From Leuconostoc lactis KCTC 3528 = DSM 20202 (GTDB lineage Bacteria; Bacillota; Bacilli; Lactobacillales; Lactobacillaceae), in contig NZ_BMWM01000009.1 of assembly GCF_014651235.1 (NCBI RefSeq), positions 1 to 59,720 on the forward strand: a stretch of 59,720 nt of DNA, in the 5' to 3' direction. Positions within the stretch are counted from its first letter, which is position 1; the number at the start of each line of letters is the position of its first letter. Below, piece by piece: positions 1-59,720 of this stretch. The notes under the pieces were generated by a model that saw nothing but the letters and a program-made list of their open reading frames with translations, did no database searches and had not been told where the DNA came from. The position numbers and the translations under genes were made by a program.

Positions 1-89
1 TACACCAATCGAGATCTTCTTACTTAATCTACGTCACTAAATTCGTTCAAGTTATTTCTTGCAATCTGCCATACTGTAAATTCTGTTTT

Positions 90-836
90 TTAAATCATTT
101 TTGGTTTTTCAATCACCGGCATCACGGGTGCTGGCGCCACCGTCGGCACTGCCCGGTTTGTATAATGATGTCGCTTCTCAACAAAACGGAAGACACGTTC
201 TAACACGAAGCTTAATACCACAAAGACAATCATGGCACTGATATAAGCCTCAACGGTATGAAAAGTTGCCGTCCCCAATGCTTTAGCTTTACCAACCACA
301 TCTAACACGCCAATCGTAAAGGCCAGTGAGGTGTCTTGTAACAGTGAAATCACCATCGTCGCAAAGCTTGGGATCGCAATCACTGTTGCCTGTGGGAAAA
401 TAATTTTCATATACATTTGTCTTTTGGTGTAACCAGCTGTCATCGCTGCTTCCTTTTGCGTTTTTGGGACACTCAACAAAGCGGCACGGATAATTTCTGA
501 TAAGAAAGCAGCCATATTCAAGCCGTAAGTCAAAAACAAATAAATCAATGGGTTCACATTATCCGTGTTAATGCTGATATAGCTTAAAAATAGGGGTAAG
601 CCATAATACACTAAGAACATTTGAATCAAAATTGGGGTGCCGCGGACAAATGAAGTAAAAACAACCGCAATTTGTTTTAAAATCTGGGTATTTTCGAGTC
701 GCACATAGGCAATCCCCGCCCCAACAATCACACCAATGATTGTGGAGACAACAGTTAACAACAACGTTGTCGGCAACGCTGATAGCACATCAGCTAAAAA
801 CTCCCCGATGAATTGTGGTTGAAAATAATTATGCAT
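90..836 (-). CDS. Polar amino-acid ABC transporter permease (His/Gln/cystine type)
   Basis: This is the membrane subunit of an amino-acid importer. It would pair with a solute-binding protein and an ATPase that are not in the window. The 248 residues hold about five hydrophobic segments. An RGTP motif lies near residues 65-68. The EAA loop, which docks the ATPase, starts near residue 129 and carries the AAMTAGY signature of the His/Glu/Gln permease family. The last 30 residues are a hydrophilic Pro/Val-rich tail. The start ATG follows a strong AAAGGAGG site. Substrate cannot be read from the sequence; cystine, glutamine or arginine are all possible. A promoter and a leader of about 120 nt lie upstream. 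Confidence 0.9.
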   Translation of the reverse strand: MHNYFQPQFIGEFLADVLSALPTTLLLTVVSTIIGVIVGAGIAYVRLENTQILKQIAVVFTSFVRGTPILIQMFLVYYGLPLFLSYISINTDNVNPLIYLFLTYGLNMAAFLSEIIRAALLSVPKTQKEAAMTAGYTKRQMYMKIIFPQATVIAIPSFATMVISLLQDTSLAFTIGVLDVVGKAKALGTATFHTVEAYISAMIVFVVLSFVLERVFRFVEKRHHYTNRAVPTVAPAPVMPVIEKPKMI

Positions 837-961
837 AAAACGCCTCCTTTGACACTAATGCTGCCTCATCGCTCACGCCGTTTCCTTACGATCTTGATTT
901 ATAAAGCCATTAACCGGTTAAATGTTTTTATAATTAGATATATTAAACGTGGATTAAAAAT

Positions 962-990
962 ATCATACCTTCTTAGGATAATATAAACAA
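962..990 (-). promoter_or_regulatory. Promoter of the amino-acid permease
   Basis: On the minus strand a TTGTTT -35 (985-990) and a TATGAT -10 (962-967) are separated by 17 nt. Transcription would start near 955, leaving a leader of about 120 nt. Within the leader, 910-921 is a perfect 12-bp palindrome (TTAACCGGTTAA) that could be an operator. No known riboswitch was recognised in the leader. Confidence 0.55.
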
Positions 991-1050
991 GTTTTTTGTT
1001 ATTTTTGTTAACATTGCACAAAAACATCTGGTACACAATGTTGCAGAACA

Positions 1051-1084
1051 CAAAAAAAAACGCTAACTTATCGTTAGCGTTTTG
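1051..1084 (-). terminator. Intrinsic terminator after the ABC ATPase gene
   Basis: An 8-bp perfect stem (1060-1067 with 1073-1080) and a 5-nt loop are followed on the minus strand by a run of T. It begins immediately after the stop codon at 1085. Confidence 0.9.
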
Positions 1085-1762
1085 TTATTTTTCCTGTTGG
1101 ATGTGTCCATCCTCAATCGTGTAAATATGATCAGCAAATTGCTTTAAACGTAAATCATGCGTGACAACCACCACAGCTTTTTGTTGTTCGGCTGCAATTT
1201 GTTGGAAGAGAGCCCCGACTTTCTGTACCCGATCACTATCCAATGCCGCAGTTGGTTCGTCGGCTAAAATGAACGCCGGATCGGCATATAAAGCGCGCGC
1301 AATGGCGACACGTTGGGCTTGCCCACCAGATAATTCACCAGGATATTTATCTAATAGCGCATCAATGCCGAGAACCTTTAAATACTGCTGAAATTGTGCC
1401 GATGTTAGATTACCGTATTTCTTAACATGGTTAACCAGATCAAATTGTTGTTGCACGGTTAGAAATGGTACCAGGCTATGCGATTGCAAAACAAAGCCGA
1501 CTTGATTCAAACGGAACGTATCGGAAGCTTGCTGATTTTGAATATCAATGGTTTGATCATTGACTTGTACAATGCCTGATGTCGGCGATTGTAAACCTCC
1601 AATAATGGTCAGCAACGTACTTTTACCCGAACCTGATGGCCCAAGAATTAAGGTTAGTTCGCCTTGTTTCGCTTCAAAACTAACATCATCCAACGCCAAA
1701 ACACGGTTACTCTCTTGACCATATACCTTAGATACATGGCTTACTTTTAATGTCTGCATCAT
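1085..1762 (-). CDS. ABC transporter ATP-binding protein (MacB/LolD-like)
   Basis: This is the ATPase of a FtsX-type ABC exporter. Walker A (GPSGSGKST) lies near residues 41-49, the LSGGQ signature near 145, and Walker B with the DEPTAALD motif follows. The best start is the ATG at 1762, or the next ATG 3 nt on. A GGGGGA Shine-Dalgarno ends in the stop region of the upstream permease gene, and a longer reading would need a TTG that overlaps this site. The gene is the last of a three-gene unit, tetR-permease-ATPase, ended by a terminator. The likely role is export of a peptide, lipid or drug, or cell-envelope stress response; the substrate is unknown. Confidence 0.9.
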   Translation of the reverse strand: MMQTLKVSHVSKVYGQESNRVLALDDVSFEAKQGELTLILGPSGSGKSTLLTIIGGLQSPTSGIVQVNDQTIDIQNQQASDTFRLNQVGFVLQSHSLVPFLTVQQQFDLVNHVKKYGNLTSAQFQQYLKVLGIDALLDKYPGELSGGQAQRVAIARALYADPAFILADEPTAALDSDRVQKVGALFQQIAAEQQKAVVVVTHDLRLKQFADHIYTIEDGHIQQEK

Positions 1763-1763
1763 G

Positions 1764-2822
1764 TTATCCCCCAATGCCTTGTTGTGGTTCGATTTTGATA
1801 ATCAATCGAATTGGGATGAAAGCGGCCAACATGCCAGCTGCAATTAAGCCCAAGCCAACACCCATAATTAAGGTCATATCAAAGTACATTGGTACCACAC
1901 TAGGAATGACCAAGCTACTTAGAAAACAACCGGCTAAACCAATGGCGACTGCTAATGCCATAATGATGGCAGTCTCACTTAACGTGTTCAAAACAAGATA
2001 ACGACTCGGAATACCTTGTGTCCGCAAGACGGCAAAATTAGGCAATTTTTGCATCGTTAAGATGTATAAAAAGATTGCCACGACAACGATTGAAATAACG
2101 ACTAAGAAAGCAATCATAAATTCAAACGTTTTATTCTGTGCGCTATACCCCGGCATATGATTGAACAATTGTTGCGGTGTCACCACGCGAATGCCTTGCA
2201 TGCCCGTAATCTGGTTATCCGCCATTAACCCGCTAGCATAATAACTGTTCGCCAGCCCTTTAATGGCTGACCAATGCTGTAAATCACCGTAAACCACCGG
2301 CGCCATATTATACGCGGCATTTGTCACAAAACCAACCACTGTGAGTTTCTGAGCCAATAAACCAATGGTGAGCTGATCACCAATTTTCAAGCCACTTTGT
2401 TGCCATTTATTAGACACCACAACTTCTTGCGCTGTCTTTGGTCGGTGTCCGGCTGTTAGGGTCAGACGTTGCCAGTAGCGATCTTGTGGCAACCAACCCA
2501 CATAGGTCGCTGCGACACGTTGATTGTTATACTTGACAATCGCTTGTGCTACCCCGACTGGCGCACTGTCGTGCGTTTGCCGTTCTGCTAATTGTGTGAC
2601 CTGTGCTTTGGATAACAAGGATTGGGCCAAATTCCCGTCTGCATCATTACTCATCGCAACACTTTTTACGCGCCACGTTGATACAGCAGCAGTATTTTCA
2701 TGGGATAGTCCTAGTGCCAACGCGCTCAGAATAAAAATCAAAAAACTAATTAACGCGATGACTGCAATCACCAAACCGTAGCGTAACTTTTCTTTACGCA
2801 TTTCTTGTAGTGCTAAAAACAT
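1764..2822 (-). CDS. ABC transporter permease, FtsX/MacB family
   Basis: The protein of about 352 residues has an N-terminal transmembrane segment (about 18-43), a large extracellular domain of about 200 residues, and three C-terminal helices. This is the MacB-PCD plus FtsX layout. It partners with the ATPase that follows directly. The ATG at 2822 lies two bases after the stop codon of the tetR gene, which implies translational coupling. A longer frame begins at a TTG inside tetR and is less likely. Substrate is unknown. Expression is probably controlled by the TetR repressor encoded upstream. Confidence 0.88.
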   Translation of the reverse strand: MFLALQEMRKEKLRYGLVIAVIALISFLIFILSALALGLSHENTAAVSTWRVKSVAMSNDADGNLAQSLLSKAQVTQLAERQTHDSAPVGVAQAIVKYNNQRVAATYVGWLPQDRYWQRLTLTAGHRPKTAQEVVVSNKWQQSGLKIGDQLTIGLLAQKLTVVGFVTNAAYNMAPVVYGDLQHWSAIKGLANSYYASGLMADNQITGMQGIRVVTPQQLFNHMPGYSAQNKTFEFMIAFLVVISIVVVAIFLYILTMQKLPNFAVLRTQGIPSRYLVLNTLSETAIIMALAVAIGLAGCFLSSLVIPSVVPMYFDMTLIMGVGLGLIAAGMLAAFIPIRLIIKIEPQQGIGG

Positions 2823-2824
2823 GT

Positions 2825-3355
2825 TTAGTCTCTTTTCTGCCAATTGGCTAATGTCGTTAACGTCTTTAAAATGTCATCTTGCGCATCGGGATGTAAGAAG
2901 AAATCAGCGACCAAACCATGAACCGACTGTGTCACCAACCACTCATTTATTGTTTGGTCATCAGCATCTGGCTTGAGATGGCGTAGTCTTTTGCGCTGTT
3001 GATTTGGTAGCCGTTGTGCAATAATTGCCGCATTAACGGTATAGTGGTACTTTAAAAAATCATAGTCCTCACGCGTTCTCACATGATTCAAAAAAGCAAT
3101 CGTCTGCGCAATTTGTTCCCCAGAACCTTGCAGTTGTTGATGAATATCGGCAAAAACGAGATCGGCTGCCCATTGATAGGCATCATAAATGTCATCAAAG
3201 TAAGTGTAGAAAGCACCACGAGAAATGCCGGCCTGTTTGACGATATTGGCCACTTTGGCATCTAACAAGGGCCGTTGGGAAAATTCTAAAAATACTGCTT
3301 GTCGTAACTTTTCTTGTTTAATTGGACTTAAGTTAGCCAGTGTGGGTTTAATCAT
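2825..3355 (-). CDS. TetR-family transcriptional repressor
   Basis: This is a 176-residue regulator. The N-terminal helix-turn-helix shows the family pattern (AKVANIVKQAGISRGAFYTYF, near residues 34-55), where the GAFYTYF recognition helix is typical. The C-terminal ligand domain is divergent. The start was set at the ATG at 3355 because AGAAAGGA lies 8 nt upstream. A longer frame starting at 3388 would place coding sequence over the operator palindromes. It is the first gene of the ABC exporter operon, so autoregulation and control of the exporter are likely. The inducer is unknown. Confidence 0.9.
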   Translation of the reverse strand: MIKPTLANLSPIKQEKLRQAVFLEFSQRPLLDAKVANIVKQAGISRGAFYTYFDDIYDAYQWAADLVFADIHQQLQGSGEQIAQTIAFLNHVRTREDYDFLKYHYTVNAAIIAQRLPNQQRKRLRHLKPDADDQTINEWLVTQSVHGLVADFFLHPDAQDDILKTLTTLANWQKRD

Positions 3356-3374
3356 AACTGGATCCTTTCTAAAA

Positions 3375-3406
3375 TGACACAGTGTCAATATAATGACATT
3401 GTGTCA
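3375..3406. promoter_or_regulatory. Twin palindromic operator for the TetR repressor
   Basis: There are two similar 13-bp inverted repeats. TGACACAGTGTCA (3375-3387) is perfect. TGACATTGTGTCA (3394-3406) has one mismatch. Their centres are 19 bp apart. The second abuts a TATAAT-like hexamer on the minus strand. Position and symmetry fit a dimeric TetR site that shuts off tetR and the exporter. Confidence 0.75.
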
Positions 3407-3425
3407 TTATATGATAAAAAAGTCA

Positions 3426-3450
3426 ATAAAAAAATACCTTTCGGTATTTT
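3426..3450 (-). terminator. Intrinsic terminator after the VOC gene
   Basis: AAAATACC (3431-3438) pairs with GGTATTTT (3443-3450) around a 4-nt loop, followed by T residues on the minus strand. It lies just downstream of the VOC gene and just upstream of the tetR promoter. Confidence 0.8.
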
Positions 3451-3456
3451 AATGTT

Positions 3457-3810
3457 TTAATCTGGCATTTTCGCCATGACATAATAATTGCCTTCAGGAT
3501 CTGCAAAGTTAAAGGTGTCGTTCATTTTTTCGCGCCCCTCACCGAGTTTTTCATACAAGGCATCAAAATCCTCTGTAAAGAACATCAAAGATGGCACCGG
3601 TCCAAGCACTTCTGGTGAATACTTGGCAATAAAGGCCTTGGGGAAAAGACCAAGCTCTAGTTGCTCGCTCACCTTCAAGTTAATATTAAGGTAGTCATCC
3701 GGCAATGGATTCTCTGCCACAACTTCGGCCTGTAGTGTCGTGACAAAAAAATCACGGATAACCTTAACATCTTCAACATACAACATGACGCGTGTATTTT
3801 TGATACGCAT
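3457..3810 (-). CDS. VOC (glyoxalase/bleomycin-resistance fold) family protein
   Basis: This is a small 117-residue protein with the VOC pattern. An N-terminal strand (RVMLYVEDV) is followed by a helix (IRDFFVTTL), and the C-terminal segment FNFADPEGNYYVMAK matches the usual DPEGN end of one repeat. Members act as glyoxalases, dioxygenases or binding proteins; nothing here fixes the activity. It has a strong AAAGGAGA site and its own terminator, so it is probably a single-gene unit. Confidence 0.8.
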   Translation of the reverse strand: MRIKNTRVMLYVEDVKVIRDFFVTTLQAEVVAENPLPDDYLNINLKVSEQLELGLFPKAFIAKYSPEVLGPVPSLMFFTEDFDALYEKLGEGREKMNDTFNFADPEGNYYVMAKMPD

Positions 3811-3919
3811 ATCTTATCTCCTTTTAACAGCGTGCTAACGCTGACTGCCACTTAAGCGTATTTCACTCATTATATCACAGTTCAATTTGGCGTTTAAAAC
3901 GCCAATTAACTGGCACGAT

Positions 3920-4572
3920 TTATTTTTGCGGTAAAATTTTAAGCAAAAAGGTATTAGCTTGCGTTCGTAATAACGTTTTGCGGAAAGCTATTGCCGTAGT
4001 GGCCCACCAAAAGAGGCCTAAGAAAACAGCAGCGATGGTATCGGTTGGGAAATGATCCCGTAAGTAGACACGAGACAACGCCACTAAGAAAATCCAAATG
4101 ACCCCCAATACACTAGCGACCATAAACTTCTTAGTCTCTTTGGTTATAAATGAGAGCACTAACAACACGAGCAAAACGGCTGATAAGGTATGCACACTGG
4201 GAAATGACAGGCCGGTATCTGGTACGACTTGATGGGTTAGACGTTGACGTGCCGTGATAGTTTTAATAATTTCAGCTAAAAAGTCGCCACCAATCACGGT
4301 TACTAAGACCCAGACACTCTCAAAACGTTGTTGTTTGCGCCAAAAGTAACAGCCAATACGGCCATCACGACTAATACAATGGCAGGATTGCCAATAGTTG
4401 ATACCAACTTCATCACACTGGTTAATAAAAACGGGCTTTGCAGCTGACCAATTGCCTGTTGCAAACTGTGATCGAGACCGTTAAATGGTTGCATGATGAC
4501 ATAACCTGTCATACCAAGCAAACCGACTAAAGCCGTTACGGCTACTGATTTTCGTGCTAAGATTGGATTCAT
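3920..4572 (-). pseudogene. PAP2-family membrane phosphatase, frameshifted
   Basis: Two reading frames (89 codons from the ATG at 4572, then the -1 frame to 3920) together make one PAP2 (type 2 phosphatidic acid phosphatase) protein. The span is 653 bases. Adding one base near 4340-4355 would give 217 residues, the usual family length. The second part carries the catalytic blocks SFPSVHT (usually PSGH) and SRVYLRDHFPTD. The first block is degenerate, with ARQRL in place of the usual xxRP. The N-terminal part has two hydrophobic helices. Either the gene is broken or a base is missing in the assembly. It follows the COG4705 gene by 41 nt, probably in one transcript. Confidence 0.8.
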
Positions 4573-4613
4573 TTTTTCCTCTTTCTATTGTTTCAAACTG
4601 ACTAATCAAACCA

Positions 4614-5396
4614 TTAGCCGATATTCAGCTGATCTTCTGGTCTGACCAACGTCGACTCTTTAACCACTTGCCCTTCTTTCATGAGCAAGTAAACAAACAG
4701 TCCAACAAAGCCAACCAACCAGATCAAACTCATGCCAGCACTTCCTAACATACCATGCTGCCAGTGATAACCAAAATAGTCAGCGAAGCTGGCGCCAATT
4801 GGTCGGGTCAGCACATAAGCTGCCCAAAATGTGAACGTGTCAAAGCGACCAAAATACTGACGGTTAGCAATAATGGCCAAAAAGACCAACCCGAGATAAA
4901 CCCCAGTATCTAAGAAACCAAGACGCAGCGATTCTGCTAACCAATCACCGACTGCCGTCCCTAAAGTAAAACTCAACGTGACCGTTGCCCAATAAAACAG
5001 CTCACGATGATTGGTTGTAATGGTGTGCACAGACAGATTATGCGCATTGCGATACCACAACACAAAGGTAACTATTAAGGCTAAACCATAAATCACAAAC
5101 GCAGCGACATACGATATGCCAATGCCATGGGTCGCATCCGCAATGAAAGTACCAAAAATTGCTAAGCTTAACAAAGTTAACCAATAAGTCCAAACACGGT
5201 AGCGCGGTTGCCTAAATTTTAAAAATAGAAATACCCCAAAGCTCAGTAAGCCAATGGCCAAATCCGCAACTGGTCCTAATGTCTGATTGAAAAAATCCGA
5301 CCAAGATTCCCCTAACCCAGTGGTAATTAGTTTTGTGGCACAAAATGCTAGCCCTATGGCCGGCACCTTTGTCGCCAAATATGTCCGTTCTGTCAT
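4614..5396 (-). CDS. Integral membrane protein of the COG4705 type, function unknown
   Basis: This is a 260-residue, multi-helix membrane protein. It contains internally similar segments: ATKLITTGLGESWSDF near residue 20, GTAVGDWLAES near 145 and TRPIGASFADYFG near 195. Each pairs a small/polar patch with an acidic residue. I recognise the family as the uncharacterised COG4705 group with moderate confidence. The start ATG at 5396 has no clear Shine-Dalgarno. The only GG-rich sequence upstream (GCAGG) lies in the 3' arm of the long hairpin at 5405-5450. It sits downstream of a two-component system and upstream of the PAP2 gene. A TTG one codon earlier is possible. Transported substrate, if any, is unknown. 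Confidence 0.75.
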   Translation of the reverse strand: MTERTYLATKVPAIGLAFCATKLITTGLGESWSDFFNQTLGPVADLAIGLLSFGVFLFLKFRQPRYRVWTYWLTLLSLAIFGTFIADATHGIGISYVAAFVIYGLALIVTFVLWYRNAHNLSVHTITTNHRELFYWATVTLSFTLGTAVGDWLAESLRLGFLDTGVYLGLVFLAIIANRQYFGRFDTFTFWAAYVLTRPIGASFADYFGYHWQHGMLGSAGMSLIWLVGFVGLFVYLLMKEGQVVKESTLVRPEDQLNIG

Positions 5397-5398
5397 CA

Positions 5399-5450
5399 AA
5401 ATAAAAAACCTGCCTTCATAAACTAACCTTAGTTTATGAAGGCAGGTTTT
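5399..5450 (-). terminator. Very long hairpin (terminator or attenuator) before the COG4705 gene
   Basis: Positions 5405-5426 pair perfectly with 5429-5450, giving 22 bp with only CC between the arms. On the minus strand it follows the histidine kinase gene and is followed by TTTTTTATTTTG and then the ATG of the COG4705 gene. It therefore works as a terminator for the kinase operon or as an attenuator of the next gene. As RNA it would also sequester the only Shine-Dalgarno-like bases of that gene. Confidence 0.85.
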
Positions 5451-5494
5451 AATTTCATACTATGGTACCATTCTGATGGTTTTCTGATAATTTG

Positions 5495-6829
5495 TCAGGA
5501 AGTTTGTGGTGCTAGGAATGTCAAAGTGACAATCGTCCCGACTGGTTGATTATCGGATAAGGCAATACTGATGTTTTGACGCGCCGATAATTGTTGCGCC
5601 AAGGCCAGTCCCAACCCATTGCCTGGTGTTTCCGAACGCGAGTCATCCCCACGATAAAAACGATCAAAGACTCGCGTTTTATCCGCTGCCGAAATCCCTT
5701 GCCCAACGTCTTTAATGATGACTTGGTTCAACGCACTCGTCACGACGATTGGCGAATCGGCTGCAGAATATTTAGCGGCATTATCCAAAATGATCCGCAC
5801 TAATTGTGCAAATTCGTTCACCCGTAAGTGAACCGAAAAGTCAGTTAACGTTGTGATCACGTGACGCTTGGTGTCGATTTCAAAAAACGTCACAATATCT
5901 TGCAACACAGGCACAATTTGAACAACTGTTGGTGGATTCACGTGATCATCAGTAGCCCGCGACATGTCGAGTAACGTATCCACCAAATTTTGCATCCGCC
6001 GCGATTCTTTATCTAACATGGCAATCGCCGTTGGGATAATTTCTGGATGTGTTGCCCCACGCCGTTTGATCAGGTCAATATTGCAACGAAAGCCCGCTAA
6101 CGGCGTTTTCAATTCATGCGAAGCGTTGCTAATAAAGGCACGCTCTTTTTCAATTTGTGCTTGCAGTTGTTGTAACCAATCTTGTAAATGTTGATTCAAC
6201 GTAACAATTTCTTCCGCCCCGTCAATATCAGGCAACGTCAACTGCTTAGTTCCGGCTTGATCTAATTGTTTCACTGCACGCGTTAAAGTCAATAACGGCG
6301 CATTCAAATCTTGCGCCAGTTGCCGCACAATAAATATCGCTAAGACAAAAATCACAGTTAGCGTCACAAATAAGGCGGTACTGACGGTCAGGACCATCCC
6401 AATCACTTCAGCTAAACCAATATAAATTTGATAGGTCATGTTACCAATATGGCCCGTTTGATAGTAATAAAAATAACGTTCGCGTGCTTTATAGACCATC
6501 CCAAACCATAAATGCCGCCCTTTAATTCGTTTGAGAAAAGCCTCACTCCCAGTAGAATAATACGTGGCCTGCTGGGACTTAATCACGACAAATGTATCAC
6601 GAGTATCAATCGTCGAATTCCGACGCCAGTTCGCCCAGTCAAAACGAGAATCAATATCAGCACCACGTAAACTGGTCACAATGCGCTGGGCATCGGCCGT
6701 ACGCGATTCGAGTAATTGATAACTGACTGTACTCAGCACCACCACTGTCGTGGCGATATAAATTAACGCAAATAATTTAACATAGGCTCGGGTCATCAAG
6801 ACAACCGCTGTATTTTGACGTCGTCTCAT
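5495..6829 (-). CDS. Sensor histidine kinase of a two-component system
   Basis: The 444-residue kinase has TM1 (about 16-36), an extracellular domain of about 100 residues, TM2 (about 141-169), a HAMP-like linker, the H-box FISNASHELKTP with the phospho-accepting His near 238, an N-box (DNAAKYS), and G-boxes including NGLGLALAQQL. The start ATG at 6829 lies 4 nt after the restored stop of the response regulator, with GGAG upstream. A frame opening at 6856 merely runs inside the regulator's C-terminal codons. The signal is unknown. It resembles the Ars/Cia/HprS-like HisKA class. The reading frame is intact although its partner regulator is frameshifted. Confidence 0.9.
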   Translation of the reverse strand: MRRRQNTAVVLMTRAYVKLFALIYIATTVVVLSTVSYQLLESRTADAQRIVTSLRGADIDSRFDWANWRRNSTIDTRDTFVVIKSQQATYYSTGSEAFLKRIKGRHLWFGMVYKARERYFYYYQTGHIGNMTYQIYIGLAEVIGMVLTVSTALFVTLTVIFVLAIFIVRQLAQDLNAPLLTLTRAVKQLDQAGTKQLTLPDIDGAEEIVTLNQHLQDWLQQLQAQIEKERAFISNASHELKTPLAGFRCNIDLIKRRGATHPEIIPTAIAMLDKESRRMQNLVDTLLDMSRATDDHVNPPTVVQIVPVLQDIVTFFEIDTKRHVITTLTDFSVHLRVNEFAQLVRIILDNAAKYSAADSPIVVTSALNQVIIKDVGQGISAADKTRVFDRFYRGDDSRSETPGNGLGLALAQQLSARQNISIALSDNQPVGTIVTLTFLAPQTS

Positions 6830-6833
6830 ACGC

Positions 6834-7510
6834 TTAATCTCCGACACGCATAACATAGCCTAAGCCACGTGCCGTTTCAATCAAGGACGGTTGCCCATCA
6901 CGCGCAATTTTTTGACGTAAATGGCGAATATTAACATCAACTGTGTTATATTGCCCGCAAAATCAATGCCCCAAACATGATCAAGAATGGCATCACGTGA
7001 CACCACCTGACCTTCATGCTGCATCAAAAAAGCCAACAAATCAAACTCACGCTGTGTGAGGGCAATCAGCTGATCACCTCGTTGCACCCGATGTGTCGTC
7101 GTATTTAAGGTTAAATCGGCCACTTCAAAAACAGTTTGCACCGGCGTAACTTGGCGGCGTAACACTACCCGCAACCGTGCTAATAATTCTTCAGTTTCAA
7201 AGGGTTTCGTCAAATAGTCATCTGCCCCATTATCAAGCCCCATGACCTTATCATCTAACTCACTTTTAGCCGTCATCAGAATCACTGGCAACGTCTGATT
7301 AGTTTGCCGAACATGACGTAAAACAGCCATCCCACTCTTTTTTGGCAACATCCAATCCAGTAATACAGCATCTACAGTTTCTGATGCCAATAAGGCAAGT
7401 CCTTGTTGGCCGTCAAAGGCCTGCAAAACCGTGTAACCTTCAAACGTCAATTCATTTTTAAGATAAAATTGCAGACTCATTTCGTCTTCAATGATTAAAA
7501 CAGTCGCCAT
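6834..7510 (-). pseudogene. OmpR-family response regulator, frameshifted in the DNA-binding domain
   Basis: Receiver residues are all present: acidic pair at 9-10, phospho-acceptor Asp52 and Lys102 (LTKPFE). The winged-helix domain is normal up to VWGIDFAGN. The frame then shifts near 6948-6952 and the reading ends early after 209 residues. Inserting one T restores YNTVDVNIRHLRQKI and the wing ETARGLGYVMRVGD, ending at 6834 with 225 residues, the family norm. The lost part contains the recognition helix, so the protein as written could not bind DNA. The restored stop sits 4 nt before the kinase start, showing the original operon. Possible causes are a real mutation or a sequencing deletion. 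Confidence 0.88.
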
Positions 7511-7551
7511 GCATCCTCCAAAGCGTTACAAAACGATTAGCCGTTATGACC

Positions 7552-7986
7552 TTACGCTTCGTCGTCAATATGTGCTAAATAGTCGCCATAGCCCGCCGCA
7601 GCCATCTCTGCTTTCGGAATAAAACGCAACGCTGCTGAATTAATGCAGTAGCGTTGCCCACCCGTTTCGGCTGGGCCATCAGGAAAAACATGTCCCAGGT
7701 GTGAATCTGCGTGCCGCGACTTCACTTCAACGCGTGACATGCCATAACTATCATCTGCTTGTTCAACGATATGATCCGTAATGGCAGCCGTAAATGACGG
7801 CCAACCACAGCCAGCATCATACTTCTCTTTTGAAGTGAATAGGGGTTCCCCACTGACAACATCAACATACAGGCCTGGCTCATAAAAATCATCATACTTG
7901 CCCGAAAACGGCCGTTCCGTTGCAGCGTTTTGCGTCACGTTATATGCTTCAGCATCTAATTTTGCTAAAATTTCTGACTTATCCAT
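7552..7986 (-). CDS. msrB: Peptide-methionine (R)-S-oxide reductase
   Basis: MsrB reduces methionine-R-sulfoxide in oxidised proteins. The 144-residue protein has GCGWPSF (Cys60) and the catalytic [11 protein letters not shown] (Cys114), with the HLGHVF and SRHADSH blocks between. The zinc-binding CxxC pairs seen in many homologues are absent. The ATG at 7986 is chosen because AGGAG lies 5 nt upstream; an earlier frame start lacks such a site. It ends 41 nt before the response regulator gene, so it may lead the same transcript. The context suggests an oxidative-stress link, consistent with an oxidase-bearing lactic acid bacterium. Confidence 0.95.
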
Positions 7987-8113
7987 GGTGTCTCCTTTGC
8001 CGATTCGTACCATTTATACCAAAACAAGTATCTCTTGATATCTGTGGGCCCAACAACTCACATTTTGTAAGTCTATTGTACCTTATTTTGGCTTCACCGC
8101 GGCATAAAAACAA

Positions 8114-10000
8114 TCAGATCCCAACGAGATCAATCGCAACCAGACCACGAACGGCATTTGTCATATAAAAAGCATCAAAATTAACTAACTCACTCACCGG
8201 AATCTCCGCATATATGACGTGATGCGTTTTGGCAAATTCTGCTAAATACGTCCCCGGCAAAGCTTGAGTACTTGGTGTCACATAAGTATCACCGCGTTTC
8301 GCTAGGAAATTCCCAATTGACAACTCGGTCACGACACCATCTGTATGGAACAACACATCTTGGTAGCCCTGTGTTTTTGCGCGCACTACTTCCGGATGAA
8401 ACGCCTTTTGAAACATCGGCCCGGATAACTTGTATTGGGTCAGGACGGACGGGGCAATCGCTTCATCCGCTAACTTCGCGCGATACGGTCCCACTAAAGG
8501 CGGTAACGGCCGTGTGGTAGCGGATAATGTGTCGCCATCGGTACTAACCCGTAGTACCCCATCCGGACTTTGAGCAGCTAAAGCTTGTAGCTGTTGTGAC
8601 AAGTCCGGTTGGTGATACTGTCGCGCAAGTCGCGTGACATGGGCCGATAAATTTAATAACTGACCATCTTTGACTTGTCCAGTGGTAAAAATTGGGGTCG
8701 GTAGCGTCTCAATCCCAAAAACAGTTAAAAATGGTTGCGCCTTGACCAGGATTTCATCAAATTCAGCGGCAGCATCACTTTCATAAGTGACGCCACCACC
8801 CACACCTAATCGGTAAGTCTGGCCATCAAAGGCCAATGTTCGAATCGCAATATTCATATCTAAATCTAGCCGACGATTCAACCAACCCTGCATCCCCGTA
8901 TAAATACCACGTGGTCGTTTTTCAAGGCTGGCAATGACCGCTTGGGCACTTTTTTTCGGTGTCCCAGTAATGGACCCACCAGGAAACATCGCCGTCATAA
9001 ACTCCGTAAAGGTCAGATCAGCTTTGACACGACTTTGAATAGTCGTCACAAGTTGATGAACATGCGCAAAGGTTTCCACGGCAGCAAATTTTTTCACGAC
9101 CAAATGGCCAGGTTCACTAATGCGGGCCACATCATTACGCAATAAATCGGTTACCATCAATAGTTCTGCATGGTCTTTAGTATTATTTGCGAGTTTGGCC
9201 AGATTTTGCGCATCTTCTTCAGGCGTTTGACCGCGTGCAATCGTCCCTTTAATCGGTTTGGTGATTAACTCACGGTCATGAATGGCGACAAAGCGCTCGA
9301 CCGAACTTGAAATTTGGGTCATTTCCCAATCAGGATAGTGTAAGAAACTGGCAAAAGGCGCTGGATTTTGCGTCACCAATGCTTGAAAAACACTGATCGG
9401 TTCAGCATCAGATAAAATATCAAATTGTTGGGTCAAATTACCGACATACAGATCACCAGCGGCCATATGCGCCCGCATTTTTTCAACACTGGCCATATAT
9501 TCCTGACGCGTCTGGTCCATAAAAATCGCTGCGGGTTGCCGCACGGCTGGGACTTTTTTCGGTTTTGGTAATGGTGAAGTTGCCGACACCCAGTAAGTTT
9601 GATCAGTTTGATCAGTTTGTTCAAATTGCGCCACATATAGTTCCTGTGTTGCGTGGTCAAACAACATGAGCTCGTCATACAAACTAAACCGTGCTGGGTC
9701 TTCTTCGTAACTCACAAAACCTAAGATTTCAGGTTGGATCGGCCAGTTCGACAGTTCTGGTCGTTTGGTTGTGCGCAGCGCATCCACCGCTTCAGAAAAG
9801 GATAATGTCGTTTTTTCCTGATTAACTCGGACAACACCATCGCGTTGCGTGACCGTTGCAAACGGCGCATGGGCCAAAATACTGAAGTGTTCCGACGTCT
9901 CAGGCTGACTCGTATAAAGCAAAACGATTTCTTCATCTTGCCGATAATGCGCCAAGAAAATATCCCAAATATTGGCATTATCGCGCTTAAATTTTTTCAA
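8114..10000 (-). CDS. pabB: Aminodeoxychorismate synthase component I fused to aminodeoxychorismate lyase
   Basis: This 628-residue bifunctional protein serves p-aminobenzoate synthesis for folate. Residues 1-435 are the chorismate-binding PabB domain, with TKPIKGT and GSITGTPK, the chorismate/Mg site. Residues about 440-628 are a class IV aminotransferase-like PabC lyase, with QYKLSG supplying the likely pyridoxal-phosphate Lys, and TELSIGNFLAKR. The start is a TTG that overlaps the 3' end of pabA by 14 nt, and no nearby ATG fits. PabA supplies ammonia to this subunit. PabB-PabC fusions are common in lactic acid bacteria and related Firmicutes. No other folate biosynthesis gene lies next to it. 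Confidence 0.92.
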   Translation of the reverse strand: MKKFKRDNANIWDIFLAHYRQDEEIVLLYTSQPETSEHFSILAHAPFATVTQRDGVVRVNQEKTTLSFSEAVDALRTTKRPELSNWPIQPEILGFVSYEEDPARFSLYDELMLFDHATQELYVAQFEQTDQTDQTYWVSATSPLPKPKKVPAVRQPAAIFMDQTRQEYMASVEKMRAHMAAGDLYVGNLTQQFDILSDAEPISVFQALVTQNPAPFASFLHYPDWEMTQISSSVERFVAIHDRELITKPIKGTIARGQTPEEDAQNLAKLANNTKDHAELLMVTDLLRNDVARISEPGHLVVKKFAAVETFAHVHQLVTTIQSRVKADLTFTEFMTAMFPGGSITGTPKKSAQAVIASLEKRPRGIYTGMQGWLNRRLDLDMNIAIRTLAFDGQTYRLGVGGGVTYESDAAAEFDEILVKAQPFLTVFGIETLPTPIFTTGQVKDGQLLNLSAHVTRLARQYHQPDLSQQLQALAAQSPDGVLRVSTDGDTLSATTRPLPPLVGPYRAKLADEAIAPSVLTQYKLSGPMFQKAFHPEVVRAKTQGYQDVLFHTDGVVTELSIGNFLAKRGDTYVTPSTQALPGTYLAEFAKTHHVIYAEIPVSELVNFDAFYMTNAVRGLVAIDLVGI

Positions 10001-10586
10001 AATCCTGTACCTGCTCTAAAAAATTGTTTAAAATATCGTAACCATGTGCCGTCATCCAGCTTTCCGGATGAAACTGCACCGACCAGATGGGCAATGTTTG
10101 ATGATGCATGGCTTGAATAACGCCATCTTCACTACGCGCATCAACACAAAAAACCGCCGGTAATGCGGTTACAATTAGCGAGTGATACCGCGCGACTTGA
10201 AAATTTGGGGGTAACCCTGCCATGAGACCTTGGCCAATATGCGTCAAGGTTGACGTCACCCCGTGTTGTGGCCGATCTCCGCGAATCACTTGACCACCAA
10301 AAACATCCGCAATGACCTGATGCCCCAAACACACACCAAGGATTGGTAAGCGTCCTGCATAAGTCGTCACCACGTGGCGAGAAAATGCCGCTTCCTTTGG
10401 TGTTTTTGGCCCTGGTGAAATCACAATCGCCTGATAGTCAGTTTGCACAGCAGCCGGTGATTGCTTAACCTGTTCGGCTAAGGCATCTGCTTCAGTCACG
10501 ACTGTCACATTTTGCCCCAATTCCTGAAAATAGGTTACTAACAGGTAAGTAAATGAATCATAATTGTCAATCAATAGAATACGCAT
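9987..10586 (-). CDS. pabA: Aminodeoxychorismate synthase glutamine amidotransferase subunit
   Basis: PabA is a class I glutamine amidotransferase that gives ammonia to PabB. The nucleophile motif GVCLGHQ is near residue 80 and the catalytic HPES near residue 170. The N-terminus ILLIDNYDSFTYLL is the TrpG/PabA hallmark. The start ATG at 10586 has GAGG 5 nt upstream. A GTG six bases earlier would touch that site. A TATAAT -10 at 10605-10610 suggests a short leader. It could in principle serve anthranilate synthase, but no trp genes are nearby and the partner is the PabB/PabC fusion. Confidence 0.93.
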   Translation of the reverse strand: MRILLIDNYDSFTYLLVTYFQELGQNVTVVTEADALAEQVKQSPAAVQTDYQAIVISPGPKTPKEAAFSRHVVTTYAGRLPILGVCLGHQVIADVFGGQVIRGDRPQHGVTSTLTHIGQGLMAGLPPNFQVARYHSLIVTALPAVFCVDARSEDGVIQAMHHQTLPIWSVQFHPESWMTAHGYDILNNFLEQVQDFEKI

Positions 10587-10610
10587 GGTCACCTCATCAC
10601 TTTTATTATA

Positions 10611-10640
10611 CTAAAAAAACGCCTACAAAGCGGCGTTTTC
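10611..10640 (-). terminator. Terminator overlapping the end of the NADP-binding oxidoreductase gene
   Basis: AAAACGCC (10616-10623) pairs with GGCGTTTT (10632-10639), with a T run on the minus strand. It includes the stop codon of the upstream gene and ends just before the pabA -10 box. Confidence 0.8.
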
Positions 10641-11312
10641 TCGAGCTGATTTAATTTTTTGAACACGTGGTGATTGCGCAAAACGATCAATCATGGCTTG
10701 TAATTCTGGTAACGTCACATTGGCACCAAATACTTCACTGCCAGGTTCGAGCATGATCCCATTTGCCAATGGTCCAACATAGAGACTATCAAAACCTAAA
10801 TCATCGATAAAGCTACGGACTGTCGCAATGGCGGCGTCATCATCACCAGCCAGTGCCAATGCCTTACGCTTTGGTGTCCCTGCTGGCGCTGACTCGTCAA
10901 ACAAATCATGATAACCCATATGATTAAAAGCTTTTATCACTTGGCTATTGGATAAAAAGCGTTGGACTAATTCACTTGACGATTGCAAAGGATTGGTTAA
11001 ATCAGTACGAATCCCATCAACTTCCCACCAATAATTCATCGCATCTAACACGAGTTTCCCATCTAAACCAGAGCGATCAATTGTTTCATACTTACTTAAT
11101 GGCAAGGCTAGGATGACCAAATCGGCCTTAGCCTCCGCCTCTGCTGCTGTGACGGCTTTTGCGCCAGGTGCTAACACTTCAACTGTTAAAGCGATTTTTT
11201 CAACTGATCCAGAGCCAGCAATCAACACCTTGTACCCAGCTTTTAAGGCTAATTGCGCCAGTACGATCCCAACTTTTCCAGCCCCCAAAATACCGACTGT
11301 TTTAATCGCCAT
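10623..11312 (-). CDS. NAD(P)-binding oxidoreductase, F420-reductase-like (COG2085)
   Basis: The 229-residue protein begins with a Rossmann dinucleotide motif GILGAGKVG at residues 8-16. It continues with the pattern of NADPH:F420-type reductases and related 'NADP oxidoreductase coenzyme F420-dependent' proteins: DLVILALP, then VLDAMNYW and VIKAFNHMGYHDL. Lactic acid bacteria lack F420, so the true substrate is unknown. It starts 2 nt after the stop of the LLM flavoprotein gene, so the two are co-transcribed and may share a redox pathway. Confidence 0.82.
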   Translation of the reverse strand: MAIKTVGILGAGKVGIVLAQLALKAGYKVLIAGSGSVEKIALTVEVLAPGAKAVTAAEAEAKADLVILALPLSKYETIDRSGLDGKLVLDAMNYWWEVDGIRTDLTNPLQSSSELVQRFLSNSQVIKAFNHMGYHDLFDESAPAGTPKRKALALAGDDDAAIATVRSFIDDLGFDSLYVGPLANGIMLEPGSEVFGANVTLPELQAMIDRFAQSPRVQKIKSARENAAL

Positions 11313-11314
11313 GG

Positions 11315-12355
11315 TTAATCCTCCGCTAATAATTCTCGTACACGTGGGATGACTTCAGTGGCGTACAATTCAATCATCCGTTCACGGGCTGCTGCTGGTT
11401 GCTCACCAGCACCATAAACCAAATCAAAACGGCCAACCCCAAGCGTCTTAATCGCTTTAGCCATGCGTTGGGCGACAACTTCTGGTGTACCGACATACAT
11501 TGAACCAGATTGAATTTCGTGTTCAAAGTGTTCGCGAGACATTGGTGCCCAACCACGCGTCACCCCAATTTTATCAAAGGCGAGCTTAATATTTTCCCAA
11601 GCCATCTCAACAGCAGCTTCTTGCGTATCAGCAATGAAACCGTGAGAGTGCATTCCCAACGGGTGCGTTGGCATATCAAACTGCTTAGCCGCCCGTTCGT
11701 AAAGTTCAACATACGGCTTGAAACGAATCGGATCGCCACCAATAATGGCTAAAATCACTGGGAAACCAAAATGCGCTGCGCGGACAATCGATTCTGGTGA
11801 ACCACCGACACCAACCCAGGTGTCCAAATGACCACTTTCCGTTTTTGGAAAGACATCGGCTTGTTTCAAGCTCTGGGTAAATTCACCTTGCCAATCAAAT
11901 GGCTTTTCTTCGAGCAACTTTGAAAACATAGCGATTTTTTCTTCAAATAAAGCGTCGTAATCACCAAGATCGTAACCAAACAATGGGAATGATTCTGTGA
12001 ACGAACCACGCCCTAAAATAATCTGGGCGCGACCGTTAGAAACGGCATCCAATGTTGAAAAACGTTCAAAGACACGGACTGGATCATCAGAACTCAAGAC
12101 CGTCACACCAGAACCAAGGGTAATTTGCTTTGTTTGTGTCGCAATCGCGGCCAAAACTGTTTCAGGACTAGAAATGGCAAATTCTTCACGGTGGTGCTCA
12201 CCTAGCGCAATGACATCAACGCCCAATTTATCCGCCAACACCGCTTCTTTGACAACTTGACGCAAAGCTTGCGCATACGTCATCAACTGCCCATCACTGT
12301 TTTTTGGGACATCCCCAAATGTATCTAATCCTAAAATTACTTTTTCTGGCGCCAT
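11315..12355 (-). CDS. LLM-class (luciferase-like) flavin-dependent oxidoreductase
   Basis: This 346-residue protein has the bacterial luciferase-like TIM-barrel pattern: LGEHHREEFAISSPETVLAAIA near residues 51-72, ITLGSGVTVLSSDDPVRVFE, and GRAQIILGRGSF. Family members use FMN or a similar flavin to oxidise or reduce small organic compounds. It is followed after 2 nt by the COG2085 oxidoreductase, suggesting a flavin/NADPH pair. The ATG has an AAGGAGCAG site just upstream. Substrate is unknown. Confidence 0.88.
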   Translation of the reverse strand: MAPEKVILGLDTFGDVPKNSDGQLMTYAQALRQVVKEAVLADKLGVDVIALGEHHREEFAISSPETVLAAIATQTKQITLGSGVTVLSSDDPVRVFERFSTLDAVSNGRAQIILGRGSFTESFPLFGYDLGDYDALFEEKIAMFSKLLEEKPFDWQGEFTQSLKQADVFPKTESGHLDTWVGVGGSPESIVRAAHFGFPVILAIIGGDPIRFKPYVELYERAAKQFDMPTHPLGMHSHGFIADTQEAAVEMAWENIKLAFDKIGVTRGWAPMSREHFEHEIQSGSMYVGTPEVVAQRMAKAIKTLGVGRFDLVYGAGEQPAAARERMIELYATEVIPRVRELLAED

Positions 12356-12431
12356 GTTCTGCTCCTTGTTTTCACTTATTTTTTATAAGTAAATTTTATG
12401 TTGAAATGTGACATTTGTCAACCAATATGTT

Positions 12432-12466
12432 TAACAACAAAAAAGCAAGCGGTTAACCGCTTGCTC
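12432..12466 (-). terminator. Terminator of the riboflavin operon
   Basis: An 11-bp perfect palindrome at 12444-12465 (AGCAAGCGGTT with AACCGCTTGCT) is followed on the minus strand by TTTTTTGTTGTT. It closes the transcript that begins at the FMN riboswitch and ends with ribH. Confidence 0.9.
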
Positions 12467-12522
12467 AAATGTTTTTGAACTTATTTCAAATGATGTAGCT
12501 GATGTCTTGTGCACCATGCTGT

Positions 12523-13005
12523 TTATTGCCGCGCAATGGGCACAATTTGGTCATAAAGACTGAGCACTTCGAGTAAACTGAGTGCGACTTCAGCGCCTTT
12601 ATTGCCGGCTTTGGCGCCAGCACGATGTTGGGCTTGTTCTAATGTGTCCGTCGTGACCACACCAAAGACAATTGGGATTGACAACGTCTGACCGAGCGCT
12701 GCCACCCCATTCGCCGCAGCATTAATCACTAAGTCATAGTGCGCGGTATCGCCTTTAATCACAGCGCCCAGCGTCACAATCCCATCAAAGGCTTGCGTTT
12801 CGGCGACTTGCTTGGCCACCATTGGAATTTCAAATGCCCCTGGCACCCAAAATACACTGATATTTTCTGCTGCGACACCGTGCATGACTAGCGTCGTTTG
12901 CGCACCTTTTAAGAGTTGCTCAGTAATTAAATCATTAAATCGACTGACAACAATTGCAATTCGTCGCTGTTCATGTTGCGTGAAATGGCCTGAATAGATC
13001 ATCAT
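12523..13005 (-). CDS. ribH: 6,7-dimethyl-8-ribityllumazine synthase
   Basis: RibH condenses the ribityl pyrimidine with dihydroxybutanone phosphate to form lumazine, the penultimate riboflavin step. The 160-residue protein has the expected blocks: [40 protein letters not shown] with the catalytic His, and [23 protein letters not shown]. It is the last gene of the operon, 9 nt after ribA, with an AAGGAGA site before two tandem ATG codons. The 60-subunit capsid fold is known for the family. Confidence 0.96.
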
Positions 13006-13014
13006 GGTCTCCTT

Positions 13015-13689
13015 TTAGAGTTGGTGCTGGAATTTTTCTTTTTTAGTTTGTAAATAGGTTTCGTTATAGGGGTTTTTGCCAACTAACAACGGCACACGCG
13101 CGACAACGTCAATCCCACACGCTTTTAAAGCGGTCACTTTATCTGGATTGTTGGTGATTAACCGAATCGTCGTCAAACCCGCCGCCCGCAGTATCTCAGC
13201 TGCTTGGTTATAATTTCGTTCATCAGGTTGATGATTGAGGTGTAGGTTAGCATCATAGGTATCGAATTGGTGCTCTTGTAAGACATAACTACGTAATTTT
13301 TCATGCAAACCAATTCCCCGCCCTTCTTGTCTCAGATACAAAACGGCCCCACCATCTTGGGCGACCATGGCCAATCCAGCTTGTAATTGCGGGCCACAAT
13401 CACAACGATAGGACCCAAACGCATCCCCAGTTAAACATTCAGAATGTACCCGGACTAATGGCGGTTCTGATACTGATTGTTGACTGCGAAGTAGGAGCGC
13501 TGGTTCCGCTTGACCGGTTTGATATTCCGTTAACGTCAAATCACCGTACCGCGTTGGCAAATGAACGGTTACGCCTTCCTGAATACTTAACGTCGCTTCA
13601 AATTCACGATAGGCCACCAAGTCAGCCATACTTAATTGTTGTAAGCCATGCGTTGCGGCTAGATTGGCCAAACTTACTTCTCTGGCCAT
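13015..13689 (-). CDS. ribA: GTP cyclohydrolase II domain of RibBA, separated by a frameshift
   Basis: GTP cyclohydrolase II opens GTP as the first riboflavin step. The zinc ligands appear as CLTGDAFGSYRCDC, and the catalytic loop as RQEGRGIGL. The first 30 residues (LANLAATHGLQQLSMADLVAYR) match the linker that joins RibB and RibA in fused proteins. The ATG at 13689 has no convincing Shine-Dalgarno and overlaps the end of the RibB frame. The full span 13015-14207 is 1193 bases; one extra base near 13690 would fuse both parts into 397 residues, the normal RibBA size. As written, RibA could only be made by reinitiation after the RibB stop 13 nt downstream. Confidence 0.85.
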   Translation of the reverse strand: MAREVSLANLAATHGLQQLSMADLVAYREFEATLSIQEGVTVHLPTRYGDLTLTEYQTGQAEPALLLRSQQSVSEPPLVRVHSECLTGDAFGSYRCDCGPQLQAGLAMVAQDGGAVLYLRQEGRGIGLHEKLRSYVLQEHQFDTYDANLHLNHQPDERNYNQAAEILRAAGLTTIRLITNNPDKVTALKACGIDVVARVPLLVGKNPYNETYLQTKKEKFQHQL

Positions 13690-14207
13690 TGGCCATCATC
13701 AGCTAAAATTTCAATAATATAGGCGACTGGTGGCACACCGGCAATCTTGGCCAGTTCAACCGCCCCTTCCGTATGCCCTTGTCGTTGCAAGACGCCACCA
13801 TCCTCAGCAACCAATGGGAAAATATGACCAGGTGTTTCAAACTGTTGGGCCCCAGCACTCAAATTCGCGAGTTGTTGAATTGTATGGGCCCGTTCAAAGG
13901 CTGACACCCCTGTTGTGCTATCAATATGATCGACGCTCACCGTAAATTTTGTCCCAAATTTTTCTGAATTCTGTTGCGTCATTTGCGCTAATCCGAGCGC
14001 AGCAGCCCGTTCAGCGGTCATCGGCACGGCCAGTACCCCACGGGCAATAGTGAGTGCTTGATTAATTTTTTCAGGCGTCACAAATGAGGCTAACCCGACT
14101 AAATCACCCTCATGTTCACGGTTTTGGTCATCCGTTAAAATGATCAGCTCGCCTTGCTTTAAGGCTGCCACCGCCTGCCGGACACGGGCTTGTACTGTAT
14201 CACTCAT
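13674..14207 (-). CDS. ribB: 3,4-dihydroxy-2-butanone-4-phosphate synthase domain of RibBA
   Basis: RibB converts ribulose 5-phosphate to dihydroxybutanone phosphate. The 177 residues include DDQNREHEGDLV with the acidic metal site, DHIDSTTGVSAFERAHT, and ETPGHIFPLVAEDGGVLQRQGHTE. The frame ends at ADDGQWPEK, where fused RibBA proteins read ADDGxMAR and continue. A missing A in a CAA(A)TGG run near 13690 explains the break. The gene overlaps ribE by 8 nt. It is functional as a domain, but whether the fusion exists in the cell depends on whether the missing base is real. Confidence 0.9.
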   Translation of the reverse strand: MSDTVQARVRQAVAALKQGELIILTDDQNREHEGDLVGLASFVTPEKINQALTIARGVLAVPMTAERAAALGLAQMTQQNSEKFGTKFTVSVDHIDSTTGVSAFERAHTIQQLANLSAGAQQFETPGHIFPLVAEDGGVLQRQGHTEGAVELAKIAGVPPVAYIIEILADDGQWPEK

Positions 14208-14796
14208 GTGTCGCTCCCATCAAATATTTTGCTAAAATGTCAGTTTCAAGATTAACCTTGTCCCCGACGCGTAAGTCACTTAACGTTGTGTGGGTCAAGG
14301 TATGTGGAATTAACCCGATTGTGAAAGTATCTGTTGCACAAGTGACCACGGTCAAACTGACGCCTGACACGGTAATGGCGCCTTTTGGCACAATTTGTTG
14401 TCGTAATGTCGATTGCTCAGGTTTAAATGTCAATAACACAGTGTCCTCAATTTGAGCAACTTGCGTCACTTGTGCCATGCCGTCCACATGTCCTGACACA
14501 ATATGCCCGTCAAACCGATCAGTTGCCAACATGGCTTTTTCCAGATTAACAGCTTGCCCAATCTGATACTGTTGCACAATGGTCGTGGCATAAGTTGGTT
14601 GCATAATGTCAAAGGTTGCTACGTCAGCCGTTTTCGTCACAATCGTTAAACAAACGCCATCAATCATGATACTATCCCCAATCTTACTGGTCTCAAAAAA
14701 ATGATTAGGCGCGGTCACCTGGAGGTGCAATGTTTGTGATAATTGCTGCTGAATGCTGGTTACACGACCAATGGTTTGCGTGATGCCTGTAAACAT
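14200..14796 (-). CDS. ribE: Riboflavin synthase, alpha chain
   Basis: The enzyme dismutates two lumazine molecules to riboflavin. The 198-residue protein shows the tandem lumazine-binding repeat. Repeat 1 begins MFTGITQTIGRV and contains GDSIMIDGVCLTIV. Repeat 2 follows GHIVSGHVDG and contains PKGAITVSGVSLTVV. Both repeats look intact. The start overlaps the end of ribD by 37 nt and is preceded by a GGAGG site within ribD. Order ribD-ribE-ribBA-ribH is the classical Firmicute operon. Confidence 0.96.
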   Translation of the reverse strand: MFTGITQTIGRVTSIQQQLSQTLHLQVTAPNHFFETSKIGDSIMIDGVCLTIVTKTADVATFDIMQPTYATTIVQQYQIGQAVNLEKAMLATDRFDGHIVSGHVDGMAQVTQVAQIEDTVLLTFKPEQSTLRQQIVPKGAITVSGVSLTVVTCATDTFTIGLIPHTLTHTTLSDLRVGDKVNLETDILAKYLMGATHE

Positions 14797-15818
14797 GTGG
14801 CGACCTCCTGATTAATATAACGTTTCCGTTGCGTATGACCGATGCGTTGAATATCATCTGGCAACTGTGGCAACACAATCCCGCTAACGCCATCAGCTAA
14901 AAGACTATCTGCCGTGTAAATGAGACATTCATGCCAGAGTTGGGCTTGTAAGAAGCTCCTCATCAGAGTAGGACCGCCTTCGACCATCACAGATTGCATA
15001 CCCTTGCGGCCAAGATCAGCAATGATCCCAGGTAGTCCCGCCGACATCAATACAACATTTTCCTGTTGGGCAAATCGCGCATTTTCTGTATACACCAACC
15101 AATCTTTTAAGCGGGCCGCAGGTTCATGCGCCAAGCGACCACGCCGATCAATCACCACCCGTTGCGGTTGTTGATGCGTCAACACCACATCACGTACGGT
15201 TAAGCGTGGCTGATCAATACGCCACGTCTCAGAGCCAACAATGATGGCACTATGTCGCGCACGCTGGCGATGCACATCTAAATCCGCCACGGCATCCGTG
15301 ATTTTACTACGTTGCCCACGCACTGCACTCACATAACCATTGTGTGATTGAGCTAATTTAAGTTGAATATAGGGTTGGTGCTGTTCGTGATACTGATAAA
15401 ACGCTGGATTAAGTTGACGACTATCATCAGTATCAAGCACGACCACTGAAATACCGGCAGCGCGTAATTTTTGGACACCTAAGCCATGTGTGGCTGGGTT
15501 AGGATCCAAGTCACCAATCACCACTCGTGCCAGCCCCCAGTCACGGATCGTTTCAGCACAGGCGGCTACTTTACCACGGACTGCACATGGTTCCAGCGTG
15601 ACATACAGCGTTGCCCCCTGTGCATCACGGGCAGCGCCTAAGTGATGAAACGCATTCATTTCCGCATGCGCCCCACCAAACCGTTCATGCCAACCAACTG
15701 CCAAGACTTGATCGGCCTTCACGATTACCGCGCCAACCCGCGGGTTTTCAAAAGTTTGTTCTGGCTGTGCCTTGGCAGCCGCTATAGCTGCCAGACGAAG
15801 CCCTGTTAAATCATCCAT
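14760..15818 (-). CDS. ribD: Bifunctional diaminohydroxyphosphoribosylaminopyrimidine deaminase/reductase
   Basis: RibD deaminates and then reduces the pyrimidine intermediate. The N-terminal deaminase domain (about 1-145) carries HAEMNAF and EPCAVRGKVAACAETI, the zinc ligands. The C-terminal reductase domain (about 150-352) carries SAIIVGSETWRIDQPRLTVR and VMVEGGPTLMRSF. Length 352 is normal. It is the first gene after the FMN riboswitch, with a GGAGG site. The end overlaps ribE. Confidence 0.96.
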   Translation of the reverse strand: MDDLTGLRLAAIAAAKAQPEQTFENPRVGAVIVKADQVLAVGWHERFGGAHAEMNAFHHLGAARDAQGATLYVTLEPCAVRGKVAACAETIRDWGLARVVIGDLDPNPATHGLGVQKLRAAGISVVVLDTDDSRQLNPAFYQYHEQHQPYIQLKLAQSHNGYVSAVRGQRSKITDAVADLDVHRQRARHSAIIVGSETWRIDQPRLTVRDVVLTHQQPQRVVIDRRGRLAHEPAARLKDWLVYTENARFAQQENVVLMSAGLPGIIADLGRKGMQSVMVEGGPTLMRSFLQAQLWHECLIYTADSLLADGVSGIVLPQLPDDIQRIGHTQRKRYINQEVATCLQASRKPLVV

Positions 15819-15842
15819 CTTTACCTCCTGTATTTTCAGGAC

Positions 15843-15875
15843 AAAAAAACCGATATGCTAATAACAGCACATCGG
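15843..15875 (-). terminator. Leader terminator of the FMN riboswitch expression platform
   Basis: CCGATATGCT (15850-15859) pairs with AGCACATCGG (15866-15875), a 10-bp stem with one wobble, followed by seven T on the minus strand. It lies between the aptamer and ribD, where FMN-triggered termination is expected. Confidence 0.85.
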
Positions 15876-15898
15876 GTTTACAGTAATTTGATCGATTC

Positions 15899-15932
15899 AA
15901 AAAAGCCCAAGATAGCAATCAGCACTATCTTG
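15899..15932 (-). terminator. Second hairpin between the FMN aptamer and ribD
   Basis: CAAGATAG (15908-15915) pairs with CTATCTTG (15925-15932), then GGGC and six T on the minus strand. It may be a weak first terminator or part of the antiterminator switch. The tail does not abut the stem, so this is less certain than the next hairpin. Confidence 0.5.
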
Positions 15933-15938
15933 TTCTAT

Positions 15939-16073
15939 CTCTTCTCCCATCCAGACTTTAACTGTCGGTCACAGATTCTCACTGTGTCAACCGCATGAAC
16001 AATCACGCGGGTCACGGACTTTGGGACACGTTGTCCCATCACCGTCGGTCGGGAATTTCACCCTGCCCCGAAG
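15939..16073 (-). ncRNA. FMN riboswitch (RFN element)
   Basis: Read on the minus strand, the region starts CTTCGGGGCAGGGTGAAATT, continues with CCCGACCGACGGTGATGGG, AGTCCGTGACCCG and a variable stem near GATTGTTCATGCGG, and ends GACAGTTAAAGTCTGGATGG followed by GAGAAGAG. All conserved RFN blocks are present. FMN binding would favour the downstream terminators and repress the rib operon. Confidence 0.97.
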
Positions 16074-16093
16074 ATTAATTATTTAACCCTTTC

Positions 16094-16122
16094 AGAGTAG
16101 CACCCAAAACCATTCCTGTCAA
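16094..16122 (-). promoter_or_regulatory. Promoter of the riboflavin operon
   Basis: TTGACA (16117-16122) and TACTCT (16094-16099) are separated by 17 nt on the minus strand. Transcription would begin near 16087, about 14 nt before the aptamer. Nothing else of note lies between this and the neighbouring terminator. Confidence 0.7.
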
Positions 16123-16124
16123 TG

Positions 16125-16157
16125 AAAAAAGCACGTGTGCGCACACGTGTTTTTTTA
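16125..16157. terminator. Bidirectional terminator after the AI-2E permease gene
   Basis: An 18-bp perfect palindrome CACGTGTGCGCACACGTG (16132-16149) is flanked by A and T runs. On the minus strand it ends the permease transcript directly upstream of the rib promoter. Confidence 0.85.
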
Positions 16158-16164
16158 TGCGGCT

Positions 16165-17163
16165 TTAAACGCCACGAAAACGTTGAATTTTGAAAAAATC
16201 TAATAAGAACGTTAAAATTGGTAACCCAATCACAAGACCCCAAACACCAAAGAGCTTTTCCATGATAATCAAATTCAATAAGATCACCAAGATGGGCATA
16301 TGCGTCCGATGTGACATAAAATGTGGGTGCAAGAAGTAAGATTCCAAAAAGTGAATCACTGCCACCGCAATGAGGATGACAATCACCGTATGCCAATTAC
16401 CGATAATAAAGGCGGTAATCGTTAACGGTACTAACGACACCAACACACCGACAACTGGAATCAAACCTAAAATGAAAATCATGATGGTAAAGCCTAGTAA
16501 ATATGGGAACTGTAAAAAGGCTAACACCGCCACCATTACGGCGGTATTAATCACACAAATCAACAGTTGAACTTCAAATAAACGGCCCAAAATGATAATA
16601 AAGCGGTGCAAAATAATATAAAATTCACCAAAAAACTTTTTGTATGGACTGTGCAAAAAATGGAGCGACCAATTTCTTAACTGCGGATAAGTAATACAGA
16701 AAATAAAACTAAATAGTAACGCTAAAATCAATTCATAGATAATATGACCCAATTGATTGATTTGCGACAGCGCCTTCGTTAAGATTTGTTCGGTACTAAA
16801 TGAATTTGTATATTGATGAAAATTTTTATAAACTTCTTTTAAAATCCCATGGGATCGCCAACTGGGATCCGTTGCGAGGACAATCATGCTTTTGACTTGA
16901 TGAATGAGCGTATTGGCCCCATGATCAATCGCCCAAATCAGGAAGCCAACAAAAACGATATAAACTAAACTAATGGCAATCCCACGGGAAAGCTTGAAAA
17001 TGCGTTGGACACGCTTACCAGCATTTAAGGCTAAATACGAAAAAATTGTCGTCAATAACAGCAAAGACATAAACTGTCTGAGCAAGAAAATGAGGACCAC
17101 AATGGCCAGTAAAACAAAATAGCGATAAAATCGTCTATTCTTAACGGTTGCAAAAACGTTCAT
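16165..17163 (-). CDS. AI-2E family (PerM/YdiK-like) membrane transporter
   Basis: The 332-residue protein has about eight hydrophobic helices and the C-terminal half typical of the AI-2E/UPF0118 family, including LGLIPVVGVLVSLVPL and GLVIGLPIL. Family members include the AI-2 exporter TqsA and putative Na+/H+ antiporters; the name does not establish AI-2 transport here. The ATG at 17163 has an AAGAGGCCCC site. It follows the LCP gene by 31 nt and may share its transcript. Confidence 0.88.
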   Translation of the reverse strand: MNVFATVKNRRFYRYFVLLAIVVLIFLLRQFMSLLLLTTIFSYLALNAGKRVQRIFKLSRGIAISLVYIVFVGFLIWAIDHGANTLIHQVKSMIVLATDPSWRSHGILKEVYKNFHQYTNSFSTEQILTKALSQINQLGHIIYELILALLFSFIFCITYPQLRNWSLHFLHSPYKKFFGEFYIILHRFIIILGRLFEVQLLICVINTAVMVAVLAFLQFPYLLGFTIMIFILGLIPVVGVLVSLVPLTITAFIIGNWHTVIVILIAVAVIHFLESYFLHPHFMSHRTHMPILVILLNLIIMEKLFGVWGLVIGLPILTFLLDFFKIQRFRGV

Positions 17164-17193
17164 AGGGGCCTCTTTTCTTCAGTGACAGGTGCA

Positions 17194-18441
17194 TTAATTA
17201 TTGGGCAATTTTTCGTTGCTTGCAGTATTGAATTCTGGATATTGGTCATCCGCAGAGCCAACTTGTGCCAACTGGTATGACGTGACATCACTACCAAATT
17301 CTTCACCAGTTGTTGCCGGTGATAACCCAAGGGCTGAGCGCACCGTATCCGTTACGGCTTGCCGTTGTGCCGTCGTTACCCGTTGATAAGACACACCTTG
17401 ATACATTTGGCCTTCACCTTGGACAGTATAAGAGTTAATGTGCTTCGTTGCAGCCATGTAGTTTGATCCCAATGCTAACATATCCCCTAATTTAAGATTT
17501 GAGGCAATGTTTTTCGTTGTGGCATTAATGAAATCTGTGTTCAAAATCGTTGTCGGATTCGTTTTGACTTTGTTCATGATCGCTTCAAGTAAAATCCGTT
17601 GACGTTGGGTACGACCGTAGTCACCCTTTGGATCTTGATAACGCATCCGTGAGAATGCTAAAGCGGCTTTGCCATCCATCTTCTTATAATGCTTAAAATG
17701 TTCACCGTCGGCGGCATAATAATAATCACTCTTTCCTTCGGTAAAACGATAAAGGTCATTACCTGTTTCGTGTGCCGTTTCTTGACTAAAGTCGAAAGTC
17801 AAAGGTGATACTGCTTGAATCCCACCAAGTCGATCCACTACATCGCCAAGCCCACTCATATTCACCATGGCAAAATAATTAATTGGGATATTAAACATTT
17901 TTTGAATCGTCGTAATGGTCGTGCTCACGCCATCACCCAAAGTCGCTTCTTCATCAGCCGTTTCTCTGAAAGCGTACGCCGCATTGAGTTTTTGTGGGAA
18001 ACTTTCTTCAAACCCGTCAATGGATGTCATAATATCTCGTGGCAACGAAATCATGGTCGTAGTCTCTTTTTCAGGATTAACCGTCACTAACATCAGTGAG
18101 TCTGTCAAACCCGAACGATCACGATTTGCGCCAAAACCACCCGTCGTTCCCGTATCGGTTCCCAACACCAAAAAAGAAATCGGCTTCTTATCTTTAATTA
18201 ATTGACTCGACATTTTTTCAGATTTAAGGCCTGTTGCCGAGTATGAATGGTCAATTGATTGTTTCAACTTGCTCGCATAGAAGGTACCTAAACCGATACC
18301 GACCAATGCCAGTACACTCAAAACCAATAACGCAATACGCCAACCCTTTTTACGCTTTGGTTGATGCAGGTCAGCCCTGTGACGATCAAGGCGCGAAGCT
18401 GACCCGTCAAGTGGCAATTCTGTCTTGTTGTTGTCAGACAT
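17194..18441 (-). CDS. LCP (LytR-CpsA-Psr) family cell-wall glycopolymer ligase
   Basis: LCP enzymes attach teichoic acids or capsule to peptidoglycan at the outer membrane face. The 415-residue protein has a 33-residue cytoplasmic head rich in charged residues, one transmembrane helix (about 35-57), then the LCP domain. Key blocks are FLVLGTDTG, NRDRSGLTDSLMLVTV, MISLPRDIM with the lipid/phosphate-binding Arg, VDRLGGI, and FSRMRYQDPKGDYGRTQRQ. A C-terminal tail of about 60 residues is disordered-looking. AAAGGA precedes the ATG. Several paralogues usually exist per genome, so the exact polymer is unknown. Confidence 0.92.
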   Translation of the reverse strand: MSDNNKTELPLDGSASRLDRHRADLHQPKRKKGWRIALLVLSVLALVGIGLGTFYASKLKQSIDHSYSATGLKSEKMSSQLIKDKKPISFLVLGTDTGTTGGFGANRDRSGLTDSLMLVTVNPEKETTTMISLPRDIMTSIDGFEESFPQKLNAAYAFRETADEEATLGDGVSTTITTIQKMFNIPINYFAMVNMSGLGDVVDRLGGIQAVSPLTFDFSQETAHETGNDLYRFTEGKSDYYYAADGEHFKHYKKMDGKAALAFSRMRYQDPKGDYGRTQRQRILLEAIMNKVKTNPTTILNTDFINATTKNIASNLKLGDMLALGSNYMAATKHINSYTVQGEGQMYQGVSYQRVTTAQRQAVTDTVRSALGLSPATTGEEFGSDVTSYQLAQVGSADDQYPEFNTASNEKLPNN

Positions 18442-18533
18442 ATTGTCATTCCTTTAATGATATTATTTTTTTGCTACATTACCTAATTTAACACAAAAAA
18501 TAGTAAAAGAAAAATAAATTTATCAGATTAAAA

Positions 18534-18574
18534 TACCGGGAAAATCGACTGATTCCCAATCGATTTTCCCGGTA
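18534..18574 (-). terminator. Terminator after kup
   Basis: A 15-bp perfect stem (18534-18548 with 18560-18574) with an 11-nt loop lies 10 nt after the kup stop. The T tail is modest (TATTTTAATC). Confidence 0.8.
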
Positions 18575-18583
18575 ATGATACCA

Positions 18584-20611
18584 CTACTCGTTGTCCTTCA
18601 AAATGTTTTTCACTTCAATCTGGGTTAACTTCTGACGATTGGCAGTCGCAATAAAGAGCGGTACGATTTCTTCTACCACATCACTAAACTCCAACCCATA
18701 AAAGTTACTTGAACTCACCGTATGTGATTGTAACCAAACACGACCACCGATTAGGAAGCGATCCCAAGCGTGAATGTTGGGTAAATTCAAGAGATCAGCG
18801 TAGTATTGGGTAGCCACAACATACTTAAAATCACCAACATTCCCATGTTTATTCATGGCATATTTAGGAAATTGTGGCTTTAATACATTTTGTTTAATCA
18901 ACTCATTGGCCACCTGTTTTAGATAAACCGGAATCTGCGGTTCCACTTTAAAACCAAGATTAAATGTCACATGGACGATATTATCCGTTCCCAACATATC
19001 AACCGCATAACTCTTACCATAAGGATCACTTGATTCCTTAACCGTCACAAACCAATAAATCGTCGCGCGTTTTGGCCGTGAGCCAAGAATTGAATAGATC
19101 ATTGACCGCTTTAGCATATAATTTTGATGCATATGCGCAATGTAGACCAAATTCGTCGCAAAAATTGGTTCGTCGTCATCCTTTGACAGGTTGATGAGTT
19201 GCTTACGATAATCCTTCAATGACACATAATCATCTTGCTTTGAAATGGCTTCCCGTCGCTTATTACCATAATACCAGACCACCATCACCAGCAAAATAGC
19301 GAGCATAATAATCAAGGTTACATAGCCACCGTGGATAAACTTCGCCAGACTGGCAATTAAGAAAACAAATTCAATGAAACCAAATAGTATTAAGAAACCA
19401 TACGCCAAAACTTTTTGGCCTTGTAATTTAATAAATTCAAACAATAAGACTGTCGTCATTAACATCGTGACTGTAATGGCCAGCCCATAGGCGGCTTCCA
19501 TATTATGTGATGTTTGAAAACTCCAAACCACAATCAGCCCCACCGCACAAAGCAACCAATTTACCATGCCAATATACATTTGCCCACGAACATTACTTGG
19601 ATAAAAAATACGTAGACGTGGCATAACCTTCAAGTTAATCGCTTCACTGACTAAGGTATAAGCGCCCGAAATCAAAGCTTGTGAGGCAATGATAGAGGCC
19701 AGTGTTGCTAGGATAACACCAACAAAGCGCCAGTGACCCGGCAAAATTTCAAAGAATGGATTGGCGGATTGGGCCAAAAGATCAGGGCGTTGACTATTTG
19801 ACATAATCCAAGCACCTTGCCCCATATAATTCAACACCAGCATACTATAGACAAACGGCCAACTGATATAGATATTCCGCTTACCCACGTGTCCCATATC
19901 CGAGTATAGCGCTTCCGCACCCGTTGTCGCCAAGAAGACACTCCCGAGAATAAAAATCCCCGTCTTGTTTTCCGGATTAAAGAGAATTTGAATCGCATAT
20001 ACTGGTGACAAGGCTTTCAAGATCGACAGATCAGAGAAAATATTAATGAGACCAAATACCCCAATAAACAAAAACCAAACGAGCATCACCGGACCAAAAA
20101 TATTCCCAATTTTTTTGGTCCCCGCTTTTTGGAACGTAAAAATCACAAGTAATAGTACGCTGACAACACCGATCACCACGGTCTGATTATCTGGGAATAA
20201 AAAGGTCCCAATTTGTTGATCTTTTAACCCTTCAATGGCAGTCGTTACCGTTACCGCAGGCGTTAGCGTCCCGTCCGCTAGGAGCGCTGCCCCACCAATC
20301 AACGCAGGAATCAACAACCACTTTTTATTCGTTTCACGTACCCGACTATATAACGCAAAAATACCACCTTCACCGTGATTATCTGCTCGCAGTGCAATCA
20401 GGACGTATTTGACAGTTGTAATCAACATCAGTGTCCAAAAAACCAACGACACGGAACCCAGCACAAATTCTTGAATTTGTGCCACACTACGCGCACTGTT
20501 GAGAATCGAATTCATCGTATAGAGGGGTGATGTCCCAATATCGCCATAAACAATTCCCAACGCAACTAATGCACCAGCTGAAACCCATTTTGGGGCCTTA
20601 ACAATAGACAT
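18584..20611 (-). CDS. kup: Kup potassium uptake transporter
   Basis: Kup imports K+ together with protons. The 675-residue length and the N-terminal block GALVALGIVYGDIGTSPLYT are diagnostic, followed by DNHGEGGIFALYSRV and AALLADGTLTPAVTVTTAIEGL. About twelve transmembrane helices occupy residues 10-450, and a hydrophilic C-terminal domain of about 220 residues follows. In lactic acid bacteria Kup/Ktr activity is often inhibited by c-di-AMP; that is family knowledge, not seen here. GAGGT lies upstream of the ATG. It is a single-gene unit. Confidence 0.96.
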   Translation of the reverse strand: MSIVKAPKWVSAGALVALGIVYGDIGTSPLYTMNSILNSARSVAQIQEFVLGSVSLVFWTLMLITTVKYVLIALRADNHGEGGIFALYSRVRETNKKWLLIPALIGGAALLADGTLTPAVTVTTAIEGLKDQQIGTFLFPDNQTVVIGVVSVLLLVIFTFQKAGTKKIGNIFGPVMLVWFLFIGVFGLINIFSDLSILKALSPVYAIQILFNPENKTGIFILGSVFLATTGAEALYSDMGHVGKRNIYISWPFVYSMLVLNYMGQGAWIMSNSQRPDLLAQSANPFFEILPGHWRFVGVILATLASIIASQALISGAYTLVSEAINLKVMPRLRIFYPSNVRGQMYIGMVNWLLCAVGLIVVWSFQTSHNMEAAYGLAITVTMLMTTVLLFEFIKLQGQKVLAYGFLILFGFIEFVFLIASLAKFIHGGYVTLIIMLAILLVMVVWYYGNKRREAISKQDDYVSLKDYRKQLINLSKDDDEPIFATNLVYIAHMHQNYMLKRSMIYSILGSRPKRATIYWFVTVKESSDPYGKSYAVDMLGTDNIVHVTFNLGFKVEPQIPVYLKQVANELIKQNVLKPQFPKYAMNKHGNVGDFKYVVATQYYADLLNLPNIHAWDRFLIGGRVWLQSHTVSSSNFYGLEFSDVVEEIVPLFIATANRQKLTQIEVKNILKDNE

Positions 20612-20707
20612 TTTGTTCTACCTCATTTGTTGTATTAATTCTGTATGGCGATAATTATCTCACAAACCAAGCAAAATGCCCACATTTTTTTACGCTCAAA
20701 CAGCACA

Positions 20708-20739
20708 TAAAAAGCATCTTTCGATTTTAAAAGATGCTT
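20708..20739 (-). terminator. Terminator after the glutathione peroxidase gene
   Basis: AAGCATCTTT (20712-20721) pairs with AAAGATGCTT (20730-20739); TTTTATG follows on the minus strand. Confidence 0.85.
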
Positions 20740-20749
20740 GCAATCACTA

Positions 20750-21229
20750 TTAGGCCAATAGTTTTTCGATTTCAGGGATCATCGCTTCTGGTGATGTTGC
20801 GGGTGAAAAGCGCTTCACGACATGCCCTTCTTGATCAACCAAAAACTTCGTAAAATTCCACTTAATACGTTGACCCAAGACGTTTTTGGCATGATCTTTA
20901 AGATACGCAAAGAGCGGTGCTGTCTGTTGCCCATTCACTGCAATCAATTGATGCATCGGAAAAGACACGCCATAGGTTAAACGACAAGCGGCCGCAGCTT
21001 CCTCAGCTGATCCCAATTCTTGCTTAAATTGGTTCGATGGAAAGCCCAACACTACCAAACCTTGCGACTGATAGGTTTGATAAAGGGCTTCCAATGCTTC
21101 AAATTGCGGCGCATAGCCACACTTTGTTGCCGTATTGACAATAATCATTGGCTGACCAGCAAAGTCCCCGAGTGAATACGTCTCACCGTCTTCTTTTACG
21201 GCATTAAATTGATAAATATTATCAGTCAT
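20750..21229 (-). CDS. Glutathione peroxidase-like thiol peroxidase
   Basis: This 159-residue protein of the GPx fold reduces hydroperoxides, probably with thioredoxin rather than glutathione as in most bacteria. It has NTATKCGYAPQ with the peroxidatic Cys, GFPSNQF with the catalytic Gln region, and WNFTKFLVDQEG with the Trp and Asn of the active site. The start is the ATG at 21229 with GGAGG upstream; a TTG four codons earlier overlaps that site. It would complement MsrB and counter peroxide made by pyruvate oxidase. Confidence 0.94.
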   Translation of the reverse strand: MTDNIYQFNAVKEDGETYSLGDFAGQPMIIVNTATKCGYAPQFEALEALYQTYQSQGLVVLGFPSNQFKQELGSAEEAAAACRLTYGVSFPMHQLIAVNGQQTAPLFAYLKDHAKNVLGQRIKWNFTKFLVDQEGHVVKRFSPATSPEAMIPEIEKLLA

Positions 21230-21255
21230 CGGTTCCTCCAATGCTGCACAACGGC

Positions 21256-22181
21256 CTAGTCTTCGTCTGCTAAGTTCACTAAAATTTTTGCCTGGGACTT
21301 ATCGGTTGTCAATGACTCAAAGCCATCGGTGACAATGTTATCCAACGCAATCATATCAGTAATCACTGGCGCCACATCGATTAACCCTTGGCTCACCAAA
21401 TCAACGGTTTGTTGGAAAGTCTCTTTTGAATAAGCAATCGTTGTCGTCAACTTAACCCCAGCGTTCATTAATTGCATCGGATCAAAACTAATTGGTTTAG
21501 CAAAGATTGACACAATCACCATGGTACCGCGTGGGCGTGTGGCACCCATTTCCAAAGCTTTTTCGAGTCGAACTGCTGATAAATCAACAGCCACAATTTT
21601 AGTCGCCCCTGCTGCCTTAGCCGCTGCGGCAACCAAAACACCAATTGGTCCGGCCCCAAAGATGACCACTTTTTCACCAAAGCGCAGACCACCTTCTTTA
21701 ACGGCTTGTACGGCTACGGCAGTTGGTTCAATCGTCGCGCAGCTAAGGTAAGCGGAAAGTCCTGTGGTAAATGGTACAAGTTAGCTTCTGGGACATTCAC
21801 ATGGGTAGTAAAGCCCCCATCTGTACTCAAACCAATAAAACTATACCCATCATACACATCAACATCATCTGCGACTTCACCCTTAGTGACAGTTGGATTA
21901 ACTGACACATGATCCCCAACTCTAAAGCCAGTCACATCAGCGCCAACCTGTTCAACCACCCCAGAAAATTCATGTCCCATGGTTAGCGGTGCCTGACCAC
22001 CTGTCAAACCATCTGGTTGTTCAACCGGAATAAAGACAGGCCCCTCCAAATATTCATGTAAATCACTGCCGCAAATACCCGCATAGGCAACACGAATCAC
22101 AACTTCATTTGCCTTTAACGGTTTTAACGTCACGTCCTCAACACGTACATCCTTTACACCATGCCATACAGCTGCTTTCAT
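21256..22181 (-). pseudogene. Zinc-dependent medium-chain dehydrogenase (2,3-butanediol dehydrogenase type), decayed
   Basis: The first 150 codons encode the N-terminal GroES-like part with GICGSDLHEY (Zn ligand Cys), GHEFSGVV and GDHVSVNP. The frame then breaks near 21735-21745 (reading AARRLNQLP then stop); one extra base restores AATIEPTAVAVQAVKEG and joins the second part. That part has the Rossmann block VIFGAGPIGVLVAAAAKAAGA. It also jumps from EKALEMGAT straight to RPRGTMVIVSIF, where related enzymes have about 40 more residues. Thus there is a frameshift and an in-frame internal deletion. Restored length is 308, against about 347-350 for the family. It is likely non-functional even if the frameshift is an error. 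Confidence 0.85.
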
Positions 22182-22300
22182 GTTCCTGGTCCTTTGCTTG
22201 CGTTAACTTATGTTCAGCATCTTTGGCCCCATTATAGCACTTACTGAAAGCGATAACACAAATTTAATATTACGATTCATACAACAATTATTGGCCAACA

Positions 22301-22334
22301 AAAAAAGTCGTGACCTCACGGCCGCGACTTTTTC
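22301..22334 (-). terminator. Terminator after the FMN reductase gene
   Basis: AAAAAGTCG (22302-22310) pairs with CGACTTTTT (22325-22333), with further pairing inside the loop. It lies 11 nt after the stop codon. Confidence 0.8.
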
Positions 22335-22344
22335 AAATTTAAAA

Positions 22345-22893
22345 TTATGACACAAACTTATCAGCAAATGTGACAAATTGTTGCGCGGCATCAGCCAAGA
22401 AGGCCTTTGTATCCGCATTTGTAATTTGACCTGATTCGTCAGCCAATGTGCCAACATTACCGATGTAAAGTTCTGGTTGTTGCAAAGTTGGCATGTCTAA
22501 GAAGACCAATGTTTGGCGCAACACGTGATGTGCCAATACGCCAGCAATCCCAGAGATTGATTGTGAGGCAACCAAAGCTGGCTTCCCAGCCCAAACATTT
22601 TGACCCCAAGGACGTGAAGCGACGTCCAACGCGTTTTTCAATGCTGCTGGAATACTACGGTTGTGTTCTGGTGTCACAAAAATGAAGGCATCTTGTGCCA
22701 AAACGTCATTTCGGAAACGTGTGTAAGCTTCTGGTGAAGCCGCGTCGAAATCTTGGTTATATAATGGTAAATCCGCAATATTAAGGTAAGTAACCTCTGC
22801 ATCAGCTGGCAAACCAGCAACAAGTGCATCCGAAACACCCTTTGAATATGAATTTTCCCGAATTGAACCAACAATAACACCATACTTAGTCAT
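22345..22893 (-). CDS. NADPH-dependent FMN/quinone reductase
   Basis: The 182-residue flavodoxin-like protein has the N-terminal phosphate-binding loop VGSIRENSYSKGV and the FMN-contact segment FVTPEHNRSIPAALKNALD, hallmark of the NADPH-dependent FMN reductase family (azobenzene, chromate or quinone reductases). AGGAGAATTC precedes the ATG. It has its own terminator. The natural substrate is not shown by the sequence. Confidence 0.92.
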   Translation of the reverse strand: MTKYGVIVGSIRENSYSKGVSDALVAGLPADAEVTYLNIADLPLYNQDFDAASPEAYTRFRNDVLAQDAFIFVTPEHNRSIPAALKNALDVASRPWGQNVWAGKPALVASQSISGIAGVLAHHVLRQTLVFLDMPTLQQPELYIGNVGTLADESGQITNADTKAFLADAAQQFVTFADKFVS

Positions 22894-22987
22894 ATGAATT
22901 CTCCTATCTTCTTACTATTTATAAGTATAAAGGAAAAACCAATAATTGCAAGTTTTATCTCTAAAGGTGGCTATCAACGGTAACATT

Positions 22988-24262
22988 TTAACGTAAGAAA
23001 CGAATTAAGATACCACCAAGAATCAAGACAATGGCGCCACCCATCCGGTTACCCATCTGGGCAAACGCAATCATTTCCATGCGATTGGCAGCTGACAAAA
23101 CGGCCACGTTTCCAGTACCACCCATACTATTGTCAGCCATGCCCGCTGCAATTGCCGCTTCAACAGGATACAAGCCAAATAATTGCCCGATTAACGCACT
23201 CGCTAATCCCATCACCACCACACTAGTCAAAACTAACAACACAAACTGCCAAGTCAATGAATGCGCTAACACGTTCAAATCAATCAAGGCTAACCCAATA
23301 CCGGCCAGCACGGCATGCGTTAAATTCCCCATGATCACTTGATTAAACATCACAACTGAATCTTCTAATGGCTTGGGTACCCAATTAAAGGCTTTAAAAA
23401 TAATCACTAAAATAATAACAAACGCGTAGGTATGCACTTTTGGTACGAAATCATTCAAGATTGTGCCGACCAAGAAAAATGAAAAGGCAAGCATCATCCC
23501 CACACCGATGCGTGTTGCATCAAGATTGGTCACAGGCTGTGATTTTTCAGCTGCTGTAATCGGAATTAGCACGCCATGCCCATCATATTTGGTATTGGCA
23601 CCGACTTTGGCAATCAAGGCTGCCCCAATGACTGCCATGACATTGCCTAACGTCACGGCTGGAATTAATTCAGAAAACATGACCCCAGCATTCGTCCCTA
23701 ATCCTTGCGCATAAATATGTGATAGTGGAACGGCACCAGCACCAATACCACCAGCCATCATCGGCATCGACACAAACATTACCGCATGACCAAAACCAAC
23801 GCCAAGCAGCCAGCCGACGATACCAACAGCAAAGAAACCAAGTACCATTGCTGCTAGCGATACTGGAATAAACCGCACAGCTGCCTTTAACAACAAATGA
23901 CGATTCATACCCAGGATTGAGCCGACAATTAACGCGGCAATATAAAAATCCAGTAAGCCGTTTTCATTCATAAAGGTTTTGGTTGCCGTGACCACATCAG
24001 CTGGTATCCAACCCAGTGCCGCTAACGCTGCGGCTGCAAAAATGGTAAAGACCGACCCACCACCCAAGTAAGATTTAACGATCGGTAAGTGATTACCAAT
24101 ATAGTAGAAAAAGTGACCCAGCAAGACTAACATCAACGTTAAGCCCAACATATTAAGCGGCAACTTATGCAACGCAATGGTCAACGCTAAAATGACCATC
24201 ATGGTGAGGTAAAGCGGTAAATTAACGCCACTAACCTGTGTTGCCCGTATTTTTTGCATCAT
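22988..24262 (-). CDS. mleP: Malate transporter, 2-hydroxycarboxylate transporter family
   Basis: This protein of about 424 residues is of the CitP/MleP type. It exchanges malate for lactate or takes up malate electrogenically, building membrane potential during malolactic fermentation. The two family GGxG reentrant-loop motifs are visible: MPMMAGGIGAGAVPLS near residue 175 and MADNSMGGTGNVAVLSAANRMEMI near residue 385. The C-terminal Arg block GNRMGGAIVLI follows. The start is placed at the ATG at 24262; an upstream GTG frame lies within the end of mleA. It follows mleA by 20 nt. Citrate is a possible alternative substrate, but the neighbours favour malate. Confidence 0.92.
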   Translation of the reverse strand: MMQKIRATQVSGVNLPLYLTMMVILALTIALHKLPLNMLGLTLMLVLLGHFFYYIGNHLPIVKSYLGGGSVFTIFAAAALAALGWIPADVVTATKTFMNENGLLDFYIAALIVGSILGMNRHLLLKAAVRFIPVSLAAMVLGFFAVGIVGWLLGVGFGHAVMFVSMPMMAGGIGAGAVPLSHIYAQGLGTNAGVMFSELIPAVTLGNVMAVIGAALIAKVGANTKYDGHGVLIPITAAEKSQPVTNLDATRIGVGMMLAFSFFLVGTILNDFVPKVHTYAFVIILVIIFKAFNWVPKPLEDSVVMFNQVIMGNLTHAVLAGIGLALIDLNVLAHSLTWQFVLLVLTSVVVMGLASALIGQLFGLYPVEAAIAAGMADNSMGGTGNVAVLSAANRMEMIAFAQMGNRMGGAIVLILGGILIRFLR

Positions 24263-24282
24263 AATTTTATTATCTATCCCGC

Positions 24283-25911
24283 TTAATATTCTGCCGACCA
24301 CTTCGCATCTTTAACAGCCTGTTTTGCGTCAGCAATTGGTTCACGATTCAAACCTTGATCCAAGACACTTTGAGCGGTCACTTCAGCAATTTTTTGTGAA
24401 AACGCCGTCAAATGAGAAACCGGTGGCAATACTGCAGCCCCTGCTTCTTGCGCATCAACTAAGCCACCAAGCGCATGAATCGCCGCCGAAATAGTTTCCT
24501 GCGTTAACAATTTTGCCGTTGATGCAATCAACCCAAAGCCTAAACCAGGATAAATCAAAGCATTATTCCCTTGTCCGATTTTGTAAGTCACCTCTTTATA
24601 AGTCACATCAGCAGCCGGAATACCCGTTGCAATCAAAGCCTGACCATCGGTCCATTGAATGATATCTTCAGCAGTTGCTTCGGCCAGTTTGGTTGGATTT
24701 GACAAGGGGAAAATAATTGGACGTGGTGTATGTGCGGCCATTTCCTTCACAATCTCTTCGGTAAAGGTTCCCGGTTGTGTTGACGTCCCAATCAAAACTG
24801 TTGGATGAATCGTTTTCACAACATCCGCCAAGTTTGTCAACGTATCAGCATTGTTAAATTCGGCACGTGAACGGGTGAATGGTTTTTGGGTGGCCGTTAA
24901 GTCTGGTGTATCTTCAAATAACAACCCTTGCTTATCGACCAAGTAGAACTGTTGGCGGGCTTCGTCAGCAGTCAAGCCAGCACGCTGCAATTCCGTGAAT
25001 ATTTGATTGACTATTCCCATGCCAGCTGTCCCAGCGCCAAAGGTAACGAAGGTTTGATCAACGAGTTTTCCCTTAGAAATGTTCAAAGCCCCGAAGATAC
25101 CAGCTAAAACGATCATCCCAGTCCCTTGGATATCATCATTAAAGGTTGCGATTTTATCTTTGTATTTATCTAAGATGACTTGGGCATTTCCCCGACCAAA
25201 ATCTTCCCAATGCAACAATGATTCAGGGAACAAAGCTTGTTCAGCAGTCACAAATTGATCAATGAACGCCAGATAGTCCTTACCAGCAACCCGTGGGTGC
25301 CGGTTACCCAGGTAACGTGGGTTGTCGAGCAAAGTTTGATTATTGGTTCCTGCATCAATACTGATTGCCAAAACACTGGCTGGGTCAATACCAGCCGCTG
25401 CGGTATAAACCATCAACTTACCAACCGCGATATCAACCCCGTTGACACCCCAATCACCCATGCCAAGAATGCCTTCAGCATCAGTCACGACAACCAACTT
25501 AATATCACGACCAGCTGCGGCATTTAGCAAGGATTGCTGAATGTCTTCTGGTCGGTCAACTGACAAAAAGGCAGCATTTTGTGGATTAGTAAAAATGTCA
25601 TTATATTGTTCAATGGCATCAGCTACGACTGGATCATAGACAATTGGCATAAATTCAGCGACATGTTGGTCCATCAAATGATAAAACAGCGTGACATTTT
25701 CATTAAATAAGTTCATCAAGAAAATACGCTTTTCAAGTGGCGCATCTTTTGATTGAAATTGCTGATAGGCTTGTGCGGCTTGCTCATCGATTGTTTGTAC
25801 TTGACTTGGCAAAGTCCCAATCAGACCAAGCGTGCGACGTTCTTCTTGTGTAAAAGCCGTCCCTTTGTTCAGAAATGGATTACGCAGTACCTCATATCCT
25901 GTGGTTGTCAT
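24283..25911 (-). CDS. mleA: Malolactic enzyme
   Basis: The enzyme converts L-malate to L-lactate and CO2 with NAD+ and Mn2+, without net redox change. The 542-residue length is typical. [11 protein letters not shown] at the N-terminus, [36 protein letters not shown] and [10 protein letters not shown] fit the malolactic enzyme branch rather than the SfcA malic enzyme branch, which has GDQG and QFEDF at the same places. The ATG at 25911 has GGAGG 8 nt upstream; ten earlier codons in frame lack such support. The operon mleA-mleP is controlled by the divergent mleR and the palindromic promoter at 25954-25986. Confidence 0.95.
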
Positions 25912-25953
25912 GTTTAAATCCTCCAAATGTTTGTTTATCATTTAACAACTGCC

Positions 25954-25986
25954 TTGACTATACAGGTCGCCATCGTTTATAGTCAA
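25954..25986. promoter_or_regulatory. Palindromic double promoter between mleA and mleR
   Basis: TTGACTATA (25954-25962) and TATAGTCAA (25978-25986) are perfect inverted arms. On each strand they read as TTGACT, an 18-nt spacer and TATAGT. One 33-bp element thus supplies near-consensus -35 and -10 boxes in both directions: minus for mleA-mleP, plus for mleR. RNA polymerase could occupy only one orientation at a time. Confidence 0.75.
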
Positions 25987-25999
25987 ACAAGCACGTCGT

Positions 26000-26016
26000 C
26001 ATAAATAAAATTTATG
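26000..26016. promoter_or_regulatory. Candidate MleR (LysR-type) binding box
   Basis: CATAAA (26000-26005) and TTTATG (26011-26016) are inverted around AT-rich bases, matching the T-N11-A style of LysR-type sites. It lies 14 bp from the mle promoter, upstream of the mleA -35 and within the mleR leader, where an activator or autoregulator would bind. Confidence 0.5.
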
Positions 26017-26052
26017 ATGTTAATCAAAACATTGATATTTAGGGGTTTAAAC

Positions 26053-26943
26053 ATGCAAATTAACGATTTAAAATATTATGATGCGTTATATCATGAAAAA
26101 AGTTTTACAAAAGTGGCTAAAAAATTCAAAGTAAGTCAGCCATCCATTAGCAGTGCCATCAAACGGCTTGAATCATACTTTCAAGCCAAGTTAGTGATTC
26201 GCGGACATGCGACCGCAGATCTTAAATTTACGCCAGCCGGCGAACAACTCTACCAACATGCGGCCTCTATTTTAAATGAACTCGATAGCGCCCACCAAGA
26301 AATTACCCATTTGCAATCACGCACGACAACAATTGGACTGCCCCCGATTCTCAAACATGCTTATTTTGCCAAAATCGTGTTAGCCACCAAGGCTTTTGAT
26401 CGCCAATATAATATTGACCATATGCATATTTATGAAGCTGGCTCTAACGGATTAACCCAATCGTTGATTAATGGCGATATTGATTTAGCCTTACTTGGTT
26501 CTTTAGGTCAAGCCACTAATGACAAACTCCAAGTTTTTCCATTTGCCACAGCCCCGTTCTATATTTATATGGCCAAAACGAATCCGTTAGCCCAACAGCA
26601 AACTGGTATTTATTTTAAAGATTTAAAAAACCAACTATTTGTCTCATTTGATGCGAGTTTTATTCACGTCCAAGCGATGAAGCAACTGGCCAAAAACGCT
26701 GGCATTCGCCCCAAAACGTTCTTAAAAACCAATGATGTCTCCTTTCTCATGAGCTTAGTAGCCGAAAACATCGGGGTCGCCTTACTAACCAATATCGTAA
26801 CCCCAACCGATCCAAATATTGTCGCCATCCCCTTACTTGATGACAATCAACCAACTTTTAGTGCCAATGTGGCCTTTCGGAAAAATCATAATTTAACGAC
26901 TGAGGAAACTTTACTCATCCGGATTTTATCCCAACAAACCTAA
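26053..26943 (+). CDS. mleR: LysR-type regulator of malolactic fermentation
   Basis: This is a 296-residue LysR-family protein. The N-terminal winged HTH is clear: MQINDLKYYDALYHEKSFTKVAKKFKVSQPSISSAIKRLE has the usual LKYF-like helix and QPSISSAIKRLE recognition helix. The effector domain starts near residue 90 and would sense malate. The ATG at 26053 has AGGGG 7 nt upstream. An ATG 39 nt earlier lies in the candidate operator zone and is less likely. Divergence from mleA-mleP is the arrangement seen in other lactic acid bacteria. Confidence 0.9.
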   Translation: MQINDLKYYDALYHEKSFTKVAKKFKVSQPSISSAIKRLESYFQAKLVIRGHATADLKFTPAGEQLYQHAASILNELDSAHQEITHLQSRTTTIGLPPILKHAYFAKIVLATKAFDRQYNIDHMHIYEAGSNGLTQSLINGDIDLALLGSLGQATNDKLQVFPFATAPFYIYMAKTNPLAQQQTGIYFKDLKNQLFVSFDASFIHVQAMKQLAKNAGIRPKTFLKTNDVSFLMSLVAENIGVALLTNIVTPTDPNIVAIPLLDDNQPTFSANVAFRKNHNLTTEETLLIRILSQQT

Positions 26944-27026
26944 GCCAAATCCCATCGTGATTAGCAACCCGTAGCCCTGACAAATCAGGTATAATGAGTG
27001 AATATCGAACTCTAGAAAGCAAAAAA

Positions 27027-28139
27027 ATGATCACAGTAGTCAAAAGAATTTATACCGATAAAACGTTTTTGGTCACGTTGGGCTTAGCCATCGTTGCCCT
27101 TATTTTCGGCCAAGTGTCGCCGAAAGATATTGATAGTCACACCATTGTGGCACTGCTGGCGTTGCTTGTTATTGTCACCATTTACGGCCAACTCCATGTC
27201 TTGACTTACATCGCTAACACCATTGTGGCGAAATGTCGCACAACTCGAGATATCATTGGGGTAATGCTCCTCTTTTCATTTGTTGGCTCGATGTTTTTTA
27301 CCAATGATGTGGCCATTTTAACGCTCGTGCCTATCTTTTTTAAGATCAGTCAACAACTCAATCTCAAAAAAATTGTGCCGATTAGTTTATTAACGATCTA
27401 TGCCAATTTAGGCAGTGCGTTGACGCCGTTTGGTAACCCACAAAACCTCTATTTAGTCTCGTATTATCATCTCAGCTTACCGCACTTTATGACCTTATCA
27501 CTACCAATCGGTGTGCTTGGTTTTCTAAGCTTAGTTGTCGTCACCTTGTTCTTTCCGGCACGACCAATTCCAGCCATGACGACAACAGTCCCACCCATTG
27601 ATCGGCGCAAAGTCAGCTGGCTGTTAGTCGCTACGGTGATCGTATTACTTGGTATCTTGTCGGTCTTACCCATTTGGCTAGCCGTCGTGGTCAGTTTATT
27701 AGCCGCTGGTCTGTTAGATCGCCAAGTTCTCGTCAAAGTAGACTACGGCATTTTGTTCATGTTCATCAATTTTTTCATCATTGTCGGGGCCATTAGTCGC
27801 TTACCAGCCATTCACCACCTCTTATCATTCACAACCGACACAACGCTCAAAACATTTTTTGCTGGCGTCATCAGTAGCCAAGTGATTAGTAATGTGCCAG
27901 CTGCGGTATTACTCTCTAAGTTCACAACACACGTGACTGGTTTGTATCTAGGCGTCACCGTTGGTGGTTTAGGAACGCTCATTGCCTCACTGGCCAATTT
28001 ACTCGCTTTACGTCAATATCAACTATTTGACCGTGATCACTCAAGTTATCATTTTTTCAAAACATTTACTTGGCTCAACGTCGTCTATTTAGTTATTTTT
28101 ATGGTCATTGGCAGCTCAATTTGCCTCTGGCTCACCTAA
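27027..28139 (+). CDS. ArsB/NhaD-type (SLC13-like) anion or ion transporter
   Basis: The 370-residue protein has about ten hydrophobic segments. FFTNDVAILTLVPI and NLGSALTPFGNPQNLYLVSYY are hallmark half-site motifs of the ion transporter superfamily. The second repeat motif appears as SNVPAAVLLSKFT. The substrate may be a dicarboxylate, citrate, arsenite or Na+/H+. The start at 27027 is preferred because the earlier ATG at 26994 overlaps a TATAAT -10 box (26990-26995). It follows mleR by 83 nt, so a link to organic acid use is possible but unproven. Confidence 0.85.
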   Translation: MITVVKRIYTDKTFLVTLGLAIVALIFGQVSPKDIDSHTIVALLALLVIVTIYGQLHVLTYIANTIVAKCRTTRDIIGVMLLFSFVGSMFFTNDVAILTLVPIFFKISQQLNLKKIVPISLLTIYANLGSALTPFGNPQNLYLVSYYHLSLPHFMTLSLPIGVLGFLSLVVVTLFFPARPIPAMTTTVPPIDRRKVSWLLVATVIVLLGILSVLPIWLAVVVSLLAAGLLDRQVLVKVDYGILFMFINFFIIVGAISRLPAIHHLLSFTTDTTLKTFFAGVISSQVISNVPAAVLLSKFTTHVTGLYLGVTVGGLGTLIASLANLLALRQYQLFDRDHSSYHFFKTFTWLNVVYLVIFMVIGSSICLWLT

Positions 28140-28172
28140 AAAAGCAACCAAATGCGATTTGGTTGCTTTTTT
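28138..28172. terminator. Bidirectional terminator between the ion transporter and pnuC
   Basis: A 16-bp perfect stem (28138-28153 with 28157-28172) with a 3-nt loop overlaps the last base pairs of the plus-strand stop codon and ends 1 nt before the pnuC stop. A and T runs on both sides serve both strands. Confidence 0.92.
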
Positions 28173-28173
28173 G

Positions 28174-28965
28174 TTAAGCGGTTTGTGACTTTTTTAACCA
28201 CATATATTGGCCATAAAACGAATTAATTAACATCATGATTTGCAACGCGAGCATCGACGTTGCCCCAGCAGATGGATCTGCTTGCAAGGCTCTGGTCCAG
28301 ATAATCACGTTAATGACGTCTAATACAATCCAAGCAATCCACTGCGAGCGATACCCATAGGTCATCAAGACTTGCCCAATGATGCCAAGCGGTAATAGTG
28401 TCGCATCAAGGTAAATTTGGGCACCGTGCAGCGAATGACTAATGCCTAAAACAATCCCATAAATCACAAAGGTCATGATGAGATACAATACGGCATTTTT
28501 GGCTGATAGTTTTTTGGCTTGCACCGTATTGTCGCGCCCTTTATTTTGATGCCAAACCGAGATACCGACAAACTGCATCACAAAATAAAAAGATTGCGAC
28601 GCAATATCACCGATTAGATGATTATTTAAAGCAACAATTAACCACACCGCACAACCAAGGACACCCCAGCTGTAATTTGTTAAGCGTCCCTGATCCACTA
28701 AAATCAGATTCATGACCGTCGCGATACCAGTTATTAAGCTAATCCAACCAATAAAACCAAAGTTTTGACCTAAAATAAACACGACAACCGTTGCGCTTAG
28801 CATTAACCCCATCATGATGCGTGAGGTTTTGGTTAATGCTGTCAGATCACGTATATTCTCGCGTAAACTGAAGGTGTACCGGAGTTGTTTTGGCAACGCC
28901 TGGAGACCAAATTTAATGTTGGTCCAACGGGCAGCAGCCGAGTTTGTTAAGGCATTCATTGACAT
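28174..28965 (-). CDS. pnuC: Nicotinamide riboside transporter, PnuC family
   Basis: PnuC imports nicotinamide riboside, an NAD precursor, by facilitated diffusion. The 263-residue protein has seven to eight hydrophobic segments and the family signature in the last third, QWIAWIVLDVINVIIW, plus LTNYSWG in the middle. A hydrophilic head of about 45 residues precedes the first helix. AGGAGAACTT precedes the ATG. Related PnuT (thiamine) and PnuX (riboflavin) transporters look similar, so the vitamin is inferred. A long leader with a palindrome precedes it. Confidence 0.88.
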   Translation of the reverse strand: MSMNALTNSAAARWTNIKFGLQALPKQLRYTFSLRENIRDLTALTKTSRIMMGLMLSATVVVFILGQNFGFIGWISLITGIATVMNLILVDQGRLTNYSWGVLGCAVWLIVALNNHLIGDIASQSFYFVMQFVGISVWHQNKGRDNTVQAKKLSAKNAVLYLIMTFVIYGIVLGISHSLHGAQIYLDATLLPLGIIGQVLMTYGYRSQWIAWIVLDVINVIIWTRALQADPSAGATSMLALQIMMLINSFYGQYMWLKKSQTA

Positions 28966-29132
28966 GTTAAGTTCTCCTATTGTTTTTGAGTAGCCGTGTC
29001 GGGAAGCAACGCTACGTTGTGTCTGGGCAAGTATTCTCGGTTATTGGCCGGTCTATGGGGCATGCATTATCATCCGCTAAACTCCTTCTAGTTATTTGTG
29101 ATATATCACACATTATTGCTTGCCTTATTATA
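28966..29132 (-). promoter_or_regulatory. pnuC promoter, operator-like palindrome and structured leader
   Basis: A TATAAT -10 on the minus strand lies at 29127-29132. A perfect 14-bp palindrome TGTGATATATCACA (29097-29110) sits about 10 nt after the predicted start, an ideal repressor position. The remaining leader is about 155 nt and contains a CAACG/CGTTG hairpin and a possible GTAGC/GCTAC enclosing stem. It could be a riboswitch for NAD-related or thiamine metabolites, but no consensus was recognised. Confidence 0.5.
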
Positions 29133-29190
29133 GCGCATCAGCCTCACTAATAAAAGTTAAATTGAATTTTATTATGATGGCCTCATTACA

Positions 29191-29224
29191 TCACAAAAAA
29201 ACCAATCATTCAACATGATTGGTT
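29191..29224 (-). terminator. Terminator after the uracil-DNA glycosylase gene
   Basis: AACCAATCAT (29200-29209) pairs with ATGATTGGTT (29215-29224) around a 5-nt loop, followed by a T run on the minus strand. Confidence 0.85.
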
Positions 29225-29230
29225 GCTCGT

Positions 29231-29800
29231 TTATTTTAAAATATTGTGCACGGTGGTTTGTAGTGCTGGCACAACGTCCTGTAAAAACCACGGATTCTTT
29301 TTCAACCAAATATTATTCCGTGGTGACGGATGGACAATCGGGAAATAGCGTGGCAAATAATGCACATAATTTTTAACGGTTGCTGTGATAGTATCCTTTG
29401 GTGACAAGTCGAGATAATAGCGTTGGGCATAAGCACCAATTAAAATCATCAGTTCAACATCAGGCATTTGCGCCAAAAGACGTGGATGCCATTTCTCAGC
29501 TATTCCGGCACGCGGTGGCTTATCCCCCGACTTGCCCTTACCTGGGAAATAAAAATCCATCGGAATGACACCGAACAAACCAGAATCATAAAAGGTCGTT
29601 TCATCAACGCCTAACCACTCACGCAAGCGGTCCCCAGAGGCATCATGCCACATAATGCCACTATCTTGCACTTTTCGGCTCGGTGCTTGGCCAATAATGA
29701 CAATTTTGGCCGTTGCTGGTGCCGAAAAAATAGGTTGCCAACCCTTTTGGGTAAAAGCCGCATTTTCCGGATCCGCCATAATTTCTTCTAAAATTGACAT
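29231..29800 (-). CDS. Uracil-DNA glycosylase superfamily protein
   Basis: This 189-residue protein has the two signature motifs of the superfamily: IIGQAPSRKVQDSGIMWHDASGD at the N-terminal catalytic loop and VHPSPRN at the C-terminal DNA-intercalation loop. Members remove uracil or related damage, but the small uncharacterised COG1573-like branch may act on other bases. The ATG at 29800 is chosen because a G-rich site (GGGGGG) lies 13 nt upstream; a longer frame starts at 29860. It follows the SDR gene and may be in the same transcript. Confidence 0.85.
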   Translation of the reverse strand: MSILEEIMADPENAAFTQKGWQPIFSAPATAKIVIIGQAPSRKVQDSGIMWHDASGDRLREWLGVDETTFYDSGLFGVIPMDFYFPGKGKSGDKPPRAGIAEKWHPRLLAQMPDVELMILIGAYAQRYYLDLSPKDTITATVKNYVHYLPRYFPIVHPSPRNNIWLKKNPWFLQDVVPALQTTVHNILK

Positions 29801-29868
29801 ACTACTTGTTATCCCCCCTAGAAATAAGTTCAGTATAACATCAATTTTTGACTCTGTCACATCTGCCT

Positions 29869-30606
29869 TTAATGCCCTAATGTCCAGCCCCCATCAATCG
29901 GCAAAACCGCACCATTAATGTAATCAGCCTGTGGACTGGTTAAATATAACGTCAAATCAGCGACTTCTTGCGCGGCAGCCCAACGACGGGCAGGCGTTTG
30001 GGCTACGACTTGTTTGGCCATCGCTCCCTCACCAGCAAAATCAGCCGCGTTCATCGGCGTCGCAATCGCCCCTGGGGCAATGGCATTAACATGTAACCCT
30101 TGCGGTGCATAATCAAAGGCGAGCTGCTTGGTATAACCAATAATGGCATGCTTACTCGTGGTATAAGCGGCCCCGCCACCACCAGCCGAAAAACCTGCAA
30201 TCGAGGCCATATTAACGATATGGCCATAGCCACGCGCCAGCATCGCCGGTAATACGGCATTACTTAAAATAAACATTGGCGTTAGATTCGTGTCGAGTAC
30301 GCGCTGCCATTCTGCCAAATTAGTGGCCAACGACGGCTGATAGTCATCGAGCACACCAGCCGTGTTGAGTAAAATATCAAAATCAACACGATTAGTCAGG
30401 TCAGTCGCTAGCGCGGTTAAGGCATCATGGTCCCGTAAATCAATTTGATAAGTTTGTAAACGCGGATGCACCAGCGAAATAGGTTGAAAGTCCAACGCAT
30501 AGACGTTCGCCCCTGCAGCCAAATAAGTCTCAAGTTGCGAAAAACCGATGCCTGAAGCGGCACCGGTTACTAAAATATGCTTGTTTTGATAATCTTGTTC
30601 AATCAT
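29869..30606 (-). CDS. Short-chain dehydrogenase/reductase
   Basis: The 245-residue SDR has the NAD(P) motif TGAASGIG near residues 14-21, the NTAG motif near 82, and the catalytic Ser with YTTSK near 148-152. The closing segment GAVLPIDGGWTLG is typical of FabG-like enzymes. Its ATG overlaps the queT stop by one base (TAATG), so translation is coupled to queT. Substrate is unknown. The coupling with a queuosine-precursor transporter is unexpected and may only reflect a shared transcript. Confidence 0.9.
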   Translation of the reverse strand: MIEQDYQNKHILVTGAASGIGFSQLETYLAAGANVYALDFQPISLVHPRLQTYQIDLRDHDALTALATDLTNRVDFDILLNTAGVLDDYQPSLATNLAEWQRVLDTNLTPMFILSNAVLPAMLARGYGHIVNMASIAGFSAGGGGAAYTTSKHAIIGYTKQLAFDYAPQGLHVNAIAPGAIATPMNAADFAGEGAMAKQVVAQTPARRWAAAQEVADLTLYLTSPQADYINGAVLPIDGGWTLGH

Positions 30607-31163
30607 TATTTACTCAAATCCACAATTTTACTCAACGCGTAAATGACAACACCACCAATAATCAGTGAGGCCAATTCACCTGGTACTAAACTCACATAAT
30701 ACGCCAGCCATTGCGCCATCAGACCACCTTTAGCCCCTGACGGGAAGGCACCACTAGCACCAATATTAAAGGCAAAAGTAAATTCGGCCGCCAAAATCGC
30801 CATCCCCAACGTCGATACGACAACGGTACTGATAATAATTTTGATTAAGGCACTAGTAACACGTCGTGCCAAAAGATACGTCACCCCAGTCATAATCACG
30901 GTCCCCAGTGTCCCAAATACCCAGTCAATCCAACCAAGTGGTGAGACCAAGTTTGCAATAAAGACCCCAATCCCTAATGCCACCACATAGCGCTTGTTCC
31001 AAGCGGCCAAATGATTAAGCCCTTCCGAAGCGCGTAATTGGACTGGTCCAAAAGCAATCGGTTGAATCACGAACGTAATTGCTGCGTAAATCGCTGCTAC
31101 TACCGCAATTAGGGTGATGTTATGCGCCTGACGGCCGTTAGTTGTTGTTAAATTTTTTTGCAT
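30606..31163 (-). CDS. queT: QueT-family ECF substrate-binding component (queuosine precursor uptake)
   Basis: QueT is the membrane S-component that binds preQ1/preQ0-like precursors and works with a shared ECF energising module encoded elsewhere. The 185 residues hold five to six helices and the family motif GPVQLRASEGLNHLAAWNKRYVVALGIGVFIANLVSPLG. A candidate preQ1-I riboswitch overlaps its Shine-Dalgarno, supporting the assignment. The ATG follows AGGAG at 8 nt. Confidence 0.9.
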   Translation of the reverse strand: MQKNLTTTNGRQAHNITLIAVVAAIYAAITFVIQPIAFGPVQLRASEGLNHLAAWNKRYVVALGIGVFIANLVSPLGWIDWVFGTLGTVIMTGVTYLLARRVTSALIKIIISTVVVSTLGMAILAAEFTFAFNIGASGAFPSGAKGGLMAQWLAYYVSLVPGELASLIIGGVVIYALSKIVDLSK

Positions 31164-31172
31164 GATGGCAAT

Positions 31173-31211
31173 CTCCTAGTTTTTTTAAGCGGGATGGTTG
31201 ATGAACCGCTA
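31173..31211 (-). ncRNA. Candidate preQ1-I riboswitch controlling queT translation
   Basis: On the minus strand a stem AGCGG...CCGCT encloses a 13-nt loop that begins UUC, and is followed by UUAAAAAAACUAGGAG. The A-rich tail ending in ACUAGGAG overlaps the queT Shine-Dalgarno, the usual translational layout. The loop does not offer the canonical UAG partner for the tail CUA, so this may be a divergent or degenerate member. Call rests on stem, tail and the queT context. Confidence 0.65.
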
Positions 31212-31232
31212 ATTACCAGCATAACATAGGGC

Positions 31233-31263
31233 GCAAAAAAAAGCCACGCAACGCGTGGCTTTT
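31233..31263 (-). terminator. rpoD: Terminator of the dnaG-rpoD operon
   Basis: AAAAGCCACGC (31239-31249) pairs with GCGTGGCTTTT (31253-31263) around a 3-nt loop, followed by a long T run. TTGCGT in its loop region and TATGTT 17 nt later could form the queT promoter. Confidence 0.93.
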
Positions 31264-31267
31264 AAGA

Positions 31268-32566
31268 TTAGATGTTACCGTCATCCATAAAGTCCTTCAA
31301 TTGCTTTGAACGACTTGGGTGGCGCAACTTACGCAAAGCTTTTGCTTCGATTTGACGAATTCGTTCACGGGTAACCCCAAAGACACGACCGACTTCTTCA
31401 AGTGTCCGGGTACGACCGTCTTCCAAACCAAAACGCAAACGCAAGACATTTTCTTCACGATCAGTTAACGTTTCCAAAACTGATTCTAATTGGTCACGCA
31501 ACATTTCATAAGCAGCTGAGTCAGCTGGTGAAATGGCTTCATTGTCTTCAATGAAGTCGCCCAAATGTGAATCATCCTCTTCACCGATTGGTGTTTCCAA
31601 TGACACGGGTTCTTGGGCAATCTTCAAGATTTCACGGACCTTATCTGGTGTCAAATCCATTTCAGCCCCAATTTCTTCAGGCAAAGGTTCACGACCCAAA
31701 TCTTGCAACAATTGACGTTGGATACGAATCAACTTGTTAATGGTTTCCACCATGTGAACTGGAATACGGATAGTACGGGCTTGGTCGGCGATGGCACGTG
31801 TAATGGCTTGACGAATCCACCAAGTGGCATAAGTTGAGAACTTAAAGCCCTTCGTGTAATCAAACTTGTCAACAGCCTTCATCAAGCCCATGTTACCTTC
31901 TTGAATCAAATCCAAGAATTGCATCCCACGACCAACATAACGCTTGGCAATTGAGACCACCAAACGCAAGTTAGCTTCCGCCAATTCTTGCTTGGCTTCC
32001 ACATCACCAGCTTCAATACGCTTGGCAATGTTAATTTCTTCATCACCCTTTAGCAAGTTTACGCGGCCGATCTCTTTCAAATACATCCGCACAGGATCAT
32101 TGATTTTAATCCCAGCTGGTGTATCTTCAGCTTGATCAAGTTCTTCTTTAGAAGGCTTGTTTTGCTTTGCTTGCAAGACTTCTGGTGCTGGTTCACCCTT
32201 TTCATCCACGATGGCCACACCAGCATCTTCAACTTTTTCCATCAAGCGTTCAATATTTTCACCATCCAAATGGAACGGTTCTGCCAAACGTTCTGACAAA
32301 GTGGCATACGTCACTTCTTTGGCTGGCTTATATTCAGCAATCAACGCTTTGACGGCTTTGTCATATTCTGGGCTCTTAATAATCCCTGACTTCTTAGCCG
32401 CTTTTGGCTTTGATGCACGACCGGCAGCAGCAGCTTCCTCTGGTGTTTTACCTTGTGCCAAAGCGAGTAACTCCGCTTTCTTGGCACGGCTATTATATGA
32501 AATGTTTTGTGAATCAAGATAATCTTTGATATCTGAGATTTTGCTTGAAGATAAATTAGTTGCCAT
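31268..32566 (-). CDS. rpoD: RNA polymerase principal sigma factor
   Basis: RpoD (SigA) directs housekeeping transcription. The 432-residue protein has an extended N-terminal region (1-140) with a basic AAKK patch, region 1.2 ([16 protein letters not shown]), region 2 with [15 protein letters not shown] that melts the -10 element, region 3, and region 4.2 with [20 protein letters not shown] for the -35 element. It lies downstream of dnaG, the classical macromolecular synthesis operon. AGGAG precedes the ATG. Its promoter preferences match the TTGACA/TATAAT boxes seen in the window. Confidence 0.98.
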
Positions 32567-32625
32567 GTCTTACTTCTCCTAATATACGGGTTAAACGCTA
32601 TCACCGGATCTTTGGCCTAAGCCAC

Positions 32626-34488
32626 TTACCCTGAATGTTGTTTCTTGAGGTTGATCAATTCTGTCATCAGTTGCAACAACTTGGTGTCATCATGTTGTTG
32701 CTTCGCGACGTTGATCAATTGTTGTAATTCTTGTACGCGTGCTTCAATCGGCGCCTCTTCCATAATAATTTGCAAATAATCACGAATCGCCTCATGCTCA
32801 ATGGTGAGGCCACCATAAGCCCGATCAATAGCCATAATTTTTTGATTTAAAGCTGGTTTCTGGATAAAATCCATAAACTGCGCTAAATCAAATGGTTCTG
32901 GATGTTGCCCTTGATAAATGGCCGCCAACATCATCAATAATTGATAATCTGGATGCACAAACGCAAACCCCGTGGTCGCTTTGACCTGGGCCAATACCTG
33001 TGGTGACTTAATCATGGCCATAAGCAAGGCGCGTTCCGCCTGCTCAACTTTAGTTAAGCGTTGCCCAACCCGCGGTTCGCTATCAGCTGGTGCTGCGGGT
33101 GGTGGTGTCATTTGATCCGTGTAGGCTTTTGGCGTACGTTTTGAATAATTTTGCGTAGCAGCTGGTCTGGCCCGACTTTGGGCCAACGTTTGTTGCAATT
33201 GTGCCTGCAACGCTTGTTTTGAAGTGCCAAACTCATTGGCGATTTTGGTCAGTTGTAAATCTTGTTCAACTGGCGTGGCTTGTTGCAAGGTTTGCATCAC
33301 CTCTTGCAAAAAAGCCAGATACTGCACTTGGTTGCTGAGATTTTTCCCAGTCCGAGCAGCGTTGACCAAGAATTCAACCGGTGTTTGAATATTTTGTTCC
33401 AAGGCTTGTTGCAAGGCAGCTGTGCCACGCTGAATCCGCAGGTCATCCGGATCCAATTGATCTGGTAAATGTACGATCCCAATCTCAACTTGTTGCGCAT
33501 GCGTGCGAATTAACGTAATCGCGCGTTTGGCTGCCTTTTGGCCTGCTTCATCCCCATCGTAAACGAGTAAAATACGCTGGGCAACCCGTGCCAATTGCTG
33601 AACATGTTCCGGGGTTAAAGCCGTTCCCATCGTGGCAACACCCATGGTTTTGCCCGCCATGTCTGCCGAAATGACATCCATAAAGCCTTCAAAAACCAGC
33701 GCTGTATTGGTTTGTCGCATCTGATTTTTAGCACGATCAAAATTATAAAGAATTTTGCCTTTTGTGAAAAATGGACTTTCTGGGCTGTTCATATATTTGA
33801 TGGTGTTATCTGACGCGAGTGCACGCCCAGAAAAACCAACCACTTGGCCACGTGCCGTCTTGATTGGCCACACAATCCGTCCCGCAAAACGATCACGCAT
33901 CACGCCTTGATCATTTGTAATAAACAATTCTGATGCTTGCAGGATATCTGGTGCGATATTTTGATCCTTGGCATATTGCAATAACACATTGTCATCCGGC
34001 GCAAAGCCAATCCCAAATTGCTTGATGACCGCATCAGATAACTGCCGCTTATCGTGTAAATAAGCTAAAGCTGTTTCGCCTGATGTGGTATTTAATAAAA
34101 TATGCTGATACAACCGTTGTGCCGCGGAATGCAAATCATAAATCGCTTGCGTGCGACTATCAATGGGATGCGCGGCTTGCACTGTTAATTGTTGATCAAC
34201 TGGCATATCCGCTTTTTCCGCCAAAGATAGGACCGCTTCAGGATAGCTCAGTCCCTCTTTTTCCATGATAAAAGAAAAAACAGAGCCTGAACGGCCACAA
34301 GAAAAACAGTTAAAGACTTGCTTATTTTCTTCGACGAAGAGTGATGGATGGCGATCATCATGGAAAGGACACGATCCGTTCCATTGGCGACCACGTTTGA
34401 CCAATTGTGTATATTCCCCGATCACATCAACGATATTCACTTTTTTACGCACTTCATCAATGAAGGCATCTGGGATTCGACTTGCCAT
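32626..34488 (-). CDS. dnaG: DNA primase
   Basis: DnaG makes RNA primers for replication. The 620 residues include the N-terminal zinc finger CPFHDDRHPS...CFSCGRSG (Cys40, His43, Cys61, Cys64), the TOPRIM catalytic core with EGFMD and YDGDEAGQKA, and a C-terminal DnaB-interaction domain from about residue 450. The linker near 430-460 is Pro/Ala-rich. AAAGG precedes the ATG. It is followed by rpoD 59 nt later. Confidence 0.97.
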   Translation of the reverse strand: MASRIPDAFIDEVRKKVNIVDVIGEYTQLVKRGRQWNGSCPFHDDRHPSLFVEENKQVFNCFSCGRSGSVFSFIMEKEGLSYPEAVLSLAEKADMPVDQQLTVQAAHPIDSRTQAIYDLHSAAQRLYQHILLNTTSGETALAYLHDKRQLSDAVIKQFGIGFAPDDNVLLQYAKDQNIAPDILQASELFITNDQGVMRDRFAGRIVWPIKTARGQVVGFSGRALASDNTIKYMNSPESPFFTKGKILYNFDRAKNQMRQTNTALVFEGFMDVISADMAGKTMGVATMGTALTPEHVQQLARVAQRILLVYDGDEAGQKAAKRAITLIRTHAQQVEIGIVHLPDQLDPDDLRIQRGTAALQQALEQNIQTPVEFLVNAARTGKNLSNQVQYLAFLQEVMQTLQQATPVEQDLQLTKIANEFGTSKQALQAQLQQTLAQSRARPAATQNYSKRTPKAYTDQMTPPPAAPADSEPRVGQRLTKVEQAERALLMAMIKSPQVLAQVKATTGFAFVHPDYQLLMMLAAIYQGQHPEPFDLAQFMDFIQKPALNQKIMAIDRAYGGLTIEHEAIRDYLQIIMEEAPIEARVQELQQLINVAKQQHDDTKLLQLMTELINLKKQHSG

Positions 34489-34956
34489 GGCCGCCTTTCA
34501 ATAATAAAAGTCGCAGTCCACAGTCTGCGACACGATTGAACTGTACAAAAAATTATACGTTTTTACACGCCACTTGTCAAGGTATTTGTTTCGGTGCAAT
34601 CGTTGATATGACGGCATTTTTATTTTTACGTTGCCAGATTATGTAAACTAAAAAGGACGTGAGCTCGTTAACGCTCAACCAAAAATTGACAACCTTTTAA
34701 CTTTTGTCTGGTTTAGATGTCCTGTATTGTGGTTTCGAGCAGTGATGACTAGTCTTTTTGCAATTTATTTTGAGGCATCTTGGCATTTTCTCATGTTCGC
34801 TCTCTGGTCAATACAGAAAATAAGCCACGACATCGACAATAAAATCCATCTTTTGATGTATTAAAATAAGATAAGTTTTTTATGATTTAAAAACTCCAAT
34901 TTGTTAATGTTTCATTACTTTTCTAGTTGTGATACTATTTAATCAAGGATCTTGAT
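34489..34956. other. AT-rich non-coding stretch between dnaG and the RsgA-like gene
   Basis: About 470 bases with no supported gene. They contain an imperfect inverted pair AGGACGT (34654-34660) and ATGTCCT (34717-34723), about 55 bp apart, and a short palindromic GAGC/GCTC. The region is richer in A/T than its neighbours, which suggests a remnant of an insertion or a transfer junction. No transposase motif was found. Confidence 0.4.
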
Positions 34957-36000
34957 ATGTCAGAAAAAAATTCAACCACATTTTTTGCGACTGTTGTGTC
35001 ACAAAATCATGATTTATATACCGTTGCTAAGCATCATGCGTTGGACAACGACGTTTTGTTAGCAAAGATTTCTGGTCAGTTCGCTTACAATGTTAGCACC
35101 TCGTTAGCCTATCCTGTTGTGGGCGACATTGTGGCAATAACACATTCACCTTTTGATAAAATAGCCATTATCCATCGCGTTTGTCCGCGCAAAAGTTTAC
35201 TGTCACGCGTCACTTCTGGCAGCAGTCATACTGTTCAGCCAATTGCGGCCAATATCGACATTGTTTTTGTCACCACCTCACTTGATCAAAATTTCAATTT
35301 AAGTCGCATCGAACGTTACCTCTCTGTCGCTTGGGAAAGCGGTGCCCAACCGGCCATCATTTTGACAAAAGCTGATTTAGTTGTTGATTTAGAAACCAAA
35401 ATGGCAGCCCTTAAACAAATTGCCAAATCGTTACCTATCTTCGTGACAGACAGTCATGAGTTTGCTTCATTAAAACATTTTTTATTGGCGCAACCACAAA
35501 CTGTTGTGTTTATTGGCTCATCTGGTGTCGGAAAATCAACGTTGATCAACAATCTTCTTGGTTATGAAGCCATGCAGACGAAACAAGTTCGCATGCGTGA
35601 CCATAAAGGTAAACACGCCACTACCCATCGACAATTATTTCGATTAGAAAATGGTAGTCAGATAATCGATACGCCAGGTATGCGAGAGTTACAAATTGAT
35701 GTTGGCAATACCGAAGAAACTTTTGAAGATATTGCACTTTTGTCGCAAAACTGTCGCTATAAAAATTGCCAACATCATGGTGAACCGGATTGCGCCATTT
35801 TTTCAGCCATAGCAAGCGGTCGCTTATCTCAAAAATGCTTCGACAATTATCAAAAAATATTACGAGAAAATAAGTACACGCAAATGTCAGCATCAGAAAT
35901 TGCTGAAGATAAGTTCAATCGCTATTTTGGTAGTAAATCTGAAGCAAAGCGCGTCAGAAATCTTAAAAAAAATCGCCAAAAAGGCTATGAACAGTTTTGA
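34957..36000 (+). CDS. RsgA-like circularly permuted GTPase (paralogue type)
   Basis: RsgA checks 30S subunit maturation. This 347-residue protein has the permuted order G4 (TKAD, 137-140), G1 (GSSGVGKST, 187-195), G3 (DTPG, 238-241), and a zinc knuckle Cys266, Cys271, His273, Cys279. It is longer than the usual Firmicute RsgA of about 295 residues and has a Lys/Arg-rich tail (KSEAKRVRNLKKNRQKG), like the secondary RsgA paralogues. AAGGA lies 7 nt before the ATG. It is opposite in strand to its neighbours and next to an AT-rich gap, so it may be acquired. The housekeeping copy is not in the window. Confidence 0.88.
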   Translation: MSEKNSTTFFATVVSQNHDLYTVAKHHALDNDVLLAKISGQFAYNVSTSLAYPVVGDIVAITHSPFDKIAIIHRVCPRKSLLSRVTSGSSHTVQPIAANIDIVFVTTSLDQNFNLSRIERYLSVAWESGAQPAIILTKADLVVDLETKMAALKQIAKSLPIFVTDSHEFASLKHFLLAQPQTVVFIGSSGVGKSTLINNLLGYEAMQTKQVRMRDHKGKHATTHRQLFRLENGSQIIDTPGMRELQIDVGNTEETFEDIALLSQNCRYKNCQHHGEPDCAIFSAIASGRLSQKCFDNYQKILRENKYTQMSASEIAEDKFNRYFGSKSEAKRVRNLKKNRQKGYEQF

Positions 36001-36071
36001 CTTTATCGTGACTGCAATCATGGTGACGTTAAACCCTGATTGCAAAGCCACATCCTACACCATTGATGCAC

Positions 36072-36107
36072 AAAAAAGGTCAGATAAACGAGTATCTGAC
36101 CTTTTTT
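36072..36107. terminator. Bidirectional terminator between the RsgA-like gene and pyruvate oxidase
   Basis: A 15-bp stem (36072-36086 with 36093-36107), 6-nt loop, with A and T runs on both sides. It serves the plus-strand GTPase gene and the minus-strand oxidase gene. Confidence 0.92.
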
Positions 36108-36140
36108 GCGCACCACTCTTTAACACACTGCGGGTTGCGC

Positions 36141-37961
36141 TTAAAAACTATATTTATTACCAATAGCTGCTGCAACAACTTGTGACGTTAGGCCTTCGGC
36201 TTCAAGGAATTCGCGGAATGGCACAAGTTCTTGTGCTTCATACCGTTCTTTATAAGCCGTGATGACATCTTCGCTATACAACTTTGGATCAAGCTTTAAC
36301 GTTTCAACTGGGATTGGTCGATCTTTCGTGATTTTGGCATCAATCACAACAACGCGACCTTGGTTGTAGTAGTCAACAGCTTCTTTCACGACCCGATCAA
36401 CATCTTCAATCCGGCGCACAGTTAAGCCAACTGCCCCTTGCGCTTCCGCAATCTTCGCATAATCAACGTCGGTAAAGTCAACACCGAAGTTATACGTATT
36501 GGTATCTTCATACTTATTTTTAATGAACCCATATTCCGTATTGGTAAACACGACGTTAATCACTGGCAAATCATAACGCACGTTAGTCACCACGTCTGGA
36601 TAAGTCATTGAGAAGGCGCCATCACCCATTAAGTTCCAGACTTGTCGGTCAGGATAAGTGTTTTTAGCACCAATACCACCCGGCAACCCGATACCCATCG
36701 TGGCAAATAATGGTGACGTCCGCCACATGTTTTTAGGCGTCATATGCAGGTGACGCACTGACATTTGGGTGACATTTCCAACATCAGTTGAGAAAATCGC
36801 ATCTTCGTCGGCATACTTATTAATTGCTTGATAGACTTGATAAGCTTGCAAATCACCTTCAGTCTTTTGTTCCAAGCGATTCATATACTGACGCCAGTTT
36901 TGAATATTTTTAACATTGGCTTGCCACCATGGTGACTCAGGTACTGCGGTTACCTTGTCCAAAATTGCCGTAATGGCATCGCCAGCATCACCTAAGATCG
37001 CCACATCATTGCGGTGACGCTTACCTAGCATGGCAGGATTGCTGTCAATTTGGATAAACTTCTTAACATTGCGGAAAGTCCCTTCAACTTCTGAGAATGG
37101 GAAGTTTGTGCCCACAAACAAGACCGTATCAGCTTCCAAAACAGCTTCGTTGGCTGGTTTCCAACCAACACGGAACGTTGAGCCGGTAAAGCCTTCAAAA
37201 TCCCACTCAAATGTTTCAAAGTTCTTCCCTGTCGTAATAATCGGTGCTTTAAGCTTACGGGATAATTCTTGGACGGCTGGGCCATGTCCCATTGTCCCAA
37301 TTCCAGCATAGATGATTGGTCGCTTCGCTTGGTTCAACAGTTCTACTGCTGCATCAATATCAGCTTCGTCCACTGGGGCTGAGCGGTATTCTTTATAAGT
37401 CAAACCTGATGAATAAAGCGGTGAAGAGTAAAGTGCGTCAGCATCAATTTCCGTAAAGCCAAAATCAGCCGGGACTTCTAACACAGCAACACCACGTTTA
37501 GCAATGGCCGTGCGGATCGCATCATCAACCAAATGCGGCAATTGTTCCGCAGTGGCAACACGACGGTTATAAACAGCAATGCTTTCGTACATTGGGTTTT
37601 GGTTTAATTCCTGAAATGAATCCATGTTCAATTCACGAACAGGCTTTGAGCCCAAGATGGCTAACACTGGAATATTATCCATCGCAGCGTCATAAAGCCC
37701 ATTAATTAAATGTGTGGCCCCAGGACCACCTGATCCCACTGTCACACCCAATTTGCCACCGAATTTCCATTGCATCACAGCGGCCATTGCGCCAACTTCT
37801 TCATGTTTTACCTGAAGAAACTTAATGTCATTATCAGGATGCCCCATGGCATTCATCAAACCACTCAAAGTACCAGATGGAATCCCATACATTGTATGGA
37901 CACCCCACCCTGACATTACTTTTAGTGCCGCAAGACCCGCTGAAATTTTATTACCTGACAT
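36141..37961 (-). CDS. pox: Pyruvate oxidase, acetyl-phosphate forming
   Basis: The enzyme turns pyruvate, phosphate and O2 into acetyl phosphate, CO2 and H2O2, using thiamine diphosphate and FAD. The 606-residue protein has the glutamate of the N-terminal ThDP domain ([10 protein letters not shown]), the central FAD-domain region [16 protein letters not shown], and the ThDP/Mg motif [29 protein letters not shown] in the C-terminal domain. The ATG at 37961 has GGAGAG 6-7 nt upstream; the 16 earlier codons lie over the cre site. It is under catabolite control. AckA at 49.5 kb would turn the product into acetate and ATP. Confidence 0.95.
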
Positions 37962-37994
37962 GTTACTACTCTCCTTCAAAATATGATCGCTTTT

Positions 37995-38049
37995 TGTAAG
38001 CGCTTTCATTTCACATACTTATTATAGGTCATGGCCGATATAATAGCAA
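37995..38049 (-). promoter_or_regulatory. pox promoter with a CcpA cre box
   Basis: TTGCTA (38044-38049) and TATAAT (38021-38026) are separated by 17 nt on the minus strand. TGTAAGCGCTTTCA (37995-38008) is an almost perfect cre consensus, starting just after the predicted start of transcription (near 38014). The placement predicts repression by CcpA when good sugars are present. Confidence 0.85.
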
Positions 38050-38264
38050 GCCCCAAACCCATTACCTTCGTGATATCTAGCGTGATTAAATCAGCACTAC
38101 TAGTCATTACATGAAAAGATTATCACAAAATAACTCGCGCGCTATTGTAATGTAACTTTTTCACTGACACGTCAAATTCACTTTCCTATCCCAGTGAATT
38201 TCATGACAGCTATCATGACTACTTTCAAAATAGCCTACAACTCCTCATATCCCTCGATATAATG

Positions 38265-38298
38265 TAAAAAACGGCGGCCATTGCTGGCAGCCGTTTTT
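38265..38298 (-). terminator. topA: Terminator of the dprA-topA operon
   Basis: AAAAACGGC-GCCA pairs with TGGC-GCCGTTTTT (about 38267-38298) around TTGC, with two opposed unpaired bases. A T run follows on the minus strand. The rest of 37962-38349 holds the pox promoter; nothing else was seen. Confidence 0.88.
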
Positions 38299-38349
38299 AC
38301 TGATTTTGGTTGTGTGCCATGACCTATCTTTGATCATGATCACACAATA

Positions 38350-40455
38350 TTATTTTTGATTATCTGTTGTTACGGTTTCTTTTGGTGTTGTCCCATCAGC
38401 TAAGGTTTTATCCGTTGGCTTCTCCCAAGAGACAAAATCACAATCTGGATAGCGTGAGCAGCCATAGAATGTCCGTTGTTTCTTCGTTTTACGTTCAACC
38501 ACTTGGCCTTTATGACACTTTGGACATGTTAAGCCAATTTCTTTAATAATGGTTTGTGTATGTCGGCAATCAGGGAAACGTGCACAAGCAAAGAATTTAC
38601 CATACCGGCCCATTTTAACAATCATCGGTGATCCGCAAACCTCACAGTCCATCCCAGCTAGTTCATCATGCATAATGACTTTTTCTAAGGTTGCGGCAGC
38701 GTTATCAACTTCTTTTGAAAATGGCTTAAAGAATGCATCAATCACGGGTACCCACTGCTTATCACCCGTTTCAACTTCATCTAACTCGTGTTCAATACGA
38801 GCAGTAAACTGTGTATCCGTGACATCGGGAAAATTATCCACGACAATTTTTTGTACGATTTCCCCTAATTCCGTTGGCACAAACTTACGCGCATCAATTC
38901 TGACATAATTTCGACGTTGAATGGTATCTAGCGTTGGCGCATAAGTTGATGGTCGCCCAACCCCGTTTTCTTCTAACGCTTTAATCAGCGCTGCTTCTGT
39001 ATACCGTGCTGGTGGTAAAGTGAAATGCTGTTCCGGATTAATGTCGGCTAACCGAATCTGATCGCCAACAGCTAATGCTGGTAGCGCATTATCTTTTTCT
39101 TTTGCGGCTGGATACGCCTTGGTAAACCCTTGAAATTTAGTTTTAGACCCATTGGCCCGGAACGTCACGCCGTTTTGCTTAATCGTGACGGCCATCGTGT
39201 CCAAGATTTCAGGTGTCATTTGGCTGGCCACAAACCGTGACCAGATTAAACTATACAACTTAAACTGATCAGGGGTTAATTTATCTTTGATACTGGCGGG
39301 TGTGCGCATGACGTCCGTTGGTCGGATCGCTTCATGGGCATCTTGCGCACCTTCTGGCAAATCACCTTTTAACGGTTGGTGGCGTGAATACTCCGGCCCC
39401 CAAGTTTCATGAATATATTGTGCCGCTGCGTTGCGTGCTACGGTTGAGATACGCGTTGAATCCGTACGCATATAGGTAATCAAACCGACTTGACCAATGC
39501 CACGCCCTAAGTTAATCCCTTCATACAACTGTTGGGCGGTCATCATTGTTTTTCGCGTCCGGAAATTAAGCTGCGTGTTAGCTGTCTGTTGCATCGTTGA
39601 CGTGGTAAACGGTAGCTGCGGGTTGCGCTTCCGTTCTTTGGCTTCTACGGCAACAACCTCAAAATCCGCTTCACGATCAAGACGTTGCATGACTTCTTGC
39701 ACATGCGCCTGATCCGGCAATTTTGTTTTTTGATCATCTACGCCATAAAACGTGGCTTTGAATTTAGCCCGTGATTTTTTGAATTCAGAATCTAATGTCC
39801 AGTATTCTTCTGGTTCAAAGGCTTGAATTTCTTGTTCGCGGGCAATGATTAATCCCAACGCAACAGACTGTACGCGACCAGCTGACAAACCACGCTTAAC
39901 CGTTTTCCAAAGAATTGGTGAAATGGAATAACCCACTAAGCGATCAAGGATACGTCGCGCTTGTTGCGCATCAACGAGGTCCTGATTAATTGTCCGTGGT
40001 GTTTTAAAAGCGTTTTTGACCGTATCTTTGGTAATTTCATTAAACACAACGCGATTCGGTTGGTCCTGATCCAAATCAAGCAGATGTTGTAAGTGCCAAG
40101 CAATGGCTTCCCCTTCACGATCCGGATCGCTTGCCAAATAAACTTTTTTAGCCGCTTTTGCTTCCTTACGCAGTCCCTTGATCACATCCCCTTTACCACG
40201 AATCGTAATGTACTTCGGATCGTAATCATTATCAACATCAACACCTAAAGTGGACTTCGGCAAATCACGCACATGCCCAAGACTGGCAATAACTTTATAC
40301 GTACTCCCTAAGTATTTTTCAATTGTTTTAGCCTTTGATGGACTTTCCACAATCACTAAATTTTTCTTGGCTTTAGTCGTCGTCTTGCGCTTTGCCGGCT
40401 TTTTGGTTGCTGTTTTTTTTGTTGTTTTTGTCGCTTTTTTTGCTGTATCTACCAT
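38350..40455 (-). CDS. topA: DNA topoisomerase I
   Basis: TopA relaxes negative supercoils. The 701-residue protein starts with a basic Thr/Lys-rich head of about 31 residues (repeats like TTKK), then TOPRIM ([13 protein letters not shown]), the active-site [13 protein letters not shown] near residue 325, and two C-terminal four-cysteine zinc ribbons (CEVCGSP...CARFPDC and CPKCHKG...CSRYPDC). A short acidic/polar tail ends it. The start ATG has a weak TAGG site. It follows dprA by 38 nt, the conserved Firmicute dprA-topA order. Confidence 0.97.
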
Positions 40456-40493
40456 TTGATATACCTACCAATCACTTCTTATTATATAGCATA

Positions 40494-41360
40494 TCAGATT
40501 GTATCTAGGTTTTGGACACTTTCGAGAATACCGGTTGGTTTTGCGACTAATTTTGCACCCAATTGAATCAATTCATGAGTGCCTTGTGCGGTTGCTGAAA
40601 AAATTGTCCCCAGCACTGCTAGGACATCACGATTTTCCTGTAAGGCAAAATTAGCCGTGATTAAACTACCTGAATGTTGTTTCGCTTCAACAACTAATGT
40701 CGCTGATGACAGCCCAGCAATGATACGGTTACGCGCGGGAAAATGGGATTTTTGCGGTCTGGTGCCAGGTGGATATTCGCTTAAGACCAATCCTTGTTCG
40801 CCAATTTGGGTTTGCAAGTGATGGTGCGCTTTGGGATAAGCCACATCGATACCTGTACCAATGACGGCAATCGGTACGCCACGTTGTGCCAACGTCATTT
40901 GATACGCCATCACATCAATGCCTTTTGCTAAACCCGACACAATCGCGACGTCTTGCCGCACGACATCAGGTAATAACGACCGCAACACGGCTAGACCATA
41001 TGGCGTAGCTGTTCGCGTCCCCACAACGGATAGACTGGGTAACCTTAAAGCTTCTAGATGACCTTGATAAAACAAGACCAGTGGCGCGTCATAAATTTCT
41101 CGTAGACGACCTGGATAACACGCATCAAAATACGTCATATAAGGTGTCGACCACTGTTGCGCGCGTTCAACTGCACTACTATATGTCCGCCGGATCAAAT
41201 GATGGCTGCGTTGATCGCCAAAAGATAAAATAAGATCTAACGGCCAAGGGTAAATGGTTGGTACCTGCACCGCTGTGACGGCTGTTACCACAGCACGTGC
41301 TGCTTTAGCCCCCATACCAGCTGTCAAATGGATGGCAAGTAACTGTTGATTTAAGTTCAT
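40494..41360 (-). CDS. dprA: DNA processing protein DprA
   Basis: DprA loads RecA on incoming single-stranded DNA during natural transformation. The 288-residue protein shows the Rossmann core: LSVVGTRTATPYG, IVSGLAKGIDVMAYQ, VIGTGIDVAYPKAH, SHFPARNRIIAGLSSATLVVEA. It lacks a clear C-terminal winged helix, as in many lactic acid bacteria. AAGGAG precedes the ATG. Its presence does not by itself show competence. Confidence 0.95.
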   Translation of the reverse strand: MNLNQQLLAIHLTAGMGAKAARAVVTAVTAVQVPTIYPWPLDLILSFGDQRSHHLIRRTYSSAVERAQQWSTPYMTYFDACYPGRLREIYDAPLVLFYQGHLEALRLPSLSVVGTRTATPYGLAVLRSLLPDVVRQDVAIVSGLAKGIDVMAYQMTLAQRGVPIAVIGTGIDVAYPKAHHHLQTQIGEQGLVLSEYPPGTRPQKSHFPARNRIIAGLSSATLVVEAKQHSGSLITANFALQENRDVLAVLGTIFSATAQGTHELIQLGAKLVAKPTGILESVQNLDTI

Positions 41361-41404
41361 GTTAAACTCCTTAAATCATCATACGTTTTCGGCCACTCGT
41401 GCTC

Positions 41405-41437
41405 AAAAAAAAAACGACCTGTTACCAGATCGTTTTT
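41405..41437 (-). terminator. Terminator overlapping the ABC-F stop codon
   Basis: AAAAACGA (41410-41417) pairs with TCGTTTTT (41430-41437), with CTG/CAG pairing inside. The stop codon is in the hairpin and a T run follows on the minus strand. Confidence 0.75.
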
Positions 41438-43319
41438 AGCCTGTGACAATCTCACTCAAATATTCCCAGCGCAACATCTTTTCTTCTAACGCGGCTTCGA
41501 GTTGATCTTGTTCCTTTTGTAATTCGCCTAATTTCACATAATCCGTGCCAAATTTAGCCATTTCATCAGGAATAGCTTGAAGACGCGTTTCCAATTCGGT
41601 AATGTCGTCTTCAATCGTTTCCCATTCCTTCTTTTCATGATAAGTGAGTTTCTTTTTTGCTGGCGCAGTTGGTGTTGTTGGTTTTGGTTGGACCACTTTC
41701 GCAGCTTGAGCCGTTTTTTCTGCTGCTTGTTGGGCCAAATATTGACTAAACAAACCATCATACCGTGTCACCACGCCATCACCTTGAAACATATACAGTT
41801 GGTTCGCCACTTTATCAAGGAAATACCGATCGTGTGATACCGTCATCACGGCACCCGCAAAATCATTCAGGAAATCTTCCAAAACTGTCAATGTACTAAT
41901 ATCTAAATCATTTGTTGGTTCATCCAGTAACAACACATTGGGTTGCTGGAGCAATAGTTTCAAGAGATACAGACGGCGCTTTTCCCCACCGGACAATTTA
42001 CGAATCAACGTGCCATGCATAAACGGTGGAAATAGGAATTGTTCCAGCAGTTCAGACACACTAACTTGATTGCCATTTTTATCCGTAACCGAACTGGCCA
42101 CATCAGATAGATAAGCAATTACCCGCTTATCCTCAGGAATCGTTTCCGTTACTTGCGTATAATACGCCATCTTAACGGTCTCGCCTAACTCAATCACGCC
42201 ACTGGTTAACGGTAGTTGCCCGGCAATGGCATTCAAAAAAGTGGTCTTCCCTGCGCCATTTTCACCCGTAATCCCAATCCGATCGCCCGCCGCAACACGC
42301 AAATTAAAGTCATCCAAAATCCGTTTGTCGCCAAACTGTAACTGCGCATGCTCAATGACGATAACTTTTTTCCCTAGTCGTTGTTGTCCTAAATTCACGG
42401 CAACATCGTCATCTACCTTCAGCGTTCCCATTTGTGATTCTAGTTCAGCAAAGGCGTTTTCACGGGCTGTTTGCTTCGTTGTGCGTGCCCGTGCTGATTT
42501 ACGCATCCAGGCCAGTTCTTGCTTATAGAGCTGCTGTTGCTTGTGTTCGGCAATTCTTGACTGGGCGATCCGCTCAGCCTTGCCGGTCATATAATCCTGA
42601 TAATTCCCTTTATATTCGTATAATTCACCAAATGATAATTCGAAAATACGCGATGCCACGGCATCTAAGAAATACCGATCATGGGTCACAATCAAGACAG
42701 CGCCTTTATAATTGGCCAAAAACTTTTCCAACCAAGCAATCGAATCAAAGTCAAGATGGTTGGTTGGCTCATCAAGAATCAACAAGTCCGGGGCTTCAAT
42801 TAACACTTGGGCCAACCCCACACGCTTGCGCTGACCACCGGAAAGTTCGCTGACCTTTCGGTGTAAATCTGGCATGTGCAATTGCGTCAAAATCGCCTTA
42901 ATATGCGCTTCAGTTGTCCAAGCGTCATCACGATCCATTGCATTTTGGGCCGCCTCAAACTGTTGGGCTGCCTTCTCATCAGTCGGATGTTCACCAAAAT
43001 GTTGCAACGCATATTCGTATTGCCGAATCGTTTGAAAAATGGGTTGATCCCCCGACAAAATTGCATCCATCACGCGAGCATCTGGATCCAAGTCCGGATT
43101 CTGTGTCAAATACCCAATGGTATAGTCATTTTGCGTGATGATTTGACCGGCATCAGCTGGATTGACGCCAGCAATGGCATTCAAAAGCGAGGTTTTCCCC
43201 GACCCATTGACACCAATTAAGCCAATCCGATCACCTTCTGTGATTAAAAAAGAGATATCGTTAAATAACACTTTTTCGCCGTAAGTACTTTTTAAGTTTT
43301 CTACTCTAAATTGTTTCAT
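41436..43319 (-). CDS. ABC-F family ATPase (translation factor, Uup/EttA-like)
   Basis: The 627-residue soluble protein has two ABC domains joined by the ABC-F linker. Walker A motifs are GVNGSGKTS (near 36) and GENGAGKTT (near 350). Signatures are LSGGQRKRV and LSGGEKRRL, each followed by DEPTN. The C-terminal 80 residues are a Pro/Ala linker and a coiled coil with many Glu. ABC-F proteins act on stalled ribosomes; some give antibiotic resistance. The ATG at 43319 is chosen; earlier frame codons run through the promoter. A TATAAT box ends 7 nt before the ATG, so the message may be nearly leaderless. Confidence 0.92.
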   Translation of the reverse strand: MKQFRVENLKSTYGEKVLFNDISFLITEGDRIGLIGVNGSGKTSLLNAIAGVNPADAGQIITQNDYTIGYLTQNPDLDPDARVMDAILSGDQPIFQTIRQYEYALQHFGEHPTDEKAAQQFEAAQNAMDRDDAWTTEAHIKAILTQLHMPDLHRKVSELSGGQRKRVGLAQVLIEAPDLLILDEPTNHLDFDSIAWLEKFLANYKGAVLIVTHDRYFLDAVASRIFELSFGELYEYKGNYQDYMTGKAERIAQSRIAEHKQQQLYKQELAWMRKSARARTTKQTARENAFAELESQMGTLKVDDDVAVNLGQQRLGKKVIVIEHAQLQFGDKRILDDFNLRVAAGDRIGITGENGAGKTTFLNAIAGQLPLTSGVIELGETVKMAYYTQVTETIPEDKRVIAYLSDVASSVTDKNGNQVSVSELLEQFLFPPFMHGTLIRKLSGGEKRRLYLLKLLLQQPNVLLLDEPTNDLDISTLTVLEDFLNDFAGAVMTVSHDRYFLDKVANQLYMFQGDGVVTRYDGLFSQYLAQQAAEKTAQAAKVVQPKPTTPTAPAKKKLTYHEKKEWETIEDDITELETRLQAIPDEMAKFGTDYVKLGELQKEQDQLEAALEEKMLRWEYLSEIVTG

Positions 43320-43419
43320 ACTTCTATTATACCCAACCTTTGGCCTTTTTATCGGCTTATTTTTTTGATATACTTGGACTAACATTTTGCGAACTTTGAC
43401 GAATTTGAGGAGACGAAAC

Positions 43420-44358
43420 ATGCAATTAACTGCCGCCATTCAAAATTTTAATTTTGACCACATTTTACTGAATGCTGCTGGGGTAATGTGCCAGACAAAA
43501 GAAGAGCTCGACACAGTTCTGGCTTCCAATTACACTGGCGCCGTGGTGACAAAGTCGGCAACACCCGCCTTGCGTGAAGGTAACCCCACGCCACGTTACT
43601 ACGAAATGGCACAAAATCTTGGCACGATTAATTCAATGGGCTTGCCCAATGCTGGGTTTGACTACTACATGGATTACGTCTCACAAAAGGAAACCGATAA
43701 GCCTATTTTCTTCTCAATTGCTGGTCTTTCCAAGCAAGATAATTTAGACATGTTGCGTCGACTGGAAGCTTCAGATTTTGGCAGCTTGATTGAATTGAAT
43801 CTCTCATGTCCAAATGTCCCAGGCAAGCCCCAAACAGCTTACGACTTTGAAGCAACCGAAGCTATTTTAACCGAAGCATTCGCCTTCTTCACTAAGCCTT
43901 TGGGCGTTAAATTACCCCCATATTTTGATATTGTGCATTTTGACATGATTGCCGCTATCTTAAACAAATTCCCGCTCGCGTTTGTCAACACGATTAACTC
44001 AATTGGTAATGGCTTGGTCATTGATCCTGAAACTGATACTGTTGTGATTAAGCCAAAAGCTGGCTTTGGTGGTTTGGGTGGCACAATTGTGAAAGCCACG
44101 GCCTTAGCTAATGTTCGGGCTTTGCGTGATCGCTTGCGTGATGATATCAAAATTATTGGTACTGGTGGTGTCACAACTGGCCGTGATGTTTATGACCATG
44201 TGTTATGTGGGGCCGATTTGGTTGAAGTCGGCTCACAATTGGCGGTTGAAGGCATTGGCGTCTTTGAACGGCTGGAAACTGAATTAGCCGCCATTTTAGC
44301 AGAAAAAGGCTTCACCTCATTGGATCAAGTCCGCGGTCAACTCAAAACAATCGATTAA
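43420..44358 (+). CDS. pyrD: Dihydroorotate dehydrogenase, class 1A
   Basis: The enzyme oxidises dihydroorotate to orotate, using fumarate in class 1A. The 312-residue protein has NLSCPNVPGKPQ with the catalytic Cys, NTINSIGNGLVIDPE, and the FMN phosphate loop GTGGVTTGRDVYDHVLCGAD. The ATG at 43420 follows a GAGGAG site at about 8 nt; an earlier frame start lacks it. No other pyrimidine gene is nearby, so this is an orphan pyrD diverging from the ABC-F gene. Confidence 0.95.
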   Translation: MQLTAAIQNFNFDHILLNAAGVMCQTKEELDTVLASNYTGAVVTKSATPALREGNPTPRYYEMAQNLGTINSMGLPNAGFDYYMDYVSQKETDKPIFFSIAGLSKQDNLDMLRRLEASDFGSLIELNLSCPNVPGKPQTAYDFEATEAILTEAFAFFTKPLGVKLPPYFDIVHFDMIAAILNKFPLAFVNTINSIGNGLVIDPETDTVVIKPKAGFGGLGGTIVKATALANVRALRDRLRDDIKIIGTGGVTTGRDVYDHVLCGADLVEVGSQLAVEGIGVFERLETELAAILAEKGFTSLDQVRGQLKTID

Positions 44359-44360
44359 TA

Positions 44361-44389
44361 AAAAGCAATCCACATGGATTGCTTTTTTT
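44361..44389. terminator. Bidirectional terminator between pyrD and the FecCD permease
   Basis: AAAAGCAATCCA (44361-44372) pairs with TGGATTGCTTTT (44375-44386) with a 2-nt gap, followed by T. It closes pyrD on the plus strand and the heme operon on the minus strand. Confidence 0.9.
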
Positions 44390-44394
44390 AGTGC

Positions 44395-45087
44395 TTAAGT
44401 ATCAAAATAGCGGTGCCCGGCCACTGTGACCTGATGTTGAATCGTGGTCTGGAAAACAGCGGATAATAACGTATCCAACGCAGTTGGCAACAACCGTTGC
44501 TGCGCACTGCCACCAAACCAAAAACGTACTAATTGCGCTACGATTAGCCCCACAAAAAAAATCGTCCCTAATACAGCACTCACCGCACCAATATAACCGG
44601 CTGCAACGAGCTGCCAGGGCCAACTTAATCGTGATTCAGGATAGCCCAGACGCGCAATATGGCCCTGCGACAAAGCAAATAATGCTAATTGTGCCGATCG
44701 TAATTGTATGAAGATTAACCCCAGCAAGCCAATCACGGTTAACAACCAAGTGTCGGTCACGGTCACATTGGCCAATGATTTTCCCAGCAAACCTTGTTGG
44801 TTAGTCAGTAAACTGGTGCCAGCATTGAAAAACAATGCCAAAGCGAGGCCACCCAGTGGCAACAATAAGGGTTGGTGGCCCATTTTTAAGACACTGCGGC
44901 GCAACACGACTAACCACCCCATCGCCAGCACGGCCCCAATGGCCACGCGATAGGTCAGCGCGGGCGCCCAAACCACCGTCAATAAGGCTAGGCCTAACTC
45001 ACTGCCACTCGCCAAACCTAGCATACTGGCATCAATATAGTGATGTCGTAAAGTTGTTTGGAAAATCAAGGCACTAACTGCTAGCAT
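44395..45087 (-). CDS. FecCD-family ABC permease, N-terminally short
   Basis: The protein is related to heme/siderophore importer permeases. Blocks such as LALFFNAGTSLL and LGTIFFVGLIVAQLVRFWFGG fit FecCD. The frame begins at a point equal to helix 2 of the family (MLAVSALIFQTTLRHHYIDASMLGLASGSELG), so about 60-80 N-terminal residues, including helix 1, are missing. The start chosen is the ATG at 45087, overlapping the SBP stop (ATGCTAG); an ATG 18 nt earlier is also possible. No ATPase gene follows. It may be a truncated remnant or a minimal permease. Confidence 0.75.
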   Translation of the reverse strand: MLAVSALIFQTTLRHHYIDASMLGLASGSELGLALLTVVWAPALTYRVAIGAVLAMGWLVVLRRSVLKMGHQPLLLPLGGLALALFFNAGTSLLTNQQGLLGKSLANVTVTDTWLLTVIGLLGLIFIQLRSAQLALFALSQGHIARLGYPESRLSWPWQLVAAGYIGAVSAVLGTIFFVGLIVAQLVRFWFGGSAQQRLLPTALDTLLSAVFQTTIQHQVTVAGHRYFDT

Positions 45088-45938
45088 TGCGCCACCGCCA
45101 GCCATTGTTGAATATCGCGATAGGCCGTCACGACTTGTAAATTCGCCGTCATACCAAAATCAGGGGCCGAAACATCATGAATTTGACCTGTTTGCGTCGC
45201 TTTTAAATGCGCATAAGGCGCTTGCTGAAATATTTGACCAAAAATCTGCTTGACCTGGGTTGGCATCGCATGAGCCAGTCGTATCACAACAGCTGGATTT
45301 TCTTGGGCAATCGCTTGTGGATTTGGTGTGGTCAAAGATTGATTCACATCACCGCCAACGACTTCACCGCCGGCGCGTTTAACCAAATCACCGAGATAAC
45401 TGTGCGCATTTGCCACCAAGAAGCCACCGCCAGGCATCCCCACCAAAATTAAAACCTTCACGCGTTTTTTAAGCGTTTTTGGTGGTAATTTAAGTGATCT
45501 CAGTAACTTTTGGGCTGCTGCAACTTGATGATAAGTCATGCCAAGTTGTAAAATATTGCGCGTCAGCTGCTGGTAAGTTGTAAAATCAAGTGTCGTCATT
45601 TTAATCTGGCTGGCTTTTAGTTTTGTAGCATAATCCGCCGTTAAAGCCGCATCAACATACACGACACTGGGATGAACACGGAGAATTTGTTCAAAATTAA
45701 CACTCACATGGTTGCCGACTTTTGGCAACTGCACATAACGCGCTGGTAGCGGCTCTTGACTGGTCGGCACAGCTGCTAGCGGTACTCCTAACCGATCAAA
45801 AATCGCCACTTGTGCCATTGTTGTCGCAACCGGTCGGTTTGCTGGTTGCGCTTGCCGTTGTGCCACCGCGTAGCCAACACCACCGATTAGGAGCACTATC
45901 AAAATCACGCCACTAACAAACACCTGTTTTTTAGCCAT
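45081..45938 (-). CDS. IsdE-like heme/siderophore substrate-binding protein
   Basis: The 285-residue protein has the periplasmic-binding-protein-2 fold. Typical segments are FEQILRVHPSVVYVD, then a long connecting helix, LVKRAGGEVVGGDV and NPAVVIRLAHAMP. The N-terminus (about 8-27) is hydrophobic but has no lipobox Cys, so it is probably held by an uncleaved helix or secreted. Start ATG follows the NEAT gene stop by 1 nt, which implies coupling. The context with NEAT domains points to heme. Ligand residues cannot be assigned with certainty. Confidence 0.82.
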   Translation of the reverse strand: MAKKQVFVSGVILIVLLIGGVGYAVAQRQAQPANRPVATTMAQVAIFDRLGVPLAAVPTSQEPLPARYVQLPKVGNHVSVNFEQILRVHPSVVYVDAALTADYATKLKASQIKMTTLDFTTYQQLTRNILQLGMTYHQVAAAQKLLRSLKLPPKTLKKRVKVLILVGMPGGGFLVANAHSYLGDLVKRAGGEVVGGDVNQSLTTPNPQAIAQENPAVVIRLAHAMPTQVKQIFGQIFQQAPYAHLKATQTGQIHDVSAPDFGMTANLQVVTAYRDIQQWLAVAQC

Positions 45939-45939
45939 G

Positions 45940-46725
45940 TTAACCCACTTTCTGTCGTTTTTTGGTCCAAATCATATGACCAACGATACCCAGCCCACCC
46001 AACAAGACCCCTGCTAAGGCTGCCGGCCATAGCGGCGCTTGTTGATGCGTTGGTGTTGCTGCTTTGGTAACACTGGCAGCCTGCGAGGTTGCCATTTGGG
46101 TTGACGACGACGCAGCCGCCGGCGTTGGTTGATCGACGGCTGGTTGGACATTACTGCTACTGTTATCTGACGGCACCACTTGCTGCGACGATGCGGCTGC
46201 GGGTGTGTTAGATGGGTTATGCGTCTGGCTAGCTGATGCTGGCGCTGTTGGCTGAGCCTGCCCAGTTGTAGCGGCAGCCGTTTTTGGTTGCGCAACTGCT
46301 GGCAAATTTTTGGCGTCAAACTGCAAATTAAAATCATAAGTATGGTGATAATTTAAACTCGCAACGTCAACTTTCATCGTGCCACTTAAAAGCGCATTGG
46401 GATTTTTGACCAGAAAGCTAAACGTATAATAGTCGGTATTACCTTGTGTGCTCTGGGTGACCGTTGGTTTTTGTTGATTAATCGTCAAAATAGTCACTGG
46501 AAACCGGCCCAACTCGTGCTGCGTTGCAATGACAAGTTGCGCCCGATACTGGTCGCCAGCTGGCACTAAGTCACCAGGCGTCACAAAATAAGCACTGGCA
46601 TACGAGACGTCATGCGTCCCGTACTTCAAAACCTGGTAAGGCACTGCTTGGGCCTGCACACTAGTCATGTTAGCAGTCCCAACAATGGCGCCAACTAGAC
46701 ACCCAAAAATAATTTTTTTAAACAC
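45940..46725 (-). CDS. NEAT-domain surface protein with C-terminal membrane anchor
   Basis: NEAT domains bind and pass heme. The 261-residue protein has a signal peptide (about 1-27, ending VQAQA), one NEAT domain (about 28-140) with a DVSYASAYFVTPGD helix and the axial tyrosine strand YHHTYDFNLQF, then a Pro/Ala/Ser/Gln-rich stalk (about 145-228) and a transmembrane anchor with a KKRQK tail. No LPxTG was seen. The start is the GTG at 46725 with GGAGG 6 nt upstream; a TTG two codons earlier is too close to that site. It leads the NEAT-SBP-permease operon. Confidence 0.85.
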   Translation of the reverse strand: MFKKIIFGCLVGAIVGTANMTSVQAQAVPYQVLKYGTHDVSYASAYFVTPGDLVPAGDQYRAQLVIATQHELGRFPVTILTINQQKPTVTQSTQGNTDYYTFSFLVKNPNALLSGTMKVDVASLNYHHTYDFNLQFDAKNLPAVAQPKTAAATTGQAQPTAPASASQTHNPSNTPAAASSQQVVPSDNSSSNVQPAVDQPTPAAASSSTQMATSQAASVTKAATPTHQQAPLWPAALAGVLLGGLGIVGHMIWTKKRQKVG

Positions 46726-46841
46726 ACCCAACCTCCACCAAACGTTATTTCTTTCTCACCGTTGCCGTTTTCATCACGGCAACCCCTAAAAAGGCAATAG
46801 ATCCATTATATCGTTTTGACAAGTCAAAAAGTTTTATAATG

Positions 46842-46864
46842 TGATAAATTTATCAAATGATAAG
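46842..46864. promoter_or_regulatory. Candidate iron/heme-responsive operator (Fur-like half-sites)
   Basis: Three TGATAA half-sites lie at 8-bp spacing: TGATAA (46842-46847), TTATCA (46850-46855) and TGATAA (46858-46863). The first two make the perfect palindrome TGATAAATTTATCA. It lies in the 400-bp divergent region between the NEAT operon and the LRR-NEAT gene. Another inverted pair, TTTTGAC/GTCAAAA, is at 46814-46829. The pattern is Fur-like, but the regulator is not in the window. Confidence 0.5.
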
Positions 46865-47046
46865 ACGTGTGACCCATTGGCCCCGTAGCAACACGAGCAT
46901 TTTATTACAATTGACGTATTTCCAATAAAACTGGTCAAACACCTCATTATATGCCCTTTGATAAACGTGAAATACCTTGCTGGCTGGGGATTGTCGGCTA
47001 TTTTTCATGCGCTTGTAGTCCAGATATTATCACCCTTTGTATAAAA

Positions 47047-47075
47047 TTGTGAAATGAGAAGCAATGCGATACAAT
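47047..47075 (+). promoter_or_regulatory. Promoter of the LRR-NEAT gene
   Basis: TTGTGA (47047-47052) and TACAAT (47070-47075) are separated by 17 nt. Transcription would start near 47082, about 48 nt before the ATG. The remaining part of 46740-47129 holds the operator candidate and no gene. Confidence 0.6.
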
Positions 47076-47129
47076 AATGCCTTAGTCCCTTTGACAGTAG
47101 AATAGGAAAGAAAGATAGGATAATAGCTC

Positions 47130-49373
47130 ATGAGTCGAAAACACGTGACGGTTTTCTTGGCAACTGCCGCACTTGCAACAGTCGTTGTAACGTCACCCCA
47201 GAAAATTGCTGCCGCTGACGTTTCAGGTAGTGCACCAACCCTTGCGCAACCTGAACCAGATTTAGCAACTTGGTTGCCCGATAAAAATTTGCAAACCAAT
47301 TTGCAACAGCTACTCGGACCAGATGTCCCACTGACACAAGCCAATTTGGCCAAATTAACAACGGCTAATTTAACGTATAGCGATGTAACCAATTTAAAAG
47401 GGCTGGAATTCGCCAAAAATCTACAACAATTAGATTTGACCGGCAATTCCATCAGCGACCTAACACCACTGCAGCACTTAACGCAATTAACCGACCTGAG
47501 CTTACGGCTAAATAAAGCTGATCAACTCCCCGATTTAGCAAAATTAGGGCAAGTGCCCATCCAACAGCTAAACCTGGTTGGGGATGCTTATGGTGCAGCC
47601 CCACAGCAACTGGCCGGTTTATCGCAACTGACACAACTACAATCGCTTAAGTTAGTCAACAGCAAGCTCACCACGCTACCACCACTGGCGCCAACTGCTC
47701 CCCTCACTACGCTTGATTTATCCGGAAACAAACTCACAGATGTGAACGGACTCGCAAACTTTCCGTTGCTGACGACATTAAGCCTTGGCAGTAACCAAAT
47801 CGCAGATTGGCGCCCTGTTGCAAATCTCAGCCACCTCACCAGCCTCACAACTGGGAATAATCCACAAACAAACATTAGTGTGTTACAGCGTTTAACCCAA
47901 CTCAAAAAACTAAATCTCTCACAATTAGGCATGACTAACCAAGATTTGAAACTCGTGACGAACATGACAAGCCTGCAAGATTTGGCGATTGATTTCAACG
48001 GCACCATTTCTGATTTGTCACCGTTGGCTGGTTTAAAACAATTAACCGATCTTGATTTCAGTAAAGATGCCGTTAGCGATTTATCACCGCTAGCTGGGCT
48101 GACTCAGTTGGCGAATTTATCTTTATCCAATAACCAAGTCACGGATTTGGCGCCCTTGGCAAATCTCACCCAACTCGAAAATTTAACTATTTTACGTAAC
48201 CAAGTACGGGATTTGAGTCCACTAAAAATGCTCAATAAGCTGACCTACCTCAACGCTAAATTCCAATTTGTCACCATGCCAACGTTGCCCATCCCCAGTG
48301 ATGCCGCTCAATTTAACACGCGTCTCTCGGCTAAAGCCATTGATGGTACCGTGATCCCGCTAACGTATCAAAGCGGGCTAAATGCCACTGTCAATCTTGA
48401 CCAAATTAACTATTCAGGTCTGACTGCCGATGGGCAAACTAGCTTCTCATGGGACAATGCAGCTGGGGCTAACAAACTCAGTAGTCGATTTAGCGGGTCC
48501 CTCATCCAACCAATTAAATTGGTGCAGACTGTCGTCACTCCCACCCCAACACCTGATGTTGTACCAGAACCAGTGACATTGTCCGTTATGAAAGGCGACA
48601 ATCAGAACTTAACCTCCGTGGCAAGCAATTACATTTTACCAACAGCGACGTTAACCCGACACGCGGATGGCTCAGGTAGCTTGACTTTCACCGCGAATGT
48701 CCCCGCTAACTACGGTAAAGACAGTATTGCCTTTACGCAGGCCACTCAAGTTTCTGCTGACCTGGTTGGAAGTGCCTATATTCTCACCTATACGTTGCCA
48801 CTTTCAGCAGCCGAATTAGCCCAACCCGCTATTTTGGAAGATATGCAAGTAGCCATTGATTTGCCTGGTTTTGACTATCATCATGCTTATCAAGTCTATT
48901 TCAAATTATCACAAGATCCCAATGCTGCGCCGACATCACCTGCGCCAATCTTTGAGATCCCGCAGACAACACCTGATCTGCAACTAGAACCTGATCAGGT
49001 GTTTGATCAGGCGGCTACACCCCTATTGGCTCACAACCAACCAAGCGCATTGCAACCACTGTTACCAGTATTATCAGCGCAACCTCAGGCCACCAAAAGC
49101 CTGATGGCACAACTTGTAACCACTGCAAAACAGCCGCTGTCACCAGTAGCGGCTGCAACTGTGCCAACATCACCCAAATCGACCCCGGCGCCGGCTACGC
49201 CCGCTAAAAAAGCGCCTGTGTCTCATGCAACTAAGCCGCAAAAAGTTGCGACGACACACCCCAACCCCGCCCCGAAAAAAATAACCCAACACCACGGTGC
49301 TCAAATTGCCATTTTCACGGTTTCACTACTTAGTGTCCTTGGGCTTTATAGCTTCCGTGTCTTGCGAAAATAA
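47130..49373 (+). CDS. LRR and NEAT domain surface protein
   Basis: This 747-residue surface protein has a signal peptide (about 1-28, ending IAAAD). A leader module comes next, then roughly 13 leucine-rich repeats of 20-22 residues (about 85-395, internalin-like, e.g. LTQLANLSLSNNQVTDLAPLA). A small beta-domain follows (about 395-465). The NEAT domain (about 475-605) has SVASNYILPTATL and the heme-tyrosine strand YHHAYQVYFKL. A Pro/Ala/Thr/Gln-rich stalk and a final transmembrane helix (about 722-742) with RVLRK end it; no LPxTG. It could capture heme and bind host or matrix. It diverges from the NEAT-SBP-permease operon. Confidence 0.85.
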   Translation: MSRKHVTVFLATAALATVVVTSPQKIAAADVSGSAPTLAQPEPDLATWLPDKNLQTNLQQLLGPDVPLTQANLAKLTTANLTYSDVTNLKGLEFAKNLQQLDLTGNSISDLTPLQHLTQLTDLSLRLNKADQLPDLAKLGQVPIQQLNLVGDAYGAAPQQLAGLSQLTQLQSLKLVNSKLTTLPPLAPTAPLTTLDLSGNKLTDVNGLANFPLLTTLSLGSNQIADWRPVANLSHLTSLTTGNNPQTNISVLQRLTQLKKLNLSQLGMTNQDLKLVTNMTSLQDLAIDFNGTISDLSPLAGLKQLTDLDFSKDAVSDLSPLAGLTQLANLSLSNNQVTDLAPLANLTQLENLTILRNQVRDLSPLKMLNKLTYLNAKFQFVTMPTLPIPSDAAQFNTRLSAKAIDGTVIPLTYQSGLNATVNLDQINYSGLTADGQTSFSWDNAAGANKLSSRFSGSLIQPIKLVQTVVTPTPTPDVVPEPVTLSVMKGDNQNLTSVASNYILPTATLTRHADGSGSLTFTANVPANYGKDSIAFTQATQVSADLVGSAYILTYTLPLSAAELAQPAILEDMQVAIDLPGFDYHHAYQVYFKLSQDPNAAPTSPAPIFEIPQTTPDLQLEPDQVFDQAATPLLAHNQPSALQPLLPVLSAQPQATKSLMAQLVTTAKQPLSPVAAATVPTSPKSTPAPATPAKKAPVSHATKPQKVATTHPNPAPKKITQHHGAQIAIFTVSLLSVLGLYSFRVLRK

Positions 49374-49380
49374 GCCATTA

Positions 49381-49419
49381 AAAAAAGCCGCTGTTTTGAT
49401 TTAAAACAGCGGCTTTTTT
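49381..49419. terminator. Terminator after the LRR-NEAT gene
   Basis: A 17-bp perfect stem (49381-49397 with 49403-49419), 5-nt loop, flanked by A and T runs. Serves the plus strand; could also act on the minus strand. Confidence 0.92.
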
Positions 49420-49426
49420 GGCCAAC

Positions 49427-49458
49427 AAAAAACGCGGCACAGCATTGTGTCGCGTTTA
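49427..49458 (-). terminator. ackA: Terminator after ackA
   Basis: A 12-bp stem (49430-49441 with 49446-49457, one G-T wobble) with a 4-nt loop, followed by a T run on the minus strand. It sits 8 nt after the ackA stop. Confidence 0.85.
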
Positions 49459-49465
49459 AATTGTA

Positions 49466-50713
49466 TTAACGCAATGATTCAACGTCGCGGGCAATCATCA
49501 ATTCTTCGTTTGTTGGAATCAACAAACCAGTTACTGATGAATCAGGTGTTGTCAAAACAGTTTCCTTACCACGCACATTGTTGGCTTCGGCATCCAACTT
49601 CACACCGGCAAATGACAAGGCTTCAAGGACCTTCGCACGTGTCACGGCATCGTTTTCACCAATACCAGCAGTAAAGATGACGGCATCAACACGACCAAGT
49701 TCCGCAAAGTATTGACCAGCGTAACGAATGACACGGTCATAGAACATATCAAGTGCCAACTTAGCGTGTGGGTGTGTTTCTTGGACTTCTTCCAAATCAC
49801 GCATGTCGTTTGAAATTGTTGAAATACCCAACAAACCTGACTTCTTGTTCAAGATTGACAACATTTCTTCGTTTGTCAAACCTTCACGTTCTTGAATATA
49901 GTAAATCAATGATGGGTCAACATCACCTGAACGTGTCGCCATTGTCAAACCAGCCAATGGTGTGAAGCCCATTGATGTGTCGTATGACTTACCGTTCTTA
50001 ATCGCTGTAACTGATGCACCAGCACCCAAGTGGAATGAAATTGCGTTGAATTGATCCAATGGAATACCAAGCTTTTCAGCCGCACGTTCTGTCACGTAAC
50101 GGTGTGACGTACCATGGGCACCATACTTACGCGCACCGTAGCGAGCATAATATTCGTAAGGAATGCTGTAAAGATAGTTCTTTTCTGGCATTGTTTGGTG
50201 GAATGATGTATCAAACACCGCCACTGACAAAGCATCTGGCAACAACTTTTGGAAGGCACGGATACCCATGGCGTTGGCTGGGTTGTGCAATGGGGCATAA
50301 TCACCCAAACGATCAATCTTAGCAAGCACTTCGTCAGTAACAACAACAGAGTGGTTAAACCATTCACCACCGGCTACGACACGGTGACCAACACCAGTGA
50401 TTTCGTTAAAGTCCTTCACGATGCCAAGATCTGTCATCTTTTGCAATAGCACGTCAATTGCTTGTTCATGATCCTTAATGGCCATTTCATGTTCAAACTT
50501 CTTGCCGCCGTTTTTAGTTAATGTGATATGCCCTTCTTCGGCACCGATCAAACGCTTTGGTTCGATATTATTACCGTACTTGATTGAAATTTCAGCATTA
50601 TCTGAACCAATACGTTCAATAATACCTTGCATCAATACCTTTTCCTCAGGCATTTCCAACAATTGGAATTTAAGTGATGAGCTACCAGCGTTAACCGCCA
50701 TTACTTTTGACAT
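49466..50713 (-). CDS. ackA: Acetate kinase
   Basis: AckA makes ATP and acetate from acetyl phosphate. The 415-residue protein has the ASKHA start VMAVNAGSSSLKFQLLE, GVGHRVVAGGEWF, the catalytic-loop VFDTSFHQTMP, HGTSHRYV and SMGFTPLAGLTMATRSGDVDP, and the adenosine motif FTAGIGEND. HLGAGAS replaces the more usual HLGNGAS, a small change. It links phosphoketolase and pyruvate oxidase to energy gain. A palindrome lies upstream in the promoter zone. Confidence 0.97.
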   Translation of the reverse strand: MSKVMAVNAGSSSLKFQLLEMPEEKVLMQGIIERIGSDNAEISIKYGNNIEPKRLIGAEEGHITLTKNGGKKFEHEMAIKDHEQAIDVLLQKMTDLGIVKDFNEITGVGHRVVAGGEWFNHSVVVTDEVLAKIDRLGDYAPLHNPANAMGIRAFQKLLPDALSVAVFDTSFHQTMPEKNYLYSIPYEYYARYGARKYGAHGTSHRYVTERAAEKLGIPLDQFNAISFHLGAGASVTAIKNGKSYDTSMGFTPLAGLTMATRSGDVDPSLIYYIQEREGLTNEEMLSILNKKSGLLGISTISNDMRDLEEVQETHPHAKLALDMFYDRVIRYAGQYFAELGRVDAVIFTAGIGENDAVTRAKVLEALSFAGVKLDAEANNVRGKETVLTTPDSSVTGLLIPTNEELMIARDVESLR

Positions 50714-50743
50714 CGTGTTTACCTTTTAACCTTTAAATGTATT

Positions 50744-50762
50744 CATAACAGTTCCTGTTATG
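50744..50762. promoter_or_regulatory. Palindrome in the ackA promoter region
   Basis: CATAACAG (50744-50751) and CTGTTATG (50755-50762) are perfect inverted arms with a TTC centre. It lies 31-49 nt upstream of the ackA ATG. A loose TTGAAT/TGTTAT promoter pair on the minus strand overlaps it. It looks like a repressor operator; the cognate factor is unknown. Confidence 0.45.
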
Positions 50763-50868
50763 TCATAATTCAATTGTAACATTTTTTACGGGTAAAGGTC
50801 ACGTTGATCTAGCGCGAAATATGTTACAATATTTATACATGAATAACAATCGCTTGAGTAGGTAAAAC

Positions 50869-51771
50869 ATGATAAAAAAATGGTTATTAAGCAATCTCAT
50901 CGGCGTGAGTATTAGCGTCTTCGTCTTAATGACAACTTTTGGATTAGTTTACTCGCTCGCCAATAAAGACAAAATCTCAACCGGGCCAGACAACGTGCAA
51001 TTGCGTTCGGGGCCTGGCTTACAGTACCGATCACTGGCGACCTTAAAACGTGGCTCCGACTTAATTGTCTTAAAAGATGATCAAGGTTGGTATCAAGTAC
51101 GGCGCGCTGATAATGAAAAAGTTGGTTGGGTGGCGAGTTGGGTGGCTAAATCGCATACCTTACGGCACGCCACACCGATAAGTGAAGCCACGATTGTTTT
51201 AGATCCTGGGCATGGTGGTAACCCAAACAAGCGTTATAATGGTTTGTCTGGTGACAATGGCTCATCATCAGCCGATGGTAAGTATCACGAAAAGACGTAT
51301 ACCTTACGTACAGCACGTCAAGTACGTGATGCGTTGGCCCCAACGGGTGCGCGTGTCTTAATGACGCGTGATTCCGATGTGCTAGTCCCCTTATTGGACA
51401 TTCCAAAGCTCGCGACCAAGTACCATGCTGATGCGCAAATCTCCTTTCACTTCGATCACGCTGGGGATGAGAATAGCGCAACTGATGCCACCGGTATTAC
51501 CCAATACTATTATCAAGAAAATGGCCAAGCCCTGACCTCAGCACTGCATAACGCTTTAAATAGCTTACCCATGACTGATCGCGGGATGGACACCGCCAAA
51601 TATGTGGTCTTAAATCGTGCTTCGCAGCCAGCCACATTACTTGAATTAGGTTACATCAACAATCCCTCGGATTTCAAAAAGATTCAATCAACACGTTACC
51701 AAAAACAAATTGCCAATGCGATTACCAAGGGACTCACAACGTATTTTGACAATGAAGCAGGAAAGAAATAA
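50869..51771 (+). CDS. N-acetylmuramoyl-L-alanine amidase with SH3b domain
   Basis: The enzyme cleaves the amide between MurNAc and the stem peptide. The 300-residue protein has an N-terminal helix (about 9-30), an SH3b cell-wall-binding domain (about 40-100: NVQLRSGPGLQYRSLATLKRG), and an Amidase_3 catalytic domain (about 108-295). That domain has LDPGHGG, the zinc Glu near HEKTYTLRTA, SFHFDHA and the catalytic Glu in LLELGYINN. The 99-codon gene that follows overlaps the stop by one base. Likely role: daughter-cell separation or wall turnover. Confidence 0.93.
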   Translation: MIKKWLLSNLIGVSISVFVLMTTFGLVYSLANKDKISTGPDNVQLRSGPGLQYRSLATLKRGSDLIVLKDDQGWYQVRRADNEKVGWVASWVAKSHTLRHATPISEATIVLDPGHGGNPNKRYNGLSGDNGSSSADGKYHEKTYTLRTARQVRDALAPTGARVLMTRDSDVLVPLLDIPKLATKYHADAQISFHFDHAGDENSATDATGITQYYYQENGQALTSALHNALNSLPMTDRGMDTAKYVVLNRASQPATLLELGYINNPSDFKKIQSTRYQKQIANAITKGLTTYFDNEAGKK

Positions 51772-52070
51772 TGGCATTTTTTAAAAAGACAAAACAAGCA
51801 TTAAGCGCAAATATTGCGAACCAAACAACAGAACAAGTCGAAGAACATTTAGACGGGATGATTGTCCAGCCCTTTGCTTACCGGAAATTATTAATTATTT
51901 ACCGGATTGAACAATATCCAAGTACGAATAATCACATTGATAACAAAATTTTGACCTTTGAAACCAAAGAACCTTTGTCAGAACGCCGTTATCATGAAAT
52001 TATTAACCGGTTAAAAAATGACGAGAGTGATCGCATTTCAATCGTCAATATTTTACCCCTCGTCGACTAA
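51771..52070 (+). CDS. Small protein of unknown function, coupled to the amidase
   Basis: A 99-residue protein whose ATG overlaps the amidase stop codon (TAATG), so translation is coupled. It has no signal peptide, no Cys, and a mixed alpha/beta look, with a basic head (FFKKTKQALSANIANQ) and strands such as YRKLLIIYRIEQY and SIVNILPLVD. I do not recognise the family with certainty; a DUF1827-like protein of lactic acid bacteria is one possibility. It is followed by a bidirectional terminator. Confidence 0.75.
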   Translation: MAFFKKTKQALSANIANQTTEQVEEHLDGMIVQPFAYRKLLIIYRIEQYPSTNNHIDNKILTFETKEPLSERRYHEIINRLKNDESDRISIVNILPLVD

Positions 52071-52080
52071 AACGTCACAC

Positions 52081-52117
52081 AAAAACCACGCTAACCTATT
52101 TCAGCGTGGTTTTTTTA
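52081..52117. terminator. Bidirectional terminator between the small gene and fthC
   Basis: AAAAACCACGCT (52081-52092) pairs with AGCGTGGTTTTT (52103-52114). A and T runs on both sides serve both strands. Confidence 0.92.
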
Positions 52118-52127
52118 TGTGTTTAAA

Positions 52128-52661
52128 TTAACGTGTCAACACTTGGTCGATAACTTGATCATGGGGTTCTAATGGCAACGTCTCAAGTAATTGCGGGGTT
52201 AAGGCCAGCGCAATGGTTTGGCCCGTATAAGTCGACAAAAACCGATCGTAATAACCAGCGCCAAAACCTAAACGCCCCCCTTGTTTCGTGTAAGCTAAGC
52301 CAGGGACAATCACCAGATCAATGTTTTCTGGTGGATACACTGTGTCTTCCTCTGGTTCTTGAATGTTTAACGCGCCTGCCGTAAATGCCGTTTGCGGCGT
52401 AATCGCAACAAACTGCATCTGTTTCGCCACAATCTTTGGTACCACAACTTGTTTCCCATTGGCCCAAGCATGGGCAATAATTGGCTGTGTGTTCAGTTCC
52501 ATAGGTGTACTGAGTACCACGGCAATGGTTTTTGCTGCGGCCCATTGCGCCGTATTAAATAGTTTAGCCCGTAACGCAGTCTCTTCAGTTAAACGGTCCG
52601 GTCCTTGATATGCTTGCAGTTTTTGCTTTTGTACTTGTCGCAAATCACGTTTTGTATGCAT
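52128..52661 (-). CDS. 5-formyltetrahydrofolate cyclo-ligase
   Basis: The enzyme recycles 5-formyl-THF to 5,10-methenyl-THF with ATP. The 177-residue protein has the N-terminal basic block KRDLRQVQKQKL and the C-terminal signature GGRLGFGAGYYDRFL. The start is the ATG at 52661, with GGAGGCGATAAGAAG upstream. It is downstream of glyA, separated by a palindromic terminator whose T run adjoins this gene's Shine-Dalgarno. SHMT can form 5-formyl-THF as a side product, so the pairing with glyA makes sense. Confidence 0.94.
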   Translation of the reverse strand: MHTKRDLRQVQKQKLQAYQGPDRLTEETALRAKLFNTAQWAAAKTIAVVLSTPMELNTQPIIAHAWANGKQVVVPKIVAKQMQFVAITPQTAFTAGALNIQEPEEDTVYPPENIDLVIVPGLAYTKQGGRLGFGAGYYDRFLSTYTGQTIALALTPQLLETLPLEPHDQVIDQVLTR

Positions 52662-52680
52662 CTTCTTATCGCCTCCAATA

Positions 52681-52704
52681 AAAAAAGTCGGCCTAGGCCG
52701 ACTT
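52681..52704 (-). terminator. glyA: Palindromic terminator between glyA and fthC
   Basis: A 20-bp perfect palindrome AAGTCGGCCTAGGCCGACTT (52685-52704) lies 5 nt after the glyA stop. Seven T follow on the minus strand. The Shine-Dalgarno of the next gene begins a few bases later. Confidence 0.88.
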
Positions 52705-52708
52705 GCCA

Positions 52709-53941
52709 TTATTCAAATAAGTGTGTCATGGCCAAAATTTCGGCTTCTTTTTTCACTTCTTTTAATACCTTTGGATCATCATAATTGTGAATGGCTGTCA
52801 CAATTAATTCAGCCACACGGCGGGCATCAGCTTCCTTGAAACCACGCGTTGTGATAGCAGGTGTCCCAATACGAATACCAGAAGTGATGAATGGGCTGAG
52901 TGTTTCATTTGGTAAGGCTTCTTTATTGGTTGTGATTGACACAGAATCCAATAATTCTTGCGTTTGCTTACCATTCAAGCCAGTCTTCGTCAGATCTAAG
53001 TTAAACAAATGATTATCCGTACCACCGGCCACCACGCGAATATCTTCAGTTTCTGAGAATACTTCTGCCATGGCTTGGGCGTTCTTGATAATTTGTGCGG
53101 CATAAGTCTTGAATTCAGGTTGCAACGCTTCCCCAAAGGCAATCGCCTTTCCTGCAATCACGTGTTCCAATGGCCCACCTTGTGAACCAGGGAAGATTGC
53201 TGAGTTCAATTGCTTAGCATACTTTTCTTGTGACAAAATGACACCACCACGTGGACCACGCAATGTCTTGTGCGTTGTTGACGTCACAACATCCGCAATG
53301 CCAACTGGATTTGGATGCAAACCAGCAGCTACAAGGCCGGCAATGTGCGCCATATCAACCATCAAGTAAGCACCAACTTCATCCGCAATCGCGCGGAACT
53401 TGTCAAAGTCAATAATACGTGAATAAGCTGACGCCCCAGCAACAATCATTTGTGGTTGCACTTCACGTGCTTGTTGCGCAATGGCTTCATAATCTAATTG
53501 TTCTGTTTCAGGATCCAAACCATAAGTAAATGATTCGTACATTTTACCGGAGAATGATACTTTCGCACCATGTGTCAAATGTCCACCGGCATCCAAATCC
53601 ATCCCCAAAATACGGTCCCCAGGCTTTAAGAACGCCATGTAAGCCGCAGCATTTGCTTGTGAACCAGAATGGGGTTGCACATTGGCATATTCAGCGCCAA
53701 AGAGCGCCTTCAAACGATCGATCGCAAGTTGTTCAATCACATCGACATACTCTGTACCACCGTAGTAACGCTTGTAGGGATAACCCTCAGCATACTTGTT
53801 CGTTAATACAGAACCTTGTGCTGCTCGGACACCTTTTGAGGCAAAGTTTTCCGATGCAATCAATTCAATCGTGCGGTTTTGGCGGGCACCTTCTTGTTGA
53901 ATGGCGCTCCACACTTCAGGGTCACGTTCTTTAAATGACAT
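52709..53941 (-). CDS. glyA: Serine hydroxymethyltransferase
   Basis: GlyA interconverts serine and glycine and supplies methylene-THF. The 410-residue PLP enzyme has [50 protein letters not shown], the PLP-lysine motif [16 protein letters not shown], and [19 protein letters not shown] precedes the ATG. It sits upstream of fthC. No purR-like or glycine riboswitch was seen in the 112 bases between it and thrC. Confidence 0.97.
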
Positions 53942-54053
53942 GATGTTCTCCTAATACGTTAATGACTTAATTATAACGTATTGAACCATTTTTTTCTTTC
54001 TAATTATCCGTATAATAACGAATTATTTATCATATTTCATTAAAATGTTCGTT

Positions 54054-55517
54054 TTATAACAATTCTTGGCGGAACGTCTTTTCAATTTGCGCGGGTGTAA
54101 TCACCTGACGGTGCAAAATTGGTTGTGCAAACAAGGTGTCGACTGCTGTTGGAATGGTTGTTTGCGTGAGTTGGGCTAATTGGGCCAAACCTTGATAACC
54201 TGTTTCAGCTTGCGCACCTAATGCCGTCAACACCGTATCCGCAAACTTATACGGACTCGCCGTCGCTGCTAGCAAAGTTGGGCCACTAATCGCTTGTTCT
54301 GACAAGACAAAACGGCCAACAGCCGTATGTGGATCAATGGTGTACTGCGTCTGATCAAATACGGCTTGAATTGTCTTTGTCACCTGTTCTTGCGTGGCAA
54401 AGCCAGCCATAAATTGACTGAGTTGACGACGCGTTTCAGGCGTGACCTCATAGGCGCCCTTATCAGCGAGGTCTTGCATATAACGTTTCACTTCAGCTGT
54501 ATTCCGGCCGCTGGCAAAATACAGCAAGCGTTCCAGGTTACTTGACACCAAAATATCCATTGCCGGCGCGTTGGTAACTTGAAATGCACGTTGCCGATCA
54601 TAACGGCCCGTCTGGAAAAAGTCAGTTAACACATGATTTTCATTGGACGCCACAACAAATTGTCGTACTGGTAACCCAATTTGGCTGGCATAATAAGCAG
54701 CCAACACATTCCCAAAATTACCGGTTGGGACAACAATTGTGACCGGTTCACCGGCTTGCACTTGACCTTGGTTAACTAATTGTGCATAGGCATGAATATA
54801 ATAAACAATTTGTGGGACCAAGCGCCCAATATTAATTGAGTTAGCCGATGAAAAACGTTGATGATGAGCAGCTAAATCAGCTACTAAGTCTTTTTCAGAC
54901 AACAACGATTTTACCGCTTTTTGGGCATCATCAAAATTACCCGTAATGGCAATCACATGAGCATTCTTGGCCGCTTCAGTTTGCATTTGTTGTCGCTGCA
55001 TCTCACTCACACCCACTTCAGGGTAAAAGACGACAATCTCTGTTTGTGGGACATCACCAAAGCCGCGCATCGCTGCCGTGCCCGTGTCGCCAGACGTGGC
55101 CGTTAAAATAACCATCGTGTCCGTAATCTGCTGCTTTTTAGCAGCGGCGGTCATCAAATGCGGCAACGCTTGTAAAGCCACATCTTTAAAGGCCAGTGTT
55201 GGGCCGTTAAACAGCTCCATATACGTGAGTTGATCTTCTTGGTGATACGTGACAACGTCACGCTGCGCCCACTGGTTCCCATAAGCTTTCGTAATAATAT
55301 GATCGATTTCAGCCACACTAAAATCATCAAAAAAACCATCAAAAATTTGTGTCGCAATTTCTTGATACGTCTGACTTTTTAATTTTTCCCAATCCAATAT
55401 CAAGGCTGGCCACACTTCAGGGACATAGAGTCCACCATCTGGCGCAATACCGTTTAAAATGGCTTGGCTGGCGGTCACCTTTGGTGCTTCACCACGTGTT
55501 GAAACATAATTAAGCAT
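54054..55517 (-). CDS. thrC: Threonine synthase
   Basis: ThrC makes threonine from O-phosphohomoserine with PLP. The 487-residue length is that of the long ThrC class. Motifs: YVSTRGEAPKVTASQAIL, GPTLAFKDVALQALP with the PLP lysine, TATSGDTGTAAMRGF, NSINIGRLVPQIVYY and VVPTGNFGNVLAAYYA, the phosphate-cup. AAAGGA precedes the ATG. It diverges from hom-thrB-aspartokinase and shares overlapping promoters with it. Confidence 0.96.
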   Translation of the reverse strand: MLNYVSTRGEAPKVTASQAILNGIAPDGGLYVPEVWPALILDWEKLKSQTYQEIATQIFDGFFDDFSVAEIDHIITKAYGNQWAQRDVVTYHQEDQLTYMELFNGPTLAFKDVALQALPHLMTAAAKKQQITDTMVILTATSGDTGTAAMRGFGDVPQTEIVVFYPEVGVSEMQRQQMQTEAAKNAHVIAITGNFDDAQKAVKSLLSEKDLVADLAAHHQRFSSANSINIGRLVPQIVYYIHAYAQLVNQGQVQAGEPVTIVVPTGNFGNVLAAYYASQIGLPVRQFVVASNENHVLTDFFQTGRYDRQRAFQVTNAPAMDILVSSNLERLLYFASGRNTAEVKRYMQDLADKGAYEVTPETRRQLSQFMAGFATQEQVTKTIQAVFDQTQYTIDPHTAVGRFVLSEQAISGPTLLAATASPYKFADTVLTALGAQAETGYQGLAQLAQLTQTTIPTAVDTLFAQPILHRQVITPAQIEKTFRQELL

Positions 55518-55552
55518 ACATGATTTCCTTTAATATTGAGTCATTATGTTAG

Positions 55553-55605
55553 ATTATAACAAATAACTTCTAATTCTTGAAGAAAAATGATAGAATTGTC
55601 ATAAT
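55553..55605. promoter_or_regulatory. Divergent overlapping promoters of thrC and hom
   Basis: For hom (plus): TTGAAG (55577-55582), 17 nt, CATAAT (55600-55605). For thrC (minus): TTCAAG (55576-55581), 17 nt, TATAAT (55553-55558). The two -35 elements overlap almost completely, so the two polymerases would compete. No T-box or leader peptide fits in the short leaders. Confidence 0.6.
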
Positions 55606-55630
55606 AATGAACGAAACAAAGGATGATTTT

Positions 55631-56917
55631 ATGGAAATTGGAATTGGCCTCTTTGGCTTAGGCACAGTCGGCAGTGGCGTGGTGAAAATCCTCCAAGACA
55701 ATGCCGAACAAATTACAAAACGTACCGGTGCTCACCTTGTCGTGAAGCAAGCCGTCGTGCGTAATTTAGCAAAACAACGGACTGGTTTTCGCCAGAATTT
55801 TCCAATCACCGATGACCCCAATGACATTTTGGCAAATCCAGCCATTCAAATTGTTGTGGAGGTCATGGGTTCAATTGATCAAGCCTACACGATTATCAAA
55901 CAAGCCCTGACTGCAAAAAAGCATGTCGTCACAGCCAACAAAGACTTGATTGCCAGTCGCGGTCAAGAACTCGTCGCCATTGCAGAAGCCAATGGCGTTG
56001 ATTTATTTTTTGAAGCAGCGGTTGCCGGCGGTATCCCAATCCTGCGTACCCTGTCAACGAGTTTTACGGCGGACGAAATTTCTCGTGTTGCCGGTATTAT
56101 TAATGGGACTAGTAACTTCATCTTAACGCAGATGGCCACTAATCAATTATCTTATCACGCAGCGTTGAAGCTAGCCCAAGAAAAAGGTTTTGCAGAATCT
56201 GATCCAACCAATGATGTCGACGGTTTTGATGCCGCCTACAAACTCATCATTTTGGCAAATTTTGCCTTTGGGATACAACCCGTGATGTCTGATTTAACCA
56301 TTCAGGGTATTACAGGCTTAACTGATGCTGATATTGCGGATGCTAATAGTTTTGGCTATGCCCTTAAATTATTAGGGGTTGCACAACGCGTTGGGGAAAC
56401 AAAAGATGCCATTAGTATCGAAGTGTCCCCACAATTAGTCCCTTTCACCCATCCGCTCGCCACAGTGAATAATGAAAATAATGCGGTCTTAGTCAATGGT
56501 GAGTCTGTTGGTGAAGTCATGCTCTATGGCCCTGGGGCTGGTGAAATGCCAACCGCTAATTCGGTGTTAAGTGACTTAACCAATGTGGCAACCGACCTCG
56601 CCTTAAACACACCTGGCCGTCCCTTTAACTCCTTTAACCAAAACATTGATTTGGCCAAGCCATCACAGCGTATTGCACGCCGGTTTATTGTGATTGAAGT
56701 AGATGATACACCAGGTGCGATGTATTCGGTGACTGGTATGTTTGCTGCGGCTAAAATTAGCTTTACCGATCTCAAACAAACCCCTGCTGCTAACGGTACC
56801 GCGCGCTTAGTCGCCCTAACCCATCCTGCTAGTGATGCCCAAATCAATCTCATTCGAACGACCATTCGCAATGCCGATGGTATCAATCTCGCTGCGGAGT
56901 ATAAGTTATTCTCATGA
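55631..56917 (+). CDS. hom: Homoserine dehydrogenase
   Basis: Hom reduces aspartate semialdehyde to homoserine. The 428-residue protein has the NAD(P) motif GIGLFGLGTVGSGVV, VTANKDLIASRG, the catalytic block EAAVAGGIPILRTL, IINGTSNFILTQM and GFAESDPTNDVDG. A C-terminal ACT domain (about 350-428) would bind threonine for feedback inhibition. The ATG at 55631 has AAAGGA 10-11 nt upstream; an earlier frame start lies in the promoter. thrB overlaps the stop by 4 nt. Confidence 0.96.
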   Translation: MEIGIGLFGLGTVGSGVVKILQDNAEQITKRTGAHLVVKQAVVRNLAKQRTGFRQNFPITDDPNDILANPAIQIVVEVMGSIDQAYTIIKQALTAKKHVVTANKDLIASRGQELVAIAEANGVDLFFEAAVAGGIPILRTLSTSFTADEISRVAGIINGTSNFILTQMATNQLSYHAALKLAQEKGFAESDPTNDVDGFDAAYKLIILANFAFGIQPVMSDLTIQGITGLTDADIADANSFGYALKLLGVAQRVGETKDAISIEVSPQLVPFTHPLATVNNENNAVLVNGESVGEVMLYGPGAGEMPTANSVLSDLTNVATDLALNTPGRPFNSFNQNIDLAKPSQRIARRFIVIEVDDTPGAMYSVTGMFAAAKISFTDLKQTPAANGTARLVALTHPASDAQINLIRTTIRNADGINLAAEYKLFS

Positions 56918-57792
56918 TTACAATTAAAGTACCAGCTACTAGCGCAAATATCGGTCCTGGTTTTGACTCACTAGGAATTGCCTTACAAACCTATTTAACC
57001 TTAGAAATTCACGAAGAAACCGCTGAATGGGTAGTAGAACACCCAATGGGTGTTGCCATTCCCCATGATGCCACGCACTTCATTGTGGCGACTGCTCGCC
57101 AATTAGCCCCAGATCTGACACCCCATCGTTTGGTGGTCAAATCAGACATTCCATTAGCACGTGGCCTGGGCTCATCTTCATCGGCCTTACTGGCTGGTTT
57201 GGCGATGGCCAATGAATTGGCCAACTTACAGTTAACAGCTGATGACCTCTTAACGTATGCGACAAAACTAGAGGGACATCCAGATAATGTCGCGCCAGCA
57301 TTATTTGGCGGCGGGGTCGCTGCCTACTTTGACGGCCAACACGTTTATCATGCCCCGATTCATTTCCCTGAGGATTTGCAATTCGTCACCTACATTCCTG
57401 ACACGCAATTACTGACGGCCGCAGCGCGAGCTGCGTTGCCCGCCCAACTGGATTTTAAAACCAGTGTGGCAGCTGGTGCGATTGGCAATACCTTGATTGC
57501 AGCTCTCAATGCCAATGATTTTGAGACAGCCAAACACTTGATTGAAGCCGATAAATTCCACGAATCTGCGCGTCAACATTTGGTCCCGCATTTGGCACAA
57601 ATTCGAACAATTGCCCATGACCTCGGGATTGTGGGCACTTACTTGTCCGGCGCAGGCCCAACAGTCATCACTGTAGCACCTGCCCAAGCCGCACAAAAAT
57701 TACTAACAGCGCTGAAAGCTGCCGGTTTAGCTGGCACCTGCCAACAATTGCTGTTAGATACCACTGGCCTCACTATTCAAAAGGAAGATTAA
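56914..57792 (+). CDS. thrB: Homoserine kinase
   Basis: ThrB phosphorylates homoserine. This 292-residue GHMP kinase has IKVPATSANIGPGFDSLGIAL at the N-terminus, the ATP loop LARGLGSSSSALLAGLAMANEL near residue 85, and the C-terminal GAGPT motif (YLSGAGPTVI). ATGA overlaps the hom stop. It is followed by the aspartokinase after 4 nt. Confidence 0.96.
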   Translation: MITIKVPATSANIGPGFDSLGIALQTYLTLEIHEETAEWVVEHPMGVAIPHDATHFIVATARQLAPDLTPHRLVVKSDIPLARGLGSSSSALLAGLAMANELANLQLTADDLLTYATKLEGHPDNVAPALFGGGVAAYFDGQHVYHAPIHFPEDLQFVTYIPDTQLLTAAARAALPAQLDFKTSVAAGAIGNTLIAALNANDFETAKHLIEADKFHESARQHLVPHLAQIRTIAHDLGIVGTYLSGAGPTVITVAPAQAAQKLLTALKAAGLAGTCQQLLLDTTGLTIQKED

Positions 57793-57796
57793 ACCC

Positions 57797-59155
57797 ATGA
57801 AAGTTTCTAAATTTGGTGGCTCATCACTCGCTGACGGTCGCCAATTACAACGTGTTTTTGATATTATTCAGGCCGATAACGCCCGTAAAGTTGTGGTCGT
57901 TTCTGCCCCAGGTAAGCGTTTTAAAGACGATACCAAGGTGACTGATTTACTCCTTGCTTACGCCGAGGGAACAATTGCTGACACCGACACAACAGAGATT
58001 GTGCAAACCATTAAAGCCCGTTATCACGCCATCGGCGATTATTTTGATCTCCCTGCTTATGAATTAGCAGACATTGATGAACAAATTGATCATCTTGCCA
58101 AGAAGCACTACCGGTCGTTTGACTATCTCTACGCTGCTTTCGCCGCTCATGGTGAATTTCTCAACGCACAACTTGTCGCCAAAGTCTTCACCCACCTCGG
58201 CTTACCAGCCCGCTTCGTTGACCCCAAGGAAATTGGGCTCCGCGTTGATGATCACGCACGCTCAACCACTTTCAATCCAAAATCTTACGATACGATTGCA
58301 AAACTCGATTTAACCACCAGTGAACGTTTGATTGTCCCCGGCTTTTTTGGTTACACGGAAAATGGTGATATGGCAACATTTTCACGGGGTGGTTCTGACA
58401 TCACTGGTGCCATTATGGCACGCGGTTTGAGCGCTGATTTGTATGAAAACTTTACGGATGTCAGCGCAATCTATGCCGTTAATCCCAACATCATTGATCA
58501 ACCTGCGGCTATCAAACAAATGACTTATGACGAAATGCGTGAATTGTCCTATGCGGGGTTTGCCGTCTTTCATGATGAAGCCATTATTCCAGCGATTCAG
58601 GGTGGCATTCGTATTAACATTAAAAATACCAACGACCCTGACGCGCCTGGTACTTTTATTGTGCCACCAACTGAAGTGCAGCAAACAGCACCGGTAACTG
58701 GTATTGCGAATTCTAATCGTTTTGCCGCCCTCTACCTCCACCGTTATTTGCTCAACAAAGAAGTTGGTTTCACCCTACGGATTCTGGAAATTTTAAAGCG
58801 TCACAACATTTCGTATGAACATATGCCATCAGGAATTGACGATTTAACCATTATTTTTGATAAAACCCTCCTTTCTCAAGCCCAAATTGATCATATGTTG
58901 GCTGACATTGCTGCCGAAATTAAGCCAGACACGCTCAAATGGTTACCAAGTTATGGCATTATCATGATTGTAGGCGAGGGAATGCGCAACCGTATTGGTG
59001 CGCTAACTGAAATCGTGGCACCGCTTAAAGATCAAGGCATTAGTTTGCAGATGGTGAACCAAGGCGCCAGTGAAATCTCAATTATGTTAGGTATTCAACC
59101 TGATTTAGCCGATCAAGCAGTTAAAGCCATTTATCATAATATTTTCACAGCCTAA
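57797..59155 (+). CDS. Aspartate kinase
   Basis: Aspartokinase phosphorylates aspartate, the first step to threonine, methionine and lysine. The 452-residue protein has the kinase start KVSKFGGSSLADG, GFFGYTENGDMATFSRGGSDITGA with the aspartate/ATP site, and two C-terminal ACT repeats (from about residue 300). The third gene of the hom-thrB operon, with AAAAGGAAGATT upstream. It probably answers to threonine, inferred from its operon partners. Its natural terminator appears to be cut by an IS element directly downstream. Confidence 0.95.
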   Translation: MKVSKFGGSSLADGRQLQRVFDIIQADNARKVVVVSAPGKRFKDDTKVTDLLLAYAEGTIADTDTTEIVQTIKARYHAIGDYFDLPAYELADIDEQIDHLAKKHYRSFDYLYAAFAAHGEFLNAQLVAKVFTHLGLPARFVDPKEIGLRVDDHARSTTFNPKSYDTIAKLDLTTSERLIVPGFFGYTENGDMATFSRGGSDITGAIMARGLSADLYENFTDVSAIYAVNPNIIDQPAAIKQMTYDEMRELSYAGFAVFHDEAIIPAIQGGIRINIKNTNDPDAPGTFIVPPTEVQQTAPVTGIANSNRFAALYLHRYLLNKEVGFTLRILEILKRHNISYEHMPSGIDDLTIIFDKTLLSQAQIDHMLADIAAEIKPDTLKWLPSYGIIMIVGEGMRNRIGALTEIVAPLKDQGISLQMVNQGASEISIMLGIQPDLADQAVKAIYHNIFTA

Positions 59156-59177
59156 AAAAAGCACTCACAATTTGTGG

Positions 59178-59720
59178 TGTACCCCGAAAGTTAAAGTAAA
59201 ATAGTTTAGTTCATTAAGCGGCCATTTGTCGGTATTCTACCGGTGAGTGGCCGTTTAATTTTGTTTGAATGCGTGTGTTGTTGTAATATAGTATCCAATT
59301 ATTGACGGCATCTATCAACGCTTTAGCTGATGAATACTTGTTTAGTGGCCCGATTTCAACTTTAAGCTTATTAAAGAAGCTTTCCATAACCGCATTGTCT
59401 AGAGCAGTTGCACGACGCGACATGCTTTGGATAATGCGGTTTTTCTTTAGTGTTTTACGCCATGTTCTGTGACGATATTGCCAGCCTTGATCCGTGTGAA
59501 TTGTTGTACGATACGGAAGTTTTGGCAGTTGCGCTACGAGCTGATTAAGCGGTTGTAAGGTAAAGGCGAGATCTGGACGCGTGCTAATGGCATAGGTGAG
59601 AATCTCATTGTTATACATATCAAGAATCGGTTCTAAATAGACATTTTCGCCAGTCGCCGAAATCTTAAATTCAGTAACATCGCTAGCTAATTTTTGTAAT
59701 GGCCGATTGGTCTTGAACCG
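59178..59720 (-). mobile_element. IS3-family insertion sequence, partial
   Basis: The end reads TGTACCCCGAAAGTTAAAGT from 59178, the TG-starting terminal repeat style of the IS3 family (IS150 group). The element runs to the window edge with the transposase on the minus strand. The other end and any upstream OrfA lie outside. It sits inside what looks like the aspartokinase terminator. Confidence 0.8.
59214..59720 (-). CDS. IS3-family transposase OrfB, C-terminal part (runs off the window)
   Basis: The reading frame is open to the window edge at 59720, giving about 168 residues of the catalytic half. The DDE triad is visible: Asp in ASDVTEFK, Asp in IHTDQGWQYRH, and Glu in ESFFNKLKVEIG. The end reads NNTRIQTKLNGHSPVEYRQMAA, typical for the family. 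It is incomplete at its N-terminus only because the window ends. It would be expressed by frameshifting from OrfA as in other members. Confidence 0.9.
   Translation of the reverse strand, partial: RFKTNRPLQKLASDVTEFKISATGENVYLEPILDMYNNEILTYAISTRPDLAFTLQPLNQLVAQLPKLPYRTTIHTDQGWQYRHRTWRKTLKKNRIIQSMSRRATALDNAVMESFFNKLKVEIGPLNKYSSAKALIDAVNNWILYYNNTRIQTKLNGHSPVEYRQMAA

Follow-up and report, generated by a model that had tools for sequence, protein, structure and literature searches.

Overlapping divergent promoters are an established form of bacterial gene organization, and in the mer, argECBH and ilvYC systems RNA polymerase bound at one promoter occludes the other. A related arrangement is found among LysR-family regulators: where the regulator gene is divergent from its target, autoregulation is expected, and activators of this family recognize a T-N11-A dyad some 50–70 bp upstream of the target start. 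Overlapping divergent promoters are not known to us to form a perfect reciprocal palindrome of −35 and −10 elements.

In the bidirectional promoters described by Warman and co-workers, the two directions share one −10 element and the starts lie 7–25 bp apart, mostly 18 bp (PMC10268837). In such bacterial promoters, one binding event excludes the other (Warman et al., 2026, and Warman et al., 2021, as cited there), the same principle that we propose for the locus described here. MleR binding has been reported in Lacticaseibacillus paracasei (PMC13390482) and in Streptococcus mutans (PMC2834670), and in Lc. paracasei MleR activates mleST, with a site reported at −80 to −61 (PMC13390482); no corresponding binding report was found for Leuconostoc. 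Among the papers listed by our literature search, none dealt with the repeat analyzed below or with a mapped mle transcription start in Leuconostoc, which is not a claim that none is in print.

The window, that is, the whole 59,720-nucleotide stretch of Leuconostoc lactis DNA that was analyzed, carries the malolactic gene mleA and the regulator gene mleR in divergent orientation. Between them, at 25954–25986, the sequence reads TTGACTATA-N15-TATAGTCAA, an inverted repeat. The features of the locus are as follows.

22988..24301, minus strand: 2-hydroxycarboxylate transporter gene, malate permease candidate (Pfam 2HCT, E 1.3e-130)
24286..25911, minus strand: mleA, malolactic enzyme, 542 aa (NF041582, 942.9 bits against a cut-off of 850), with the stop codon beyond
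25909..25911, minus strand: mleA start codon, from the translation
25920..25924, minus strand: mleA ribosome-binding site GGAGG, from the sequence
25950, minus strand: predicted mleA transcription start (A), 7 nt past the −10 and placed from the −10 position
25954..25962, both strands: left arm TTGACTATA, predicted mleR −35 and mleA −10, interleaved
25954–25959, plus strand: predicted mleR −35 TTGACT, inside the left arm
25962–25957, minus strand: predicted mleA −10 TATAGT, inside the left arm
25963..25977, no strand: 15-nt centre of the repeat, variable in letters and fixed in length
25978..25986, both strands: right arm TATAGTCAA, predicted mleA −35 and mleR −10, interleaved
25986–25981, minus strand: predicted mleA −35 TTGACT, inside the right arm
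25978–25983, plus strand: predicted mleR −10 TATAGT, inside the right arm
25990, plus strand: predicted mleR transcription start (A), 7 nt past the −10 and placed in the same way
26000..26016, no strand: LysR-type dyad CATAAAT-AAA-ATTTATG, putative MleR recognition site, from the sequence
26053..26943, plus strand: mleR, LysR-family regulator, 296 aa (Pfam HTH_1 PF00126 and LysR_substrate PF03466; ATG at 26053)

The transporter gene lies downstream of mleA and overlaps its end; against TIGR00783 its product scores 482.9 bits, under the cut-off of 549.05. The name MleR for the product of 26053..26943 rests on homology and neighbourhood, and no listed NCBIfam model reached its own cut-off for this protein. 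It is 85% identical to the MleR of Leuconostoc holzapfelii and 60% identical to that of L. inhae, the two named relatives that were found. The mleA–mleR intergenic sequence of L. holzapfelii is identical to that of G203, a genome assigned to the genus of the window, and the host is accordingly a Leuconostoc and not a Weissella.

A promoter consensus scan detected TTGACT-18-TATAGT on the plus strand (25954–25983) and on the minus strand (25986–25957), each hexamer pair matching 10 of the 12 consensus bases. The proposal of the first-pass annotation that a single palindrome acts as a promoter in both directions was thereby borne out at the level of sequence, by near-consensus matches, as was its description of the arms, each of which supplies a −35 on one strand and a −10 on the other with equal 18-nt spacers. 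The −35 hexamer of each gene has three bases in common with the −10 of the other gene, which puts about 40 bp between the predicted starts. Within the window, a search that allowed up to three mismatches returned one such palindrome, without any mismatch, against a mean of 0.05 in 100 shuffles (five of which held one site); in the 1.65-Mb genome assembly the palindrome is present once.

Compared with the known systems, the consensus matches place two overlapping core promoters on opposite strands within 25954–25986, and the repeat fits, as a variant, the broader and already known class of overlapping divergent promoters. The resemblance to mer, argECBH and ilvYC lies in the occlusion of polymerase between such promoters, which is proposed here. 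With the promoters of Warman et al. (2026; PMC12825309) and Middlemiss et al. (2023; PMC10268837) the repeat has in common that short pseudo-symmetric DNA could load polymerase in two ways. However, its predicted geometry is not that of this type, which has a shared −10 and starts 7–25 bp apart: the predicted starts are 40 bp apart, and the two −10 elements are separate (25957–25962 and 25978–25983), each interleaved with the −35 of the other gene. The locus also has the form of a LysR regulator/target module, with a LysR-family regulator transcribed away from the target, a shared control region, and a dyad upstream of the target −35. This dyad is a perfect 7+3+7 palindrome with T-N11-A inside; its centre is at −58 from the predicted mleA start, within the range of about 50–70 bp given above, and at +19 from the predicted mleR start. 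Unlike in the usual LysR pairs, the predicted regulator promoter mirrors that of the target, and the dyad lies downstream of the predicted mleR start and not over the core promoter.

We consider it probable, although far from certain, that the repeat is an interleaved pair of divergent sigma-A promoters, in which the mleR promoter of Leuconostoc was built onto the mleA promoter, so that the two are mutually exclusive, with MleR favouring mleA. The evidence for this reading comes from the two hexamer pairs, from the conservation of the repeat within the genus and from its comparison with the mle loci of other members of the family.

An ortholog of MleR was detected at E ≤ 1e-40 in 14 of the 19 Leuconostoc genomes, and in all 14 of these loci mleA is divergent from mleR and the exact palindrome with a gap of 15 is present. 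The palindrome was also found in G183, the mle locus of which is decayed; it was not found in the remaining four of the 19 genomes, which yielded no MleR match at this threshold. For a column-wise comparison, 14 distinct intergenic sequences were aligned, 13 from Leuconostoc and one from G321, a genome of another genus, and changes were counted on the MleR topology. All 18 arm columns were without change, compared with 27 of the 123 other intergenic columns (Fisher P 7e-11), and the 15-nt centre had a mean of 2.27 changes per column versus zero in the arms. The three columns of the left TTG, which are outside both mleA hexamers, showed no changes, whereas the columns beside them showed 4, 5 and 2; at the background rate, three columns named in this way would all stay unchanged with a probability of about 0.011. 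In G183 (L158, G183:C2:117000–122000), mleA is cut to a start of about 70 codons and mleR is in pieces, and the palindrome is intact. A gene for a CitMHS-family transporter follows mleR on the same strand in the window (26994–28139), and likewise follows the decayed mleR in G183.

The analysis was extended to mleA upstream regions from further genomes of the family, 87 with a divergent LysR gene and 13 that were first scored as lacking one (LysR within 480 bp). Eighty of these loci (L063–L142) were hand-picked from among the matches listed and are no random sample; L002 and L003 were left out of the counts as duplicates of L035 and L039; and the coverage of genus g18 was confined to G321 and G365. 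When the 13 loci were rechecked on longer stretches, L149–L151 were found to have the LysR gene behind inserted genes, L088 (L152) to have the arm and mleR further out, and L093 (L157) to have a LysR gene, while L095 (L153) and L098 (L154) had neither the right arm nor a LysR match on the longer stretches. The rows without LysR in the TTG, best-promoter and extended −10/dyad counts include the displaced L149–L151, and those in the first two counts also include L093.

The right arm is present with at most one mismatch in all 87 of the other divergent mleA loci, and exactly in 76. The centre of the dyad is at +30 from the first base of the right arm in 71 of these 87 loci, in 11 of the 14 Leuconostoc loci, and in 5 of the 9 scored without adjacent LysR. 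The first-pass annotation had described a LysR box next to the repeat that could tip the choice of direction; the box is there, as a perfect dyad, but this spacing makes it a fixed part of the mleA promoter and not a mere neighbour. Six mleA loci of two genera (L143–L148) keep the right arm and the dyad, with no LysR match in the 1.6–2.5 kb of sequence upstream; the neighbour of mleA is the DNA polymerase III beta subunit gene dnaN in L143 and a ribose-phosphate pyrophosphokinase gene in L147. Because the right arm is family-wide and persists in these six loci, it is most simply taken to be primarily a −35/MleR element of mleA, and it goes with MleR-type control of this gene. A role as the mleR −10 was considered as the reason for the conservation of the right arm and was rejected, since the same six loci keep the arm with no LysR match in the upstream sequence covered.

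At a spacer of 18, the mleA strand reads TATAGT in all 14 Leuconostoc loci and in 29 of the 87 others, and TAnnnT in 83 of the 87; the ACTATA of the left arm is the putative mleA −10. The predicted mleA half of the repeat, a leftward TTGACT-18-TATAGT with a dyad about 58 bp upstream of the predicted start, matches the mleA promoter layout seen throughout the family. In four genomes of genus g30 (L143–L146), where the right arm and the dyad are kept and no LysR match is nearby, a distant regulator may thus control mleA. In genus g5 (L149–L151 and L033), small inserted genes, in L150 one for a PspC-domain protein, part the mleA promoter from mleR.

The other half of the repeat is distributed differently. 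A TTG precedes ACTATA in 14 of 14 Leuconostoc loci versus only one of the 87 other divergent loci, and this single exception is G321, which belongs to another genus and has an MleR of the Leuconostoc clade. The left TTG completes a plus-strand −35 for the right-arm TATAGT, at a spacer of 18 nt. The resulting arm promoter is the best plus-strand promoter in all 14 Leuconostoc loci (score 11.0), compared with 5 of the 87 other divergent loci (mean 4.5), and in 3 of the 10 rows scored without LysR; the scores were derived from E. coli hexamer frequencies. Its occurrence in rows without LysR counts against the two-way reading, as does the narrow base of the constraint specific to mleR, which comes down to three bases, TTG; this trait may represent one or two evolutionary events. 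The first-pass annotation had also made its reading depend on persistence of the symmetry in close relatives. This holds exactly for the 14 Leuconostoc mleR loci; nearly all other genera, however, are without the symmetry, while mleA and an MleR-type site persist in them.

Where the TTG is missing, other elements were found. An extended −10 (TGNTANNNT) is present to the right of the arm in 40 of the 87 other divergent loci, versus 2.9 expected from shuffles, and in 37 of these 40 its hexamer is 17 or 24 nt from the start of the arm, adjoining or over the dyad. No extended −10 near the dyad was detected in the 14 Leuconostoc loci (0.4 by shuffles) or in the 9 rows scored without adjacent LysR (0.2 by shuffles). 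We read this element as the promoter from which many lactobacilli transcribe mleR, and the palindrome promoter as its substitute in Leuconostoc. However, both the extended −10 and the TTG are missing from 46 of the 87 loci, so that the missing extended −10 in Leuconostoc is not telling by itself; for 14 related sequences, moreover, a count of zero is close to the shuffle result. In 28 of the 87 the −10 of the best plus-strand promoter falls within the distal half of the dyad, at +35. The mleR promoters outside Leuconostoc are probably, judging from these patterns, of more than one kind.

Across 397 sampled genomes of the family, the palindrome with a gap of 12–18 was found in 20, compared with one for a reversed-letter control. 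The 20 sites comprise 14 mleA/mleR loci and one decayed mle locus of the genus, one mleA/mleR locus of another genus, three LysR/MFS loci, and G133; 19 of them lie next to a LysR gene of the MleR type, intact or decayed, and the G133 palindrome (gap 13) had no LysR ORF in the 3 kb examined. The three LysR/MFS sites are from genus g19, in which 3 of the 5 sampled genomes have a gap-15 palindrome between a divergent MFS transporter gene and a related LysR gene, the product of which shares about 40% identity with MleR, with a LysR dyad again on the regulator side. In the MleR tree, for which only a midpoint root is available, the g19 LysR falls on the Leuconostoc side, apart from the mle rows of lactobacilli (support 97/94). 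Other members of this side of the tree are without the full symmetry, and both a single origin of the palindrome followed by losses and separate origins are possible. The MleR of G321 (L156) groups within the Leuconostoc rows at a support of 100/100, which suggests horizontal transfer of the mle locus.

Several other explanations of the repeat have to be weighed against these data. It could be an MleR-dependent promoter of mleA only, with mleR transcribed from elsewhere; the right arm would then combine the −35 with a half-site for activation by MleR, the left arm would be the −10, and the symmetry would arise because the reversed TTGACTATA happens to contain TATAGT. Retention of the right arm in the six loci without a LysR match, where its TATA is not kept for mleR, agrees with such a one-way promoter, and so does the occurrence of the mleA −10 TATAGT in 29 of the 87 other loci, nearly all of them without the TTG. 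Yet the TTG is invariant in Leuconostoc although it is outside both mleA hexamers, and the scan found no better plus-strand promoter in the 14 Leuconostoc intergenic regions; we regard a one-way promoter as unlikely. Alternatively, the arms could be half-sites for MleR, bound by the second dimer of a tetramer, or for some other regulator, and not a second promoter. This would account for the recurrence of the palindrome in three genomes in which a related LysR gene is paired with another gene, that of the MFS transporter, and for the conservation of the right arm, which runs beyond the −35 hexamer and accompanies the dyad. Against an operator of this kind, only one of the 87 other divergent loci has the full left arm, even though the right arm and the dyad are kept there; the arm centres are 24 bp apart, no whole number of helical turns at 10.5 bp per turn; and the left arm is over the mleA −10, an improbable place for an activator. 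We accordingly give the operator only a small chance. Finally, inverted repeats of the 9+9 type, at one fixed gap or another, are by our estimate not rare in a genome, and the symmetry might be fortuitous and without function. A chance origin was nevertheless rejected in view of the exact conservation in 14 distinct intergenic sequences and the 20 versus one of 397 genomes with the repeat and the control pattern, and its probability appears negligible.

For the interleaved promoter pair that we favour, mutual exclusion of the predicted promoters follows from the geometry: the core elements interleave, and the two promoters of Leuconostoc therefore cannot be occupied together. One RNA polymerase would cover both, so that a start would be possible in either direction but not in both, and in the absence of malate both directions would share the site. 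With malate, MleR would activate mleA from the dyad and polymerase would be captured leftward, which would shut down mleR by occlusion; MleR would help in this shut-down by its position on the mleR transcript, roughly +11 to +27. Negative autoregulation of MleR would thereby be coupled to the firing of mleA. Such orientation competition as a regulatory principle is what we infer from the arrangement. A further-reaching version is that the MleR lineage of Leuconostoc moved the regulator promoter onto the target promoter, such that activation of mleA itself represses mleR, the two fire in strict alternation, and the same design operates at the LysR/MFS locus; we offer this as a tentative idea that could well be wrong.

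Two sets of published data bear on the competition. In reporter strains of S. mutans, malate at low pH, together with MleR, increases the activity of both mle promoters, the opposite of a seesaw, which counts against competition; by qPCR, however, mleR showed no increase, and the arrangement of the locus is not that of Leuconostoc (PMC2834670). For five bidirectional promoters of E. coli, no competition was reported at basal activity, which also counts against it; strong activation of one direction led to competition, and the other direction could be repressed (PMC12825309).

Here a perfectly symmetric putative promoter occurs in nature, flanked by genes of known biology and by their regulator; it is conserved across the genus, and its non-symmetric relatives can serve as controls. 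Natural versions of both kinds make the competition directly testable, and the rule that activation in one direction suppresses the other can be examined where both core promoters match in hexamers and spacer length. The comparison further suggests that a regulator promoter could be moved by very few changes, here three bases. Malolactic fermentation matters in food and wine making.

The locus L159 was taken to be that of Lc. paracasei because it matches both published reporter primers exactly. Like the Leuconostoc loci, it has the dyad and TTTGACTATA in the same order; unlike them, it is without a symmetric left arm. Relative to the predicted start, its dyad occupies −67 to −51, compared with the reported site at −80 to −61, a disagreement of 10–13 bp, which implies that either the start or the site differs. 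By eye, the mleS leader of this presumed Lc. paracasei locus has, between the promoter and the gene, two long repeats that are nearly identical and that themselves contain inverted repeats. In the window, a TTGATAT-like stretch lies ahead of the mleR ribosome-binding site (26031–26038), and, again by eye, it is present in many Leuconostoc and in several lactobacillus mleR leaders.
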